Source: Pseudomonas lijiangensis
GTDB lineage: Bacteria; Pseudomonadota; Gammaproteobacteria; Pseudomonadales; Pseudomonadaceae
Reading direction: 5' to 3'
Assembly: GCF_018968705.1 (NCBI RefSeq)
Contig: NZ_CP076668.1
Coordinates: 496,001 to 560,000 of the forward strand
Length of the DNA: 64,000 nt
In this document: positions 1-64,000 of the stretch, one piece after another
Position numbering within the stretch: the stretch's first letter is position 1
How the letters are laid out: every line of letters starts with the position of its first letter
Made by a program: the position numbers and the translations under genes
Notes under the pieces: model-generated
What the model saw: only the letters and a program-made list of their open reading frames with translations
Databases searched by the model: none
What the model was told of the DNA's origin: nothing

Positions 1-2
1 GC

Positions 3-71
3 TGGGCTTATGCGATCTATCCCGGACATTTTCTGGTCTTGCTGGGGCTGCGGGAGTTATTGGCCCTCTGA
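3..71 (+). CDS. 3' end of an upstream gene, possibly a membrane protein (partial)
   Basis: The first 71 bases read in frame 3 as a short hydrophobic tail (…GHFLVLLGLRELLAL) ending at TGA. The gene would start left of the window. Of the three forward frames this has reasonable codon use and a plausible membrane-protein C-terminus, but 22 codons are too few to name a family. The other frames cannot be excluded. Confidence 0.3.
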   Translation, partial: WAYAIYPGHFLVLLGLRELLAL

Positions 72-88
72 CGCCTGCATAAATTACT

Positions 89-176
89 TTGTGGGAGGCA
101 GCTTGCTGGCGCACTTCACAGACGCAGAATACCTGTCGTTTTCAGGCCTTTTTCGCCAGCAAGCTGCCTCCCACAA
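89..176. repeat. REP pair (REPIN), GGGAGGCAGCTTGCTGGCG type, copy 1
   Basis: Two inverted arms (91-111 and 154-174) of about 21 bp, reading GTGGGAGGCAGCTTGC… and its complement, surround a 42-bp interior. The same element occurs at 23641-23731, 49016-49106 and, with almost no interior, at 63335-63384. A short tail resembling TGACTGATCGGCATTA follows each copy. Confidence 0.85.
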
Positions 177-322
177 GGTTTGTTTGTGTCTTGAGTGATT
201 GGTATTAATCCCACAGATATCTGTAGACAAAGCGCCATTACTGCACTTATCTTCGCCGCAGGCCGCCTCATGTGGCCAACGTCGCTCGGACGGTTCCGGG
301 CGCTTACGTCTGCGAGATACCC

Positions 323-1537
323 ATGGCTGACCAAGGTTTGCCGCGCCGCTTTGCGCGCATAGATCGACTCCCCCCTTACGTGTTCAACATCACTGCCGAG
401 CTGAAAATGGCGGCTCGTCGTCGTGGTGAAGACATTATCGACTTGAGCATGGGCAACCCCGATGGGGCGACGCCACCGCATATCGTCGAAAAGCTGGTCA
501 CCGTTGCCCAGCGTGAAGACACCCACGGCTATTCGACCTCACGGGGTATTCCTCGTCTGCGTCGTGCCATTTCCAACTGGTACAAGAAACGCTACGAAGT
601 CGATATCGATCCGGAAAGCGAAGCCATTGTCACCATCGGTTCCAAGGAAGGCCTGGCGCACCTGATGCTCGCCACCCTCGACCAGGGTGACACGGTGCTG
701 GTGCCCAACCCCAGTTACCCGATCCACATCTACGGTGCCGTGATTGCCGGCGCCCAGGTGCGTTCGGTGCCACTGGTGCCAGGTGTGGACTTCTTTGCCG
801 AACTGGAAAAGGCCATTCGCGGCTCGATCCCCAAGCCAAAGATGATGATCCTCGGCTTTCCGTCCAACCCCACCGCCCAGTGCGTGGAGCTGGATTTCTT
901 CGAGCGTGTGGTCGCGCTGGCCAAGCAGTACGACGTACTGGTGATTCACGACCTGGCCTATGCCGACATCGTCTATGACGGCTGGAAGGCTCCGTCGATC
1001 ATGCAGGTTCCCGGCGCCAAGGACATTGCGGTGGAGTTCTTCACCCTGTCCAAGAGCTACAACATGGCAGGCTGGCGCATCGGCTTCATGGTCGGTAACC
1101 CGGAGCTGGTCAGTGCGCTGGCGCGGATCAAGAGCTATCACGACTACGGCACCTTCACGCCCTTGCAGGTGGCCGCGATTGCTGCGCTCGAAGGCGACCA
1201 GCAATGCGTGCTCGACATCGCCGAGCAATATCGTCAGCGCCGCAATGTGCTGGTCAAGGGCCTGCACGAGCTGGGCTGGATGGTGGAAAACCCCAAAGCG
1301 TCGATGTATGTCTGGGCCAGGATTCCGCCTGCGTATGCGCACCTCGGCTCGCTGGAGTTCGCCAAGAAGTTGCTGGCCGAAGCCAAGGTCTGTGTGTCGC
1401 CGGGTATCGGTTTCGGTGAATACGGCGACGACCATGTGCGTTTCGCACTGATTGAAAACCAGGACCGTATCCGTCAGGCCGTGCGTGGCATTCGCGCCAT
1501 GTTCCGTGCGGATGGCTATGTAAGCAAGAAAGAGTAA
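323..1537 (+). CDS. alaC: Alanine-synthesising PLP aminotransferase AlaC
   Basis: Class I/II aminotransferase of 404 residues, cytoplasmic. It makes alanine from pyruvate with glutamate as amino donor. The N-terminus ([20 protein letters not shown]) and the stretch [17 protein letters not shown] are characteristic of AlaC as I recall the E. coli protein. The PLP lysine is K244 in the motif [12 protein letters not shown], and the PSNPT substrate-binding motif is present. An upstream in-frame GTG at 272 lengthens the ORF, but the family begins at MADQG, so ATG 323 is chosen; neither start has a strong ribosome site. It stands alone after a REP pair and is followed by a convergent small gene. 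Confidence 0.85.
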
Positions 1538-1585
1538 AGGGCAAGTGAAAGAGTGCAATCGTCTAGCGATAGCACTCTTTCATAC

Positions 1586-1789
1586 TCAATTGAAAAACAG
1601 GTCATACCTGATTTTCAGCGAGCCCCCGTCATCTGTTCTCGATACCCCTTTTCGGGTCAGGCGAAAGGTATCGCCCAGGGCAGGAAGATTCACATGATCG
1701 CCAGGGTTGAGAGCTGCAAACTCAAAATCTTCCATGCTGTCGTACACGGCTCCTGATGGTTTGTAGAGGACTACATCGATAAGTGCCAT
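1586..1789 (-). CDS. Small protein of unknown function (67 aa)
   Basis: A 67-residue protein beginning MALIDVVLYKPSG and ending RYDLFFN. The start at 1789 is chosen because AAGGAG lies 7 bases upstream; a longer ORF from 1825 has no such site. There is no signal peptide or membrane segment. The middle reads like a small beta-rich fold (GDHVNLPALGDTFRL…). I do not recognise the family. It is convergent with alaC and divergent from the glyA-sox operon, so its promoter lies in the shared 300-bp intergenic region. Confidence 0.65.
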   Translation of the reverse strand: MALIDVVLYKPSGAVYDSMEDFEFAALNPGDHVNLPALGDTFRLTRKGVSRTDDGGSLKIRYDLFFN

Positions 1790-2088
1790 GATCCGTCTCC
1801 TTTCCAGATTTAATGGCCTGAACATCTTTATTGCGTCATTAACCTAAGTCCGTCGTTCCAGCCCGTCTACTCGTAGAAATACCAGTTTTTGCTGCCACTG
1901 GTCGCAAGCCCTTTGCGTATGAGCCAGTGAATCGATTTGTCTCTCCCCGCCATGCCATGTCGTAAACGCACCTTTGTGTGGCGTCCGTAGGCATTTGGCC
2001 GGTTTGCGTCGGCCCTACCATCGCATCCAAAGGGCACTCACAGCCCTGCCGACAAGCCAGGCGCAACGCCGCCGCTGGGAGAACCGCG
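1790..2088. promoter_or_regulatory. Divergent promoter region before the glyA-sox operon
   Basis: About 300 bp without a supported gene lie between the small reverse gene and glyA. It must carry the operon promoter. An ATGTCG motif followed by TAAACGCACC occurs at 1957-1972, and TGTCG motifs also occur before the dipeptidase gene (37635, 37666) and, inverted, between gbcA and gbcB (47726-47731). These may be half-sites of the glycine betaine regulator GbdR or the sarcosine regulator SouR. That is inference; I cannot confirm a consensus. Confidence 0.35.
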
Positions 2089-3342
<1,254 letters not shown>

Positions 3343-3359
3343 GTCAGGAGTAGCCTTTC

Positions 3360-4610
3360 ATGCAGCATTACTCAGGCTTCGGCCTTTTCAAACACTCCCT
3401 CAGCCATCATGAAAACTGGCAGCGCATGTGGCGCACGCCGACGCCCAAGAAAGTCTACGACGTCGTGATTGTCGGCGGTGGCGGGCATGGCCTGGCAACG
3501 GCCTATTATCTGGCCAAGGAACACGGCGTGAAAAACGTGGCCGTGGTCGAGAAGGGCTGGCTGGGCGGCGGTAACACGGCGCGCAACACCACCATCGTCC
3601 GTTCCAACTACCTGTGGGATGAGTCGGCTCATCTCTACGAACACGCGATGAAGCTGTGGGAAGGCCTGTCCCAGGACCTGAACTACAACGTCATGTTTTC
3701 CCAGCGCGGCGTCTATAACCTGTGCCACACCCTGCAGGACATGCGCGACTCGGAGCGTCGAGTCAGCGCCAACCGCCTCAACGGTGTGGATGGCGAACTG
3801 CTCAATGGCAAGCAGGTTGCCGAAGAGATTCCGTACCTGGACTGCTCGAAAAACACGCGTTACCCGATCATTGGTGCAACGGTCCAGCGCCGTGGCGGCG
3901 TTGCCCGTCACGATGCCGTGGCCTGGGGCTTTGCCCGTGCCGCCGATGCCTTGGGTGTGGACCTGATCCAGCAGACCGAAGTGATCGGTTTCCGCAAGGA
4001 AAACGGTGTCTGCATCGGCGTCGAAACCAACAAGGGCTTCATCGGCGCCAAGCGTGTCGGTGTGGTGACAGCCGGTAACTCCGGGCACATGGCGAAACTG
4101 GCAGGCTTCCGTCTGCCGATCGAATCCCATCCGTTGCAGGCACTGGTGTCCGAGCCGATCAAACCCATCATCGACAGCGTGATCATGTCCAACGCCGTTC
4201 ACGGCTACATCAGCCAGTCCGACAAGGGCGACCTGGTGATCGGTGCTGGTATCGACGGCTGGGTCGGTTATGGCCAGCGCGGTTCATATCCTGTGATCGA
4301 ACACACCATCCAGGCCATCGTCGAGATGTTCCCTGTGCTGTCGCGGGTGCGCATGAACCGCCAGTGGGGCGGCATCGTCGACACCACGCCGGACGCCTGC
4401 CCGATCATCTCCAAGACACCTGTACCGAACATGTTCTTCAACTGCGGTTGGGGCACCGGTGGATTCAAGGCAACGCCTGGCTCGGGCAACGTATTTGCCG
4501 CGAGCCTTGCCAAGGGTGAGATGCACCCGTTGGCCAAGCCTTTCTCCATCGACCGTTTCCACAACGGCGCCCTCATTGATGAACACGGCGCTGCTGCAGT
4601 AGCCCACTAA
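3360..4610 (+). CDS. soxB: Sarcosine oxidase, beta subunit
   Basis: A 416-residue FAD subunit of heterotetrameric sarcosine oxidase, which oxidatively demethylates sarcosine to glycine. The dinucleotide-binding motif [17 protein letters not shown] lies near residues 34-50, followed by [14 protein letters not shown], typical of the DAO-type flavoprotein family. [14 protein letters not shown] and [14 protein letters not shown] near the C-terminus form the rest of the FAD site. Length and N-terminus ([14 protein letters not shown]) are those of SoxB. The ribosome site is TCAGGAG. It sits between glyA and soxD in the operon. Confidence 0.96.
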
Positions 4611-4626
4611 ACAGGAGAACACCCTC

Positions 4627-4923
4627 ATGCTGCATATCTTCTGTCCTCACTGTGGCGAACTGCGCTCCGAAGAGGAATTTCACAGCTCTGGCCAGGCGCA
4701 TATCCCGCGTCCTCTGGACCCGAACGCCTGCACCGACGAAGAGTGGGGCGATTACATGTTCTTCCGTGACAACCCCCGTGGCCTGCATCACGAGTTGTGG
4801 ATTCACGCCGCCGGTTGCCGCCAGTATTTCAATGCCACCCGCGACACCGTGACCTACGAGATTCTGGAAACCTATCCGATTGGCGCCAAGCCACAGTTCA
4901 CGGCCAAGGGAGACAAGGCATGA
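4627..4923 (+). CDS. soxD: Sarcosine oxidase, delta subunit
   Basis: A 98-residue zinc-binding subunit of heterotetrameric sarcosine oxidase. An N-terminal CPHC knuckle (C6, C9) and the pair H59/C63 in the HAAGCRQYF segment fit the metal ligands known for this family. The start follows CAGGAGAACACC. Its stop overlaps the soxA start by four bases (ATGA), indicating translational coupling and equal supply of the two subunits. Confidence 0.95.
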   Translation: MLHIFCPHCGELRSEEEFHSSGQAHIPRPLDPNACTDEEWGDYMFFRDNPRGLHHELWIHAAGCRQYFNATRDTVTYEILETYPIGAKPQFTAKGDKA

Positions 4924-7900
4924 GCCAGACCAACCGACTGCCCCACGGTGGCCGTATCGACCGTAGCAAGGTGCTGAATTTCACCTTCAACGGCCAGTCT
5001 TACCAGGGTTTCGAGGGCGATACCCTGGCCGCTGCGTTGCTGGCCAATGGTGTGGATATCATCGGCCGCAGCTTCAAGTATTCCCGTCCTCGCGGCATTT
5101 TCGCGGCGGGCTCCGAAGAGCCGAATGCGGTCTTGCAGATCGGCTCTACCGAAGCGACCCAGATCCCCAACGTGCGTGCTACCCAGCAGGCGCTGTATCC
5201 GGGGCTGGTGGCGACCAGCACCAACGGCTGGCCGAGCGTTAACAATGACGTGATGGGGATTCTCGGCAAGGTCGGCGGCAAGCTGATGCCACCGGGTTTC
5301 TACTACAAAACCTTCATGTACCCGCAATCGTTCTGGATGACTTACGAGAAGTACATCCGCAAGGCAGCCGGTCTTGGCCGCTCGCCGACCGAGAACGATC
5401 CGGACAGTTATGATGCGATGAACCAGCACTGCGACGTGCTGATCGTCGGTGCCGGGCCTGCCGGTCTGGCCGCTGCCCTGGCCGCTGCGCGCAGTGGCGC
5501 ACGGGTGATTCTGGCCGATGAGCAGGAAGAGTTCGGCGGCAGTCTGCTCGACAGCCGCGAAAGCCTCGACGGCAAACCGGCCGCCGAATGGGTCGCTACC
5601 GTCATTGCCGAGCTCAAGGGTCTCAAGAACGTGACCCTGCTGCCTCGCGCCACGGTCAACGGCTATCACGACCACAACTTCCTGACCATTCATGAGCGCC
5701 TGACCGACCATCTCGGTGATCGCGCCCCGATTGGCATGGTGCGCCAGCGCATGCACCGCGTACGTGCCAAGCGTGTCGTATTGGCCACCGGTACTCACGA
5801 GCGCCCGCTGGTCTACGGCAATAACGACGTGCCGGGCAACATGCTGGCCGGTGCCGTTTCTACTTATGTTCGCCGTTATGGCGTGGCTCCGGGCCGCAAG
5901 CTGGTGTTGTCTACCAACAACGACCACGCCTATCGCGTTGCTCTGGACTGGATCGATGCCAGCCTGCAAGTGGTAGCCATTGCCGATGCGCGTCACAACC
6001 CGCGTGGTCCGCTGGTTGAAGAGGCGCGGGCCAAGGGCATTCGTATCCTGACCTCCAGTGCCGTGATCGAAACCCGTGGCAGCAAGCGCGTGACGGCTGC
6101 CCGTGTGGCGGCCATCGACGTCAAGACCCTGAGCGTTACCAGCCCTGGCGAATGGCTTGACTGTGATCTGGTTGCCAGCTCCGGTGGTTACAGCCCGATC
6201 GTGCACCTGGCGTCGCACCTGGGCGGCAAGCCGGTCTGGCGTGAAGACATTCTCGGTTTCGTGCCGGGCGAAGCGCCACAGAAACGTGTCTGTGTCGGCG
6301 GCGTGAATGGCGTCTACAGCCTGGCCGATACCCTGGCCGACGGCTTTGAAGGTGGTGCTCGGGCTGCCAGCGAGGCCGGTTTCAAGGCAGTGGAAGGCGT
6401 CATGCCCAAAGCCCTGAGCCGTGCAGAAGAACCGGCGCTGGCGCTGTTCCATGTGCCCCATGAAAAAGGCACGGCCCGCGCACCCAAGCAGTTCGTCGAC
6501 CTGCAGAACGATGTCACCGCCGCCGCCATCGAACTGGCGACCCGCGAAGGGTTCGAGTCGGTCGAGCACGTCAAGCGCTACACCGCGCTGGGTTTCGGCA
6601 CCGATCAGGGCAAGTTGGGCAACGTCAACGGTCTGGCCATTGCTGCCCGTTCGCTGAAGGTTTCCATCCCCGAGATGGGCACCACCATGTTCCGCCCGAA
6701 CTACACGCCTGTGACCTTCGGCGCCATTGCCGGTCGTCACTGCGGACACATTTTCGAGCCGGTACGCTTTACGGCACTGCATGCCTGGCACATCAAGAAC
6801 GGTGCCGAGTTTGAAGATGTCGGTCAGTGGAAACGTCCATGGTACTTCCCGAAAAACGGTGAAGACATGCATGCCGCTGTCGCCCGTGAATGCAAGGCCG
6901 TGCGCGCAAGCGTCGGTCTGCTGGACGCTTCGACACTGGGCAAGATCGACATTCAAGGCCCGGACGCCCGTGAGTTCCTGAACCGCATCTACACCAACGC
7001 CTGGACCAAGCTGGATGTGGGCAAGGCGCGTTATGGCCTGATGTGCAAGGAAGACGGCATGGTCTTCGACGACGGCGTGACCGCCTGCGTCGCTGACAAT
7101 CACTTCATCATGACGACCACCACTGGCGGCGCGGCCCGTGTGCTGCAATGGCTGGAAATCTATCAGCAGACCGAATGGCCCGACCTGAAGGTGTATTTCA
7201 CCTCGGTAACCGACCATTACGCGACCCTGACCCTGTCCGGCCCCAACAGCCGCAAGCTGCTCAGCGAAGTGACCGATATCGATCTGGGCCGCGAAGCTTT
7301 CCCGTTCATGACCTGGAAAGAAGGCCTGGTGGCTGGCGTGCCGGCACGTGTGTTCCGTATTTCCTTTACGGGCGAGCTGTCCTACGAGGTCAACATCCAG
7401 GCTGACTACGCCATGGGTGTTCTGGAAAAGATCGCCGAGGCAGGCAAGAAGTACAACCTGACGCCTTACGGCACCGAGACCATGCACGTGCTGCGGGCCG
7501 AGAAGGGTTTCATCATCGTCGGTCAGGACACCGACGGCTCGATGACCCCGGACGACCTGAACATGGGCTGGTGCGTGGGTCGCACCAAACCGTTCTCCTG
7601 GATCGGCTGGCGCGGCATGAACCGCGAAGATTGCGTGCGTGAACAACGCAAGCAACTGGTGGGCCTCAAGCCGGTCGACCCGACCAAATGGCTGCCGGAA
7701 GGTGCGCAACTGGTCTTCGACACCCAGCAGACGATCCCCATGAACATGGTCGGCCACGTCACCTCCAGCTATGCCCACAACTCGCTGGGTTATTCGTTTG
7801 CGATGGGCGTGGTCAAGGGCGGTTTGCAGCGCATGGGCGAGCGGGTCTTTGCACCGCTGGCCGATGGCAGCGTGATCGAAGCCGAAATCGTTTCTTCGGT

Positions 7901-7940
7901 GTTCTTCGACCCCAAAGGCGATCAGCAGAACGTTGAGTAA
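4920..7940 (+). CDS. soxA: Sarcosine oxidase, alpha subunit
   Basis: The 1006-residue large subunit. The N-terminal part has a ferredoxin-like domain (FNGQSYQGFEGDTLAAALLA). A Rossmann NAD/FAD domain follows with VLIVGAGPAGLAAALAAARSG around residues 170-190. The C-terminal third is a GcvT-like folate-binding domain that passes the methyl carbon to tetrahydrofolate. ATG 4920 overlaps the soxD stop and matches the family start MSQTNRLP; a longer in-frame extension inside soxD is rejected. A REP pair of 90 bp separates it from soxG. Confidence 0.96.
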   Translation: MSQTNRLPHGGRIDRSKVLNFTFNGQSYQGFEGDTLAAALLANGVDIIGRSFKYSRPRGIFAAGSEEPNAVLQIGSTEATQIPNVRATQQALYPGLVATSTNGWPSVNNDVMGILGKVGGKLMPPGFYYKTFMYPQSFWMTYEKYIRKAAGLGRSPTENDPDSYDAMNQHCDVLIVGAGPAGLAAALAAARSGARVILADEQEEFGGSLLDSRESLDGKPAAEWVATVIAELKGLKNVTLLPRATVNGYHDHNFLTIHERLTDHLGDRAPIGMVRQRMHRVRAKRVVLATGTHERPLVYGNNDVPGNMLAGAVSTYVRRYGVAPGRKLVLSTNNDHAYRVALDWIDASLQVVAIADARHNPRGPLVEEARAKGIRILTSSAVIETRGSKRVTAARVAAIDVKTLSVTSPGEWLDCDLVASSGGYSPIVHLASHLGGKPVWREDILGFVPGEAPQKRVCVGGVNGVYSLADTLADGFEGGARAASEAGFKAVEGVMPKALSRAEEPALALFHVPHEKGTARAPKQFVDLQNDVTAAAIELATREGFESVEHVKRYTALGFGTDQGKLGNVNGLAIAARSLKVSIPEMGTTMFRPNYTPVTFGAIAGRHCGHIFEPVRFTALHAWHIKNGAEFEDVGQWKRPWYFPKNGEDMHAAVARECKAVRASVGLLDASTLGKIDIQGPDAREFLNRIYTNAWTKLDVGKARYGLMCKEDGMVFDDGVTACVADNHFIMTTTTGGAARVLQWLEIYQQTEWPDLKVYFTSVTDHYATLTLSGPNSRKLLSEVTDIDLGREAFPFMTWKEGLVAGVPARVFRISFTGELSYEVNIQADYAMGVLEKIAEAGKKYNLTPYGTETMHVLRAEKGFIIVGQDTDGSMTPDDLNMGWCVGRTKPFSWIGWRGMNREDCVREQRKQLVGLKPVDPTKWLPEGAQLVFDTQQTIPMNMVGHVTSSYAHNSLGYSFAMGVVKGGLQRMGERVFAPLADGSVIEAEIVSSVFFDPKGDQQNVE

Positions 7941-7950
7941 ACCCACGCAC

Positions 7951-8040
7951 TGTAGGAGCGCGCTTGCCCGCGACGACCTGCTTGCAGACGCAGTTTTCAT
8001 TGTTTGAACCATGGAGGTCGCGGGCAAGCGCGCTCCTACA
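7951..8040. repeat. REP pair inside the sox operon (soxA-soxG gap)
   Basis: Perfect 23-bp inverted arms (7951-7973 and 8018-8040), reading TGTAGGAGCGCGCTTGCCCG…, enclose 44 bp. The hairpin lies between two subunit genes of one complex, ending 16 bases before the soxG start codon. Such elements can stabilise upstream mRNA or lower downstream expression. Confidence 0.85.
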
Positions 8041-8056
8041 GGCACAAAGGTGTCCC

Positions 8057-8689
8057 ATGACCACAGTCAACGTATACCAACAGCGCCCCGAAGCGGGCGT
8101 AAAGGCTGAATCGCCGCTGTTCCACGCTAACCTCGACAGTCTGGTCGGCAAGGGTCGCGCCAACCCTGGCGTGATCCTTCGCGAGAAGAAACTGCTCGGC
8201 CACCTGACCATTCGTGGCGATGGCCGCGATCCGGCGTTTGCTGCCGGAGTTCACAAGGCGCTGGGCATGGAGCTGCCTGCGGCACTCACTCTGGTCACCA
8301 GTGGCGAAAGCTCGCTGCAATGGCTTGGCCCGGATGAGTGGCTGCTGATCGTGCCTACCGGCGAAGAGTTCGCGACCGAACAACGTCTGCGCGAAGCACT
8401 GGCAGGGCTGCATATTTCGGTGGTGAATGTCAGCGGTGGCCAATCCATTCTGGAGCTGACCGGCCCCAATGTTCGTGAAGTGCTGATGAAGTCCACCAGC
8501 TATGACGTGCACCCGGACAACTTCCCGGTCGGCAAGGCGGTCGGCACGGTGTTCGCCAAGTCACAACTGGTGATTCGCCGCACCGGCGAGGAAACCTGGG
8601 AACTGCTGATCCGTCGCAGCTTCGCGGATTACTGGTGGCTGTGGCTGCAGGATGCCAGTGCCGAGTATGGGTTGAGCATCAAGGCGTAG
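8057..8689 (+). CDS. soxG: Sarcosine oxidase, gamma subunit
   Basis: A 210-residue subunit with weak similarity to the GcvT fold; it completes the alpha-beta-gamma-delta sarcosine oxidase. Conserved features include HANLDSLVGKGRANPGV near the N-terminus, GPDEWLLIVP in the middle and RRSFADYWWLWLQDA near the end. The start MTTVNVYQQRPEAG at 8057 is preceded by AAAGG; an upstream in-frame start would lie inside the REP hairpin and is rejected. It is followed by two REP sequences and purU. Confidence 0.93.
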   Translation: MTTVNVYQQRPEAGVKAESPLFHANLDSLVGKGRANPGVILREKKLLGHLTIRGDGRDPAFAAGVHKALGMELPAALTLVTSGESSLQWLGPDEWLLIVPTGEEFATEQRLREALAGLHISVVNVSGGQSILELTGPNVREVLMKSTSYDVHPDNFPVGKAVGTVFAKSQLVIRRTGEETWELLIRRSFADYWWLWLQDASAEYGLSIKA

Positions 8690-8699
8690 TGAGCCCCCG

Positions 8700-8769
8700 T
8701 TCGCGAATGAATTCGCTCCCACGGCGAAGCCCCTCCCACAAATTCTGTAGGAGCGGATTTATCCGCGAA
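8700..8769. repeat. Two REP sequences between soxG and purU
   Basis: One REP at about 8700-8721 (TCGCGAATGAATTCGCTCCC) and one at about 8746-8769 (TAGGAGCGGATTTATCCGCG), in opposite orientation. They belong to the second REP class in this window, also found at 14062, 31941, 31990, 36567, 45553, 51771 and 63414. Confidence 0.75.
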
Positions 8770-8798
8770 AAACCAATGAGGCAGGAGTCTCTTTAAAT

Positions 8799-9656
8799 AT
8801 GAGTCGCGCCCCCGATACATGGATTTTGACTGCCGACTGCCCCAGTGTGCTGGGGACGGTGGATGCGGTAACCCGTTATCTGTTCGAGCAGGGCTGCTAT
8901 GTCACCGAGCACCATTCGTTCGATGACCGGCTCTCGGGACGTTTTTTCATTCGTGTCGAATTCCGTCAGCCCGACGGCTTCGACGAAGCAGCCTTTCGTT
9001 CTGGCCTGACCGAGCGCGGTGAAGCCTTTGGCATGATCTTCGAGCTGACAGCGCCGAACTACCGTCCAAAAGTCGTGATCATGGTGTCCAAGGCCGATCA
9101 CTGCCTGAACGATCTGCTCTATCGCCAACGCATCAACCAGTTGTCCATGGATGTGGTTGCGGTGGTCTCCAATCACCCCGATCTTGAGCCTCTGGCTGGC
9201 TGGCACGGAATTCCGTACTACCATTTCCCACTCGACCCGAACGACAAGCCTTCTCAAGAAGCCAAGGTCTGGCAGGTCATCGAAGATTCAGGCGCGGAAC
9301 TGGTGATCCTCGCCCGTTACATGCAGGTGCTGTCACCGGACTTGTGCCGCAAGCTCGACGGCAAGGCGATCAACATTCACCACTCGCTGCTGCCGGGTTT
9401 CAAGGGCGCCAAGCCTTACCACCAGGCCTACAACAAAGGCGTGAAACTGGTGGGCGCGACGGCCCATTACATCAACAACGACCTGGACGAAGGACCGATC
9501 ATTGCCCAGGGCGTCGAAGTGGTAGACCACAGTCACTATCCCGAAGACCTGATTGCCAAAGGCCGGGATATCGAAGGACTGACACTGGCACGGGCCGTCG
9601 GGTATCACATCGAGCGGCGTGTGTTTTTGAATGCCAATAGGACAGTAGTTCTGTAG
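8799..9656 (+). CDS. purU: Formyltetrahydrofolate deformylase
   Basis: A 285-residue cytoplasmic enzyme that hydrolyses 10-formyl-tetrahydrofolate to formate and tetrahydrofolate. An N-terminal ACT domain (WILTADCPSVLGTVDAVTR) precedes the formyltransferase-type catalytic domain with VVSNHPDL, the INIHHSLLPGFKGAKPYHQA motif and VGATAHYINNDLDEGPII. ATG 8799 follows GCAGGAG. Placed after sarcosine oxidase, it most likely recycles tetrahydrofolate loaded with methyl carbon from sarcosine and releases the carbon as formate. Confidence 0.95.
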   Translation: MSRAPDTWILTADCPSVLGTVDAVTRYLFEQGCYVTEHHSFDDRLSGRFFIRVEFRQPDGFDEAAFRSGLTERGEAFGMIFELTAPNYRPKVVIMVSKADHCLNDLLYRQRINQLSMDVVAVVSNHPDLEPLAGWHGIPYYHFPLDPNDKPSQEAKVWQVIEDSGAELVILARYMQVLSPDLCRKLDGKAINIHHSLLPGFKGAKPYHQAYNKGVKLVGATAHYINNDLDEGPIIAQGVEVVDHSHYPEDLIAKGRDIEGLTLARAVGYHIERRVFLNANRTVVL

Positions 9657-9657
9657 A

Positions 9658-9784
9658 GCTACAAGCTGCAAGTTTCAAGCGGCAAGTGAAAAAGCGGCAG
9701 CAGCAAGCGACAAGTTTCAAGCTACAAGCAGCAAATGGAAGGCTGGCGAGATCCTCTTGCAGCTTGACGCTTGCTACTTGTAGC
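9658..9784. repeat. Imperfect inverted repeat of AGCTGCAAGCTTCAAGC type
   Basis: Left arm 9658-9686 (GCTACAAGCTGCAAGTTTC…) and right arm 9756-9784 pair at 23 of 29 positions. The interior carries further AAGC/CAAG motifs. The same family appears at 41446-41527 as a complete hairpin and at 51733-51764 as a single arm. It is distinct from the two REP classes. Confidence 0.75.
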
Positions 9785-9801
9785 CAACACTCCCTCTTCC
9801 C

Positions 9802-9809
9802 AACAACAA
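9802..9809 (+). promoter_or_regulatory. Possible Hfq/Crc catabolite-activity (CA) motif before fdhA
   Basis: AACAACAA fits the AANAANAA motif bound by Hfq with Crc in Pseudomonas catabolite repression. It sits just ahead of the GAGGTG ribosome site of fdhA, where binding would block translation. An 8-base match is weak alone; the position is what makes it credible. Confidence 0.4.
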
Positions 9810-9826
9810 ATATAGAGGTGGCATGC

Positions 9827-11026
9827 ATGTCTGGTAATCGCGGTGTGGTGTATCTCGGCGCTGGCAAGGTCGAGGTGCAAACAATTCCTTTCCCGAAAAT
9901 GCAGGATCCAAGGGGCAAGCGCATCGAACACGGAGTCATTCTGCGCGTTGTTTCCACCAACATCTGCGGCTCGGACCAGCACATGGTTCGCGGTCGTACC
10001 ACTGCCCAGACCGGCCTGGTGCTCGGTCATGAAATTACTGGCGAAGTGCTCGAAGCCGGGCGCGATGTCGAAAACCTCAAGGTCGGTGATCTGGTTTCGG
10101 TGCCGTTCAACGTGGCGTGCGGTCGTTGCCGCAGTTGCAAGGAGCAGCACACCGGCGTCTGCCTGAGCGTCAACCCGGCGCGTGCCGGTGGGGCTTATGG
10201 TTATGTCGACATGGGCGACTGGGTCGGCGGGCAGGCGGAATACGTGCTGGTGCCTTACGCCGATTTCAACCTGCTGAAACTGCCTGACCGCGATGCGGCC
10301 ATGGAGAAGATTCGCGACCTGACCTGCCTCTCCGACATTCTGCCAACCGGTTATCACGGCGCAGTGACTGCGGGCGTCGGTCCGGGCAGTACCGTGTACG
10401 TCGCTGGTGCCGGACCTGTCGGTCTGGCGGCTGCGGCTTCGGCCCGCTTGCTGGGTGCTGCGGTGGTGATCGTCGGCGATGTGAACCCGACGCGTCTGGT
10501 TCACGCCAAGGCTCAGGGTTTCGAGATCGCCGACCTGTCGCTGGATACTCCACTTCACGAACAGATTGCTGCGCTGCTGGGCGAGCCGGAAGTGGATTGC
10601 GCCATCGATGCCGTGGGCTTTGAAGCGCGTGGCCATGGTCATGCGGGTGCGCAGTCCGAAGCGCCGGCCACGGTGCTCAACTCGTTGATGGGCGTGGTGC
10701 GGGTTGCCGGCAAGATCGGTATCCCCGGCCTGTATGTCACCGAAGATCCGGGCGCTGTGGATGCTGCAGCGAAAATGGGCAGCCTGAGCATTCGCTTCGG
10801 CCTGGGCTGGGCCAAATCCCACAGCTTCCATACCGGCCAGACCCCGGTCATGAAGTACAACCGCCAATTGATGCAGGCCATCATGTGGGACCGTATCAAG
10901 ATCGCCGATGTGGTGGGTGTCGAAGTCATCAGCCTGGATGACGCGCCACGTGGCTACGGCGAGTTCGATGCGGGCGTACCGAAGAAATTCGTGATCGACC
11001 CGCACAAACTGTTCAGCGCAGCGTAA
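9827..11026 (+). CDS. fdhA: Glutathione-independent formaldehyde dehydrogenase
   Basis: A 399-residue zinc- and NAD-dependent medium-chain dehydrogenase that oxidises formaldehyde to formate. The catalytic zinc segment TNICGSDQHM is near residue 47 and GHEITGEVLEAG follows. A structural zinc lobe has CGRCRSCKEQHTGVC, and the NAD fold shows VYVAGAGPVGLAAAASARLLG. ATG 9827 (MSGNRGVVYLG) is the family start with GAGGTG upstream. It ends the glyA-sox run and removes formaldehyde formed when the sarcosine methyl group is not captured by folate. Confidence 0.95.
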   Translation: MSGNRGVVYLGAGKVEVQTIPFPKMQDPRGKRIEHGVILRVVSTNICGSDQHMVRGRTTAQTGLVLGHEITGEVLEAGRDVENLKVGDLVSVPFNVACGRCRSCKEQHTGVCLSVNPARAGGAYGYVDMGDWVGGQAEYVLVPYADFNLLKLPDRDAAMEKIRDLTCLSDILPTGYHGAVTAGVGPGSTVYVAGAGPVGLAAAASARLLGAAVVIVGDVNPTRLVHAKAQGFEIADLSLDTPLHEQIAALLGEPEVDCAIDAVGFEARGHGHAGAQSEAPATVLNSLMGVVRVAGKIGIPGLYVTEDPGAVDAAAKMGSLSIRFGLGWAKSHSFHTGQTPVMKYNRQLMQAIMWDRIKIADVVGVEVISLDDAPRGYGEFDAGVPKKFVIDPHKLFSAA

Positions 11027-11030
11027 GCCT

Positions 11031-11081
11031 GTCGCGGCCAAGGCCCCTCCACAATCCCGTGGGAGGGGCCTTGGCCGCGAC
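11031..11081. terminator. 20-bp-stem hairpin after fdhA
   Basis: Perfect 20-bp arms (11031-11050, 11062-11081), reading GTCGCGGCCAAGGCCCCTCC and its complement, flank an 11-base loop four bases after the fdhA stop. Only a short CTTTG follows. It resembles the GGCC-rich REP hairpins of the genus and may act as the operon end, or simply be a REP-like repeat. Confidence 0.6.
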
Positions 11082-11206
11082 TTTGCACGTCCGTTTCGGA
11101 AAGAACCACCCTCCAGCCGTTACATCCGGGAACAAGGTCTGCATCCTCCAGTCAAACCGTCTGTTTTACCATCCACCGATGGTTTCGGTTCTAGAGGTTG
11201 ACTGTA

Positions 11207-11773
11207 ATGAACACTGTTCGCGGTATGGCACTTGCTACATTGATGGCCCTGGCGGCAAGCCCGGCTTTTGCGTTCAATCTGAATGACGCAGCCAATGCGG
11301 TTTCCAACGCCACAGGCGGTAATCAGAAAGCCACGGCGGCACCTGAGGCTGCCGGCCTGCTAAATACCCTCGGTACACAACTGAATGTCACCCCCGAACA
11401 GGCTGTTGGCGGTACGGGCGCTTTACTTGGGCTGGCGAAGAACAAACTCACCGGCCCCGATTACTCCCAACTCACCAAATCCGTTCCGGGCCTCGATCAA
11501 CTGTCTGGGCTTTCCGCGTTGAATACGCTGGGTGACGGCGGGCTTGGTGCCTTGCTGGGCGGCAGCGGAAAATCGGGAAACAGTTCGGCGCTCGGCAGTG
11601 CGTTGGGCAATGTGCAGAACATGGATGACGTGAACAACGCATTCAAGGCGCTGGGCATGGACAGCAGCATGGTCAGCCAGTTTGTGCCGGTGATCCTGCA
11701 ATACCTCGGCCAGCAAGGCGCCAGCGGCTCCGCATTGCAGAGCCTGAGCGGCTTATGGGGTGCCGGTAGCTGA
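11207..11773 (+). CDS. Secreted DUF2780 family protein
   Basis: A 188-residue exported protein. The N-terminus MNTVRGMALATLMALAASPAFAF is a clear signal peptide with an Ala-X-Ala cleavage site. The mature part is rich in Gly, Ala, Leu and Asn (LLNTLGTQLNVTPEQAVGGTGALLGLAKNKL…) as in DUF2780 proteins of unknown role. ATG 11207 follows TAGAGGT; an in-frame TTG three codons upstream is less likely. The last 21 bases overlap, tail to tail, with the acyltransferase gene on the other strand. Confidence 0.8.
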   Translation: MNTVRGMALATLMALAASPAFAFNLNDAANAVSNATGGNQKATAAPEAAGLLNTLGTQLNVTPEQAVGGTGALLGLAKNKLTGPDYSQLTKSVPGLDQLSGLSALNTLGDGGLGALLGGSGKSGNSSALGSALGNVQNMDDVNNAFKALGMDSSMVSQFVPVILQYLGQQGASGSALQSLSGLWGAGS

Positions 11774-12652
11774 TTCGTTACGCAAGGCGCTGATATGGGT
11801 GTCCTTTTCGATCCAGAGCTGGTTGACCCAGTTCTGGATCCGCTCGCGAAACAGCGGATCGTTCTCGTAGTCGCCCTGCCACAGCGCGGGGTCCAGTTCC
11901 CGGGTCTTGATGTCGACGATCACCTTCGGCACTCGCCCGCACAGCATGTCCCAGAACCCCGGAATCCTTGAGCCGGGATACACCACCGTCACATCCAGAA
12001 TCGCATCCAGTTGTTCACCCATGGCAGCCAGCACGAACGCCACGCCTCCGGCCTTTGGCTTGAGCAGGTTCTGGTAGGGCGATGCCTGGGCCGCATGCTT
12101 GGCTTTTGTGAAGCGTGTGCCTTCCAGATAGTTGACGATGGTCACCGGCTGGCGCTTGAACAGTTCGCAGGCGGCCTTGGTGATTTCCAGATCCTTGCCC
12201 TTGAGTTCCGGGTGCTTTGCCAGGAACGCCTTGCTGTAGCGCTTCATGAACGGGTAATCCAGTCCCCACCAGGCCAGCCCCAGGAACGGCACCCAGATCA
12301 GTTCCTTTTTCAGGAAGAACTTGAAGAACGGTGTACGACGGTTGAGCGCCTGTACAAGGGCCGGTATATCAACCCACGACTGATGGTTGCAGATCAGCAG
12401 GTAGGAGGTATCGCCACGCAGGTCCTCGTGGCCGCGAATCTCCCAGCGGGTCGGAGTGAATGCGCCGAAGATGTATTTGTTGATGTGCGCCCAGGTTTCC
12501 GCAAACCACATCACCGCCGCCGAGCAGTGATCACGCATGTGCCCCTGAAACAGCAGTTTGAGCAGGGCGCAAACCAATAGCGGGCCGATCAGCACGAGGG
12601 TGTTGATCAACAGCAGAAGGGTGACGAAACAGCCACAAAGCACTCGACGCAT
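11753..12652 (-). CDS. Membrane-bound 1-acylglycerol-3-phosphate acyltransferase-like protein (PlsC/YihG type)
   Basis: A 299-residue inner-membrane acyltransferase. An N-terminal hydrophobic segment (LCGCFVTLLLLINTLVLIGPLLV) anchors it. The HX4D catalytic motif is NHQSWVD and the glycerol-phosphate-binding block is EGTRF. This subfamily resembles E. coli YihG, which contributes unsaturated acyl chains to phospholipids; the exact substrate here is inferred. ATG 12652 (MRRVLCG) is chosen because the hydrophobic segment starts there; a start 20 codons upstream is possible. The gene is divergent from the protease gene. Confidence 0.82.
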   Translation of the reverse strand: MRRVLCGCFVTLLLLINTLVLIGPLLVCALLKLLFQGHMRDHCSAAVMWFAETWAHINKYIFGAFTPTRWEIRGHEDLRGDTSYLLICNHQSWVDIPALVQALNRRTPFFKFFLKKELIWVPFLGLAWWGLDYPFMKRYSKAFLAKHPELKGKDLEITKAACELFKRQPVTIVNYLEGTRFTKAKHAAQASPYQNLLKPKAGGVAFVLAAMGEQLDAILDVTVVYPGSRIPGFWDMLCGRVPKVIVDIKTRELDPALWQGDYENDPLFRERIQNWVNQLWIEKDTHISALRNESATGTP

Positions 12653-12837
12653 AAGGTTCTCTTGAGTCTCTTCAAGGTTGGCAATGATAGAGACACTGAT
12701 TTGCCGCGCCAATTACACAGGTGCTTACAAATGTTTCACGCGCTGACGATTATGCTGATCCTGTTCGAACAAACTTCAAGTTTGCTGTCTAAAACCGGGC
12801 GTCAATAAGGCGCTGCCCCCTGCGAGGAACCTGCCAC

Positions 12838-13338
12838 GTGAAACCGATTCTGGCGCTGTTGTCCCTGCTGGCGTTGCCTGTCATGGCCGCCGAACCGACG
12901 CTGTATGGTCGCTATGAAAACATCAAGGTCGCCGAGATCGGCCAGACCTTCAAGGCCAAGATGGACACCGGTGCACTGACAGCATCCCTGTCGGCCAAGG
13001 ACATCGAGTTGTTCCAGCGTGGTGGCGAAGACTGGGTGCGTTTCCGTCTGGCGACCAAGGATGCCGACAATAAAGTCTACGAACACAAGGTTTCGCGTAT
13101 CAGCAAGATCAAGGGCCGCGCCGAGGGCGATGACGACGATGAAACCATCGATTCGGCCAAACGCCCGGTCGTTGATCTTGAACTGTGCCTGGGCAACAAG
13201 AAGCGCACGGTCGAAGTGAACCTGGTGGATCGCAGCCACTTCAACTACCCATTGCTGATCGGCGCCAAGGCCCTGCGCGAGTTCGATGCCGCAGTAAACC
13301 CTGCACGCCGTTATACCGCCGACCAGCCCGATTGCTGA
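12838..13338 (+). CDS. Periplasmic retropepsin-like aspartic protease (ATP-dependent zinc protease family, RimB-like)
   Basis: A 166-residue protein with a short signal peptide (VKPILALLSLLALPVMAAEP). The mature part carries MDTGALTASLSA, the Asp43-Thr-Gly signature of retropepsin-like proteases, and ends in the family pattern FNYPLLIGAKALREF. Annotations call the family ATP-dependent zinc protease, a historical name; a RimB relative clips glutamate tails from a ribosomal protein. With a signal peptide, this member probably acts outside the cytoplasm. The start is GTG 12838, preceded by GCGAGGAACC. Confidence 0.8.
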   Translation: MKPILALLSLLALPVMAAEPTLYGRYENIKVAEIGQTFKAKMDTGALTASLSAKDIELFQRGGEDWVRFRLATKDADNKVYEHKVSRISKIKGRAEGDDDDETIDSAKRPVVDLELCLGNKKRTVEVNLVDRSHFNYPLLIGAKALREFDAAVNPARRYTADQPDC

Positions 13339-13364
13339 TCGACTTCACGGGCTGAAATCGCGAC

Positions 13365-13994
13365 TCAAACGAACGGCTGTGTCGCCAGCATCGAGGGTCG
13401 CTGGCTGACGTCGGCGTACCAGTTGGCCAGTCGCGGATAGCTGCTGCGCCAGCGCAGGTCCGGCTGCCGGAAGTCCAGATAGCCCAGGGCGGCGGCTACG
13501 CTGATGGAGGCTACATCGAAGGATGAGCTGAGTTCGGTAATTGCATCCTGCTCGAAATAGCTCAGGGTTCGTTCGATCTTTTCCTGCTGGTTATCGAGCC
13601 ATTGATCCCAGTGCTTTTCCTGGGGGCGCAGCGCGGTTTCGTAACGGATCAGCAGGGCGGCGTCCATCAGCGCATCGGCCAGGGATGCCAGGGTCAGACG
13701 CCTCCAGCGCGCCGAGCCTTCGCGAGGGATCAGTGGGTTGCCGACATGCTGGTGGTCCAGATAGTCGAGGATCACCCGGCTGTCATGAATGATATTGCCG
13801 TCAGCCAGGCGCAAGGCCGGGATCTTGCCTGCGGGGTTGTCGTCATTGAGTTCGGCAGAAGGGTTGACCGGTGTCAGCAGTGTGGTCTGCAATTGCACGC
13901 GGTCGAGCTGCCCGGTTTCATGAAGCAGAACCACCACCTTGCGGGCGAAAGGAGAGGCGGGGTTGGAATACAGCGTCATGGTCGGTGCTGACAT
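13365..13994 (-). CDS. Glutathione S-transferase family protein
   Basis: A 209-residue cytoplasmic protein. The thioredoxin-fold N-terminal domain shows TLYSNPASPFARKV with the catalytic-type serine, then GKIPALRLADGNIIHDSRVI, the cis-proline and glutathione-binding segments. An all-alpha C-terminal domain follows. The start at 13994 has GAGGAAG five bases ahead. The substrate is unknown. The gene's promoter side faces the IS110 element, whose left end lies about 90 bp upstream of the start codon, so the insertion may alter its expression. Confidence 0.88.
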   Translation of the reverse strand: MSAPTMTLYSNPASPFARKVVVLLHETGQLDRVQLQTTLLTPVNPSAELNDDNPAGKIPALRLADGNIIHDSRVILDYLDHQHVGNPLIPREGSARWRRLTLASLADALMDAALLIRYETALRPQEKHWDQWLDNQQEKIERTLSYFEQDAITELSSSFDVASISVAAALGYLDFRQPDLRWRSSYPRLANWYADVSQRPSMLATQPFV

Positions 13995-14079
13995 GAATCT
14001 TCCTCGGCAGGTACAGATTCATAGATTAGTCAGCGGATTGTTGGTCTGCAATGCTGAACATTTCGCGAATGAATTCGCT

Positions 14080-15246
14080 TGTATGGTAGAGCTTGAAGGG
14101 GTGGTGGGACGAACAATTCGCATCTGACTGCAGCCACAGTACAGACCGTGGGAGACCTCGCCTCACCCCTTCCACCAAAAGCGCCGATAAAGAATGCTTC
14201 GTTCAAGCGACGATAGAAACAAGCCTGCGCCTCTGGGTGAACCCCCTCAAGCCGTAAAACCTTAGCGTGGAGAAGTGCCCATGGCAATGCGCGTTTCGCA
14301 GTCAATCGTGGGCGTGGATGTTGCCAAGATTGAACTCGTTACCTATCAGGCAGACCTGGATCTGCTCACCTCGATAGCCAATGAAAAGCCCGCCATAAAG
14401 CGCTGGCTTAAAACGTTGCCAAGGCCCACCGCCATTGCTGTTGAGGCGACCAATATTTATCACGTCGATCTGGTCGAGCTGGCTTACGAGTCTGGTTTTG
14501 ACGTCTACATCATCGACGGTTTTCAACTGAGCAATTACCGTAAAGGCATTGGTGGTCGTAGCAAAACGGACGCTTCCGATGCTCGGCTTCTGGCCCGTTT
14601 TCTGAAAAACGAAGGCGAAGATCTACGCCCCTGGACCCCGCCTCCAGCCGTCTATGGCAAGCTGCAAAGCCTTCTGCGCCGCAGGGCTTCGCTGGTTCAG
14701 GCCAAAACCAGCCTGACCCAGAGCTGGGCCAATGACGCCAGTTTGAAAGCCGCCTTCGCAGCTTTCCTCAAGTCCATCGAGCGGCTGGACCTGTTGGTCC
14801 AGAAGAAGCTCAAAGAGGTCTTGCGCGAAGCCGGCCTGCTGGAGCAAGTCGCCCGATGCCAAGCTGTCGAAGGCATCGGTTTTCTGACCGCGACCGCTCT
14901 GGTCATGGCTTACAGCCGAGGCGACTTCACGAGTAGCGATTCATACATCGCCTTTTTGGGCATGGACCTGAGGGTGACTGACTCAGGCCAAAAAAATGGC
15001 CGCCGATCCCTGACCAAGCGAGGTTGTTCGGAGATCCGCCGATTGCTGCACAACGCCGCCATGTCCGCGAGCCGATCAAGTGCCTGGAAAGAGTTTTACG
15101 ACCATCATCGCAGCCATGGAAAAGCGACCACACAAGTGCTCGTCATGCTCGCTCGTAAACTCGCTCGGGTGGCATTCGCCCTGATGAAGAATCAGAGCGA
15201 ATATCAAACCAAAGGGTGGGTTATGGCTTGATCACAACCATAGAAT
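14080..15246 (+). mobile_element. IS110-family (IS1111-type) insertion sequence inserted in a REP
   Basis: About 1.17 kb with one transposase gene. Short sub-terminal inverted repeats TATGGT (14082-14087) and ACCATA (15237-15242) lie a few bases in from the inferred ends, as in the IS1111 subgroup. Outside the ends, CGCGAATGAATTCGCT (14064-14079) on the left and CTCCCACA (15247-15254) on the right rejoin into one intact REP of this genome. No longer target duplication is visible; the shared CT could belong to either side. Boundaries are good to a few bases. Confidence 0.82.
14281..15231 (+). CDS. IS110-family transposase
   Basis: A 316-residue DEDD-type recombinase. The RuvC-like N-terminal domain carries D13 (VGVDVAK), E55 (AVEATN), D97 and D100 (KTDASDARLLARF), so all four acidic residues are present. 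The C-terminal Transposase_20 domain includes VEGIGFLTATALV and KRGCSEIRRLLHNAAM with the conserved serine region further on (SASRSS). ATG 14281 is preceded by GTGGAGAAG; a GTG two codons upstream is possible. The frame is intact, so the element may be active. IS110 enzymes are guided by element-encoded bridge RNAs in recently studied members, so the 200-bp upstream part deserves a look. Confidence 0.93.
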   Translation: MAMRVSQSIVGVDVAKIELVTYQADLDLLTSIANEKPAIKRWLKTLPRPTAIAVEATNIYHVDLVELAYESGFDVYIIDGFQLSNYRKGIGGRSKTDASDARLLARFLKNEGEDLRPWTPPPAVYGKLQSLLRRRASLVQAKTSLTQSWANDASLKAAFAAFLKSIERLDLLVQKKLKEVLREAGLLEQVARCQAVEGIGFLTATALVMAYSRGDFTSSDSYIAFLGMDLRVTDSGQKNGRRSLTKRGCSEIRRLLHNAAMSASRSSAWKEFYDHHRSHGKATTQVLVMLARKLARVAFALMKNQSEYQTKGWVMA

Positions 15247-15270
15247 CTCCCACACAGAGCGGATAGGTCA

Positions 15271-15435
15271 TCACCGCCGCTTCATCAACCCCCGAATACT
15301 CAACCCCGCCGCAATCCCCATCCCGATCCAGGCCAGGATGTCCCATCCGTTATCTCCCAGCAGGGCCATGAACAATCCCGTGCCAGTCAGCACTGCAATC
15401 AGGCCGGGCACCGCAAACGTCGAGCCCTTTTTCAT
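15271..15435 (-). CDS. Tiny inner-membrane protein downstream of PepSY gene
   Basis: A 54-residue protein with two likely membrane spans (FAVPGLIAVLTGTGLFMALL and DILAWIGMGIAAGLSI) and a basic tail RGLMKRR. Its ATG overlaps the stop of the PepSY gene (ATGA), so it is translationally coupled and last in the iron-uptake operon. The family is not named by me; a small partner subunit of the PepSY ferrireductase-like protein is an inference from position. Confidence 0.7.
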   Translation of the reverse strand: MKKGSTFAVPGLIAVLTGTGLFMALLGDNGWDILAWIGMGIAAGLSIRGLMKRR

Positions 15436-16538
15436 GGTTTGACCTGCGCCCGACGCCGTACCCACCACAGATAAAGCCCGCTACCCAGCACGATGATGGT
15501 CAGTACATCCAGCGCCGCCCACAGAATCTTCATCGGCATGCCGCCGTAATCACCGAAGTGCAACGGTTGCGACATGCCCAGAGCATCCATGTACCAGGGC
15601 CGTTCGACGATGGCGGTGACCTGCAGGGTCTGGGCGTCGATCAAGACCGGTGTCGCCAGGTGAGCGGTCAGGTGCGTATCGCCCTTGAGGAATACGGCGT
15701 AATGGTGCTCGCTGGAAAAGCGCGTGCCGGGGAATGCGATGAAGTCCGGTTTCATACCCGGCACGGCGGCTTCTGCGATATCCAGCAGGCGTGTGGCAGG
15801 TGCTCGCTGAAGCAGTGACGGGGCGTCGCGGTACGGTTCGATCATGGTCGCCAGAGCATCGTTGCGCCATGAGGCAATCAACAGATCGGCGCAGGCGCTG
15901 ATCACTCCGGTCACACCCACCACCAGCGCCCAGGTCAGGGTCACGACGCCAATCAGGTTATGCAGGTCCAGCCAGCGGGTGCGCGTGGATTTGCCTGCGC
16001 GGACGGTGCCGAACTCGAGCTTGCGCATGAAGGGCGCATACAGCACGGTCCCTGAAACAATCGCGACTACAAACAGCAAGCCCATGAAAGCCAGCAGCAG
16101 TTTGCCGGGCAGCTCTGCATACATATCCACATGCAGGCGCAGCATGACCATCATGAAGCCGCCATTGGCCGATGGCATTTCCTGGGCTTCACCGGTACGG
16201 GCATCCAGAGCGAAGGTGTGGGACGAATTGGGCTCGGTGCCAGCGGTCGCTGCGGTAATTGCCATGACGCCATCGGGATCGTCTTCGTCCCAGCCGAAAT
16301 ACTGCAGCACTTCACCGGGCCGGTGGGCCTCGGCGGCCTGGACCAGTTGTTCAAGATTCAGGCGCGGTGTGTCGGCGGGCATTTCCCGATAGTGCGGGGC
16401 GTCGCCCAGCAGATGGTCGATCTCGTGATGAAAGATCAGCGGCAGGCCGGTCACTGCCAGCATCAGCAGGAACAGTGTGCAGATCAGGCTGCTCCAGGTA
16501 TGGACGATGGACCAGTGGCGCACGGTTTGGCTTTTCAT
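15432..16538 (-). CDS. PepSY-associated transmembrane protein (FoxB-like siderophore iron reductase)
   Basis: A 368-residue inner-membrane protein with four probable spans: near the N-terminus (IVHTWSSLICTLFLLMLAVTG), two in the middle and one near the C-terminus (ILWAALDVLTIIVLGSGLYL). The family fold has PepSY-like periplasmic lobes and conserved His in HHEIDHLL and DLHNLIGVV. In P. aeruginosa a PepSY protein downstream of foxA acts in releasing iron from siderophores; order and family match here. ATG 16538 is chosen; an in-frame TTG four codons upstream is possible. It lies 62 bp after the receptor gene. Confidence 0.83.
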   Translation of the reverse strand: MKSQTVRHWSIVHTWSSLICTLFLLMLAVTGLPLIFHHEIDHLLGDAPHYREMPADTPRLNLEQLVQAAEAHRPGEVLQYFGWDEDDPDGVMAITAATAGTEPNSSHTFALDARTGEAQEMPSANGGFMMVMLRLHVDMYAELPGKLLLAFMGLLFVVAIVSGTVLYAPFMRKLEFGTVRAGKSTRTRWLDLHNLIGVVTLTWALVVGVTGVISACADLLIASWRNDALATMIEPYRDAPSLLQRAPATRLLDIAEAAVPGMKPDFIAFPGTRFSSEHHYAVFLKGDTHLTAHLATPVLIDAQTLQVTAIVERPWYMDALGMSQPLHFGDYGGMPMKILWAALDVLTIIVLGSGLYLWWVRRRAQVKP

Positions 16539-16600
16539 TGCATGTTCCAAAAAGCAAAAGGCCCGCTGACAATCAGAGGGCCTTTGGTAGGGGTGTCAGA

Positions 16601-19018
16601 TCACCACTTGTAATTGACGCTGGCGACGACGTTGCGCTGATCGCCGTAGTAGCACCAGAAACCATCACAGGTTGCCAGGTAGTCCTTGTTGAAAATGTTC
16701 TTGGCGTCCACTGCCACCGAAGCACCTTTCAGGCTGCTGGCCAGACGGCCCAGGTCGTAATGCACCGAAGCGTCGTAAACGGTGTAGGAGCCTACATGGC
16801 CCAGAGCGGTGTTGCTCTGGTTGCCATAAGTGTCACCCACATAACGCACGCCTGCGCCGACACCGAAGCCATCGAGTGCGCCGTTGTGCCAGGTGTAGTC
16901 AGCCCAGGCCGTGGCCTGATTGCGTGGTACTTGCGGGACACGGTTGCCCTTGTCGTCGCCCTTGAGGATTTCGCTGTCGGTGTAGGTATAGGAACTGATC
17001 AGCTTCAGGTTGTCAGTCACGTCCGAAGTGGCTTCAAGCTCCAGGCCACGAACCTTGATCTCGCCGATCTGGCTGGTGATGTTGTTCTCGGTGATCGATA
17101 CGTTCTTCTGGCGCAGGTCGAACACGGCCGCAGTCAGCAGGGTTTTGGAGCCGGGCGGTTGATACTTCAGGCCTGCTTCGTACTGACGGCCTTCGGTGGG
17201 CTTGAACGACTCGGTGGCGCTGACGCCTGCGCCGGTCGCAGGCTGGAACGACTCGGTGTAGGAGATATACGGCGTGAAGCCATTATCGAAGACATAACTC
17301 AAGCCCGCATTGGCGCTGAAGTTCTTGTCGCTCTGGGTGCTGGTCACATCGTTGTTGTTATAGAACTTTGTGCCGGTATGCACCCAGTCTTCACGACCGC
17401 CGAGGGTCAGGCGCCACTTGTCCAGAGAGATCTGGTCCTGTGCATAAAGGCCGGTCTGTTGGGTTTTCTGGTTGTAGTCGTACAGTGACGAATAGAGCAC
17501 GTTGGAGAAGTCAGCGCCGTACACCGGGCGGTTGACGTTGGTGCCCGGCACGTTGCCAAAGCCATACAGCCACTGATAGTTGGTATTGGAGCGCTGATGG
17601 TCCAGGCCCAGCAATACGGTATGGATCAAGGCGCCGGTCTGGAAGTCGGCCTGGAAGTTGTTGTCCACGGCAAACTGGCTGATGTCTTCGTTGACCACGC
17701 CTGTGGTGCGCCCGATGTTGCCGTCCGCATCGACGGCGGTCGGACCATTGTTGACGCTCAGAGCCTGGAACGACAGATCGCTCTTGGTGTAACGCAGGTT
17801 CTGGCGGAACTGCCAGACATCGTTCAGGCGATGATCGAATGCATAGCCCAGCGCGTAGTAGGTGCGGTCATAGAATTCCCAGTCTGGATCACCCAGGTTC
17901 TTGTGATGGGAAATCCTGCCGCTGGCCGACTCCAGTTTTGTGCCCTGCAAAGGCAGGAACTGGCCGGTGATCCCGGTATCGTCACGGGTGTATTGGGAGA
18001 TGAACGTCAGGTGCGTGTCGTCATCGATATTCCAGGTCACGCTGGGCGCAATGTTGTAGCGCTTGTCCGGGATGTGGTCGATGGCCGAGCCGCTGTCACG
18101 CACGACACCGCTGACGCGATACAGGAACTGGCCGTCTTCGTCGATCTTGCCGGTGCTGTCGAAATTGATCTGCTTGTGTTCGTTATTGCCCACCTGCAGG
18201 CCGACTTCGTTGCTGCTTTCGGCTTGCGGGCGACGGCTGACCATGTCGAGCATGCCGCCTGGAGGCGTCTGGCCGTAGACCGAGGACGACGGGCCGCGCA
18301 GGACCGCGATGCGCTCAAGGTTCCATGGCTCGGGCTTGGGGTTGGCGTAGGAGCCGACCGGCATGGGCAGACCGTCAAGGAACTGGGTCGGGACAAAGCC
18401 GCGAATCCGCAGCCAGTCGTTGCGCGAGTCAGAGCCATAACCGCTGCTGACGACGCCTGCGGTATAGCGCAGGGCATCATTGAGGTTGAGTACGGAGCGA
18501 TCATCCATCTGTTGGCGGGTCACCACCGAGATCGAACGCGGCGCTTCTACGATAGGCGTGTCTGTCTTGCTGCCGGCCGCCGTGCGGGTCGCGGTATAAC
18601 CCGTGACAGGTCCCCATGCGGTTTCACTGTCACCCTGCGAGCCCTGAATGGTGGTTTCCGGCAAGGCCAGTGTCCCTTCCGGTGCGGCTTCCAGGCTGTA
18701 AGTGCCCGCGCTGCTCTGCACCAGTTGCAGACCTGTACCACGCAAGGCCTGACGCATGGCCGCAGTGGCCTCGAACTGACCTTGCACCGGCGCCGACATA
18801 CGACCGCTGACCAGCGATGGGTTGATCGCCAGGGCCAGGCCTGCCTGACTGGCAATCTGATTCAGCGTGGTGGACAGCGCGGCGGCTGGCAGGTTGTAGG
18901 CGCGAACGCTTGAAGCCTGTTCGGCGGCAATCGGCGCGGTGCTCACCAGCGGCGCGCCGAGGGCGATTGCCAATGCCAGCAGGCTGGGACGCATAAGGGT
19001 TTCAAGCGGGCGAGACAT
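16601..19018 (-). CDS. TonB-dependent siderophore receptor with signalling domain (FoxA-like)
   Basis: An 805-residue outer-membrane receptor. A signal peptide (about residues 1-32) is followed by a secretin/TonB N-terminal (STN) signalling domain (RAYNLPAAALSTTLNQIASQ), a plug domain (EAPRSISVVTRQQM, RIRGF, LRGPSSSVYGQTPPGGMLD) and a 22-strand barrel ending in aromatic W. The paired cysteines in the last extracellular region (CDGFWCYYG) occur in ferrichrome/ferrioxamine-type receptors. The STN domain and upstream sigma/anti-sigma pair indicate cell-surface signalling. Ligand assignment to ferrioxamine rests on gene order resembling foxI-foxR-foxA-foxB, so it is tentative. Confidence 0.9.
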   Translation of the reverse strand: MSRPLETLMRPSLLALAIALGAPLVSTAPIAAEQASSVRAYNLPAAALSTTLNQIASQAGLALAINPSLVSGRMSAPVQGQFEATAAMRQALRGTGLQLVQSSAGTYSLEAAPEGTLALPETTIQGSQGDSETAWGPVTGYTATRTAAGSKTDTPIVEAPRSISVVTRQQMDDRSVLNLNDALRYTAGVVSSGYGSDSRNDWLRIRGFVPTQFLDGLPMPVGSYANPKPEPWNLERIAVLRGPSSSVYGQTPPGGMLDMVSRRPQAESSNEVGLQVGNNEHKQINFDSTGKIDEDGQFLYRVSGVVRDSGSAIDHIPDKRYNIAPSVTWNIDDDTHLTFISQYTRDDTGITGQFLPLQGTKLESASGRISHHKNLGDPDWEFYDRTYYALGYAFDHRLNDVWQFRQNLRYTKSDLSFQALSVNNGPTAVDADGNIGRTTGVVNEDISQFAVDNNFQADFQTGALIHTVLLGLDHQRSNTNYQWLYGFGNVPGTNVNRPVYGADFSNVLYSSLYDYNQKTQQTGLYAQDQISLDKWRLTLGGREDWVHTGTKFYNNNDVTSTQSDKNFSANAGLSYVFDNGFTPYISYTESFQPATGAGVSATESFKPTEGRQYEAGLKYQPPGSKTLLTAAVFDLRQKNVSITENNITSQIGEIKVRGLELEATSDVTDNLKLISSYTYTDSEILKGDDKGNRVPQVPRNQATAWADYTWHNGALDGFGVGAGVRYVGDTYGNQSNTALGHVGSYTVYDASVHYDLGRLASSLKGASVAVDAKNIFNKDYLATCDGFWCYYGDQRNVVASVNYKW

Positions 19019-19106
19019 ACAAGGCTCCAGGGCAAACGGTATCTATTGCCTCTCTGCCGCACGAGTCTGAAAAAGTGACAGGGCTGCTGGTAAAAATATT
19101 TCCGGA

Positions 19107-20105
19107 TCAGGGTTTTTCAGGCGATGCGCCGTCGTCTTGCCCGGTTCGTGCCTGGACTTTCACCCACCATGGCGTGTGCTGCACGATCTGCACCGGCAAG
19201 GTCGGCATCAAGGCCTTGAGGGCCAGATCGGTATTGCCCAGCGGGAAGCTGCCGGTAATCCGCAGATCCGCGACCTGAGGCGACACACCCAGATAGCCGA
19301 CCCGGTAGCGGCTCAGTTCGTCGAGCATGTCGCCCAGGCGGGCGTTGTCCATGACCAGCATGCCGCGCGTCCAGGCATCGGCGCCTGAGGGCAGGCTCAG
19401 CAGCGGGCCGAGCCCGTTGGCTGTCAGCAGGACTTGCTGCCCTTCGCGCAAGACTTGCTCGTTCCCCTGGTTGCGAGGATTGGCCGCGACCGCCGATTGC
19501 AGCACGCTCAGGCGCGTGCCATCGGTTTCGCGCCTGACGAGGAAGCGAGTGCCCAGGGCGCGCATCCTGCCGTCGCTGGTTTCGACGATGAAGGGGCGTG
19601 GATCGTCATGGTTGCCGGTTTCGACCAGTATTTCCCCATCCTGCAGCACGACCCGACGCTGTTGCGCGTCGTAGTGCACATCGATTGCGCTGTGGGTGTT
19701 GAGGCGAATCAGGGTGTTGTCTGCCAGACGAATGTCCCGCTGTTCGCCGGTTGCGGTGCGCTGGTCGGCGAGCCAGTAATCCAGCGGCAGGTAGCGCTCG
19801 CTCATGAACAGCGCCAGGCCGCAGCTCACTAATACCCCGGCGAGTCCGCCGCCCAGCTTGCGTATACGACGGCGAAGGGTGCCGGGCGCCTGTTGCAAGG
19901 CCTTGCGTGCGGGACCTGCGGGAATGGCGAAGCGCTGGTTGAGCATGCCCAACTGGCTCCAGGCCCGGGCGTGCTCTTCGTTGGCGGCCAGCCATTTGCT
20001 GAACTCGTCCTGCTCGATCCCGTCGCCGGAATCCAGGCACAGTTGCCACGCAATGGCGGCATCCAGCACGTGGGCGGAAACGGGTCTTGAACCAGCGAAT
20101 TTCAT
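19107..20105 (-). CDS. FecR-type sigma-factor regulator
   Basis: A 332-residue inner-membrane regulator. The cytoplasmic N-terminal domain (AIAWQLCLDSG, FSKWLAANEEHARAW) binds the sigma factor. One span lies near residues 95-112 (GLAGVLVSCGLALFM). The periplasmic FecR domain follows, with RTATGEQRDIRLADNTLI and LNTHSAIDV. It receives the occupied-receptor signal from the STN domain. ATG 20105 overlaps the sigma-factor stop by four bases. Confidence 0.92.
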   Translation of the reverse strand: MKFAGSRPVSAHVLDAAIAWQLCLDSGDGIEQDEFSKWLAANEEHARAWSQLGMLNQRFAIPAGPARKALQQAPGTLRRRIRKLGGGLAGVLVSCGLALFMSERYLPLDYWLADQRTATGEQRDIRLADNTLIRLNTHSAIDVHYDAQQRRVVLQDGEILVETGNHDDPRPFIVETSDGRMRALGTRFLVRRETDGTRLSVLQSAVAANPRNQGNEQVLREGQQVLLTANGLGPLLSLPSGADAWTRGMLVMDNARLGDMLDELSRYRVGYLGVSPQVADLRITGSFPLGNTDLALKALMPTLPVQIVQHTPWWVKVQARTGQDDGASPEKP

Positions 20106-20620
20106 GTCGGCTCGCCATACAGGGCGATGTAGCACTGGCGCATGGCCTGGGCCAGGTATTGCCGGACCCGTGAAACCGAAACCCCCAGGCGCTCGGCGAT
20201 TTCGCCATGGCTCAGGCCGTCCAGACGGTTGTACAGAAACGCCGCCCGGGCTTTGCTCGACAGCTTGCCCAGCATCCGGTCGATGGTCTTGAGGTCTTCA
20301 AGGATCAGCAATTGATCCTGCGGGGAAGGGTGTTCGGCTTCCGGGATCAGCATCAGTTCGTTGAGATAAGCCTGTTCCAGCGCTGCGCGGCGGAAGTAGT
20401 CGAACAACAGGCCTTTGGCGACCGCTGCCAGAAAGGCGCGTGGTTCATTCGGGGTCTTGAGTTCGTCACGTCCCAGTAGGCGTACGAAAGTGTCCTGGCT
20501 CAGGTCTTCGGCCCGCTGTGGGCAGGCCACATTGCGTCGAAGCCAGGCCAGCAGCCAGCTGCGATGGTCGCGATACAACACGCCAACGATCTCGTTATGA
20601 GTGCTTGGGGCTGACGACAC
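20102..20620 (-). CDS. ECF sigma factor, FecI type
   Basis: A 172-residue sigma-70 family factor. Region 2 is visible in RRNVACPQRAEDLSQDTFVR and region 4 in LSHGEIAERLGVSVSRVRQY. It would direct transcription of the neighbouring receptor operon when the siderophore binds. GTG 20620 (VSSAPSTHNEIV) is chosen because TCGAGG lies six bases upstream and family members start with a similar S/T-rich leader. A longer ORF from 20695 overlaps the presumed promoter and Fur site. Confidence 0.9.
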   Translation of the reverse strand: MSSAPSTHNEIVGVLYRDHRSWLLAWLRRNVACPQRAEDLSQDTFVRLLGRDELKTPNEPRAFLAAVAKGLLFDYFRRAALEQAYLNELMLIPEAEHPSPQDQLLILEDLKTIDRMLGKLSSKARAAFLYNRLDGLSHGEIAERLGVSVSRVRQYLAQAMRQCYIALYGEPT

Positions 20621-20646
20621 GAATGGCCTCGAATGGAAATGTGTTA

Positions 20647-20665
20647 AATAACGAGAACGATTCGC
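20647..20665. promoter_or_regulatory. Putative Fur box before the fecI-type gene
   Basis: AATAACGAGAACGATTCGC, read on either strand, matches about 11 of 19 positions of the classic Fur consensus. It lies 27 bp upstream of the sigma-factor start, where iron repression of such operons usually acts. A motif scan with a Pseudomonas Fur matrix would settle it. Confidence 0.45.
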
Positions 20666-20724
20666 GATTCTGTCAGAGCGCGTGGATACTGGCAATTGAC
20701 GCTTATCGGAATACCAACTTCGCC

Positions 20725-20819
20725 CTGTGGGAGGGGGCTTGCCCGCGACGGCTTCAATGAAGCGGATAAAACAGTTTTTGACCTCACTGGCCCTGTCGCC
20801 GGCAAGCCGCCTCCCACAG
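20725..20819. repeat. REP pair, divergent member
   Basis: Arms CTGTGGGAGGGGGCTTGCCC… (20725-20752) and …GGCAAGCCGCCTCCCACAG (to 20819) face each other around 42 bp. The arms differ at several positions from each other and from the GGCAGCTTGCTGG class, suggesting a mixed or decayed pair. Confidence 0.75.
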
Positions 20820-20849
20820 TCATTGCCTGTTCATTCGCGAAACAAGAGA

Positions 20850-21671
20850 TCAGCGCTTATTCCCGACCGGCGCCAGCAACAGCTCGATACGGTGCTTGCG
20901 AATACCATCGGCCGCGGCTTCTGCCAGTGCGGCATCGGTGATGATGGTGTCGAACTGTTCAAGGGCTGAAACCTTGTACATGCCGAAGGTGCCGTATTTC
21001 GAGCTGGTGGCGATCAGTACGGTCTGGGATGCCGACTGCATGGCCGCCTGTTTGACTTCGACTTTCAGTGCCGAAGGTGTGGTGGTGCCCCGTTGCAGGT
21101 CCCATGAGCTGGTGGACAGGAACGCCACATCCGTGGCCAGTTGACGCAATGTCGCAGCAGCCAGCCCGCCGACGCTGGAGCGGTTGGGATGGTCGAGCAG
21201 GCCGCCGGTATGAATGACATCCACATGAGCGGCATCGGCCAGGGCGTTGACGATGCCGAAGTCATTGGTGACCACGGTCATGCCGGACAGCGCCACGATA
21301 TGCGGCACGATCTCCAGGGTGCTGGTGCCGGCGTCCAGATAAACGGTCATGTCCGGATGCAGCAACCCGGCTGCCAGCCTGGCCATGCCTTGCTTGTGAG
21401 GCAACTCCACGACAGCCTTGGATTGATGACTGGGTTCGCTGTGAACCTGGCTGGCGATACGTACGCCACCGGTCACCGAATAGGCGCGTCCTTCCTGTTC
21501 CAGCACGGCGATATCGCGGCGGATGGTCATGTGCGAGCACTCGAACATTTCCATCAGCTGGTGCACGCTGAGTACCTGGTGCTTGCGCAGTTGACGAAGC
21601 ATCAGCTCGCGTCGTTGATCTGGGATCATCGGTGTACCGCCAACAATGGCGATATCCTCTTCGGTGGACAT
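20850..21671 (-). CDS. DeoR/GlpR-family transcriptional regulator
   Basis: A 273-residue cytoplasmic repressor. The N-terminal winged helix (QRRELMLRQLRKHQVLSVHQ, then CSHMTIRRDIAVLE) binds DNA. The C-terminal sugar-phosphate-sensor domain shows DAGTSTLEIVPHI and a late TSSKYGTFGMYKV. The start at 21671 has CAGGAG upstream. Its divergent neighbour is a DMT transporter gene, a likely target. The effector is unknown. Confidence 0.88.
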   Translation of the reverse strand: MSTEEDIAIVGGTPMIPDQRRELMLRQLRKHQVLSVHQLMEMFECSHMTIRRDIAVLEQEGRAYSVTGGVRIASQVHSEPSHQSKAVVELPHKQGMARLAAGLLHPDMTVYLDAGTSTLEIVPHIVALSGMTVVTNDFGIVNALADAAHVDVIHTGGLLDHPNRSSVGGLAAATLRQLATDVAFLSTSSWDLQRGTTTPSALKVEVKQAAMQSASQTVLIATSSKYGTFGMYKVSALEQFDTIITDAALAEAAADGIRKHRIELLLAPVGNKR

Positions 21672-21822
21672 TCCTGCTCCTGTGCATCCATGAACGGCGG
21701 TCCTTGCATCTTAGCCAATCGCTCCGACAATCGCAGCAGCTCTCTCCACGGCAAATCTGTCGGCAACCGCTGAATCCACTATGCTCGCGCAGGTGCATGG
21801 AATTGTTTCAAGGAGAGTCTGA

Positions 21823-22662
21823 GTGCTGGCAACTGCTCTGGTATTGATGGCAGCGGTGCTGCATGCAATATGGAACACCCTCGTCAAATTCAGTGTCGAA
21901 CGGCTGCTCGTGATTGCCAGCATGGATGCCGTGGCTCTGCTCTGTGCGCTTCTGGCGCTGGGGTTCGTCACTGCCCCGCAACCTCATATCTGGCCATGGC
22001 TGGTGGCGTCGGCGCTGTTCGAGCTGCTTTATCGCTATCTCTTGATCAAGGCTTATCGGGTCGGTGATCTTGGGCTGGTCTATCCGCTGATGCGTGGGCT
22101 TTCGCCGTTGGTGGTGCTGGGGCTGACTCTGGTGTTTGCGGGCGAGCAATTGAGTGGTCAGCAGATTTTCGGGATCTTGCTGATTCCTCTGGGGATGGTC
22201 TGTCTGCTTTGGCAGGGTGGAGGTGGCGCTCGTCTGCCGTGGTCGATGTTACCCGTGGTGGGCATGATTGGCGTATGCATCGGCAGCTACACTTGGATCG
22301 ACGGGCAAGCCATTCGTTTGGGAGCACATCCGCTGGACTATCTGGTCTGGCTGACGCTGATCAGCGCCTGGCCTTTTCCGTTCCTGGCGGTCTGTCACAA
22401 GCGCTCGGCCTTCGTGTCGTTCTGGCGAGAGCAGTGGCAGTTGGGTCTGAGCGTCGGGTTGTGTGTCCTGTTCAGCTATGCGCTGGTGCTTTGGGCCATG
22501 CAGTCGGGATCGGTTGCCGAAGCGGCGGCACTGCGGGAGGTCAGCGTAGTGCTGGTGGTGCTGTTCGGTATGCGTTATCTGAAAGAACCTTTTGGCCGCC
22601 CTCGGCTGCTGGCTTGCGGGCTGGTATTGCTCGGCATGTTTCTAATGAAGTTCAAGTTATAG
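21823..22662 (+). CDS. DMT (EamA) family transporter
   Basis: A 279-residue inner-membrane protein with about ten hydrophobic helices arranged as two EamA repeats, beginning VLATALVLMAAVLHAIWNTLVK and ending with a lysine-bearing tail after GLVLLGMFLMKFKL. The start is GTG 21823 with AAGGAGAG six bases upstream. Substrate unknown; these proteins usually export metabolites or amino acids. It is divergent from the DeoR regulator and 11 bp ahead of the MAPEG gene, which may be cotranscribed. Confidence 0.85.
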   Translation: MLATALVLMAAVLHAIWNTLVKFSVERLLVIASMDAVALLCALLALGFVTAPQPHIWPWLVASALFELLYRYLLIKAYRVGDLGLVYPLMRGLSPLVVLGLTLVFAGEQLSGQQIFGILLIPLGMVCLLWQGGGGARLPWSMLPVVGMIGVCIGSYTWIDGQAIRLGAHPLDYLVWLTLISAWPFPFLAVCHKRSAFVSFWREQWQLGLSVGLCVLFSYALVLWAMQSGSVAEAAALREVSVVLVVLFGMRYLKEPFGRPRLLACGLVLLGMFLMKFKL

Positions 22663-22673
22663 GAAGTTGAGGT

Positions 22674-23072
22674 ATGACAGTTGCATTCTGGTGCGTATTG
22701 ATTGCGATCATTTTGCCGATCGTTTGTGCTGGCATAGCCAAGATCGGAAGTGGCAGGTACAACAACAGGCATAATCACGATCCACGAAGCTTTCTCGATT
22801 CCCTGGGGGGGTTTCCCAAGCGCGCCCATGCGGCGCAATTGAACAGTTATGAAATCACTCCTGCTTTCGCTGCTGCGGTCATCATTGCTCACATAGCGGG
22901 CAATGCGCAGTTGGTCACTATCGATGTACTGGCCGTTCTATTCATTACCAGTCGGTTGCTCTACATCATCTTCTACGTTGCCGATCTGGCTACCATGCGT
23001 TCTGTGGTGTGGCTGATCGGTCTTGGTGCCATTGTAGGAATGTTTGTAGCTTCGGCTTTTCCGGCTGCCTGA
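22674..23072 (+). CDS. MAPEG family membrane protein
   Basis: A 132-residue protein with four predicted membrane helices (VLIAIILPIVCAGIAKIG; FAAAVIIAHIAGN; VLAVLFITSRLLYIIFYVAD; SVVWLIGLGAIVGMFVAS). The segment AAQLNSYEITPAFAAAV and the SRLLYIIFYVADLATMRS region fit the MAPEG fold of eicosanoid/glutathione metabolism proteins; bacterial members have no clear role. The ribosome site is AGGAAGTTGAGG. Confidence 0.82.
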   Translation: MTVAFWCVLIAIILPIVCAGIAKIGSGRYNNRHNHDPRSFLDSLGGFPKRAHAAQLNSYEITPAFAAAVIIAHIAGNAQLVTIDVLAVLFITSRLLYIIFYVADLATMRSVVWLIGLGAIVGMFVASAFPAA

Positions 23073-23152
23073 GTGCAGCATTGCTGCACGTCTCTTCAAC
23101 GGTGGTCAAGGACACTGGCCACCGTTGCCCATCCGATGCATCGAGCCCTGAT

Positions 23153-23596
23153 TTGAAAAGACTGTGTGCTGTCCTGTTGTCCTGTCTGGTACTGAGCGCC
23201 TGTGGCGGTGTCGACCCCGATTCACCCTTGGGGCAGCGCAAGGCGATCTTCAAGGAAATGCTCAAGACCAGCGAGGATCTGGGAGGCATGTTGCGTGGGC
23301 GCATCGCATTCGATGGCCAGCGTTTCAGCGATGGGGCGATTCGTCTCGACAGCCTGGCCCATGAACCCTGGAAGCATTTTCCACAGGTCAGGGAATCCGA
23401 CCATACAAGCGCAACGGATGCTGTCTGGCAGAAACAGGCACGCTTTCAGGACATGGCCCGTGCTCTTGAAACCGCAACCGGCAAACTGGTGAAGGTATCC
23501 GGCGTCAGGCCGTTTTCCGCCAGCAACCTGGCACCCGCAGTCGACAAGGTCGAGGCTGCATGCCAGGCCTGTCACCGGGAATTCAGGAATCACTGA
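23153..23596 (+). CDS. Lipoprotein-type cytochrome c' (class II)
   Basis: A 147-residue haem protein. The N-terminus (LKRLCAVLLSCLVLSACGG) is a lipoprotein signal with lipobox Cys17. The C-terminal CQACH (C137, C140, H141) is the haem-attachment site, placed near the end as in class II cytochromes c. Four-helix features (AIFKEMLKTSEDLGGMLRG, FQDMARALETATG) fit. The best start is TTG 23153, since it gives a complete lipoprotein signal; no good ATG exists. Cytochromes c' bind NO or carry electrons. It follows the MAPEG gene by 80 bp. Confidence 0.8.
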   Translation: MKRLCAVLLSCLVLSACGGVDPDSPLGQRKAIFKEMLKTSEDLGGMLRGRIAFDGQRFSDGAIRLDSLAHEPWKHFPQVRESDHTSATDAVWQKQARFQDMARALETATGKLVKVSGVRPFSASNLAPAVDKVEAACQACHREFRNH

Positions 23597-23640
23597 ATTC
23601 GCTACTGGATAATGCCGATCAGTCAAGGTCAATGAATCAC

Positions 23641-23731
23641 TGTGTGGGAGGCAGCTTGCTGGCGACTTCAGCGTACGACGCAGAATATCTGTCAGTTTCA
23701 GGCCTTTTTCGCCAGCAAGCTGCCTCCCACA
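23641..23731. repeat. REP pair (REPIN), GGGAGGCAGCTTGCTGGCG type, copy 2
   Basis: Same arms as copy 1, interior 47 bp, followed by the conserved tail AACTGATCGGCACTA. The left flank AATGAATCACTGTGTGGG nearly equals that of copy 3 at 49,005-49,021, so conservation runs past the hairpin. Confidence 0.85.
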
Positions 23732-23766
23732 TGTGTTGTTTGTGCTTTAACTGATCGGCACTATTC

Positions 23767-24168
23767 CTACTGGACTTTTTCCAGCTCGGTCTGGGCGTCC
23801 TGCAATTGTTTGCGCGACTCGGCGAGCTTGTCTTTGCGCTTGTCGATTTTCTCCGGGTCGCCCTTGGCCATGGCTTTGTTCAGGTCGTTCTGGCGGCGGC
23901 TCACTTCGCGCTTGGCATCCAGCACGTTCTGTTCCCGCTGCTTGAGCAAGGATGTCTCGGTGCAGTTGGCGTTGACCTCACTCAGGGCTTTTTCCAGGCC
24001 TGCCTGCTCGCGTTTATTGCCATCGGCCTTGGCTTCCTGAATCTTGCTGCTGATCTCCTGGCTCTTGACCAGGCACTCCGATGGAGGCGGGGCCTGTTCG
24101 GCAGCGAGTAACGGGGGGGCTGACAGCGTGAAGCTGCCGAGCAGAATAAGGGTGGAAAGAAACTTCAT
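23767..24168 (-). CDS. DUF1090 family periplasmic protein (YqjC-like)
   Basis: A 133-residue protein with a signal peptide (MKFLSTLILLGSFTLSAPPLLAA). The rest is highly charged and predicted coiled coil (LLKQREQNVLDAKREVSRRQ…KLAESRKQLQDAQTELEKVQ) with two cysteines (ECLVKSQ and NANCTET) likely bridged. This pattern is that of DUF1090. Start 24168 has AAGGAG six bases upstream; a longer ORF from 24375 overlaps ligB and is rejected. Role unknown. Confidence 0.85.
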   Translation of the reverse strand: MKFLSTLILLGSFTLSAPPLLAAEQAPPPSECLVKSQEISSKIQEAKADGNKREQAGLEKALSEVNANCTETSLLKQREQNVLDAKREVSRRQNDLNKAMAKGDPEKIDKRKDKLAESRKQLQDAQTELEKVQ

Positions 24169-24221
24169 GTGAACTCCTTGAAAAACCATAACGTCCGGTC
24201 GCGCGGGCGATGAAAAAAATA

Positions 24222-25973
<1,752 letters not shown>

Positions 25974-26089
25974 TTACCGGGTTTTTCAGCGGGTACAGAT
26001 GAGGGCGAATTCTGTGAACAGCTGTGTCTTTAGTCTTTACTGCGAGCATGCAGAATAAGCATTCAGTTCAACTATCGATCGGGTGCCTC

Positions 26090-26710
26090 ATGGATCTATC
26101 GACCCTCGCGGTTTTCATTCCTGCCTGTTTCGCCCTCAACATGGCGCCCGGCCCGAACAATCTGCTATCCATCAGCAACGCGACGCGCTACGGGTTTGTC
26201 CGGTCTTGTGTCGGTGGCATTGGGCGCTTATTGGCCTTTGTGATCATGATCTCGCTGGCTGCTGTGGGACTTGCGGCAGTGCTGCATACGTCCGAGTGGC
26301 TGTTCCATGTGATCAAGGTTGTCGGCGCGGCCTATCTGTTTTATCTGGCGGTGCAGTTGTGGCGAGCCAGTCCCCAGGATCAGGGCGATATGAGTGCTGT
26401 CTCGGCAAATGCATGGAGCCTGGCGCGCCAGGAGTTTCTGGTGGCCATCGGTAATCCCAAGGCGATTCTGTTGTTTACGGCTTTCTTGCCGCAGTTCATC
26501 GAACATACGGGCAATGTAACCAGCCAGTTCGCGATATTGGGCGGGCTCTTTATAGCTTTGGAGTGTGTGGCTATCAGTCTGTACGGCTACATGGGCGTGC
26601 ATGCCCGCCGACTGTTTGCCCGGCCCAGCGGCAAGCGCTTGTTCAATCGCGCCTGCGCCGGGTTGCTTGCGGGAGCAGCTTCGGTGTTATTGGTGTCGCG
26701 GCGGGCTTGA
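26090..26710 (+). CDS. LysE/RhtB family exporter
   Basis: A 206-residue inner-membrane protein with about six helices. The N-terminal family motif NMAPGPNNLLSISNATRYG is clear, and GNPKAILLFTAFLPQF marks the fourth helix. ATG 26090 (MDLSTLAVFIPACFAL) is the family start; an extension from 26024 adds residues with no hydrophobic pattern. Members export amino acids or similar small molecules. It runs divergently from ligB and convergently into the repeat protein, with 7 bp between stops. Confidence 0.88.
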   Translation: MDLSTLAVFIPACFALNMAPGPNNLLSISNATRYGFVRSCVGGIGRLLAFVIMISLAAVGLAAVLHTSEWLFHVIKVVGAAYLFYLAVQLWRASPQDQGDMSAVSANAWSLARQEFLVAIGNPKAILLFTAFLPQFIEHTGNVTSQFAILGGLFIALECVAISLYGYMGVHARRLFARPSGKRLFNRACAGLLAGAASVLLVSRRA

Positions 26711-26717
26711 GGGCCGG

Positions 26718-27137
26718 TTATTTCTGATGGTTTGTATCCTGCCCGCCAAAGATGTTGGAACGGCTGGTTGAGCTGCTGCCATCATTGTTTTGTGTGTCTT
26801 GCCCGCCGAAGATATTTGAGCGGCTGGTTGAGCTACTACCGTCGCTATATTGTGTGTCTTGTCCACCGAGGATGTTCGCGCGGCTGTTTGAACTGCTGCC
26901 ATCATTGTTTTGTGTGTCTTGTCCGCCAAAGATGTTGGATCGGCTATTTGAACTTCTGCCATCACTGTATTGTGTGTCTTGCCCGCCGAAGATATTTGCC
27001 CTGCTCGTTGAAGTTGTTCCATTGTCATAACGGCAGTCATAACCGCCAAAGATGTTGGCGCTGCACGTATCGGCAAAAGCTTGATGCAGCGGTGAGGCGA
27101 GCAGAATGGAGCCCAACAGAATAGCCTTGAGTTTCAT
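26718..27137 (-). CDS. Secreted protein of exact 20-residue repeats (unknown function)
   Basis: A 139-residue protein with signal peptide MKLKAILLGSILLASPLHQAFA. The mature part is six units with NIFGG (NILGG once) at residues 28, 48, 68, 88, 108 and 128, exactly 20 apart. Units end alternately DTQYSDG and DTQNNDG, so a 40-residue order shows through. The first unit differs (CSANIFGGYDCRYDNG) and holds both cysteines of the mature chain, probably a disulphide cap. Start 27137 has AAGGAAC upstream. The repeat, rich in Gly, Ser, Asp and Asn, could fold as a beta solenoid or bind metal; I do not recognise a family. Confidence 0.82.
   Translation of the reverse strand: MKLKAILLGSILLASPLHQAFADTCSANIFGGYDCRYDNGTTSTSRANIFGGQDTQYSDGRSSNSRSNIFGGQDTQNNDGSSSNSRANILGGQDTQYSDGSSSTSRSNIFGGQDTQNNDGSSSTSRSNIFGGQDTNHQK
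26730..27062 (-). repeat. 60-bp tandem repeat coding for the 20-residue units
   Basis: About five and a half units of 60 bp with near-identical sequence in alternating two-unit order. Such arrays change copy number by slippage or recombination, in steps that keep the reading frame. Confidence 0.85.
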
Positions 27138-27418
27138 GATGTTCCTTACAATAAGTGCAGGAATAACGGGGCAAAGTCATCAGCCTCACTCGATACGGCG
27201 AGAGTGATTGAGTGGTTGGTGGCGGGGAAATATCAATGGCTTGTTTTTGGGACACCTCGTTAAGGTTCGAGTTAACAGGGTGGCCTTTTTCACCCTTTTA
27301 AATTTATACGAATATGGCGTTACGCCATTACTTATACAGACTGGATGTTCCAGGCTAAGTTTCGGGTGCAAGAAAATATATCGTCACGTCGCGTCGTCAG
27401 AGGCGGACTTGAAACGAC
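27138..27418. other. Gene-free stretch between the repeat protein and the metK terminator
   Basis: About 280 bp with more A+T than its flanks. It must hold the promoter of the repeat-protein gene. A GGCGTTACGCC palindrome lies near 27315. No convincing gene is seen on either strand. Confidence 0.5.
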
Positions 27419-27451
27419 AAAGCCCCGGACGAGCCAATCGTCCGGGGCTTT
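27419..27451 (-). terminator. Rho-independent terminator of metK
   Basis: A perfect 13-bp stem (AAAGCCCCGGACG with CGTCCGGGGCTTT) and 7-base loop, about 20 bp after the metK stop. On the metK strand the stem ends in TTT. Confidence 0.85.
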
Positions 27452-27472
27452 GTGTTGAAGCGTTAAAGCGTA

Positions 27473-28663
<1,191 letters not shown>

Positions 28664-28683
28664 CTCTACGGGTTTCCTGAATT

Positions 28684-29679
28684 TTACCGATGGTGAGTGT
28701 TGCCAGCCGGTCGCTGAAAGTGGCGAACCTGGATCTGGAAACCATTACGTAAGCCTACATACAGGCTTTCCCCGGGAACTAGCCCCGCAGCGATGGCCCA
28801 ACGGGCCAGATCATCCTGTTCGAAACCTAACCAAAGATCGCCACAGGCCTCCCTGGCCCAGCTCTGGTCATGACTACACAACTCTGTTACCAGCAGGCTA
28901 CCGCCGGGTTGCAATCGCTCGGCCAGTTGCCTCAAGGCTTCGGCCGGTGCGGCGAAATGATGAAGCACCATGTTCAGAACGACACAGTCGGCGCTTATTT
29001 TAGTGCCCGTAAGGGCGTCGGCCAGTACCAGCTCGACGTTATCCAGCTTCTCGCGCTCGCAGACGTCGCGGGCCAGTTCCAGCATCGCCGGGCTGTTGTC
29101 CATGGCTGTGACATGGGCAAAGCGCCTGGCCAGCTCAGGTAGAAAGCCTCCGTCGCCGGGGCCGACTTCCAGTGCTGTTGCCTGAGCGTTGAAGCTCAGT
29201 TTGTCCAGCAGGCTCAACAGGCTGTCGCGGTATTGGGCAAGGCCGGCGATCAGATCCTGCTGGGCGCGAAACTTTTCTGCCGTGCGGGCAAAGAAATCCT
29301 GACTGGCCTGGGCGCGCTGGCGGTGCACAAGGTCGATGCGCAGGCTGACATCCTCGGGGAGGGTCAGGACATCCACTTCATCGAGCAGGGCCGCGTGCAG
29401 CCTGCCGCCGGTCAACTGAGTGTGGGGCAGGGCGCGACGGTAAAAGATCGCGTTGCCTTCCCGGCGTGTCGCTACCAGAGAGGCCTGTGCCAGCACTTTC
29501 AGGTGATGACTCATGCCCGACTGGCCGATGGCAAAGATCTGCGCCAGCTCCAGTACGCCAAACGAATCGTTGGCCAGGGCGCGCAATACATTCAGCCGCA
29601 GAGGGTCGCCGCCGGCCTTGCACAGTGCAGAGAGGTCGTCGCAGTCGTCATGGCTGATTGCAGGCACACACAGGTTCAT
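28684..29679 (-). CDS. ArsR-family regulator fused to a SAM-dependent methyltransferase domain
   Basis: A 331-residue fusion. Residues about 15-90 are an ArsR winged helix ([39 protein letters not shown]). Residues about 165-300 are a class I methyltransferase with motif I EVGPGDGG (171-178) and [20 protein letters not shown]. SahR regulators of the methionine cycle are ArsR proteins that respond to S-adenosylhomocysteine; this fusion next to metK suggests a similar job, with the methyltransferase fold as sensor. A 28-bp palindrome lies upstream of its start. Whether the domain still methylates anything is unknown. Confidence 0.88.
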
Positions 29680-29717
29680 GGGGTCGCAGTCTAGTTAGCG
29701 ACCGTTCCGGCTGCAAG

Positions 29718-29745
29718 AGCAATATCAAAAAGTTTTGATATTGCT
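29718..29745. promoter_or_regulatory. Palindromic operator upstream of the ArsR-methyltransferase gene
   Basis: Perfect 13-bp arms, AGCAATATCAAAA and TTTTGATATTGCT, around AG. Its centre is about 52 bp upstream of the regulator's start codon. ArsR dimers bind such AT-rich palindromes, so autoregulation of the regulator-metK operon is the natural reading. Confidence 0.65.
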
Positions 29746-29761
29746 TGGCGAGGGCTTTGTC

Positions 29762-29777
29762 CGTGATGGCCATCACG
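29762..29777. promoter_or_regulatory. 16-bp perfect palindrome in the tktA upstream region
   Basis: CGTGATGGCCATCACG is a perfect 16-bp palindrome about 160 bp before tktA and 85 bp before the divergent regulator gene. It may be a second operator; the protein is unknown. Confidence 0.35.
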
Positions 29778-29935
29778 TTATTCCGTGGGCGAACCTTCAT
29801 TACTGAAGGGAAATAAGGCGACAAGGCAGGAAAAACACCTGCCAACGACTATCTTTCATTGCTCCCAGGCAGTGCCTGAGAGAAAATGGTCGCCTTTTTT
29901 CCGATCCCATTCCTTCATTCTCCAGGAGATCAGCG

Positions 29936-31933
29936 ATGCCAAGCCGTCGTGAGCGTGCCAACGCCATTCGTGCCCTCAGCATGGATGCCGTGCAAAAAGC
30001 CAACAGCGGCCATCCCGGTGCCCCCATGGGCATGGCGGATATCGCCGAAGTTCTGTGGCGCGACTATCTGAAGCACAACCCGGCAAACCCTTCTTTCGCC
30101 GACCGGGACCGCTTCATTCTGTCCAACGGCCACGGCTCGATGTTGATTTACTCGTTGCTGCATCTGACCGGCTACGACCTGTCCATCGACGACCTGAAGA
30201 ACTTCCGTCAACTGCACAGCCGCACGCCGGGTCACCCGGAATACGGCTACACCCCGGGTGTCGAAACCACCACCGGCCCGCTGGGTCAGGGTTTTGCCAA
30301 CGCCGTCGGTTTTGCCGTGGCCGAAAAGACCCTGGCAGCACAGTTCAACCGCCCAGGCCACAACATCGTCGACCACAACACCTACGTGTTCATGGGCGAT
30401 GGCTGCATGATGGAAGGCATTTCCCACGAAGTCGCTTCCCTGGCCGGTACTCTGGGCCTGGGCAAGCTGATCGCCTTCTACGATGACAACGGCATCTCCA
30501 TCGACGGTGAAGTCGAAGGCTGGTTCACCGACGATACGCCTAAGCGTTTCGAGTCCTACGGCTGGCAGGTCATCCGCAATGTCGACGGTCACGATGCCGA
30601 CGAAATCAAGACCGCCATCGACACCGCCCGCAAGAGCGAGCAGCCGACCCTGATCTGCTGCAAGACCACCATCGGTTTCGGCTCGCCCAACAAGCAGGGC
30701 AAGGAAGAGTCCCACGGTGCTCCGCTGGGTGCCGATGAAATCGCCCTGACCCGTACTGCGCTGAAGTGGAACCACGGTCCTTTTGAAATCCCGGCCGATA
30801 TCTACGCCCAGTGGGATGCGAAAGAAAAAGGCCTGGCTGCCGAAGCCGAATGGGATCAGCGCTTTGCTGCCTACTCCGCTGCTTTCCCTGAGCTGGCCAA
30901 CGAATTCATCCGTCGCATGAGCGGTGAACTGCCTGCCGACTTCGCTGAAAAATCGGCTGCTTATGTGGCTGAAGTCAACGCCAAGGGCGAAACCATCGCC
31001 AGCCGTAAAGCCAGCCAGAACGCTCTGGGTGCTTTCGGCCCGCTGCTGCCTGAGTTCCTGGGTGGTTCGGCTGACCTGGCCGGCTCCAACCTGACCATCT
31101 GGAAAGGCTGCAAGAGCATCACCGGCGAAGACGCCAACGGCAACTACCTGCATTACGGCGTGCGCGAGTTCGGTCAGGCCGCAATGATGAACGGTATCGC
31201 CCTGCACGGCGGTTTCGTTCCTTACGGCGCTACCTTCCTGATCTTCATGGAATACGCTCGTAACGCAGTGCGCATGGCTGCTCTGATGAAGAAGCGCGTT
31301 ATCCATGTGTTCACCCACGACTCCATCGGTCTGGGCGAAGATGGCCCGACTCACCAGCCGGTCGAGCAACTGACCAGCCTGCGTACCACGCCGAACCTGG
31401 ACACCTGGCGTCCGGCGGATGCCGTGGAGTCGGCCGTGGCCTGGAAATACGCCATCGAGCGTAATGACGGCCCGTCGGCGCTGATCTTCTCCCGTCAGAA
31501 CCTGCCTCACCAGACCCGTGACGAAACCCAGCTGGCGGATATCGCCCGTGGTGGTTACGTCCTGCGCGACTGCGCTGGCGAGCCTGAGCTGATCCTGATC
31601 GCTACCGGTTCGGAAATCGGTCTGGCTGTGCAGGCTTACGACGCCCTGACCGCTCAAGGCCGCAAGGTGCGCGTGGTTTCCATGCCTTGCACCAGCGTCT
31701 TCGAAGCCCAGGACCCGGGTTACAAGCAAGCCGTTCTGCCGTTGCAGGTCAGCGCCCGTATCGCCATCGAAGCTGCCCACGCTGACTACTGGTACAAGTA
31801 CGTCGGTCTGGAAGGTCGCGTGATCGGCATGACCACCTTCGGCGAGTCGGCGCCTGCGCCTGCTCTGTTCGAAGAGTTCGGCTTCACTCTGGAGAACATC
31901 CTGAGCACGGCTGAAGAGCTGTTGGAAGACTGA
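29936..31933 (+). CDS. tktA: Transketolase
   Basis: A 665-residue thiamine-diphosphate enzyme of the pentose phosphate pathway. Motifs: [19 protein letters not shown] near residue 25, the cofactor motif [18 protein letters not shown] around residue 155, and the central-domain [19 protein letters not shown] with catalytic-type histidines. The start follows CCAGGAGATCAGCG. It begins a glycolysis/pentose block with epd, pgk and fda and lies divergent from the metK operon, as in other pseudomonads. Confidence 0.97.
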
Positions 31934-31940
31934 GAAAGGA

Positions 31941-32078
31941 TGCGGGAGCGGATGAATCCGCTCCTGCTCATGAATTAAAAGGAATTTGCGTAGGAGCGAA
32001 TTCATTCGCGAGAGGCCCTTACATCCAGAGAAAATGTATTGCCTTCAATGACGTCTCGCGGATAAATCCGCTCCTACA
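31941..32078. repeat. REP and REPIN between tktA and epd
   Basis: A small hairpin GGGAGCGGATGAATCCGCTCC (31943-31963 region) is followed by a REPIN at 31990-32078 with arms GTAGGAGCGAATTCATTCGC… and …ATCCGCTCCTAC. The interior of this REPIN (GAGAGGCCCTTACATCC…CTTCAATGACGTCTCGCG) is nearly the same as that at 36567-36650, so the two are recent copies of one element. Confidence 0.8.
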
Positions 32079-32115
32079 GGTTTATGTGCAGTACGATTTG
32101 TCTTGCGAGACCACC

Positions 32116-33165
32116 ATGCCTCAACACCGCCCTTACAAAGTTGCTCTGAACGGCTATGGCCGGATCGGTCGTTGCGTCTTGCGCGCGCTCTGTGAGCGAG
32201 GTGCGCGGGCAGGTTTTGAAGTGGTCGCGATCAATGACCTGGCCGATATGGCCAGTCTCGAATATCTCACCCGTTTCGATTCCACTCATGGCCGTTTCCC
32301 CGGCGATGTACGGGTCGATGGGGAATACCTGCACATCAACGATCACCGGATCAGAGTCCTGCGCAGCGCAACGCCCGAGGGTATCGACTGGGTGGCGCTG
32401 GGCGCGGATCTGGTGCTTGAGTGTTCAGGCGTCTATAACACCCGCGAAGATGGCCAGCGCTTTCTCGATGCGGGTGCGTCGCGGGTGCTGTTCTCGCAAC
32501 CGATGGCCAGCGAATCCGATGTGGATGCGACCATCGTGTTCGGTATCAACCAGCAGAAGCTGACCGGCACCGAGCGCCTGGTTTCCAACGCATCCTGCAC
32601 CACTAACTGCAGCGTGCCGTTGCTGCGCCTGCTGGATGATGCGCTGGGCCTTGAATACATTTCGATCACCACGATCCACTCGGCAATGAACGATCAGCCG
32701 GTGATCGATGCTTATCACCACGAGGATTTGCGCCGTACGCGCTCGGCTTTCCAGTCCATCATTCCGGTCTCCACTGGTCTGGCACGCGGAATCGAGCGGC
32801 TCCTGCCGGAACTTGCGGGCCGAATTCAGGCCAAAGCAGTTCGCGTACCGACGGTCAACGTCTCGTGCCTGGATATCACGCTGCAAACGGCGCGTGATAC
32901 CGATGCTGTGGAAATCAACCGAATCTTGCGTGAGGCCGCCACCAGCGGCCCGCTCAAAGGCCTGCTGGCATACACCGAATTGCCGCATGCCAGTTGTGAT
33001 TTCAACCATGACCCTCATTCGGCCATTGTCGATGCGAGTCAGACCCGAGTTTCCGGCCCCCGGCTGGTAAACCTGCTGGCCTGGTTCGATAACGAATGGG
33101 GTTTTGCCAATCGAATGCTCGACGTTGCGGACCATTTCTTGCGCGTCGCGGATCAACAACAGTAA
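32116..33165 (+). CDS. epd: Erythrose-4-phosphate dehydrogenase
   Basis: A 349-residue NAD enzyme of the GAPDH family, oxidising erythrose 4-phosphate to 4-phosphoerythronate for pyridoxal phosphate synthesis. NGYGRIGR forms the NAD loop (residues 12-19), Cys161 in SNASCTTNC is catalytic, and [12 protein letters not shown] is the C-terminal signature. ATG 32116 ([11 protein letters not shown]) is chosen; an in-frame start at 32086 is ten codons upstream. Epd rather than glycolytic GAPDH is preferred from gene order between tktA and pgk. Confidence 0.9.
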
Positions 33166-33181
33166 AAAACAGGAACGCCTC

Positions 33182-34345
33182 ATGACCGTGTTGAAGATGA
33201 CCGACCTCGATCTGCAAGGTAAGCGTGTGCTGATTCGCGAAGACCTCAACGTCCCGATCAAGGACGGCGTTGTCAGTAGCGATGCCCGAATCCTTGCTTC
33301 GCTGCCGACCATCAAGCTGGCGCTGGAGAAGGGTGCTGCCGTACTGGTCTGCTCGCACCTGGGCCGTCCGACCGAAGGCGAGTTCTCGGCCGAGAACAGC
33401 CTCAAGCCGGTTGCCGACTACCTGAGCAAGGCGCTGGGCCGTGAAGTCCCGCTGGTTGCCGATTACCTCGATGGCGTCGACGTCAAGGCTGGCGATGTCG
33501 TGCTGTTCGAGAACGTGCGCTTCAACAAGGGTGAGAAGAAGAACGCTGACGAGCTGGCGCAGAAATATGCCGCACTGTGCGACATCTTCGTGATGGACGC
33601 TTTCGGCACTGCTCACCGCGCCGAAGGCTCGACCCATGGCGTTGCCAAATTTGCCAAGGTCGCTGCAGCAGGTCCTTTGCTGGCGGCCGAGCTGGAAGCA
33701 CTGGGCAAGGCACTGGGCGCTCCGGCCAAGCCGATGGCGGCCATCGTTGCCGGCTCCAAGGTGTCCACCAAGCTGGATGTACTCAACAGCCTGAGCGCAA
33801 TCTGCGACCAGTTGATCGTCGGCGGCGGCATTGCCAACACCTTCCTGGCAGCAGCCGGTCACAAGGTCGGCAAATCACTGTACGAGCCGGACCTGCTGGA
33901 TACCGCCCGCGCCATTGCCGCCAAGGTCAGCGTGCCATTGCCGGTGGACGTGGTGGTTGCCAAGGAATTCGCTGAAAGCGCTGCCGCGACCGTCAAACTC
34001 ATCGCCGATGTGGCCGATGACGACATGATTCTCGACATCGGCCCGCAGACCGCTGCACAGTTTGCCCAATTGTTGAAATCTTCCGGGACTATCCTGTGGA
34101 ACGGTCCGGTCGGCGTGTTCGAGTTCGATCAGTTCGGCGAAGGGACCAAGACACTGGCCAAGGCTATTGCCGAAAGCGCAGCGTTCTCCATCGCTGGCGG
34201 CGGCGATACGCTGGCAGCCATCGACAAGTACGGCGTTGCACAGCAGATTTCCTACATTTCCACGGGTGGTGGCGCGTTCCTCGAGTTCGTCGAAGGCAAG
34301 GTCCTGCCAGCCGTTGAAGTGCTTGAACAGCGTGCAAAGGCCTGA
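33182..34345 (+). CDS. pgk: Phosphoglycerate kinase
   Basis: A 387-residue glycolytic kinase transferring phosphate between 1,3-bisphosphoglycerate and ADP. Motifs: [15 protein letters not shown] at the N-terminus, [12 protein letters not shown], and the nucleotide loop [18 protein letters not shown] with [16 protein letters not shown] 33182 with CAGGAAC upstream is the family start. It lies 16 bp after epd, forming an operon, and a lipoprotein gene follows closely. Confidence 0.97.
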
Positions 34346-34373
34346 TTTTCCGGTTCAGGGAAGGGAGTAGTTC

Positions 34374-34604
34374 ATGTTCAGGACGTTACCGTTATTGCTT
34401 GTCGCTGGGGTGCTGGCCGGTTGTGCGAGCAAGCCTGATGTTGACGATGCGGAACCTGAGCCTCAGGCGCAGCTGCTTCAATTGAGCTGCTATCAGGCCG
34501 GTTGGCAGGCTGAAACCGTGCCAGTGATCTACAAGCGTGGCGGTCAGGAGGTCTGGGACCGTTACGAGTTCATGCCTCGCACGGGAGATGTGGGCTGTCT
34601 CTGA
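34374..34604 (+). CDS. Small lipoprotein (76 aa)
   Basis: A 76-residue protein with a lipoprotein signal (LLLVAGVLAGCAS, Cys17). The mature part contains two further cysteines (LSCYQAGWQ and GDVGCL at the very end) that could bridge. GGGAG lies ten bases ahead of the start. It lies between pgk and the next lipoprotein gene and may be read from the pgk promoter. Function unknown. Confidence 0.78.
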   Translation: MFRTLPLLLVAGVLAGCASKPDVDDAEPEPQAQLLQLSCYQAGWQAETVPVIYKRGGQEVWDRYEFMPRTGDVGCL

Positions 34605-34686
34605 GTCAGGTGAATGCTCGCAGGTAACATCTGCGAGCTTTGGCGGTCATTAAAGGGTGGGATCTTTTCCGAGAAGGAGTTTCGCC

Positions 34687-34884
34687 ATGAAAATCGCCAC
34701 CCTGGCTCTTGTGAGTTGCATTGTATTGGCAGGTTGCAGCAGTCCGGGCTCCAAAGCCCGAACCTGTGAAGTATTCAGCCCGGCTTCCGTGAATGTGCCG
34801 ACGACCGACAACACCCAGCGGGTTGAGGCGCACGTCACGGGTGAACCGGCCAGTGATCGTAATCAGGAACAGAACTGCCCCTGA
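34687..34884 (+). CDS. Small lipoprotein (65 aa)
   Basis: A 65-residue protein starting MKIATLALVSCIVLAGCSS, with lipobox Cys17. The mature part has CEVFSPASVNVPTTDNTQ and a final NCP. AAGGAG precedes the start; ten extra codons upstream are rejected because they would displace the signal. Function unknown. It is the second of three lipoprotein genes in a row. Confidence 0.75.
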   Translation: MKIATLALVSCIVLAGCSSPGSKARTCEVFSPASVNVPTTDNTQRVEAHVTGEPASDRNQEQNCP

Positions 34885-34938
34885 TGTAGCGAAGCGAGCG
34901 GCACAGGCCGCGCTTCCCGGGGCAGGCCAGGAGACGTG

Positions 34939-35265
34939 ATGAAAGGCTTGATTGCCCTTGCGGCATTTGCAGTGCTCGGTGGTTGCGCGACGTCAAAGGC
35001 GCCTCAGTCCAGTGATTCCTGGAACCACTGGGTATGTGACAGCAAGGCCGAGGTCCATTGGCGTTTTGCCGATTCGGCCAAAAAGGAAGTGGATGTACGC
35101 CTGAACCAGAGCGATCAGGTTTTCAGGCTCAAGGCCCAGCCTGGTGCTGCCAGCGGGACGCTCTACAGTAACAATGTGTTGGCGTTTGCCAACAAGGGTG
35201 ACGAAGGCCTGATTTACTGGGACGCCACCAACGATTTGATCGGACGCGGCTGCAAGGCCAGATAA
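34939..35265 (+). CDS. MliC-like lysozyme-inhibitor lipoprotein
   Basis: A 108-residue protein with a lipoprotein signal (MKGLIALAAFAVLGGCATS). The mature domain (WVCDSKAEVHWRFADSAKKE, LYSNNVLAFANKGDEGLIYW, final GRGCKAR) fits the MliC fold, in which two cysteines bridge and Lys/Ser residues plug C-type lysozyme. ATG 34939 with AGGAG upstream is preferred to the in-frame GTG one codon earlier. Assignment is by pattern only. Confidence 0.75.
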   Translation: MKGLIALAAFAVLGGCATSKAPQSSDSWNHWVCDSKAEVHWRFADSAKKEVDVRLNQSDQVFRLKAQPGAASGTLYSNNVLAFANKGDEGLIYWDATNDLIGRGCKAR

Positions 35266-35380
35266 GTCGTAGCCGATGTACCACCTGCACGGCCCTTGTG
35301 GCCGTGCGTATAACTTGAATAGCAGTCGCCACTACGGCAGGCTTGCACGATTAACGACCCGACCGGGAGACACACAGACA

Positions 35381-36445
35381 ATGGCACTTATCAGCATGCG
35401 CCAGATGTTGGACCACGCAGCCGAATTCGGCTACGGCGTTCCAGCTTTCAACGTAAACAACCTGGAACAGATGCGCGCCATTATGGAAGCGGCCGACAAG
35501 ACCGATTCCCCGGTGATCGTCCAGGCTTCGGCCGGTGCCCGCAAATACGCCGGTGCCCCGTTTCTGCGCCACCTGATCCTCGCGGCAGTCGAAGAATTCC
35601 CGCATATCCCGGTGGTCATGCACCAGGACCACGGCACCAGCCCTGATATCTGCCAGCGTTCGATCCAGCTGGGCTTCAGCTCGGTGATGATGGACGGCTC
35701 GCTCGCCGAAGACGGCAAGACGCCTGCCAGCTACGAATACAACGTCGACGTAACCCGTCGCGTCGTTGCTTTCGCCCACGCCTGTGGCGTGTCGGTAGAA
35801 GGCGAACTGGGCGTTCTGGGCTCTCTGGAAACCGGTATGGCCGGTGAAGAAGACGGCGTTGGCGCAGAAGGTATCCTGGATCACAGCCAGATGCTGACCG
35901 ACCCTGAAGAAGCCGCTGACTTCGTCAAGAAAACCCAGGTCGATGCCCTGGCAATCGCCATCGGCACCAGCCACGGCGCCTACAAGTTCACCAAGCCGCC
36001 TACCGGCGACATCCTGGCGATCGAGCGCATCAAAGAGATCCACAAACGCATTCCCAACACCCACCTGGTGATGCACGGTTCTTCGTCCGTTCCTCAGGAA
36101 TGGCTGAAGATCATCAACGAATACGGCGGCGACATCAAAGAAACCTACGGTGTGCCGGTCGAAGAAATCGTTGAAGGCATCAAGTACGGCGTGCGCAAGG
36201 TCAACATCGACACCGACCTGCGTCTGGCCTCTACTGGCGCCATCCGTGAGTTCATGGCCAAGAACCGCAGCGAGTTCGACCCGCGCAAATACCTGGCCAA
36301 GACCGTCGTCGCCATGCGCGATGTCTGCATCGCCCGCTACGAAGCCTTCGGCACCGCTGGCAACGCCTCGAAGATCAAGCCGATCTCCCTGGATCGCATG
36401 TTCGAGCGTTACGCCAAGGGCGAGCTGGATGCCAAGATCAACTGA
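35381..36445 (+). CDS. fda: Fructose-bisphosphate aldolase, class II
   Basis: A 354-residue zinc-dependent aldolase. Zinc ligands are in [10 protein letters not shown] and GTSHGAYK, and [15 protein letters not shown] supplies another histidine; [14 protein letters not shown] binds substrate phosphate. ATG 35381 ([10 protein letters not shown]) is the family start with GGGAG upstream; an extension from 35276 is rejected. It closes the tktA-epd-pgk block and ends at a strong terminator. Symbol varies between fda and fba. Confidence 0.96.
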
Positions 36446-36462
36446 GTGTTGATCCGGTAATG

Positions 36463-36490
36463 AAAAACCCGCAGAGATGCGGGTTTTTTT
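36463..36490 (+). terminator. Rho-independent terminator of fda
   Basis: An 11-bp stem (AAAAACCCGCA with TGCGGGTTTTT), tetraloop GAGA, then more T (seven in all), 17 bp after the fda stop. Confidence 0.92.
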
Positions 36491-36500
36491 GTGGGCGCGA

Positions 36501-36657
36501 ATCGGGTGGCGCTCCGCTTATCTTCGCGGATAAATCCGCTCCTACGGTTTGCTCAGCAAATAAAGAGGGAGCGAATTCATTCGCGAGAGGCCCGTACATT
36601 CAAAGAAAATCTGTCGTCTTCAATGATGTCTCGCGAATAAGCGGAGCGCCGCCCGAT
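36501..36657. repeat. Nested inverted repeats (REPIN inside a 21-bp-arm hairpin)
   Basis: Outer arms ATCGGGTGGCGCTCCGCTTA(T) (36501-36521) and its complement (36637-36657) differ at one base. Inside are a REP (36525-36545) and a REPIN copy (36567-36650) like that at 31990-32078. The right outer arm ends three bases short of the DUF3010 gene. Confidence 0.75.
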
Positions 36658-36659
36658 TC

Positions 36660-37073
36660 CTACTTCATGAGGCTGGCACATGCCGCTTTATAGGCCTCAT
36701 GCTGATACTTGTTCAACGTATCGGGCAGGGCGAAGTCGTGTTTTCTGTTCTGGGCATTGATGGTTTGCGGTGACACAAGGATCACGTCGCAGTCGGCCAG
36801 GAGCTGGAAGACGGTTTCGATCTTGAAGGTGGTGGGGCCACCGGCGAATTCGCCTTTCTTGCTGCGTTTCTTGATCGCGACATGGCTGATGCCGTTTTCC
36901 CTCACAAAGCTTGCGATCTTTGTGGCGAAGGCTTTGACGTTGCCAGCTTCGTCGTCATCCTCCAGGGCGATCTTTCGGGTTGCCAGCGGCACATGCGCGG
37001 TGCCGCCGTTCTGACGGGTGGCCAGGGCGAAGATGGCTTCACTGCCTTTGATTTCTACACCACAAATAATCAT
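36660..37073 (-). CDS. DUF3010 family protein
   Basis: A 137-residue cytoplasmic protein with MIICGVEIKGSEAIFALAT at the start, an RNase H-like beginning (beta strands then VKAFATKIASFVRENGISHV), KKRSKKGEFAGGPTTFKIE and a C-terminal helix with LNKYQHEAYKAAC. This is the DUF3010 pattern. The ribosome site is weak (CAGGCATTTCC). Role unknown. It stands alone, divergent from nothing and next to a large REP cluster. Confidence 0.83.
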   Translation of the reverse strand: MIICGVEIKGSEAIFALATRQNGGTAHVPLATRKIALEDDDEAGNVKAFATKIASFVRENGISHVAIKKRSKKGEFAGGPTTFKIETVFQLLADCDVILVSPQTINAQNRKHDFALPDTLNKYQHEAYKAACASLMK

Positions 37074-37129
37074 GGAAATGCCTGATGCCTTCGATTCATG
37101 TAAAGGAACAGGTTATCTCATCGCTGGCG

Positions 37130-37540
37130 TTATTCCTGCGCAATTGATTCCAGATATTCCGAACGCTCATCGCTCATGCGCGCAATGCAGTCGTTTTCGT
37201 TGATGCTGTAGGCCTTGCTACCCGCGGCAGACGGGAAGACTTCGACCGCGCAATCGGCGTCGCGCAGCTTTTCCCAGGCCTGTTGAGCGGTCTTGAGCTT
37301 GCTGGTGAAGTCGTTGTATTGCGACTTGTTGGCGACGAACTGCGACTGGACGCGATTGAGCAGGTTCTGAAAGTTTTCCTTGAGCAGCTCTTCTGCGGTG
37401 TGTCGGCTGTAGACCGAGCATTCCAGGGTCTGGTTGTCGCTGTCGACGCCGTCGCATGGCGTGCTGTCCGAATCTTGAGCCGCTTGTGCGCCAGTCACGG
37501 CGGTCGCCATGAGGGCCAGTGTCAGGAAAATCGTTTTCAT
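37130..37540 (-). CDS. LprI/DUF1311-type periplasmic protein
   Basis: A 136-residue protein with signal peptide MKTIFLTLALMATAVTGAQAAQ. Mature features: TPCDGVDSDNQTLECSVYSRHTAEELL, a coiled region, then DADCAVEV and NENDCIARMSDERSEYL. The four cysteines and C-terminal pattern fit the lysozyme-inhibitor LprI family. ATG 37540 with CGGAG upstream is chosen. Partner unknown; inhibition of lysozyme is inferred from the family only. Confidence 0.78.
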   Translation of the reverse strand: MKTIFLTLALMATAVTGAQAAQDSDSTPCDGVDSDNQTLECSVYSRHTAEELLKENFQNLLNRVQSQFVANKSQYNDFTSKLKTAQQAWEKLRDADCAVEVFPSAAGSKAYSINENDCIARMSDERSEYLESIAQE

Positions 37541-37768
37541 CGAGTGGCTCCGATCCATTGATGCCTTGAATTCTGGCCTAAGCGCGAGGCAAAGAACAGG
37601 TTTACGACACATGCCGAGAGCGTCTCATGGCCCTTTGTCGCATCTTGACGCTTTCGGCAAACCCTCTGTCGTTTTTGCACCCGGCTCGCCGGACCCTCCG
37701 GCATATGCTGACCCCAATAGCGCCGACAGCCGATTCGGCGCGCAAGTACCTAAAAAGGGGACAGCCTG
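37541..37768. promoter_or_regulatory. Promoter region of the dipeptidase-dgc-etf genes
   Basis: About 230 bp hold the divergent promoters of the LprI-like and dipeptidase genes. TTGTCGCATCTTGACG (37635-37650) and CTGTCG (37666-37671) resemble motifs before glyA and gbcA and may be regulator half-sites. Confidence 0.3.
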
Positions 37769-38746
37769 ATGAGCCCAGCCGAACTGCACGCCGACAGCAT
37801 CGTCATTGACGGGCTGATTATCGCCAAATGGAATCGCGAGCTGTTTGAAGACATGCGCAAGGGTGGCCTGACCATGGCCAACTGCACGGTATCGGTGTGG
37901 GAAGGTTTCCAGGCCACCATCAACAGCATCTGCACCAGCCAGAAACTGATGCGCGAGAACAGCGATCTGGTGATGCCGGTCCATACCACCGCCGATATCC
38001 GCAAGGCCAAGGAACTGGGCAAGACCGGCATTCTGTTCGGCTTCCAGAATGCTCATGCCTACGAGGACCAGATCGGCTACGTCGAGATCTTCAAGCAACT
38101 GGGCGTTGGCATCGTGCAGATGTGCTACAACACCCAGAATCTGGTGGGCACCGGCTGCTACGAGCGCGACGGCGGCCTGTCGGGCTTCGGGCGCGAGATC
38201 GTGGCCGAGATGAACCGCGTGGGCGTCATGTGCGACCTGTCCCATGTGGGCTCCAAGACTTCCGAAGAAGTCATCCTCGAATCGAAGAAACCGGTCTGCT
38301 ACTCCCACTGCCTGCCGTCCGGCCTCAAGGAGCACCCGCGCAACAAGTCCGATGCAGAACTGAAGTTCATCGCCGATCACGGCGGTTTTGTCGGGGTGAC
38401 CATGTTTGCGCCGTTCCTGGCCAAAGGCATTGAGTCGACCATCGACGATTACGCCGAAGCCATCGAATACACCATGAACATCGTCGGTGAGGACGCCATC
38501 GGCATCGGCACCGACTTCACCCAGGGCCATGGCCAGGACTTCTTCGAGTACCTGACCCATGACAAGGGTTATGCCCGTCGGCTGACCAGCTTCGGCAAGA
38601 TCATCAACCCGCTGGGCATCCGCACCGTGGGCGAATTCCCGAACCTGACCGAAACCCTGCTCAAGCGCGGCCATTCCGAGCGCGTCGTGCGCAAGATCAT
38701 GGGCGAGAACTGGGTCAACGTGCTCCGGGATGTCTGGGGCGAATAA
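37769..38746 (+). CDS. Membrane dipeptidase (M19)-like protein of the dimethylglycine cluster
   Basis: A 325-residue protein of the renal-dipeptidase fold. Family blocks include ILFGFQNA, GVGIVQMCYNTQNLVG, MCDLSHVGSKTSEEV, HGGFVGVTMFAPFL and AIGIGTDFTQGH. The first metal site, normally DGHND in M19 enzymes, reads IDGLIIAKWN (about residues 13-22), so the HxD pair is lost. It may not act on dipeptides. In P. aeruginosa the same gene precedes dgcAB, so a function in dimethylglycine catabolism is likely but undefined. The start follows AAAGGGGAC. Confidence 0.85.
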   Translation: MSPAELHADSIVIDGLIIAKWNRELFEDMRKGGLTMANCTVSVWEGFQATINSICTSQKLMRENSDLVMPVHTTADIRKAKELGKTGILFGFQNAHAYEDQIGYVEIFKQLGVGIVQMCYNTQNLVGTGCYERDGGLSGFGREIVAEMNRVGVMCDLSHVGSKTSEEVILESKKPVCYSHCLPSGLKEHPRNKSDAELKFIADHGGFVGVTMFAPFLAKGIESTIDDYAEAIEYTMNIVGEDAIGIGTDFTQGHGQDFFEYLTHDKGYARRLTSFGKIINPLGIRTVGEFPNLTETLLKRGHSERVVRKIMGENWVNVLRDVWGE

Positions 38747-38831
38747 CTTTCTACGCGACGCCCCCTTTGAATTGATAACCCCGCTGCCCTGCGCGCAGTG
38801 GGCGTAACCCGAATTTCTGGAGTTTGACCCC

Positions 38832-39362
38832 ATGGCTAAAATCGCCCCGCAACTGCCTATCGAAGTCGACAGCGAAACAGGCGTCTGGACCTCCGATGCA
38901 TTGCCGATGCTCTATGTGCCGCGCCATTTCTTCGTCAATAACCACATGGGCATTGAAGAAGTGCTGGGTGCCGAGGCCTACGCCGAAATTCTCTACAAGG
39001 CCGGCTACAAGTCCGCCTGGCATTGGTGCGAGAAAGAAGCCGAATGCCATGGCATCGAAGGCGTTGCGGTGTTCGAGCACTACATGAATCGCTTGTCCCA
39101 GCGTGGCTGGGGGCTGTTCAAGATTCAGGATATCGATCTGGAAAAAGGCACTGCCAGCGTCAAGCTCGAGCACTCGGCGTTCGTGTATGTGTACGGCAAG
39201 GTCGGGCGCAAGGTCGATTACATGTTCACCGGCTGGTTCGCCGGTGCAATGGATCAGATCCTGGCGGCCAGCGGCAGCCCGATCCGCACCGTTGCCGAAC
39301 AGGTTTACGGTGGCTCCGAAGAAGGTCATGACGACGGTCTGTTTGTCGTCAAACCGTTGTAA
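38832..39362 (+). CDS. V4R-like (DUF5943) protein of the dimethylglycine cluster
   Basis: A 176-residue cytoplasmic protein: PMLYVPRHFFVNNHMGIEEVLG, KAGYKSAWHWCEKEAECHG, then MFTGWFAGAMDQILAASG. The last part resembles the 4-vinyl-reductase domain, a small-molecule or hydrocarbon binding fold. It lies between the dipeptidase-like gene and dgcA, 15 bp before the latter, a conserved place in pseudomonads as I recall. No enzymatic role is known; a chaperone or scaffold for DgcAB is an inference. Confidence 0.82.
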   Translation: MAKIAPQLPIEVDSETGVWTSDALPMLYVPRHFFVNNHMGIEEVLGAEAYAEILYKAGYKSAWHWCEKEAECHGIEGVAVFEHYMNRLSQRGWGLFKIQDIDLEKGTASVKLEHSAFVYVYGKVGRKVDYMFTGWFAGAMDQILAASGSPIRTVAEQVYGGSEEGHDDGLFVVKPL

Positions 39363-39377
39363 GTCGAGGATCGTGTT

Positions 39378-41438
39378 ATGGCTTTCGAAGCAATGTTCCA
39401 GCCGATCCAGATCGGCAAACTGACGATCCGCAACCGTGTCCTGAGTACCGCTCACGCCGAGGTCTATGCCACCGATGGCGGGATGACCACCGACCGTTAT
39501 GTGAAGTACTACGAAGAGAAGGCCAAGGGCGGCATCGGCCTGGCGATCTGCGGTGGTTCCTCCAGTGTCGCCATCGACAGTCCCCAGGGCTGGTGGAAGT
39601 CGGTCAACCTGGCCACTGACAAGATCATTCCGCACTTCCAGAACCTTGCCGACGCCATGCACAAGCACGGCGCCAAGATCATGATCCAGATTACCCACAT
39701 GGGCCGTCGTTCCCGTTGGGATGGCGAGCACTGGCCGACCCTCATGTCGCCGTCCGGCATTCGTGAACCGGTCCACCGTGCGACCTGCAAGACCATCGAG
39801 CCGGAAGAGATCTGGCGGGTGATCGGCAACTACGCCAGCGCTGCGGCCCGTGCCAAGGCCGGTGGTCTGGACGGTGTCGAGCTGTCCGCGGTGCACCAGC
39901 ACATGATCGACCAGTTCTGGAGCCCGCGGGTCAACAAGCGCACCGACGAGTGGGGCGGCAGTTTCGAGAATCGCATGCGTTTTGGCCTGGAAGTGATCAA
40001 GGCCGTGCGTAAGGAAGTGGGGCCTGATTTCTGCGTGGGTATCCGTATCTGCGGCGACGAATTCCATCCTGATGGCCTGAGCCATGAGGACATGAAGGAA
40101 ATTGCCAAGTATTACGATGCCACCGGCATGATCGATTTCATCGGCGTCGTGGGCTCGGGTTGCGACACGCACAACACCCTGGCCAACGTTATCCCCAACA
40201 TGAGTTATCCACCGGAGCCGTTCCTGCATCTGGCGGCCGGTATCAAGGAAGTGGTCAAGGCACCGGTACTGCACGCGCAGAACATCAAGGACCCGAATCA
40301 GGCCACGCGGATTCTGGAAGGCGGCTATGTGGATATGGTCGGCATGACCCGTGCCCACATCGCCGACCCGCACCTGATTGCCAAGATCAAGATGGGCCAG
40401 GTTGACCAGATCAAGCAGTGCGTGGGCGCCAACTACTGCATCGACCGCCAGTATCAGGGGCTGGATGTGCTGTGCATCCAGAATGCCGCCACGTCTCGCG
40501 AATACATGGGCGTGCCGCACATCATCGAGAAGTCCACCGGGCCGAAACGCAAGGTGGTGATTGTCGGTGCAGGTCCTGCGGGTATGGAAGCCGCTCGCGT
40601 GTCTGCCGAGCGCGGCCACGACGTGACGCTGTTCGAGAAAAAGGAATTCATCGGCGGCCAAATCACCACCGCCTCCAAGGCACCGCAACGTGACCAGATT
40701 GCCGGTATCACTCGCTGGTACCAACTGGAACTGGCGCGTCTGAAGGTCGATCTGCGCCTGGGGACGGCTGCCGATCCGGCGACCATTCTCGACCTGCGCC
40801 CGGACATCGTGGTGCTGGCAGTGGGCGGTCATCCGTTCCTGGAACAGAACGATCACTGGGGCGCGGCCGAAGGGCTGGTGGTCAGTAGCTGGGACGTGCT
40901 GGACGGCAAGGTTGCGCCGGGCAAGAACGTGCTGGTCTACGACACCATCTGCGAATTCACCGGCATGTCCGTGGCCGACTTCCTGGCCGACAAGGGCTCG
41001 CAGGTCGAGATCGTCACCGACGACATCAAACCCGGCGTCGCCATTGGTGGCACCTCGTTCCCGACCTACTACCGCAGCATGTACCCCAAGGAAGTGATCA
41101 TGACCGGGGACATGATGCTGGAAAAGGTCTACCGCGAAGGCGACAAGCTGGTTGCCGTCCTGGAGAACGAATACACCGGTGCCAAGGAGGAGCGGGTGGT
41201 TGACCAGATCGTCGTCGAAAACGGCGTGCGTCCGGACGAAGAGCTCTATTACGGGCTCAAGGAAGGTTCGCGCAACAAAGGCCAGATCGACATCGACGCC
41301 CTGTTCGCCATCCAGCCGCAACCTTCGCTGAGCCAACCGGGGGATGGCTACCTGCTGTTCCGCATCGGCGACTGCGTGGCCCAGCGTAATACCCATGCGG
41401 CGATCTATGACGGATTGCGGCTGTGTAAGGATTTTTGA
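39378..41438 (+). CDS. dgcA: Dimethylglycine demethylase subunit DgcA
   Basis: A 686-residue flavoprotein of the old-yellow-enzyme/2,4-dienoyl-CoA reductase class. The N-terminal barrel has FQPIQIGKLTIRNRVLSTAH, ITHMGRRSRWDG and SAVHQHMIDQFWSPRVNKRTD. An iron-sulphur region near residues 350-375 has CVGANYCIDRQ…VLC. The C-terminal half has a nucleotide fold (VVIVGAGPAGMEAARVSAERG). It oxidises dimethylglycine to sarcosine with DgcB. The ribosome site is CGAGGATCG. A hairpin repeat separates it from dgcB. Confidence 0.94.
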   Translation: MAFEAMFQPIQIGKLTIRNRVLSTAHAEVYATDGGMTTDRYVKYYEEKAKGGIGLAICGGSSSVAIDSPQGWWKSVNLATDKIIPHFQNLADAMHKHGAKIMIQITHMGRRSRWDGEHWPTLMSPSGIREPVHRATCKTIEPEEIWRVIGNYASAAARAKAGGLDGVELSAVHQHMIDQFWSPRVNKRTDEWGGSFENRMRFGLEVIKAVRKEVGPDFCVGIRICGDEFHPDGLSHEDMKEIAKYYDATGMIDFIGVVGSGCDTHNTLANVIPNMSYPPEPFLHLAAGIKEVVKAPVLHAQNIKDPNQATRILEGGYVDMVGMTRAHIADPHLIAKIKMGQVDQIKQCVGANYCIDRQYQGLDVLCIQNAATSREYMGVPHIIEKSTGPKRKVVIVGAGPAGMEAARVSAERGHDVTLFEKKEFIGGQITTASKAPQRDQIAGITRWYQLELARLKVDLRLGTAADPATILDLRPDIVVLAVGGHPFLEQNDHWGAAEGLVVSSWDVLDGKVAPGKNVLVYDTICEFTGMSVADFLADKGSQVEIVTDDIKPGVAIGGTSFPTYYRSMYPKEVIMTGDMMLEKVYREGDKLVAVLENEYTGAKEERVVDQIVVENGVRPDEELYYGLKEGSRNKGQIDIDALFAIQPQPSLSQPGDGYLLFRIGDCVAQRNTHAAIYDGLRLCKDF

Positions 41439-41445
41439 GGAAAGC

Positions 41446-41527
41446 TGCAAGCTATAAGCTGCAAGCAGCAAGAGAAGACAGCCGATCTGCTGTGCTTTTA
41501 CTTGTGGCTTGCAGCTTATGGCTTGCA
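41446..41527. repeat. Inverted repeat of AGCTGCAAGC type between dgcA and dgcB
   Basis: 21-bp arms TGCAAGCTATAAGCTGCAAG(C) (41446-41466) and its complement (41507-41527), one mismatch, 40-bp loop. It is a complete member of the family also seen at 9658-9784 and 51733-51764. Confidence 0.8.
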
Positions 41528-41547
41528 CCTCGCCCGAGGTGATTCCG

Positions 41548-43509
41548 ATGTTGAACACCCTTCTTCCCCTCCTGCTATTCACAGCCCTGGCCCTTGCGGT
41601 GCTGGGTGCTTTGCGGCGGGTAAAAATGTGGCGCAATGGTCGAGCCTCCAAGGTCGATCTGCTGGGCGGGCTGCTGGCCATGCCCAAGCGTTACATGGTC
41701 GATCTGCACCATGTCGTCGCCCGGGACAAATACATCGCCAATACCCACGTCGCCACGGCAGGTGGTGCGGTGGCGTCTATCGTGCTGGCGATTCTGGTGC
41801 ATGGCTTCGGTCTGCATAACCGCTTCCTGGGCTATGCGCTGCTGCTGATGTCGGCGGTGATGTTCGTGGGGGCGGTGTTTGTCTTTCGTCGTCGTCTCAA
41901 TCCGCCATCGCGCCTGTCCAAAGGCCCTTGGATGCGCTTGCCGAAAAGCCTGATGGCGTTTTCCGTCAGCTTCTTTCTGGTGACCTTGCCGGTTGCGGGA
42001 ATTCTTCCCGAGAACTTCGGTGGTTGGCTGCTGGCCGTGATTCTGGGCGTTGGCGTGCTGTGGGGCGTCAGCGAACTGTTTTTCGGCATGACCTGGGGCG
42101 GGCCGATGAAGCACGCCTTCGCTGGCGCCCTGCACCTGGCCTGGCACCGACGTGCCGAGCGCTTCGGTGGTGGTCGTTCCACCGGTTTGAAGCCGCTGGA
42201 CCTTACTGACCCAAGCGCGCCGCTGGGTGTGGAAAAGCCCGAAGATTTCACCTGGAACCAGTTGCTGGGTTTTGACGCCTGTGTGCAGTGCGGCAAATGC
42301 GAAGCCGCTTGTCCGGCGTTCGCTGCCGGCCAGCCCTTGAACCCCAAGAAGCTGATTCAGGACATGGTGGTCGGCCTCGCTGGCGGCACCGATGCCAAAT
42401 TCGCAGGCAGCCCTTATCCATCCCTCGACGGCAAGGGCAAGCCCATCGGCGAACATGGTGGCAATCCGCATCAGCCCATCGTCAACGGACTGGTGGACGC
42501 GGAAACCCTGTGGTCCTGCACCACTTGCCGGGCATGCGTGGAAGAGTGCCCGATGATGATCGAGCACGTGGACGCCATCGTCGACATGCGCCGCCACCTG
42601 ACCCTGGAAAAAGGCGCGACCCCTAACAAGGGCGCCGAAGTGCTGGATAACCTGATTGCCACCGACAACCCTGGCGGTTTTGCGCCGGGCGGTCGGATGA
42701 ACTGGGCGGCGGATTTGAACCTCAGCCTGCTCAGCGAAAAGAAAACAACCGATGTGCTGTTCTGGGTAGGTGATGGCGCTTTCGATATGCGTAACCAGCG
42801 CACGTTGCGGGCGTTCGTCAAAGTCCTGAAAGCCGCGAAGGTCGACTTTGCCGTGCTGGGTCTTGAAGAGCGCGACAGCGGCGATGTGGCCCGTCGCCTG
42901 GGCGATGAAGCGACTTTCCAGATGCTGGCCAGGCGCAACATCCAGACGCTGTCCAGATACAGCTTCAAGCGCATCGTCACCTGCGACCCCCATAGCTTTC
43001 ATGTGCTGAAAAACGAGTACGGCGCCCTGGGTGGTGACTACCTCGTGCAGCATCACAGTACTTACATGGCTGAACTGCTTCAGTGCGGCACGCTCAAGCT
43101 CGGGCAACACAAAGGTTCCAGCGTGACGTATCACGATCCGTGCTATCTGGGCCGTTACAACGGCGAGTACGAAGCGCCGCGCGAGGTATTGCGCGCCCTG
43201 GGTATCGAGATCAAGGAAATGCAGCGCTCGGGCTTCCGTTCCCGCTGCTGTGGTGGCGGTGGCGGCGCGCCCATTACCGATATTCCCGGCAAGCAGCGGA
43301 TTCCCGACATGCGTATGGAAGACATCCGCGAAACCGGTGCCGAACTGGTGGCAGTCGGTTGTCCACAATGCACGGCGATGCTTGAAGGCGTGGTCGAGCC
43401 ACGACCGATGATCAAGGACATTGCCGAGCTGGTGGCCGACGCCTTGATTGAAGAGCCGGTAGTCAGCAAGTCAGAGCCTGTAAGACGTGAACCAGCGGAG
43501 GTGCATTGA
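41548..43509 (+). CDS. dgcB: Dimethylglycine demethylase iron-sulphur membrane subunit DgcB
   Basis: A 653-residue protein. The N-terminal third has membrane helices (LLPLLLFTALALAVLGAL; a span near LLLMSAVMFVGAVFVF; FSVSFFLVTLPVAGILP). Two 4Fe-4S motifs follow (CVQCGKCEAACPA and CTTCRACVEECPM), then two CCG domains (HDPCYLGRYN…CCGGGGG, VGCPQCTAML) of the heterodisulphide-reductase type. It passes electrons from DgcA toward quinone or the paired flavoprotein. ATG 41548 follows GAGGTGATTCCG. Its stop overlaps the etfA start (TGATG). Confidence 0.93.
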   Translation: MLNTLLPLLLFTALALAVLGALRRVKMWRNGRASKVDLLGGLLAMPKRYMVDLHHVVARDKYIANTHVATAGGAVASIVLAILVHGFGLHNRFLGYALLLMSAVMFVGAVFVFRRRLNPPSRLSKGPWMRLPKSLMAFSVSFFLVTLPVAGILPENFGGWLLAVILGVGVLWGVSELFFGMTWGGPMKHAFAGALHLAWHRRAERFGGGRSTGLKPLDLTDPSAPLGVEKPEDFTWNQLLGFDACVQCGKCEAACPAFAAGQPLNPKKLIQDMVVGLAGGTDAKFAGSPYPSLDGKGKPIGEHGGNPHQPIVNGLVDAETLWSCTTCRACVEECPMMIEHVDAIVDMRRHLTLEKGATPNKGAEVLDNLIATDNPGGFAPGGRMNWAADLNLSLLSEKKTTDVLFWVGDGAFDMRNQRTLRAFVKVLKAAKVDFAVLGLEERDSGDVARRLGDEATFQMLARRNIQTLSRYSFKRIVTCDPHSFHVLKNEYGALGGDYLVQHHSTYMAELLQCGTLKLGQHKGSSVTYHDPCYLGRYNGEYEAPREVLRALGIEIKEMQRSGFRSRCCGGGGGAPITDIPGKQRIPDMRMEDIRETGAELVAVGCPQCTAMLEGVVEPRPMIKDIAELVADALIEEPVVSKSEPVRREPAEVH

Positions 43510-44729
43510 TGAGCGACATTATCCGCCGCGACCCCCGTGCCGAATGGATCGCACGTAACCGTCTGCACCCTTTGCATGCCGCGATGCAGCCCGCACAGAC
43601 CAGTTGGATGGGCCCCAACGGCCTCATGCGCAAGAACGTGCACGGTCTGGGCTTCATCGGCCCCAATGGCATCAAGCGTATCGACCGCAGTGGTGCGCAG
43701 CAGGGCGGGACGGTCAAACGCTCCGCAGCTGCCGAAATCAGCCTGCCGCTGCATCAAGTGCCGGAGCCTGCGTTTTACATCACCGTGGTGCCGGACATGG
43801 TCGGTGGCCGCCTGAGCAGTCATGACCGGGACCTGCTGGGGCTTGCCCATCAACTGGCGGGCAGCGCTGGGGCTGTATTGGCTGTGGTATTTGGCGAACA
43901 CAAGGAAAGCACTTTCGAGACGGCGGGTGTCGACCGCCTGTTGGTTCTTGAAGGTGATGAGTTCAGCGGTTATTCACCGGAGCAGCGTGTGCAAGGGCTG
44001 CGGGCTGTGGATAACCAGTTCAACCCACGGCACTGGCTGCTGCCGGACAGCCGCAGCGGCGGTGGCGAACTGGGTCGGCGTTTCGCTGCCAGCCTGGGCG
44101 AACGTCCGGCGACTCGTGTCTGGCAGGTCAAGGATGAACAGTGCATCGGGCGTGCGGGAGCGGGGCGTGAAGACCTCGCTCGTCCGTTGGCGCGTCTGAT
44201 TCTGGCGGCTGCCGAATGCGCCGAGCCGGTCAGTGAAACGCGCCATGAAGCGTTGCCGGTGGAGTTATCCACAAGTGTTGCGCGCAGTCTGGCACGCATC
44301 GAAGACCTTGGCGCGGTGGCCGTGGATCCTGCAGTTATCCCCATGGCCGAAGCGGAATTCATCTTATCGGGCGGTAATGGCGTCAAGGACTGGGACTTGT
44401 TCCATCGCACGGCAGCGGCTCTGGGCGCGACCGAAGGTGCGTCGCGGGTGGCGGTGGACGATGGTTTCATGAGCCGGGACCGTCAGGTGGGTGCCAGCGG
44501 CACCTGGGTCACAGCACGTGTGTATGTGGCTGTGGGTATCTCCGGTGCGATCCAGCACCTGCAAGGCATCGGCGCTTGCGACAAGGTGGTGGCGGTCAAC
44601 CTGGATGCCAGCTGCGACATGATCAAACGCGCCGACCTGTCGGTGATCGGTGAAAGCGCAGCCATCCTCCAGGCCTTGATCGATGCGGTCGAGGCTTATC
44701 GCAACGAGGCAAAACGTGATGCGGCCTGA
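43509..44729 (+). CDS. etfA: Electron transfer flavoprotein, alpha subunit (dgc-linked)
   Basis: A 406-residue protein. The C-terminal FAD domain has GATEGASRVAVDDGFMSRDRQVG, VGISGAIQHLQGI and the end INLDASCDMIKRADLSVIGE-like segment (here VVAVNLDASCDMIKRADL). The N-terminal 75 residues are extra compared with housekeeping EtfA. Start ATG 43509 overlaps the dgcB stop, so it is coupled to the demethylase. Two perfect DnaA-box 9-mers lie inside the gene (44006 and 44265). Confidence 0.92.
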   Translation: MSDIIRRDPRAEWIARNRLHPLHAAMQPAQTSWMGPNGLMRKNVHGLGFIGPNGIKRIDRSGAQQGGTVKRSAAAEISLPLHQVPEPAFYITVVPDMVGGRLSSHDRDLLGLAHQLAGSAGAVLAVVFGEHKESTFETAGVDRLLVLEGDEFSGYSPEQRVQGLRAVDNQFNPRHWLLPDSRSGGGELGRRFAASLGERPATRVWQVKDEQCIGRAGAGREDLARPLARLILAAAECAEPVSETRHEALPVELSTSVARSLARIEDLGAVAVDPAVIPMAEAEFILSGGNGVKDWDLFHRTAAALGATEGASRVAVDDGFMSRDRQVGASGTWVTARVYVAVGISGAIQHLQGIGACDKVVAVNLDASCDMIKRADLSVIGESAAILQALIDAVEAYRNEAKRDAA

Positions 44730-44745
44730 GCGCGGGAGTTCATCT

Positions 44746-45540
44746 GTGGATAATGCGTCATTGAACAAGGCCTCGTTGCAGGTCATGAGTCTGGTGTCCA
44801 TCGGCGCTCACCCGACCTCGGGACGCGCCCGCCGCGCCGAGCAGGATGCCCGCGCCGTGGAACTGGGTTTGCAACTGGCTGGGGATAACTTGCAGGTGCT
44901 GCACGCCGGCAATGCCCAGGAGCCTGCACTGCGAGCTTATATGGGCATGGGTCTGGACGAACTGCAGGTGCTGGAGCAGCCTGAAGGCGCCGATGCACTG
45001 CCTGCGCTGACCGATTACATCCGTGATTCAGCGGTGCAGATCGTGCTCACCGGCAGCCAGGCTGAAACCGGCGAAGGCTCGGGCATGCTGCCGTTTCTGC
45101 TGGCGGAAAGGCTGGGCTGGCCGCTGGTGGTGGGGCTGGCCCAGGTGGAGTCTCTGGATAACGGCGTGGCCCTTGTCCTGCAAGCCTTGCCGCGAGGCCA
45201 GCGACGTCGCCTCAAGGTTCGCCTGCCGTTTCTGGCCACTGTGGATAACGCAGCGCCAAAACCACGCCAGAGCGCTTACGGTCCTGCACAGCGTGGGGCC
45301 TTGGGTGTGGAGCAGGTGGAAGTGGTGGAGGATGAGTTACTCACAGCCCATGGCCTGCAACCTGCCAAACCCCGCCCCAAACGCCTGAAAGTGATCAAGG
45401 CCAAGAGCGGCGCCGACCGCATGAAAGCCGCAACCGCCAAGGCCAGCGGCGGCACCGGGCAAGTTCTCAAGGGCGTCAGCCCGCAAGAGGGGGCCGCGGC
45501 GATCCTCAAGTTGCTGGTGGAAGAAGGCGTCATTCGATAA
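44746..45540 (+). CDS. etfB: Electron transfer flavoprotein, beta subunit (dgc-linked)
   Basis: A 264-residue partner of EtfA. The family pattern ISIGAHPTSGRARRAEQDARAVELG (here LVSIGAHP…) and GSQAETGEGSGMLPFLLAE identify it; the C-terminal end is rich in Lys and Ala. The start is GTG 44746 with GGGAG eight bases ahead; an ATG at 44719 would overlap etfA by 11 bp. The start codon lies within a perfect DnaA box (44745-44753), and another lies inside the gene (45240-45248). Confidence 0.9.
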   Translation: MDNASLNKASLQVMSLVSIGAHPTSGRARRAEQDARAVELGLQLAGDNLQVLHAGNAQEPALRAYMGMGLDELQVLEQPEGADALPALTDYIRDSAVQIVLTGSQAETGEGSGMLPFLLAERLGWPLVVGLAQVESLDNGVALVLQALPRGQRRRLKVRLPFLATVDNAAPKPRQSAYGPAQRGALGVEQVEVVEDELLTAHGLQPAKPRPKRLKVIKAKSGADRMKAATAKASGGTGQVLKGVSPQEGAAAILKLLVEEGVIR

Positions 45541-45552
45541 AACCCCTCAATT

Positions 45553-45594
45553 CTGTGGGAGCGAATTCATTCGCGAATGAATTCGCTCCCACAG
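45553..45594. repeat. Perfect 42-bp palindrome (fused REP pair)
   Basis: Two REP arms (CTGTGGGAGCGAATTCATTC… and complement) joined with no spacer make a perfect palindrome just after etfB. It may also serve as the operon's terminator hairpin, though no T run follows. Confidence 0.85.
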
Positions 45595-45600
45595 GTGGAG

Positions 45601-46171
45601 TTGTGCACATTCCCTGTGCGCCCACCTGTGGATAACGTGTTCGCGGGTTTCTGAACCCCATGTAAACCGTGCCTTACAGGCCTCTGGTTGAAAAATGATC
45701 AACCTAACTTGCGGTTTTTACTGGCTTTTCCATGTGGATAAACAATCCACTGCTTCTCATCTCCTTGCTCAATTGCCCACAAACTCTGTTGGCCTCTCTG
45801 TGGACAAGTTGTTCGTGATCTCCTGTAGCCCATATAAAACGTGGCTTACAAGGTTTCGTATAAAAAATAATCAATTGATCGTCAATGGCTATAAATGCCG
45901 CTGTAAAGCCTTGCTGTATCACGCCTGGAGCAGTTTTCCACAGTGAGTGACTCACAAACCCGAAGTTGCCCCCAAAGTCTGTTGGCGCTTCTGTGGATAA
46001 GGTGTTCGTGATCCCTTGAAGGCCAATTAATACAAGGCTTTCAAAGGTTTGATCAAAAAATGAACAGTATGTCCCGCAATGGAGGCAATCAGTAAGTCAC
46101 GGTTTTTTCAGGTTTTTTGAGAGCGAAAAAATCGACTTTCCCACAATTGCTGTGGGCTGCTCTGTGGATAA
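45601..46171. other. AT-rich gene-free region with repeated DnaA boxes (putative DnaA-binding locus)
   Basis: Perfect DnaA 9-mers (TGTGGATAA) lie at 45627-45635, 45733-45741, 45992-46000 and 46163-46171, with close variants TGTGGACAA (45799-45807) and TTTTCCACA (45934-45942). Four more perfect boxes lie just upstream (44006, 44265, 44745, 45240). Three units align over about 90 bp: box, (G/C)NTGTTCG, TTACAAGG-like core, then an AT tract of AAAAAATNATCAA kind (about 45689, 45862, 46052). TCTGTTGGC precedes two boxes. No convincing gene is seen. The layout resembles a DnaA titration or origin-like site; no dnaA, dnaN or rpmH is nearby, so this is not the main oriC. Confidence 0.6.
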
Positions 46172-46215
46172 GTTGTTTGTTGTGTGCGGGAGAGGGCGGC
46201 AGGCTTGGTGTATGA

Positions 46216-46251
46216 GGGGGTTGGATGTTTTTTGATCAACATCCAACCCCC
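46216..46251 (-). terminator. Hairpin after gbcA
   Basis: A 14-bp stem (GGGGGTTGGATGTT with AACATCCAACCCCC) and an 8-base loop, seven bases beyond the gbcA stop. No T run follows on the gbcA strand, so termination is likely but not certain. Confidence 0.65.
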
Positions 46252-46257
46252 GCAGGG

Positions 46258-47556
46258 TCATTCGTGGTTGACCGCTACACCTTTGAGGTAGGGCGCAGGT
46301 TCTGCCCCGAGGTTTTCCAGTACCCGCGAGCTGTACCAGTCGATGAAGTTGACCACACCGAACTCATAGGTCTTGGAGTACGGGCCTGGCTGGTAGGCGC
46401 TGGAGTTGATACCGCGCTGGTTTTCCTCGGCCAGACGACGGTCCTGATCGTTGGTGGCGTCCCACACCTGACGCATGCGCTCAACGTCGTAATCGACGCC
46501 TTCCACGGCATCCTTGTGCACGATCCACTTGGTCGTGACCATGGTTTCCTGCGCGCTGATCGGCCATACCGTGAAGACGATGATGTGATCGCCCATGCAG
46601 TGGTTCCAGGAGTGAGGCAGGTGCAGGATGCGCATCGAGCCCAGGTCCGGGTTCTGGATACGGCCCATGAGTTTCTTGCAGCCGACCTTGCCATCCATGG
46701 TCATCGACACAGTGCCCTTGAGCAGCGGCATGCGCACGATGCGGTTGCGCAGGCCGAAGCTGGCGTGTGCGTAGGGAATCTTCTCGGCGTCCCAGGCAGC
46801 GGCGGAGGCGGCCACATGGTCCTTGAAGGTCTGATCGGCACGCGGGTCGGTGACGTCGTCCCATTCCAGCAGGGTTTTCAACAGCTCCGGGTGTGAGCCG
46901 TTGCAGTGGTAGCACTCGCGGTTGTTCTCGATCACCAGCTTCCAGTTGGCTTTTTCCATCAAGGTGGTTTGCACCGCCACCTTGGTGTTTTCCATGTCGT
47001 AGGGTTCCATGTAGTGCTTGAGCGTGGCCAGGAACTCATCGATGGCAGGTGGATTCTCCGCCAGGCTGATGAAGATATAGCCGCCTGCGGTTTTGACGTT
47101 CACGGGCTTGAGGCTGAAGTTCTTCATGTCGAAGTCGTCGCCCATCTCGGTGCCCGCGTACAGCAGGCGTCCGTCCAGCTCGTAGGTCCACTGGTGGTAA
47201 GGGCAGACCAGCTTGGCGACCTTGCCTTTCTCGCCGGTGCACAGGCGCGAGCCTCGATGGCGGCAGACGTTGTGGAAAGCATTCACGCTGCCATCCGGGG
47301 CGCGGACGACGAGGATCGGGTTCTTGCCGATCTGCAGTGTCAGGTAGTTGCCCTTGGCCGGGATTTCGCAGGTCATGCCCGCAATCAGCCATTCCTTGTG
47401 AAAGATTTCCTGCATGTCGATTTCAAACAGCCGGTCATCACTGTAGAAAGGCTGCGGCAGCGAATAGGTGCGCTCGCGGTTCTGCAGCATCTGGGCAGTG
47501 GCCTTGCGTGCAGGTTCCAGCGGGTCGCCAAGGCTCAGGGTTGCGGTGATGTCCAT
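46258..47556 (-). CDS. gbcA: Glycine betaine monooxygenase, Rieske oxygenase subunit GbcA
   Basis: A 432-residue Rieske non-haem iron oxygenase demethylating glycine betaine to dimethylglycine and formaldehyde. The Rieske 2Fe-2S ligands are C98, H100, C118 and H121 (CRHRGSRLC, CPYHQW). The mononuclear iron site has H217 and H222 in ECYHCNGSHPE. Start 47556 follows GAGGGAATC. It is divergent from gbcB across a 320-bp regulatory region. Confidence 0.96.
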   Translation of the reverse strand: MDITATLSLGDPLEPARKATAQMLQNRERTYSLPQPFYSDDRLFEIDMQEIFHKEWLIAGMTCEIPAKGNYLTLQIGKNPILVVRAPDGSVNAFHNVCRHRGSRLCTGEKGKVAKLVCPYHQWTYELDGRLLYAGTEMGDDFDMKNFSLKPVNVKTAGGYIFISLAENPPAIDEFLATLKHYMEPYDMENTKVAVQTTLMEKANWKLVIENNRECYHCNGSHPELLKTLLEWDDVTDPRADQTFKDHVAASAAAWDAEKIPYAHASFGLRNRIVRMPLLKGTVSMTMDGKVGCKKLMGRIQNPDLGSMRILHLPHSWNHCMGDHIIVFTVWPISAQETMVTTKWIVHKDAVEGVDYDVERMRQVWDATNDQDRRLAEENQRGINSSAYQPGPYSKTYEFGVVNFIDWYSSRVLENLGAEPAPYLKGVAVNHE

Positions 47557-47879
47557 TGTTCAGATTCCCTCATGACCGCATCGTTGGCGGCCTGCGAATG
47601 TGGCTAATACGGTTCTTTGCAGCGCTGCACGCAAGGCGATTGGGGGTCGCTCATGCCGGTGAGTTTATTCATGGCTGTTAAGGGGCGAGTGTGGAGGCGG
47701 GCGCGGAGTGAACCTTATCCATGGGCGACATGGCCGAATCCGTTCCCGACTAGGGAACCCACGGTCTGTGGGGGCTGGTCGCCGTAAGTACGTGAATGTC
47801 GTTGATAGGTAAATGCGCCTCCTGCGCGTTACGCAGAATCCCCATCATAAAGGCCGACAGTCGGTCGTGGAGATCAAGC
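47557..47879. promoter_or_regulatory. Divergent gbcA/gbcB promoter region
   Basis: A gene-free 323-bp region controlling both subunits. It holds CGACAT at 47726-47731 (ATGTCG on the gbcA strand) and inverted segments TCCCGACTAGGGAAC nearby. The betaine-responsive regulator GbdR is known to act on these genes in P. aeruginosa; its site here is not identified. Confidence 0.4.
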
Positions 47880-48980
47880 ATGTCCCAGAATTTTCTCAAC
47901 CCGGTAACCACCCAGACATGGGCCAATGGCCGCCATCTTGTGCGCGTCGTCAAGGTGATCCAGGAAACCTGGGATGTAAGGACCTTCTGCTTCATGGCAG
48001 ACCAGCCGATCCTGTTCTTCTTCAAGCCCGGTCAGTTCGTCACCCTGGAGCTGGAAATCGATGGCGTGCCGATCATGCGCTCCTACACCATTTCCAGTTC
48101 GCCGTCGGTGCCCTACAGCTTCTCGATTACCGTCAAGCGCGTGCCGGGAGGCAAGGTCTCCAATTACCTGCACGACACGCTGCATGAAGGCCAGGAGCTG
48201 GCAGTGCACGGGCCTGTCGGCTTGTTCAACGCCATCGACTTCCCCAATCCGAAGATCCTGTATCTCAGCGGCGGTGTCGGTATCACGCCGGTCATGTCCA
48301 TGGCCCGCTGGTTCTACGACACCAATGCCAACGTCGACATGGTGTTTGTACACAGCGCCCGCTCGCCCAAGGACATCATCTATCACCGCGAGCTGGAGCA
48401 CATGGCGTCGCGGATCGATAACTTCAGTCTGCATCTGATCTGTGAGAAGCACGGCCTTGGTGAGCCCTGGGCGGGTTATCGCGGTTACCTGAACCAACGG
48501 ATGCTGGAGTTGATGTCGCCGGACTACAAGGACCGCGAGGTGTTCTGTTGCGGGCCGACGCCATACATGGCTGCGGTCAAGCGCATGCTGCAGGAAAGCG
48601 GCTTCAACATGGCGCAGTACCATGAAGAGTCCTTTGGCGCGACGCCACCAGAGGTGCGCGCCGAAGCCGTGGAGCATGCGGAAATCGCTGCGGATGCGCC
48701 GGAAGTCGATTTGGCGGATCTGCATCAGGTGGAATTCACCGACACCGGCAAGAGCATTCGTGTTGCGCCGGGGGAAACCGTCCATGCGGCGGCTTCCAAG
48801 CTGGGCCTGATGATTCCCAAGGCCTGCGGCATGGGCATCTGTGGCACCTGCAAGGTCATGAAGCTCAGTGGCGAAGTGGAGATGGAGCACAACGGCGGTA
48901 TCACCGACGAAGATGTGGAAGAGGGTTACATCCTGTCGTGCTGCAGCGTGCCCAAAGGGGATGTGCGGATCGAATATTGA
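47880..48980 (+). CDS. gbcB: Glycine betaine monooxygenase, reductase subunit GbcB
   Basis: A 366-residue electron donor to GbcA. FAD-binding PIMRSYTISSSPS and NAD-binding LSGGVGITPVMSMARWF lie in the first half, then FCCGPTPYM. The C-terminal plant-type 2Fe-2S domain has C316, C321, C324 (CGMGICGTC) and a last Cys near 353. ATG 47880 (MSQNFLNPVTTQTW) with GGAGAT upstream is chosen; the ORF extends 28 codons further without support. Confidence 0.95.
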   Translation: MSQNFLNPVTTQTWANGRHLVRVVKVIQETWDVRTFCFMADQPILFFFKPGQFVTLELEIDGVPIMRSYTISSSPSVPYSFSITVKRVPGGKVSNYLHDTLHEGQELAVHGPVGLFNAIDFPNPKILYLSGGVGITPVMSMARWFYDTNANVDMVFVHSARSPKDIIYHRELEHMASRIDNFSLHLICEKHGLGEPWAGYRGYLNQRMLELMSPDYKDREVFCCGPTPYMAAVKRMLQESGFNMAQYHEESFGATPPEVRAEAVEHAEIAADAPEVDLADLHQVEFTDTGKSIRVAPGETVHAAASKLGLMIPKACGMGICGTCKVMKLSGEVEMEHNGGITDEDVEEGYILSCCSVPKGDVRIEY

Positions 48981-49015
48981 TCCACAGGGGCGCATGTCAG
49001 GGGCAATGAATCACT

Positions 49016-49106
49016 TTGTGGGAGGCAGCTTGCTGGCGACTTCAGCGTACAAACGCAGAATATCTGCCAGTTTCAGGCCTTTTCGCCAGCAAGCTGCCTC
49101 CCACAA
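49016..49106. repeat. REP pair (REPIN), GGGAGGCAGCTTGCTGGCG type, copy 3
   Basis: Arms as in copies 1 and 2, interior 47 bp, tail CTTGACTGATCGGCATTA. Left flank GGCAATGAATCACTTTG matches copy 2 closely. Confidence 0.85.
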
Positions 49107-49167
49107 GTGATAGACATACCTTGACTGATCGGCATTACATCGAAGGTGCGCCCGGTGCTTTCAGGTT

Positions 49168-49428
49168 TTACTTGTGACTCTGTTTGTAAGTCGCCAGTGC
49201 CGGCAGCAATTGCTGATCGATGGCCTGGCGCACCGCTGGCAGTATGGTCGCACTGCCCGTCAGCAATTGTTCAACCAGACGCCGCAAGGCTGTGGCGCGT
49301 TCTTCGGTCAATCCACATACCGCTTGTGCACAGGCCTGCTCGGCCGTTGAGCCAATTGGCATCTCGAACCCCAGCGCTCTGAGCTGGCTCAGCAAATCCT
49401 CTTGATCAACCAAATCCGCATGCATCAT
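49168..49428 (-). CDS. Small protein of unknown function (86 aa)
   Basis: An 86-residue, mostly helical, cytoplasmic protein (QEDLLSQLRALGFEMPIGST, LTEERATALRRLVEQLLTG, LLPALATYKQSHK). Start 49428 has AAAGGAAC nine bases upstream; the next codon is also ATG. I do not recognise the family. Nearest neighbours are gbcB and the propeller gene, neither of which suggests a role. Confidence 0.6.
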   Translation of the reverse strand: MMHADLVDQEDLLSQLRALGFEMPIGSTAEQACAQAVCGLTEERATALRRLVEQLLTGSATILPAVRQAIDQQLLPALATYKQSHK

Positions 49429-49680
49429 GACGAGTGTTCCTTTGATCGGGTAAGGCCCTGATTCTGGTAGCGCGTCACTGTCGCGGCAAGCCCGCCTGCC
49501 GGGGATGGCTTGATTACCTACGGGCAGGTCGCTTTTTGAACGGCTTGGTCCGGTAAAAAGCCGATCAGTGGTCAGGTTTATGCGCTTTACCTGTTATTTC
49601 TGACAGTACCCAACCCGTTGTTGCGGGTATTCAATAATGCCCTGTTATTCCTGATCCGATATGGAGGACGCGCTTTGGTA

Positions 49681-49827
49681 ATGACTCATTCAATGGAGCA
49701 CATCATTGATCTGTTAACGATTGACGTTTTAAAGGCAGCACCTGTTTTCTCGAATGATGGTCTGAACAGGCCAAGGGATTGGTGGGTTAAATGCAAAGAA
49801 AAATATTCACAGGTACGGCTTTCCTGA
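49681..49827 (+). CDS. Short ORF overlapping the propeller gene (doubtful)
   Basis: A 48-codon ORF (MTHSMEHIIDLLTIDVLKAA…) with GGAGG 12 bases ahead of its ATG (seven ahead of an in-frame TTG at 49675). It overlaps the start of the propeller gene by 37 bases in another frame. It may be a translated leader, the true N-terminus of the propeller after a frameshift, or chance. Confidence 0.35.
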   Translation: MTHSMEHIIDLLTIDVLKAAPVFSNDGLNRPRDWWVKCKEKYSQVRLS

Positions 49828-50759
49828 GCCAAAAGAAAGAATTTCCCTCCCATGTATCGTCTCCCCATGAAGCAAGACTTCTTGCCAGTATTCCTTTGAA
49901 TTTTTCACCCAAGGAAATTGATGTAAGCCCGGATGACACTCTGCTTTTTGTTTCTCACGACGATGGGACCGGGGTCAGTTTTATCGATATCGAGAGCCGT
50001 GAAGTCGTATCCAGTATCAAGAGGGGTTGCGTAGGCGATGTGGCTGTCAGCCCGGATGGACGCAGGCTTTATGTCACAGGACAGAATGAATGCTCAGTGA
50101 TTGATGTCCAGCGCAATGCACTGGTCGCGATCCTCGATTCGGAGGGTGTCGATAAAATTGCGGCCAGCCCGGACGGGAGTTTCATCTGCCTGTCTTTCCG
50201 CTACGCGCCCGGTGGGCTTATCCGTATGGTTGACGCCATTGATTACAATGCCGAAAGTGATTTCGACCTGGGCAAAATGTCGAATGCAGTTCTGGTCATG
50301 GCAATCAGTCCGGACGGCCATTACATCTATGCATCGGAACTTGCCGATGATCCCGACAGTGTTGTCGCGATGATCGATACGCGGGATTACTCGCAAGTGG
50401 ATATTCCGGGCTTCAGAAACCCATGCTCCATGGCAGTCAGTGCGGATGGCAGTCAGCTTTATGTCGGCGGTTTTGATGAAATGTTCGTGACCGATACGGC
50501 CACGCAGAAGATTCTGTATACGCTGGAGTTCGGTTCAAGGGGTTACCCCGTCAATCTCATCGGTGGAACACCGGATGATCGCTATGTGTACGCCATTCAT
50601 TCCTGCAATTTCGATTTGTACAGAATCGATACGATTGAAAGAACAGCCACGCGCATCGACTTCTTTCATTCGGTAGGTGGCGCAGTCTTGAACCGTAAAG
50701 GTGATCGTCTCTATACCACTCACCCAGACAGGAAGTGGATTTCCATTTATGCCTTGTAA
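49791..50759 (+). CDS. YncE-like beta-propeller protein
   Basis: A 322-residue protein with six or seven repeats of about 40 residues carrying VSPDDTLLFVSHDD, VSPDGRRLYVTGQN, ASPDGSFICLSF, ISPDGHYIYASEL, VSADGSQLYVGGF and related blocks, the YVTN-type propeller pattern. No signal peptide is seen in this frame, while known YncE proteins are exported, so the true start may be elsewhere. The ribosome site is weak (AAGGGATTGG). The stretch 49,600-50,760 looks AT-richer than its neighbours, suggesting transfer. Ligand unknown. Confidence 0.75.
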   Translation: MQRKIFTGTAFLSQKKEFPSHVSSPHEARLLASIPLNFSPKEIDVSPDDTLLFVSHDDGTGVSFIDIESREVVSSIKRGCVGDVAVSPDGRRLYVTGQNECSVIDVQRNALVAILDSEGVDKIAASPDGSFICLSFRYAPGGLIRMVDAIDYNAESDFDLGKMSNAVLVMAISPDGHYIYASELADDPDSVVAMIDTRDYSQVDIPGFRNPCSMAVSADGSQLYVGGFDEMFVTDTATQKILYTLEFGSRGYPVNLIGGTPDDRYVYAIHSCNFDLYRIDTIERTATRIDFFHSVGGAVLNRKGDRLYTTHPDRKWISIYAL

Positions 50760-50892
50760 TGCGGGTAATGCCTGATCCTGTTACGTACAACTTGCCGGAA
50801 GGGTGATCAAAGCCGTTCACCCTTCGCCACAGAAAGCACTGTCTTGTTCCCGTCCGAGTTTTGCTAAACTGCGCAGCCTTCCAGGAGCTGCC

Positions 50893-51729
50893 ATGAATTA
50901 CCGTCACGCCTTCCACGCTGGCAACCATGCCGATGTGTTCAAACACCTGACCCTGACTCGCTTGATCGCCCTCATGGCGCGCAAGGAGCAACCTTTCGCC
51001 TATATCGACACCCACGCCGGGCTTGGGCTTTACGACCTCAAGGGCGATCAGGCCACCCGCACCGGTGAATGGCTGGAAGGTATCGGGCGCTTGTGGAATG
51101 CGTCGGACCTGCCTGCGCTGGCAGCCGATTACCTGCAAGTGCTGCACGACATGAACCCCGATGGCGAACTGCGTTACTACCCGGGCTCGCCGGAGCTGGC
51201 TCGTCGCCTGACCCGTGAACGCGAGCGCGTGCTGCTCAACGAGAAACACCCCGAAGACGGGCGGTTGCTCAAGGAAAACATGAAGGGTGACCGCCGGGTT
51301 GCCGTGCATCTGGGGGAAGGCTGGCATGTACCACGGGCCTTGCTGCCGGTTGCCGAGAAGCGCGCCGTGATGCTGATCGACCCGCCTTTCGAGCAGCTCG
51401 ATGAAATGAAGCGCTGTGCCGTCGCACTCAAGGAAGCCATCGGCCGCATGCGCCAGACCGTCGCCGCGATCTGGTATCCGGTCAAGGACCAGCGTCAGCT
51501 CAAGCGCTTCTACCAGGACCTGGCCGAAACCGGCGCGCCCAAGTTGTTGCGCGTCGAGCTTCACGTTCATCCATTGGACACCCCGGCAAGCCTCAACGGC
51601 TCCGGCCTCGCCATCGCCAACCCGCCTTGGGGGCTGGAAGAAGAGCTGCGCGAATTGATGCCTTATCTGGCCGAGAAACTGGGACAGACCCGGGGTGGCT
51701 GGACGATGGATTGGTTGATAGCAGAATAG
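50893..51729 (+). CDS. rlmJ: 23S rRNA (adenine2030-N6)-methyltransferase RlmJ
   Basis: A 278-residue SAM-dependent methyltransferase acting on 23S rRNA. The N-terminus MNYRHAFHAGNHADVFKH is the family signature, followed by IDTHAGLGLYDL (motif I region) and LIDPPFEQLDE, the catalytic DPP motif. PWGLEEELRELMPYL is near the end. ATG 50893 with CCAGGAG upstream is the family start; a longer ORF is rejected. Confidence 0.93.
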   Translation: MNYRHAFHAGNHADVFKHLTLTRLIALMARKEQPFAYIDTHAGLGLYDLKGDQATRTGEWLEGIGRLWNASDLPALAADYLQVLHDMNPDGELRYYPGSPELARRLTRERERVLLNEKHPEDGRLLKENMKGDRRVAVHLGEGWHVPRALLPVAEKRAVMLIDPPFEQLDEMKRCAVALKEAIGRMRQTVAAIWYPVKDQRQLKRFYQDLAETGAPKLLRVELHVHPLDTPASLNGSGLAIANPPWGLEEELRELMPYLAEKLGQTRGGWTMDWLIAE

Positions 51730-51732
51730 GGG

Positions 51733-51823
51733 GAGCTGCAAGCTGTAAGCCGCAAGCTTCAAGCGGGTTTTTCGCGAATGAATTCGCTCCTACATGGCCC
51801 GTAGGAGCGAATTTATTCGCGAA
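51733..51823. repeat. AGCTGCAAGC-type arm followed by a REP pair
   Basis: 51733-51764 is a single arm of the AGCTGCAAGC family. REP arms follow at 51771-51793 (TTCGCGAATGAATTCGCTCC…) and 51801-51823 with a 7-base loop; it lies between the convergent rlmJ and msrA and could end both transcripts. Confidence 0.78.
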
Positions 51824-51826
51824 GCT

Positions 51827-52474
51827 TCAGGCCGGCAAACAAACCCCTGTCCCACCCAGCCCGCAATAACCCTGCGGGTTTTTTGCCAGGTATTGTTGGT
51901 GGTACGCCTCGGCGTAGTAGAAGGTCGGTGCCTGATCGATCTCGGTCGTGATCTCGCCCAGTCCGGCTTTGCTCAGCTCGGCCTGGAAGGCCTTTTCGCT
52001 GGCTTTGGCGGCTTCGAGCTGTTCTGGTGTGGTGCAGTAGATCACCGAGCGGTACTGGGTGCCGATGTCGTTACCCTGGCGCATGCCCTGGGTCGGGTTG
52101 TGCGCTTCCCAGAAGATCTTGAGCAGCGATTCGTAGCTGATCTCTTCTGGTTCATACACTACCAGCACCACCTCGCTGTGGCCGGTCAGGCCCGAGCAGA
52201 CTTCTTCATAGGTCGGGTTGGGTGTCAGGCCGCCTGCATAGCCCACGGCGGTGCTGACCACACCCGGTTGTTGCCACAGACGTCGTTCTGCGCCCCAGAA
52301 GCAGCCCATGCCGAAGATGGCGAATTCGACCGTGCCCGAGAACGGACCCAGCAACGGGTTGCCGTTGACGAAGTGCTGTTCAGGAACGGCGATAGGTGTT
52401 TCACGGCCCGGCAGTGCTTGCTGGGCGGTAGGGAGTACATTTTTGTTCACTAGAATTTCCGAGCGAAGAGTCAT
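51827..52474 (-). CDS. msrA: Peptide methionine sulfoxide reductase MsrA
   Basis: A 215-residue repair enzyme reducing methionine-S-sulfoxide. Catalytic Cys58 is in [13 protein letters not shown]; further blocks are [32 protein letters not shown] and the C-terminal [13 protein letters not shown] with resolving cysteines. The long N-terminal lead ([15 protein letters not shown]) is usual in Pseudomonas MsrA. It lies upstream of dipA on the same strand with a 90-bp gap. Confidence 0.96.
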
Positions 52475-52563
52475 GAACCATATCCTCTCGATAAGTGAAA
52501 ACAGATTAGAGGGATAAACAGTCCGACAGTGTGCCCGAGAGTCCGGTGTACAGGGAAGAGGGG

Positions 52564-55257
52564 TCAGGCCGACGGTCTGCGCGTGTAGCGTTTCAGTTTC
52601 TCGATGAGTTCTTCGCCGGGAATCGGCTTGTCGAACAGGTAACCCTGCCCCACGTCGCAGCGATGGCGGCGCAGGAATTTCAGTTGGGCCGCGGTTTCAA
52701 TGCCTTCAGCCACGACCTTCAGCTTGAGGTTATGGGCCATGGCGATCACCGCCGAGGTGATTTCCATGTCGTCCTCGTCGTCCGGAATGTCCCGGATGAA
52801 GCTGCGGTCGATCTTGATCACATCGATGGGGAATTTCTTCAGGTAACTGAAGGATGAGTAGCCGGTTCCGAAGTCATCCATGGCCAGCGACAGGCCGAGT
52901 TTTTTCAGCGAGTCGAGTTGCTGGCGAGTGTCTTCGGTGGCTTCCAGCAGCAGGCCTTCGGTCAGTTCCAGTTCCAGCAGGGATGCATCCAGCGCTTCCT
53001 CTTCGAGAATCGAGGCGATGGACGACACCAGATCCGGGTCCGAGAACTGCTTGGGCGAAACGTTGATCGCCACCTGCAGATTGCCGAAACCGGCTTCTGT
53101 CAGCGCCTTGCTCATGCGGCAGGACTGGCGGGCGACCCATTTGCCGATGGGGATGATCAGGCCGGTTTCTTCGGCAACGCTGATGAACTGATCCGGTCGG
53201 ATCATGCCCTTTTCCGGATGGTTCCAGCGCAGCAGGGCTTCCATACCCAGCAAACGGCCGCTGCGCAGGCACAGCTTGGGCTGGTAGAAGACTTCGAGTT
53301 CATTCTGGGTCAGGGCGCGACGCAGGTTGTTTTCAACGAACAGCTTGTAACTGGCTTCGGCATTGAGCGCTTCGGTAAACACCTGGACCTGATGCTTGCC
53401 GTTGGCCTTGGCCTTGTGCAGTGCCAGACCAGCGTTTTTCATCAGGGTCTGCGGGTCGCGGCCATGCAGCGGAGCGCAGGCCAGGCCCACGGAGCCGGTG
53501 ACACTGATCAACTGGTTGTCGACGAACATTGGCTTGTCGAGTGTCGCCAGCACCTGGCTGGCAACGTTCTGCCCGGCTTCAAGCCCGCTGTGATCGAGCA
53601 GCACGGCAAATTCGTTACTGGCAAAGCGCGCCAGAATGTCGGACGGGCTCAGGGTATTGCGCAGGCGCCGGGCCAGGCTGATCAGCAGCTTGTCGCCGGT
53701 CTGATGGCCCAGGCTGTCGTTGATGCGCTTGAAGTTGTCGATATCCACCAGCAACAGGCTCATGGGCGTGTCGCTGTCCCGTGCGAAGCGCTCGTCCAGG
53801 TTTCGGATGAAGGCTGGCCGGTTGCCCAGACTGGTCAGGTTGTCGGTGTAAGCCAGGCGCTCGATGCGCTGCTGCGCCAGCTTGCTCTGGGTGATGTCTT
53901 CGTAAATGCCGATGTAATGGGTCAGCTCGCGATTGTCGCCATAGACCTTGGAAATCGACAGCTGGCCCCAGTAGGGTTCCAGGTTCTTGCGTCGGCTCTT
54001 GAATTCACCTTGCCAGCTGTTGCTCTTGTTCAGACTGGAATTGGCATCGAGCAGCAAGGCATTGAGGTTTTCCAGGGCCGGCAATTCCGACAGCTTGTGA
54101 CCGTGGACTTCTTCGGAGGTGTATTGCGTGATGGCCGTGAAGCTCGGGTTGACGTACTCGACCATACCCTCGCAGTTGACCAGCAGGAAAGCGTTGGCGC
54201 TTTGCTCGACGGCACGCTGGAACAGGTACAGCGCGTTGGTGGCGGCACGTCGGCTGTGGTTGTTGATGACCTGCGCGAACTGGTCGGCCAATTCACCGGC
54301 AAATGTTATTTCGTCAGGCTGCCACTCACGCTCCGAGCCGGTCTGCTCCAGGCACAGCACACCGACCACTTGGCCATCGATGCGGATACTGGCGTCCAGA
54401 ATGGCATTCACGCCCCTTGGCAGCAGGGTGTCTGCTATCTCGCGGGTGCGCGGATCGTTCTGCACGTTGCTGACATCGATTGCCCGGCTGTTGTGCAGCG
54501 CATCGAGGTAATTGGGGTACTGGCTGATATCCAGCGGCTTGCGCACCTGATAGTCGCAGCTTTGCCGGTGATAGTCGGCAATCGACTCCAGGCGCTGCTC
54601 GTGCAGGCTCCAGATGCCGACCCGGTCGACATCGTAGATATCGCAGGCACTCTTGGTGATCAGTTCGGCGGCTTCCAGCACCGAGTTGGCGGTGGTGTAG
54701 CGATGGCGTGTCAGGCGCAGGATCAGCTCTTGCTGGGCGCGTACCCGCTCCAGGTGGGCGAGCTGATCACGTTGCGCACGCTGGTTGAGCTCCAGGGCGA
54801 TCTGCAGGCGCGAGTTCTGGGTTTCCAGGTCCGGGCCGAAAGTCTGCTCTTCTTCTGCAAACAGTCCATCGACAACGAGAAAGTAGCCGCGCAGCAAATG
54901 ACGATTGTGCTGTTTGTAGGCCTCACCGATTTCCAGAAGACCCAGCGGGCCTTTGGGGGTGTGCAGGGTATAGCGGACCAGATAGAAAGGAGTGGATGCC
55001 AGTTGCAACTGGATCTCGTCATGCAGCTTGTAGCGCGCCTCCGGCTCCATCAGGCTGGCGTAGGGCGAACCAATCAGGGCGCAGAGTTCCACGGCAGGCA
55101 GGCCGAACTGTTTTTCGCAGTTAGGATCGAGAAACAGCAGCGCCCAATTGGCTTCATTAAGCCGCTCGAAACGCAGCATGCCCAGGCGCGAGGGCACCGG
55201 CAATTGCGTTACTACCTCGGCTGCCGTTCTGCCGGCAGCATCGGTTTGGCTTTTCAT
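52564..55257 (-). CDS. dipA: Cyclic-di-GMP phosphodiesterase DipA (GAF-PAS-GGDEF-EAL)
   Basis: An 897-residue cytoplasmic signalling protein. An N-terminal PAS-like part is followed by a GAF domain (about 180-330: [19 protein letters not shown]), a PAS domain ([20 protein letters not shown]), a GGDEF domain with degenerate ASNEF (546-550), and an EAL domain with intact EALLRW (673-678), [20 protein letters not shown] and [18 protein letters not shown]. It should hydrolyse cyclic-di-GMP and not make it. Length and the ASNEF sequence match P. aeruginosa DipA, needed for biofilm dispersal. ATG 55257 is chosen; a TTG two codons upstream is possible. Confidence 0.93.
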
Positions 55258-55470
55258 GAACAAACTCGCTTCCGGAATTCTGATCGCGGTAGGGCATTGG
55301 CCCGGATTACTTTCGCGTATGGCAAGGTTGCATCATGCAGCTCGGGCTTACAAGAGAGGGCGGTGGCTTAGTGCTATAAAAGTGTCAGCCGGTTGACCTG
55401 GCTCGACAATACACCAGATGAGCGCAGAAAGCAGAGGTCTTGCCGAGCTATATAACCGGGACAGGCAGAC
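55258..55470. other. Gap between dipA and the aceF terminator
   Basis: About 210 bp without a supported gene. It should contain the dipA promoter. Nothing else stands out. Confidence 0.5.
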
Positions 55471-55496
55471 AAAAAAAGCCCCGCTTGAAGGCGGGG
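55471..55496 (-). terminator. Rho-independent terminator of aceEF
   Basis: On the reverse strand a CCCCGC/GCGGGG stem with 6-base loop is followed by CTTTTTTT. It lies about 70 bp after the aceF stop. A second hairpin AGGCCCGCC/GGCGGGCCT (55534-55555) lies between. Confidence 0.88.
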
Positions 55497-55563
55497 TTGA
55501 GGTTCGAGCGTGGCAGCTCGCAAATACACGGCAAGGCCCGCCATGTGGCGGGCCTGCCCGGGC

Positions 55564-57189
55564 TTACAGCAGGATTGTGCGGATATCCGCCAGCAATTCG
55601 CTCAAGCGCTTGGTGAAGCGGGCAGCAGCTGCGCCGTTGATCACGCGGTGATCGTAGGACAGCGACAGAGGCAGCATTAGTTTCGGCTGGAAGGCTTTGC
55701 CGTCCCAGACTGGCTGGATGGTTGCCTTGGAGACACCCAGAATCGCAACTTCCGGTGCATTGACGATCGGCGTGAAGCCGGTGCCGCCAATGTGGCCGAG
55801 GCTGGAGATCGTGAAGCATGCGCCTTGCATGTCGTTCGCGGTCAGCTTCTTGTTGCGGGCCTTTTCAGCCAGTTCGGCTGCTTCGGCTGCCAGTTGCAGC
55901 AGGTTTTTCTGGTCGACGTTGCGGATCACAGGGACCAGCAGGCCGTCCGGGGTGTCCACGGCGAAGCCGATGTGCACGTATTTCTTGCGGATGACCGCTT
56001 TGCCGCTTGGTGCCAGCGAAGCGTTGAAGTCCGGAAGCTCCTTGAGCAGGTGCGCGATGGACTTGAGCAGCAGTGGCAGGATGGTCAGCTTGACGCCAGC
56101 CTTTTCGGCAACGGCTTTCTGCGCAACACGGAAAACTTCCAGGTCGGTGATGTCGGCCTGATCAAATTGCGTGACGTGCGGAATGTTCAGCCAGCTGCGA
56201 TGCAGACCGCTCGCGCCCAGTTGCATCAGGCGGGTCATCGGTACTTCTTCGATTTCGCCGAAACGGCTGAAATCGACTTCAGGAATCGGCTGGATGCCCG
56301 CGCCGCCGCTTGCGCCGCCCGCAGGTGCTTCCTTGGCCTTCTGCATCATGGCCTTGACGTAAACCTGTACGTCTTCTTTCAGCACACGGCCGTGCGGGCC
56401 GGTTGCGCTGACGGCGCTCAGCTCGACGCCGAACTCGCGAGCCAGCTGGCGAACAGCCGGGCCTGCGTGAACCTTGGCACCGCTTTGAGCGGGGGCTGGT
56501 GCTGGAGCGGCTTCTGCCTTGGCGGCAGGTGCGGCAGCCGGAGCAGCTTCGGCCTTGGCCGGGGCCGCTGCCGGAGCGCTGGCAGCCGGAGCCGGTGCAG
56601 CAGCAGGAGCAGCGCCTGCGATTTTCAGTTTCAGGATCAGGTCGCCGGTACCGACTTCCTGTTCCAGCTTGACTTCAACGCTCTCGACCACGCCTGCGGC
56701 AGGAGATGGAATCTCCATGCTGGCCTTGTCGGATTCCAGGGTGATCAGCGATTGATCGGCCTGGATGCTGTCGCCTGGCTTGACCAGGACTTCGATGATC
56801 TTGGCCTTGCCCGACGAGCCGATATCAGGAACGTGGATGTCCTGAACGGTGGCGCTGGCAGCAGGAGCCGGTGCAGCAGCAGGTGCTTCGGCCGGTTCCT
56901 CGGCAGCGGCTGGAGCCGGAGCAGGTTCGGCAGCAGCGGCCGGAGCAGCCGCTTCGCCTTCGACTTCCAGCTCGAACAGCTCGTCGCCTTCTTTCAGGCG
57001 GTCGCCCAGCTTGACCTTCATGGCCTTGATGACGCCGGCCTTGGGAGCAGGGATTTCCATGCTTGCCTTGTCGGACTCAAGGGTCAGGATGCTCTGGTCG
57101 GCTTCAATGCGATCACCGACCTTGACCAGCAACTCAATGACTTCACCTTCACCGTTGCCGATGTCGGGTACGCGAATTAACTCACTCAC
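55564..57189 (-). CDS. aceF: Pyruvate dehydrogenase complex E2, dihydrolipoyl acetyltransferase
   Basis: A 541-residue core subunit. Two lipoyl domains carry the modified lysines K41 and K155, each in LESDKASMEIP. Ala/Pro-rich linkers join them to the E1/E3-binding domain (GPAVRQLAREFGVELSAV) and the catalytic domain ending YDHRVINGAAAARF. GTG 57189 (VSELIRVPDIG) is chosen because AAGGAG lies upstream and the family starts there; the ORF runs 18 codons longer. Confidence 0.95.
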   Translation of the reverse strand: MSELIRVPDIGNGEGEVIELLVKVGDRIEADQSILTLESDKASMEIPAPKAGVIKAMKVKLGDRLKEGDELFELEVEGEAAAPAAAAEPAPAPAAAEEPAEAPAAAPAPAASATVQDIHVPDIGSSGKAKIIEVLVKPGDSIQADQSLITLESDKASMEIPSPAAGVVESVEVKLEQEVGTGDLILKLKIAGAAPAAAPAPAASAPAAAPAKAEAAPAAAPAAKAEAAPAPAPAQSGAKVHAGPAVRQLAREFGVELSAVSATGPHGRVLKEDVQVYVKAMMQKAKEAPAGGASGGAGIQPIPEVDFSRFGEIEEVPMTRLMQLGASGLHRSWLNIPHVTQFDQADITDLEVFRVAQKAVAEKAGVKLTILPLLLKSIAHLLKELPDFNASLAPSGKAVIRKKYVHIGFAVDTPDGLLVPVIRNVDQKNLLQLAAEAAELAEKARNKKLTANDMQGACFTISSLGHIGGTGFTPIVNAPEVAILGVSKATIQPVWDGKAFQPKLMLPLSLSYDHRVINGAAAARFTKRLSELLADIRTILL

Positions 57190-57244
57190 AATGTTTCTCC
57201 TTCGCAGAACCTGTTCATTCGATTGCGCCGTATCCAGTTGCAAC

Positions 57245-57299
57245 GAAACAGCCTTGGATGCTCATTTACGGGTGTAAATTCCGCATCCTCGGCTGTTTC
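57245..57299 (-). other. Stem-loop in the aceE-aceF gap
   Basis: GAAACAGCCTTGGATGC (57245-57261) faces GCATCCTCGGCTGTTTC (57283-57299), pairing at 15 of 17 positions around a 21-base loop. It lies within the aceE-aceF transcript and may mark RNA processing or tune the E1:E2 ratio. Confidence 0.55.
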
Positions 57300-57340
57300 A
57301 CGCCTTTGAATGGCGCAGTTACCGATTTTGAAGCAGGTTC

Positions 57341-59986
57341 TTAACAGTCCAGTGGGTTGCGTTTTTCAGGATCGATACCGAACTTGGCAATGGCTTCAGC
57401 CACGACTTTAGGTTCGATGTCGCCACGGTCAGCCAAGGCTTCCAGGGCTGCCAGCACCACGAAGTTACGGTCGACTTCGAAGAAGTGACGCAGCTTGCGG
57501 CGGCTGTCGCTACGGCCGAAACCGTCGGTGCCCAGCACTTTGTATTCCTTGGACGGAACCCACTGACGGATCTGGTCAGCGAACAGCTTCATGTAGTCGG
57601 TGGAGGCGATGACCGGACCTTTACGGCCGCTCAGGCACTGCTCGACGTAAGTCTGCTTCGGCTTCTGGCCAGGGTGCAGACGGTTGGAGCGTTCTACCGC
57701 CAGGCCGTCACGACGCAGTTCGTTGAAGCTGGTGACGCTCCAGACGTCGGCGCCGATGTTGAACTCGTCGCGCAGGATCTTCGCCGCTTCGCGGACTTCA
57801 CGCAGGATGGTGCCCGAGCCCAGCAACTGGACGTGGTGAGCAGCAGCCTTGGTGTCTTCTTCGAGCAGGTACATGCCCTTGATGATGCCTTCCTCGGCGC
57901 CGGCCGGAATGGCTGGCTGGGTGTAGGCTTCGTTCATCACGGTGATGTAGTAGAAGATGTCCTGTTGTTCTTCGGTCATCTTCTTCATGCCGTCCTGGAT
58001 GATCACCGCCAGCTCGTAGCCGTAGGTTGGATCATAGGTGCGGCAGTTAGGCACGGTGGCGGCCAGGATGTGGCTGTGACCGTCTTCGTGCTGCAGGCCT
58101 TCGCCGTTCAGCGTGGTACGGCCGGCAGTGCCGCCGATCAGGAAGCCACGGGTGCGGCTGTCGCCAGCGGCCCATGCCAGATCGCCAATACGCTGGAAGC
58201 CGAACATCGAGTAGAAGATGTAGAACGGCAGCATCGGCTGGTTGTGGTTGCTGTACGAAGTACCGGCAGCGATGAACGACGACATGGCGCCCGCTTCGTT
58301 GATGCCTTCTTCGAGGATCTGGCCCTTCTTGTCTTCGCGGTAGAACATCACCTGATCTTTATCGACTGGCTCGTAGAGCTGGCCGACGGACGAGTAGATG
58401 CCCAACTGACGGAACATGCCTTCCATACCGAAGGTACGGGCTTCGTCCGGGATGATCGGAACGATGCGCTGGCCGATTTCCTTGTCCTTGACCAGTTGCG
58501 CCAGGATGCGCACGAAGGCCATGGTGGTGGAGATTTCGCGGTCGCCCGAGCCGTCCAGAATCGCTTTCAGCGTTTCCAGTGGTGGCGTCGGGATGCTGAT
58601 GCTCTTGGCGCGGCGCTGAGGTACGAAACCACCCAGGGCGCTGCGGCGCTCGGCCAGGTACTTGGCTTCGGCGCTACCTTCTTCCGGACGGAAGAACGGC
58701 AGGTTTTCCAGCTCGGAGTCCTTGATCGGCACGTCGAAGCGGTCACGGAAGTGACGCAGGCTGTCGACATCGACTTTCTTGGTGTTGTGCGCGGTGTTCT
58801 TGGCTTCGCCTGCACCGGTACCGTAACCCTTGATGGTCTTGGCCAGGATGACAGTCGGCTGGTCTTTGTGGTTGACCGCCTGATGGTAGGCCGCGTAGAC
58901 CTTGTACGGGTCGTGACCACCGCGGTTGAGTTTCCAGATCTCGTCGTCGGACAGGTCTTCGACCATGGCCTTGAGTTCAGGCGTGTTGAAGAAGTGCTCG
59001 CGAACGAACGCTCCGTCTTTTGCCTTGTAGTTCTGGTACTCGCCGTCGATGACTTCGTCCATGCGGCGTTGCAGGGCACCGTTGGTGTCCTTGGCCAGCA
59101 GTGGGTCCCAGAAACGGCCCCAGATGACCTTGTTGACGTTCCACTGGGCACCACGGAACACGCCTTCGAGTTCCTGGATGATCTTGGCGTTGCCGCGAAC
59201 CGGGCCGTCGAGGCGCTGCAGGTTGCAGTTGATGACGAAGATCAGGTTGTCCAGCTTCTCGCGACCGGCCAGAGCGATTGCGCCCAGGGATTCCGGCTCG
59301 TCGGTCTCGCCGTCGCCCAGGAAGCACCAGACCTTCTGCTTGCCTGCCGGGATGTAGCCGCGGTTTTCCAGGTACTTCATGAAGCGCGCCTGGTAGATCG
59401 CCTGGATCGGGCCCAGACCCATGGATACGGTCGGGAACTGCCAGAAATCAGGCATCAGCCATGGGTGCGGGTACGAGGACAGGCCGTTGCCGTCGACTTC
59501 CTGACGGAAGTTGTTCATCTGGTCTTCGCTGATGCGGCCTTCGAGGAACGCACGGGCATAGACGCCTGGGGAGGCGTGGCCCTGGAAGTAGATCAGGTCG
59601 CCGCCGTGCTCGTCGGTCGGGGCCTGGAAGAAGTAGTTGAAACCGATGTCATACAGCGTCGCGCTGGAAGCGAAGCTGGAGATGTGACCGCCCAGGTCCG
59701 GGTCGTTCAGGTTGGTCTTGACGACCATTGCCAATGCGTTCCAGCGTACCAGCGAGCGAATGCGGCGTTCCATGAACAGGTCGCCAGGCATGCGTGCTTC
59801 GTGAGTAACCGGAATGGTGTTGCGGTATGGCGTGGTGATGGCGTACGGCAGCTGCGAACCACTTCTAGTGGCCAGCTCGCCCATACGGGTCATCAGGTAA
59901 TGAGCACGGTCTTCGCCTTCTTTGTCGAGAACCGATTCCAGGGCGTCCAGCCATTCCTGGGTTTCGACGGGATCGAGGTCTTGCAT
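57341..59986 (-). CDS. aceE: Pyruvate dehydrogenase complex E1 component
   Basis: An 881-residue homodimeric thiamine-diphosphate enzyme that decarboxylates pyruvate and acetylates the E2 lipoyl groups. Motifs: FFQAPTDEHGGDLIYFQGHASPG, cofactor motif GDGETDEPESLGAIALAGRE…NLIFVINCN, and GYGTGAGEAKNTAHNTKK. The end GIDPEKRNPLDC is typical. TGGAGCAAGCC precedes the start. It leads the aceEF operon from the GntR-like operator region. Confidence 0.97.
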   Translation of the reverse strand: MQDLDPVETQEWLDALESVLDKEGEDRAHYLMTRMGELATRSGSQLPYAITTPYRNTIPVTHEARMPGDLFMERRIRSLVRWNALAMVVKTNLNDPDLGGHISSFASSATLYDIGFNYFFQAPTDEHGGDLIYFQGHASPGVYARAFLEGRISEDQMNNFRQEVDGNGLSSYPHPWLMPDFWQFPTVSMGLGPIQAIYQARFMKYLENRGYIPAGKQKVWCFLGDGETDEPESLGAIALAGREKLDNLIFVINCNLQRLDGPVRGNAKIIQELEGVFRGAQWNVNKVIWGRFWDPLLAKDTNGALQRRMDEVIDGEYQNYKAKDGAFVREHFFNTPELKAMVEDLSDDEIWKLNRGGHDPYKVYAAYHQAVNHKDQPTVILAKTIKGYGTGAGEAKNTAHNTKKVDVDSLRHFRDRFDVPIKDSELENLPFFRPEEGSAEAKYLAERRSALGGFVPQRRAKSISIPTPPLETLKAILDGSGDREISTTMAFVRILAQLVKDKEIGQRIVPIIPDEARTFGMEGMFRQLGIYSSVGQLYEPVDKDQVMFYREDKKGQILEEGINEAGAMSSFIAAGTSYSNHNQPMLPFYIFYSMFGFQRIGDLAWAAGDSRTRGFLIGGTAGRTTLNGEGLQHEDGHSHILAATVPNCRTYDPTYGYELAVIIQDGMKKMTEEQQDIFYYITVMNEAYTQPAIPAGAEEGIIKGMYLLEEDTKAAAHHVQLLGSGTILREVREAAKILRDEFNIGADVWSVTSFNELRRDGLAVERSNRLHPGQKPKQTYVEQCLSGRKGPVIASTDYMKLFADQIRQWVPSKEYKVLGTDGFGRSDSRRKLRHFFEVDRNFVVLAALEALADRGDIEPKVVAEAIAKFGIDPEKRNPLDC

Positions 59987-60098
59987 GGCTTGCTCCAGGG
60001 CGGAAAGGCTTCCAGAATCGGTTGCCTGAGTTTGCGACTGGCCTTGTGGGCAGACGACATAAAATTCTTGGATTACCGGAGGGTTGTTCCGGCGGCGT

Positions 60099-60113
60099 GT
60101 AGTTTTACTACAA
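60099..60113. promoter_or_regulatory. GntR/FadR-type operator 1 before aceE
   Basis: TGTAGTTTTACTACA is a palindrome with 6-bp arms and contains the T-GT-N3-AC-A pattern of FadR-subfamily GntR regulators such as PdhR. It lies 113 bp upstream of aceE. Confidence 0.5.
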
Positions 60114-60149
60114 ATCGACGACCATTTCAGCCCTTCGAGTTACATGCTC

Positions 60150-60164
60150 AGTAGTAAAACTACA
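60150..60164. promoter_or_regulatory. GntR/FadR-type operator 2 before aceE
   Basis: AGTAGTAAAACTACA repeats operator 1 in inverted orientation with one mismatch, 51 bp further from aceE, about five helical turns. Paired sites suggest cooperative binding or looping. Confidence 0.5.
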
Positions 60165-60370
60165 GAGAAGCGACCAAATCGCTCCTGTCGTGTTGTGAGA
60201 TAAAACGTTACCGTTGATGCGAATTTTATAATTTAGAGTGAAAAATTGGTGTTTTCTGCTAGCGATTCAGATTTTTCAGCAATTTATAACTTTTGTTCTA
60301 CATTCGGCGGTTGCGCATGAAACTTGCGGACATGGCAGGTAGCCCATTGCACGCCGATCAAGGATAGACC
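60165..60370. other. AT-rich upstream region of glnE
   Basis: The part near 60,210-60,300 is clearly AT-rich (AATTTTATAATTTAGAGTG…) and should hold promoters of the divergent aceE and glnE. No gene is seen. Confidence 0.5.
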
Positions 60371-63328
60371 ATGAGCCTACCTTCGCTGGCCGATTTTCCG
60401 GCCATCCTGCTGCCTTTAGTTACCCGTGCACAACAGACATTTCGTACAGCGCTGGCTGCGTTGCAAGACGATTCGCTGGCCTCTTTCGAGGCCTGGCCCG
60501 AGTCGCGCCGCAAGGCGTTCGATCGTGTCTGTGCATCCAGCGACTTCGTCACCGAACAGGTTTGCCGCGACCCTCGCATGTTGCTGGAGCTGGCGGAGTC
60601 TGGCGAACTGGAGCGCAGTTTCAGCGCGGGCGAACTGCGCGGGCAAATCGCTGCCGCCGTACAGGCTGCCAGCAGCGATGATGAACTGGGGCGTAATCTA
60701 CGTCGCCAGCGCATGCGTCAGCAAGTGCGGATTATCTGGCGCGATCTTACCCGTCAGGCAGAACTGATCGAAACCTGCCGTGATCTGTCCGAGATGGCAG
60801 ATGGCTCCATCGATCTGGCGTATCAATGGCTGTATGAGCGTCACTGCCAGTTGCTCGGTACCCCGACCGGGCGCCGCACCGGTCAGCCACAGCATATGGT
60901 CATCCTCGGCATGGGCAAGCTGGGGGCGGTGGAGTTGAACCTGTCTTCGGACATCGACCTGATCTTCGCTTACCCCGAAGGCGGTGAAACGGTGGGCGCC
61001 AAACGCGCGCTGGATAACCAGGAGTTCTTCATTCGTCTGGGGCAACGGCTGATCAAGGCACTGGACCCGGTGACCGTCGACGGCTTCGTGTTCCGCGTCG
61101 ACATGCGTCTGCGGCCTTACGGTTCATCCGGGGCGCTGGTGCTGAGCTTCAATGCGCTGGAGCAGTATTACCAGGATCAGGGCCGTGACTGGGAACGCTA
61201 CGCCATGATCAAGGCTCGCGTCGTGGGCGGCGATCAAACGGCTGGCGAGCAACTGCTGCAAATGCTGCGTCCGTTCGTGTACCGCCGTTACCTGGACTTC
61301 TCTGCCATCGAAGCGCTGCGCACCATGAAGCAGTTGATCCAGCAGGAAGTGCGGCGCAAGGGCATGGCCGAGAACATCAAGCTGGGCGCTGGCGGTATTC
61401 GAGAAGTGGAATTCATTGCCCAGGCCTTCCAGCTGATTCACGGCGGTCGTGACCTGAGCCTGCAGCAGCGCCCGCTGTTCAAGGTGCTTAAAACCCTTGA
61501 AGGCCAGGGCTATCTGCCTTCTGCCGTCACCGACGAATTGCGCGAAGGTTACGAATTCCTGCGCTACACCGAACATGCCATCCAGGCTATTGCCGACCGC
61601 CAGACCCAGATGCTGCCGGACAACGAGCAGGATCAGGCGCGCATTGCTTTTATGCTGGGCTTTGCCGACTGGTCGGCCTTCCATGAGCAACTGATGCATT
61701 GGCGCAATCGGGTTTCATGGCATTTCCGTCAGGTGATTGCCGACCCGGATTCCGATGCCGATGACGAGCAGCAGGATGACGATGAAGTCATCGTGGGCGG
61801 TGAATGGTTGCCGCTGTGGCAAGAGTCTCAGGATGAAGAGGCGGCGTGCCGTCAGTTGTCCCAGGCCGGTTTTGTCGATGCCGACAAGGCTATCCGGCAA
61901 CTGGCCAACCTGCGCGGCAGCCCGCAGTTGCGTTCGATGCAGCGCCTGGGGCGCGAGCGTCTGGATGCTTTCATTCCCCGTCTGCTGGCCCAGGCGGTCG
62001 AACATGAAAGCCCGGATCTGGTCATTGAGCGGGTATTGCCGCTGGTCGAAGCGGTAGCCCGGCGTTCGGCTTATCTGGTGCTGCTCACGGAAAACCCCGA
62101 TGCCTTGCGGCGCTTGCTGACGTTATGTGCGGCCAGTCCCTGGATTGCCGAGCAGATTGCCCGCTTCCCGTTGCTGCTGGACGAATTGCTCAATGAAGGT
62201 CGTCTGTTCAATCCGCCGCTGGCGCCGGAGCTGGCGGCCGAGCTGCAGGAACGGCTGATCCGTATCCCCGAGGACGATCTGGAGCAGCAGATGGAGGCTT
62301 TGCGGCACTTCAAGCTGGCCCATCGTCTGCGAGTGGCGGCGTCCGAGATTTCTGGCAGTTTGCCGTTGATGAAGGTCAGTGATTACCTGACCTGGCTGGC
62401 CGAGGCGATTCTGGAGCAGGTCCTGGCCCTGGCCTGGCGACATACCGTTGCCCGACATGGCACGCCTTCGCGTCCAGACGGCAGTCTGTGCGATCCGAGT
62501 TTTGTCATCGTCGGTTACGGCAAGGTGGGCGGCATCGAGCTGGGACATGGCTCGGACCTGGATCTGGTGTTCATTCATGATGGCGACCCGCAGACCGAAA
62601 CCGATGGCGCCAAGCCCATCGACGGGGCGCAGTTCTTCACTCGTCTGGGCCAGCGCATCATCCACTTGCTGACGACCCAGACCAACTCCGGCCAGCTTTA
62701 TGAAGTCGATATGCGGCTGCGGCCCTCCGGGGCGTCTGGCCTGTTGGTCAGTTCGCTTGGGGCTTTTGGCCGCTATCAGGAAAATGAAGCCTGGACCTGG
62801 GAACATCAGGCACTGGTGCGTGCCCGGGTGCTGGTCGGCAGCCCTGATGTGGGCAACGAGTTCGGCAAGGTCCGGGCCACGGTGTTGGGGCGCGAGCGCG
62901 ATCTGGACAAGCTTCGTGCAGAAGTCAGCGAGATGCGCGCCAAGATGCGCGACAGCCTGGGGACTAAACTGACGGTGGCGGGAACGGCGGCCAATGCTTT
63001 CGATCCGGCCATGGTGTTCGACCTCAAGCAGGATGCCGGTGGTATCGTCGATATCGAATTTATGGTGCAATACGCGGCCTTGGCGTGGTCCAGAGAGCAT
63101 CCCGCCCTGCTGCGCTACACCGATAACATTCGTATTCTCGAAGGTCTTGAAGAGGCCGGGTTGCTGCCTGATGTCGATGCCAGCCTGCTGCGCGAAGCCT
63201 ATAAGGCATACCGCGCAGCGGCGCACCGTCAGGCCTTGCAGAACCAGGCCGGGACAGTGGCCGGAGATCAGTTTGAAGTCGAGCGGCGCGAAGTGATGCG
63301 GATCTGGGCAGGTTTGGGACTGACCTGA
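60371..63328 (+). CDS. glnE: Bifunctional glutamine synthetase adenylyltransferase/deadenylase
   Basis: A 985-residue enzyme controlling glutamine synthetase by adding and removing AMP. Two nucleotidyltransferase domains are visible: ILGMGKLGAVELNLSSDIDL in the N-terminal deadenylase half and GYGKVGGIELGHGSDLDLVF in the C-terminal adenylase half, each with a following RVDMRLRPYGSSG or EVDMRLRPSGASG block. The start follows AAGGATAGACC. It is divergent from aceE and followed by a REP pair and the waaF stem-loop. Confidence 0.97.
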   Translation: MSLPSLADFPAILLPLVTRAQQTFRTALAALQDDSLASFEAWPESRRKAFDRVCASSDFVTEQVCRDPRMLLELAESGELERSFSAGELRGQIAAAVQAASSDDELGRNLRRQRMRQQVRIIWRDLTRQAELIETCRDLSEMADGSIDLAYQWLYERHCQLLGTPTGRRTGQPQHMVILGMGKLGAVELNLSSDIDLIFAYPEGGETVGAKRALDNQEFFIRLGQRLIKALDPVTVDGFVFRVDMRLRPYGSSGALVLSFNALEQYYQDQGRDWERYAMIKARVVGGDQTAGEQLLQMLRPFVYRRYLDFSAIEALRTMKQLIQQEVRRKGMAENIKLGAGGIREVEFIAQAFQLIHGGRDLSLQQRPLFKVLKTLEGQGYLPSAVTDELREGYEFLRYTEHAIQAIADRQTQMLPDNEQDQARIAFMLGFADWSAFHEQLMHWRNRVSWHFRQVIADPDSDADDEQQDDDEVIVGGEWLPLWQESQDEEAACRQLSQAGFVDADKAIRQLANLRGSPQLRSMQRLGRERLDAFIPRLLAQAVEHESPDLVIERVLPLVEAVARRSAYLVLLTENPDALRRLLTLCAASPWIAEQIARFPLLLDELLNEGRLFNPPLAPELAAELQERLIRIPEDDLEQQMEALRHFKLAHRLRVAASEISGSLPLMKVSDYLTWLAEAILEQVLALAWRHTVARHGTPSRPDGSLCDPSFVIVGYGKVGGIELGHGSDLDLVFIHDGDPQTETDGAKPIDGAQFFTRLGQRIIHLLTTQTNSGQLYEVDMRLRPSGASGLLVSSLGAFGRYQENEAWTWEHQALVRARVLVGSPDVGNEFGKVRATVLGRERDLDKLRAEVSEMRAKMRDSLGTKLTVAGTAANAFDPAMVFDLKQDAGGIVDIEFMVQYAALAWSREHPALLRYTDNIRILEGLEEAGLLPDVDASLLREAYKAYRAAAHRQALQNQAGTVAGDQFEVERREVMRIWAGLGLT

Positions 63329-63334
63329 ACCATC

Positions 63335-63438
63335 TTGTAGGAGGCAGCTTGCTGGCGAAGTCGCCAGCAAGCTGCCTCCCACAAAGTAATTTATGCCTTA
63401 GCTGATGGCATTGTTGTAGGAGCGGATTCATCCGCGAA
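63335..63438. repeat. Compact REP pair (copy 4) plus a second-class REP
   Basis: 63335-63384 has the GGAGGCAGCTTGCTGGCGA arms joined through AAG with almost no interior. The tail CTTAGCTGATGGCATT follows. A REP of the other class (TAGGAGCGGATTCATCCGCG) lies at 63414-63438. Confidence 0.82.
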
Positions 63439-63479
63439 GGGACGTTCCTGCGTTTATCAAACGCTATATATAGCTATGA

Positions 63480-63540
63480 CAGGGAGGCGTCAGGTTGTGT
63501 GGGAAGGTCACGCAATCTGAAAGCCTCCCTGGCTGTTTTT
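63480..63540 (+). terminator. Stem-loop with T run directly before waaF
   Basis: Outer stem CAGGGAGGC (63480-63488) with GCCTCCCTG (63523-63531). Inside, CAGGTTGTGTG pairs along its whole length with CACGCAATCTG using two G-U pairs around a 7-base loop. GGCTGTTTTT follows. It looks like a Rho-independent terminator or RNA-level attenuator; the T run ends 9 bases before the waaF ATG. Confidence 0.6.
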
Positions 63541-63549
63541 GGATCGAGC

Positions 63550-64000
63550 ATGAAAATTTTGATCGTTGGGCCTAGCTGGGTCGGTGACATGGTGATGGCG
63601 CAAACGCTGTTCCAGTGTCTGAAGCAGCGTCATCCTGAGTGCGAAATCGATGTGCTGGCTCCGGAGTGGAGCCGTCCGCTTCTGGAGCGCATGCCTGAAG
63701 TGCGTGCTGCCTTGAGTTTTCCGCTGGGGCACGGCGCGCTGGAACTGTCGACCCGACGCCGGATCGGCAAGTCCCTGGCCGGTCAGTACGATCAGGCCAT
63801 TCTGCTGCCCAACTCCCTGAAGTCGGCGTTGGTACCTTTTTTTGCCGACATTCCCAAGCGCACTGGCTGGCGAGGCGAGTTCCGCTATGGCCTGCTCAAC
63901 GACGTGCGGATCCTGGACAAGCAGCGCTATCCCCTGATGATCGAGCGTTTCATGGCCATGGCATTCGACAAGGGCGCTGAATTGCCGCGCCCTTATCCCA
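63550..64000 (+). CDS. waaF: ADP-heptose:LPS heptosyltransferase II (5' part, runs off window)
   Basis: The first 150 codons of a glycosyltransferase that adds the second heptose to the lipopolysaccharide inner core. It begins MKILIVGPSWVGDMVMAQTL, the WaaF signature, and continues with LAPEWSRPLLERMPEV, YDQAILLPNSLKSALVPFF and RTGWRGEFRYGLLNDVR. No stop occurs before base 64000. The start follows GGATCGAG. It lies 221 bp after glnE, with the stem-loop in between. Confidence 0.93.
   Translation, partial: MKILIVGPSWVGDMVMAQTLFQCLKQRHPECEIDVLAPEWSRPLLERMPEVRAALSFPLGHGALELSTRRRIGKSLAGQYDQAILLPNSLKSALVPFFADIPKRTGWRGEFRYGLLNDVRILDKQRYPLMIERFMAMAFDKGAELPRPYP

What the first reader, a model, noticed from the sequence alone, without database searches (positions are those of the whole stretch)
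44006..46171. Eight perfect DnaA boxes in 2.2 kb around the etfB-gbcA gap: a possible DnaA-binding locus
TTATCCACA or its complement occurs at 44006, 44265, 44745, 45240, 45627, 45733, 45992 and 46163. Under equal base frequencies about 0.02 copies are expected in this stretch, and I saw no perfect copy elsewhere in the 64 kb. Four lie in coding sequence and four in an AT-rich gene-free region with near-matches at 45799 and 45934. No dnaA, dnaN or rpmH is near. A DnaA titration site (like datA), a reactivation site (like DARS) or a relic origin could look like this. I know of no such locus described in Pseudomonas here.
Basis: partly seen in the sequence, partly recalled or inferred. Interest (0 to 1): 0.78.

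Follow-up and report, generated by a model that had tools for sequence, protein, structure and literature searches.

The report
Origin-flanking DnaA–Fis box array in Pseudomonas
Next to a metabolic operon, this Pseudomonas carries an ordered array of binding sites for DnaA, the protein that starts chromosome copying; the array recurs in most relatives examined, has the box layout of the DnaA-recharging sites of E. coli, and probably helps time when DNA replication starts.

Summary
In detail: eight perfect TTATCCACA boxes lie in 2.2 kb, none elsewhere in the window; 0 of 100 shuffles reach eight. By my count it is this genome's densest cluster (8 per 2.2 kb; oriC 6).

The locus is a conserved, structured element. 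An array of at least 3 same-strand boxes lies downstream of etfB in 93 of 121 loci. Spacings step by one helical turn (150, 161, 172, 182, 193 bp). Both etfA boxes rank among that gene's most conserved 9-mers.

Each intergenic unit has three DnaA sites (forward, 5 bp, reverse, 3 bp, reverse), the layout I read in E. coli DARS1 and DARS2, then a Fis-consensus site at +59. Related units lie at three more loci of this genome and in 25 of 25 genomes searched; 109 of 111 placed ones lie 0.3–1.1 Mb from dnaA. A single-copy site with the E. coli box order occurs in 122 of 149 genomes, mid-replichore in the 21 placed.

Best reading: a DnaA/Fis nucleoprotein locus of DARS-like units controlling DnaA activity or supply. 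Box II is degenerate in the array, no IHF motif was found and no binding was tested, so I do not file it as DARS. Nine literature searches listed no paper describing it.

The parts
44006..44014 (-). perfect DnaA box inside etfA (codons A-V-D-N)
   Evidence: perfect box in this place in 109 of 121 loci; its 9-mer ranks 5th of 1210 in etfA for conservation
44265..44273 (+). perfect DnaA box inside etfA, written as codons TTA TCC ACA
   Evidence: perfect in 101 of 121 loci; rank 17 of 1210; TTA at 85 of 93 array-bearing loci although TTA is 2.4% of Leu codons in etfA+etfB of those loci
44745..44753 (-). perfect DnaA box at the etfA-etfB junction, near the probable etfB start
   Evidence: box in this place in 24 of 121 loci
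45240..45248 (-). perfect DnaA box inside etfB
   Evidence: perfect in 80 of 121 loci; rank 19 of 775 in etfB
45601..45700 (+). array unit 1: box I TTGTGCACA 45601-45609 (forward), box II TGTGCGCCC 45615-45623 (reverse, weak), box III TGTGGATAA 45627-45635 (reverse, perfect), Fis-like 15-mer 45686-45700 (5 of 6 consensus positions)
   Evidence: (74.6 bits with model R1, of whose training set it is a member)
45733..45741 (-). extra perfect DnaA box between units 1 and 2, 106 bp after box III of unit 1, without box I or II upstream
   Evidence: a 106-bp gap recurs in other loci
45773..45872 (+). array unit 2: box I TTGCCCACA 45773-45781, box II TGTTGGCCT 45787-45795, box III TGTGGACAA 45799-45807 (one mismatch), Fis-like GTATAAAAAATAATC 45858-45872 (6 of 6)
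   Evidence: (74.8 bits, in training set)
45934..45942 (+). relaxed-consensus DnaA box TTTTCCACA between units 2 and 3
45966..46065 (+). array unit 3: box I TTGCCCCCA 45966-45974, box II TGTTGGCGC 45980-45988, box III TGTGGATAA 45992-46000 (perfect), Fis-like GATCAAAAAATGAAC 46051-46065 (6 of 6)
   Evidence: (80.3 bits, in training set)
46137..46237 (+). array unit 4: box I TTTCCCACA 46137-46145, box II TGTGGGCTG 46151-46159, box III TGTGGATAA 46163-46171 (perfect), Fis-like GGATGTTTTTTGATC 46223-46237 (5 of 6)
   Evidence: (60.2 bits, in training set)
43509..44729 (+). etfA, electron transfer flavoprotein alpha subunit
   Evidence: NF051845 711.7 bits (cut-off 600)
44755..45540 (+). etfB, electron transfer flavoprotein beta subunit (start uncertain)
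   Evidence: NF051844 423.1 bits (cut-off 350)
46258..47556 (-). gbcA, glycine betaine monooxygenase oxygenase subunit, convergent with etfB
   Evidence: NF058607 799.8 bits (cut-off 670)

Best explanation
The locus is a conserved DnaA- and Fis-binding nucleoprotein array that regulates replication initiation. SHOWN from sequence: four units in the etfB-gbcA gap, each with a forward weak box I, a reverse weak box II 14 bp on, a reverse strong (once one-mismatch) box III 12 bp further, and a Fis-like site at +59 or +60. Box III sites of neighbouring units are 172, 193 and 171 bp apart, close to 16, 18 and 16 turns of 10.7 bp. Solitary strong boxes in etfAB extend the cluster. INFERRED: DnaA bound at boxes I and II meets head to head as described for E. 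coli DARS, box III anchors it, Fis bends the DNA, and phasing puts the units on one face of a larger complex. MOST LIKELY ACTION (inferred): it changes the nucleotide state of DnaA, by promoting ADP release as DARS does, and also holds DnaA as a sink. At 0.06-0.17 of the chromosome from dnaA, its copy number would double early in the replication cycle.
For: Conservation: 93 of 121 loci (121 distinct sequences) have an array of at least 3 same-strand perfect boxes; within those 93, box density is 2.96/kb in etfAB plus array and 0.048/kb in the flanks (the loci were chosen for having the array). Phasing: the 238 of 272 gaps that fall in 140-200 bp have best period 10.7 bp, R 0.95; over 43 distinct spacing patterns R 0.92 against a null maximum of 0.38 in 2000 trials. 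Codon constraint: TTA at 85 of 93 loci; etfA boxes rank 5 and 17 of 1210. Three-box geometry: box I match at -26 averages 7.46, 5.86 and 6.80 of 9 for first, middle and last units, background 2.1-2.3; the E. coli DARS1 and DARS2 cores, read from NC_000913.3, have the same forward-5-reverse-3-reverse layout; in the three best matches outside the family, from three families, box II is 9, 8 and 9 of 9. Fis: exact consensus at +58 to +61 in 134 of 343 units (6 of 1715 shuffled; at most 3 of 343 in other offset blocks); at least 5 of 6 positions in 332 of 343 (97 of 1715 shuffled; at most 28 of 343 in other blocks). A Fis homologue is in 8 of 8 genomes. Family: R1 matches in 25 of 25 genomes at E up to 0.1. 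[quoted passage not shown]
Against: No binding or activity was measured. Box II is weak in the etfB array (about 4 of 9 in first and middle units, 5.6 in last units). No exact IHF consensus in 93 arrays, though chance alone would give only about one, and no excess of near matches; IHF is essential for E. coli DARS2 (PMC5742627 section 21). R1 does not match E. coli DARS1, DARS2 or datA at E up to 1. PMC4245941 (passage) describes the DARS2 core as confined to relatives of E. coli. Distance from oriC is like E. coli datA (0.101), not DARS1 (0.329) or DARS2 (0.206) (E. coli oriC coordinate recalled). 127 of 133 perfect boxes of this genome lie within 0.25 L of dnaA, so origin-proximity is not special to the units. 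The array is missing at etfB in a clade of 6 genus loci and in 24 of 30 loci of a family-wide search, 20 of them other genera. The lenient Fis score is also high at +1 and +3, inside the strong box. Spacings of 112-113, 123-124 and 166-167 bp at some other loci are off the 10.7-bp phase.
Confidence: 0.5

Rival explanations
1. Pure titration locus: the array and the coding boxes only bind and hold DnaA, and their early duplication lowers free DnaA after initiation; the three-box layout just gives cooperative binding.
For: Strong boxes in etfAB are conserved although no box I or II was noticed beside them by eye; 133 perfect boxes crowd around oriC; E. coli DnaA is titrated on its chromosome with boxes enriched near oriC (PMC12371093, abstract and section 6 read).
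Against: A sink needs no fixed 14+12 bp three-box layout, no Fis site at a fixed distance and no helical phasing between units.
Confidence: 0.27
2. datA-like inactivation site: the array promotes hydrolysis of ATP bound to DnaA soon after initiation.
For: Its distance from dnaA (median 518 kb, 0.06-0.17 of the chromosome in 39 genomes) is like that of E. coli datA (0.101).
Against: datA needs an IHF site, and no IHF motif excess was found; the inverted pair in datA has a 12-bp start-to-start step, not 14; the units share the DARS box layout instead.
Confidence: 0.1
3. DnaA-dependent transcription control of etfAB or gbcA.
For: DnaA is a known transcription factor (PMC8203912, abstract start seen in listing only) and boxes lie in and around the operon.
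Against: The genes converge, so the gap has only 3' ends; no sigma-70-like promoter in 45400-46400 (other promoter types not covered); the array stays intact with inserted DNA on its etfB side (L064, L083, L145) or gbcA side (L052, L053); other copies lie beside other genes.
Confidence: 0.04
4. Mobile or selfish repeat, or relic origin, that happens to hold DnaA boxes.
For: Units are tandemly repeated and dispersed.
Against: First, middle and last units keep distinct consensus sequences across species, so the array is old and vertically inherited; no resemblance to this genome's oriC was seen by eye in the sequence printed (no alignment was made); loci recur at similar distances from dnaA across genomes.
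Confidence: 0.04
5. Chromosome-organising site: DnaA and Fis condense origin-proximal domains without acting on initiation.
For: Phased units in the etfB array and related loci on both arms around dnaA.
Against: No independent evidence; the DARS-like box layout points to DnaA nucleotide exchange.
Confidence: 0.05

Closest known systems
E. coli DARS1 and DARS2 (DnaA-reactivating sequences)
   Same: Three DnaA sites, forward-5-reverse-3-reverse (start steps 14 and 12 bp), read in both E. coli cores; a Fis site nearby, as in DARS2; non-coding place.
   Different: Tandem array of four units instead of one core; strong box is III, not II; no IHF motif found; close to dnaA instead of mid-replichore; model R1 does not match the E. 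coli sites.
E. coli datA
   Same: Distance from oriC about 0.1 of the chromosome; several DnaA boxes; intergenic.
   Different: No IHF motif; other box geometry; four repeated units with Fis-like sites.
Origin-proximal DnaA-box enrichment and titration in E. coli (PMC12371093, section 6 read)
   Same: Excess of boxes in the origin region of the chromosome.
   Different: That work used relaxed motifs and found broad enrichment; here 127 of 133 perfect boxes lie within 0.25 L of dnaA and some form conserved arrays.
DnaA-box clusters of Bacillus subtilis (recalled, not checked)
   Same: Several intergenic DnaA-box clusters away from oriC.
   Different: No three-box unit with a Fis site is recalled there.

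Membership tests
DARS | Core of three DnaA boxes, I and II in opposite orientation, III behind II, with fixed spacing | tested here: inconclusive
   Spacing and orientation present in all four window units; but box II is only about 4 of 9 in first and middle units and 5.6 in last units across species. It is 8-9 of 9 in the three best matches outside the family.
DARS | Fis-binding site (DARS2) | tested here: met
   Motif level only: exact GnnYAnnnnnTRnnC at +58 to +61 in 134 of 343 units, 6 of 1715 shuffled; at least 5 of 6 in 332 of 343, 97 of 1715 shuffled.
DARS | IHF-binding site (DARS2) | tested here: not met
   Motif level only: 0 exact TAAnnnnTTGATW in 93 arrays (66,095 nt; five shuffles gave 6 in all, so about one expected by chance); no excess of near matches. 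Degenerate sites are not excluded.
DARS | Mid-replichore place | tested here: not met
   etfB locus at 0.06-0.17 L in 39 genomes against 0.206 and 0.329 in E. coli.
DARS | Promotes ADP release from ADP-DnaA | not testable with these tools
   Needs purified DnaA.
datA | IHF site beside DnaA boxes 2, 3 and 7 | tested here: not met
   No IHF motif excess; different box spacing.
datA | ATP-DnaA hydrolysis | not testable with these tools
   Needs biochemistry.
DnaA titration site | Many high-affinity boxes, replicated early | tested here: met
   Sequence level only: 8 perfect boxes in 2.2 kb, 0.092 L from dnaA; binding not tested.
Replication origin | Beside dnaA, with a turn of GC skew | tested here: not met
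   dnaA at genome position 4-1500, 540 kb away; cumulative GC skew keeps rising across the locus. dnaN and rpmH were not searched for; the gap is AT-rich.

The most novel reading that the evidence does not exclude
Pseudomonas, and perhaps much of the order Pseudomonadales, times replication with a distributed system: several arrays of DARS-core units with Fis sites on both arms at about 0.3-1.1 Mb from dnaA, led by the phased etfB-gbcA array, plus one single-copy site with the E. coli box order mid-replichore. The arrays would read and reset the DnaA nucleotide state as each fork passes, an architecture different from the E. coli set of datA, DARS1 and DARS2.
Probability: 0.35. Interest if true: 0.9.

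Novelty: new variant of a known kind. Interest (0 to 1): 0.8.

Why it matters
Control of DnaA by chromosomal sites is worked out mainly in E. coli. A strictly patterned set of DnaA/Fis loci in most Pseudomonas examined would show that such control is wider and differently built, and it gives exact deletion targets for testing how origin firing is timed in a large, well-used bacterial group. The phased spacing makes a clear structural prediction: units on one face of the helix.

Tried and rejected
Hairpin or RNA reading: the CTGCAGGCC...GGCTTGCAG stretch after the strong box looked like an inverted repeat, but best stem scores (5.97) barely exceed shuffles (5.38) over 360 distinct units, and Rfam has no match in window 40000-50000; rejected. 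IHF site: no excess. Relic origin: dnaA is 540 kb off and skew does not turn. Small ORFs in the gap (83 aa on both strands): not pursued. Loci without a perfect-box array: 23 of the 115 in the tree; R1 still finds units in 5 of those 23. In some of the other 18 gbcA lies outside the fetched stretch, so absence there is not proven. Rows dropped before counts: 6 of 121 loci left out of the tree for short contigs or partial proteins; 34 of 272 gaps outside 140-200 bp left out of the phasing test; only 30 of 56 family-wide EtfB matches came as loci, with 1.5 kb flanks. One search listed only its best matches; I copied by hand 111 of those, all that I saw for 18 genomes whose dnaA place is known, into; matches of the other seven genomes, without a placed dnaA, were left out. 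Likewise one search listed part of its places and 21 were copied into. Literature: 9 searches listed no paper on a DnaA-box locus near etfB or gbcA or on DARS in Pseudomonas; most subscription papers are not in that library. Papers seen: PMC12371093 (outline, abstract, section 6), PMC5742627 (passages, section 21), PMC4245941, PMC4585315, PMC8682772 and PMC10380432 (passages only); the rest as listings.
Full report
WHAT IS THERE. One search finds eight exact TTATCCACA boxes at the stated places and none elsewhere in the window; shuffles average 0.25 and 0 of 100 reach eight. The host genome is one contig of 5,870,232 bp with 133 perfect boxes against 20 for the reversed pattern. By hand count over the places this is the densest cluster; oriC has 6 in 2.2 kb. 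The genes are etfA, etfB and gbcA. etfB and gbcA converge; the gap 45541-46257 has lower G+C (0.46-0.47 in 500-bp windows, about 0.60 around), no Rfam match and no sigma-70-like promoter. The nearest named relatives are Pseudomonas capsici and P. cichorii.

CONSERVATION. EtfB was found in 141 of 149 genus genomes. An array of at least three same-strand perfect boxes less than 300 bp apart lies downstream of etfB in 93 of 121. Its place shifts with inserted DNA: it starts within 600 bp of etfB in 39 of 93, and ends within 600 bp of gbcA in 43 of the 65 where gbcA is in the stretch; inserts lie on the etfB side in L064, L083 and L145 and on the gbcA side in L052 and L053. Within array-bearing loci perfect boxes number 665 in 225,032 bp of etfAB plus array and 68 in 1,417,355 bp outside. 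A tree of EtfA+EtfB from 115 loci groups six array-less rows in one clade next to the midpoint root; the label needs 11 changes against 21.5 for shuffled labels. Of 30 loci from a family-wide search, 6 have the array and 24 have no perfect box, 20 of these in other genera.

CODING BOXES. Perfect boxes recur in etfA (109 and 101 of 121), in etfB (80) and at the etfA-etfB junction (24). Among 55 diverse array-bearing loci the first etfA box ranks 5th of 1210 9-mer windows and the overlapping windows 499-501 are invariant; the second ranks 17th; the etfB box ranks 19th of 775, among 71 loci. The second etfA box uses the codon TTA in 85 of 93 loci although TTA makes up 2.4% of Leu codons in these genes, and ACA in 93 of 93 although ACA is a minority Thr codon. 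This points to selection on DNA, not only on protein.

THE UNIT. Aligned on the strong box, the intergenic repeats share TTRCCCMCA at -26, CTGTtGG at -13, TGTGGATAA at 0, TGTTCGC at +11, a weakly palindromic CTGCAGGCC...GGCTTGCAG stretch and GATCAAAAAATGATC-like at +59. The forward match at -26 averages 7.46, 5.86 and 6.80 of 9 for first, middle and last units, background 2.1-2.3; the reverse match at -12 is 5.63 in last units and about 4 in the others. Among 65 other perfect boxes in the held stretches of this genome, -26 and -12 are also the top offsets (7 of 65 each, mean over offsets 0.7-0.8). For -26, five of the seven lie in further copies of the unit at 657.3-657.8, 742.2-742.5 and 5346.1-5346.3 kb; for -12 only three of seven do. 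These copies lie between the ORFs that I take as genes (names not searched). First, middle and last units keep different consensus sequences across species, so the array is old.

PHASING. Gaps between successive boxes peak at 106, 150, 161, 172, 182 and 193 bp. For the 238 of 272 gaps between 140 and 200 bp the best period is 10.7 bp with R 0.95. Counting each distinct spacing pattern once (43 patterns, 94 gaps) R is 0.92 against a null maximum of 0.38 in 2000 trials. Five cluster centres as regular as these appeared in 2 of 20,000 random draws. Shared ancestry inflates the first figure most. In the window box III steps are 172, 193 and 171 bp, or 16.07, 18.04 and 15.98 turns. Units at other loci do not all share the phase: 112-113, 123-124 and 166-167 bp fall about half a turn off.

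COMPARISON WITH DARS. I read the E. coli cores from NC_000913.3: DARS1 TTATCCACT-5-TGTGGATAA-3-TGTGTATTA and DARS2 TTATTCACC-5-TGTGGATAG-3-TGTGAAGAA; a second DARS2 triplet has the same layout. The DARS2 core lies between the two primer sequences given for replacing boxes I-III in PMC4585315 (passage); the assignment of boxes is mine. The Pseudomonas unit has the same order and steps (14 and 12 bp), but its strong box is III. In the three best matches outside the family (L244, L245, L246, three families) box II is 9, 8 and 9 of 9, which the training set, with its weak box II, could not have imposed. Over 18 rows of central units from loci outside the training set (17 loci, one counted twice) the reverse match at -12 averages 5.83, the highest offset after box III itself. 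Published Fis consensus GnnYAnnnnnTRnnC (PMC10380432, passage): 134 of 343 units match exactly at +58 to +61, against 6 of 1715 shuffled and at most 3 of 343 at other offset blocks; 332 of 343 match at least 5 of 6, against 97 of 1715 shuffled and at most 28 of 343 elsewhere. The lenient score is also high at +1 and +3, inside the strong box, and 15 such 15-mers lie in 45500-46270 of the window, so single 5-of-6 sites mean little; the fixed offset is the evidence. A Fis homologue, 59-64% identical to E. coli Fis, is in 8 of 8 genomes. A second, Hda-sized DnaA relative appears in all 39 genomes searched; the name Hda is recalled. No IHF motif excess is in the arrays, and R1 does not match E. 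coli datA, DARS1 or DARS2.

A FAMILY AROUND THE ORIGIN. Model R1, trained on 59 diverse units, has 5-34 matches at E up to 0.1 in each of 25 chosen genomes of five genera, the best in each at 1.7e-6 or below. On 20 stretches and the window of this genome read backwards the best nhmmer E-value is 0.75, against 1.2e-6 or better for eight sites read forwards. In 18 genomes with a placed dnaA, 110 of 111 copied matches lie within a quarter of the chromosome and 109 of 111 at 0.3-1.1 Mb, on both arms in most genomes (exceptions -2038 kb in G003 and -23 kb in G012). The perfect boxes of G000 share the bias (127 of 133), so it does not single out the units. Across the order, 46 of 76 genomes have a match at E up to 1e-3, 43 of 73 outside the family; E-values are rough and single weak hits should not be trusted.

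A SINGLE-COPY SITE WITH E. COLI BOX ORDER. TTATCCACA-5-TGTGGATAA occurs exactly once in 122 of 149 genus genomes and the reversed control never. In the nine loci read, TGTGAACAG stands at the box III place on one side in all nine. In G000 it lies at 4,127,849 between a small ORF without an NCBIfam name and an FKBP-isomerase-like gene. It lies at 0.24-0.34 of the chromosome from dnaA in the 21 genomes placed (median 0.297), against 0.206 and 0.329 for E. coli DARS2 and DARS1; the etfB locus lies at 0.06-0.17 in 39 genomes, against 0.101 for datA. R1 matches this site weakly (14.1 bits, E 0.006). It may be the true DARS counterpart of Pseudomonas, which would leave the arrays as a related but different device.

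JUDGEMENT. That this is a functional DnaA-binding regulatory locus I hold at about 0.85. That its main action is DARS-like nucleotide exchange, with titration as a by-product, I hold at about 0.5. Membership of DARS is not claimed: box II is degenerate, no IHF motif was found, position differs, activity is untested. In nine literature searches no paper listed describes such a locus in Pseudomonas.

Noticed in passing
L012:7849-7883 (G000:C1:4127849-4127883): TTATCCACA-N5-TGTGGATAA-N3-TGTGAACAG with the E. coli DARS box order; TTATCCACA-N5-TGTGGATAA occurs exactly once in 122 of 149 genus genomes, at 0.24-0.34 of the chromosome from dnaA in the 21 placed.
   Followed up: partly
L009:7318-7786, L010:7165-7471, L015:6066-6280: Three further, apparently intergenic loci of this genome with paired units of the same family.
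   Followed up: partly
G000 whole genome: 127 of 133 perfect DnaA boxes lie within a quarter of the chromosome from dnaA; one only between 1.33 and 4.0 Mb.
   Followed up: partly
window 45553-45594: Perfect 21+21 bp palindrome CTGTGGGAGCGAATTCATTCG just after etfB, like a Pseudomonas REP element (name recalled).
   Followed up: no
units, +11 from the strong box: TGT at +11 is invariant in 59 diverse units and may be a fourth, weak DnaA site; no explanation tested.
   Followed up: no
G259:C1:6007455-6008544: A genome of another genus of the family carries about seven matches to the unit model in 1.1 kb at another locus.
   Followed up: partly
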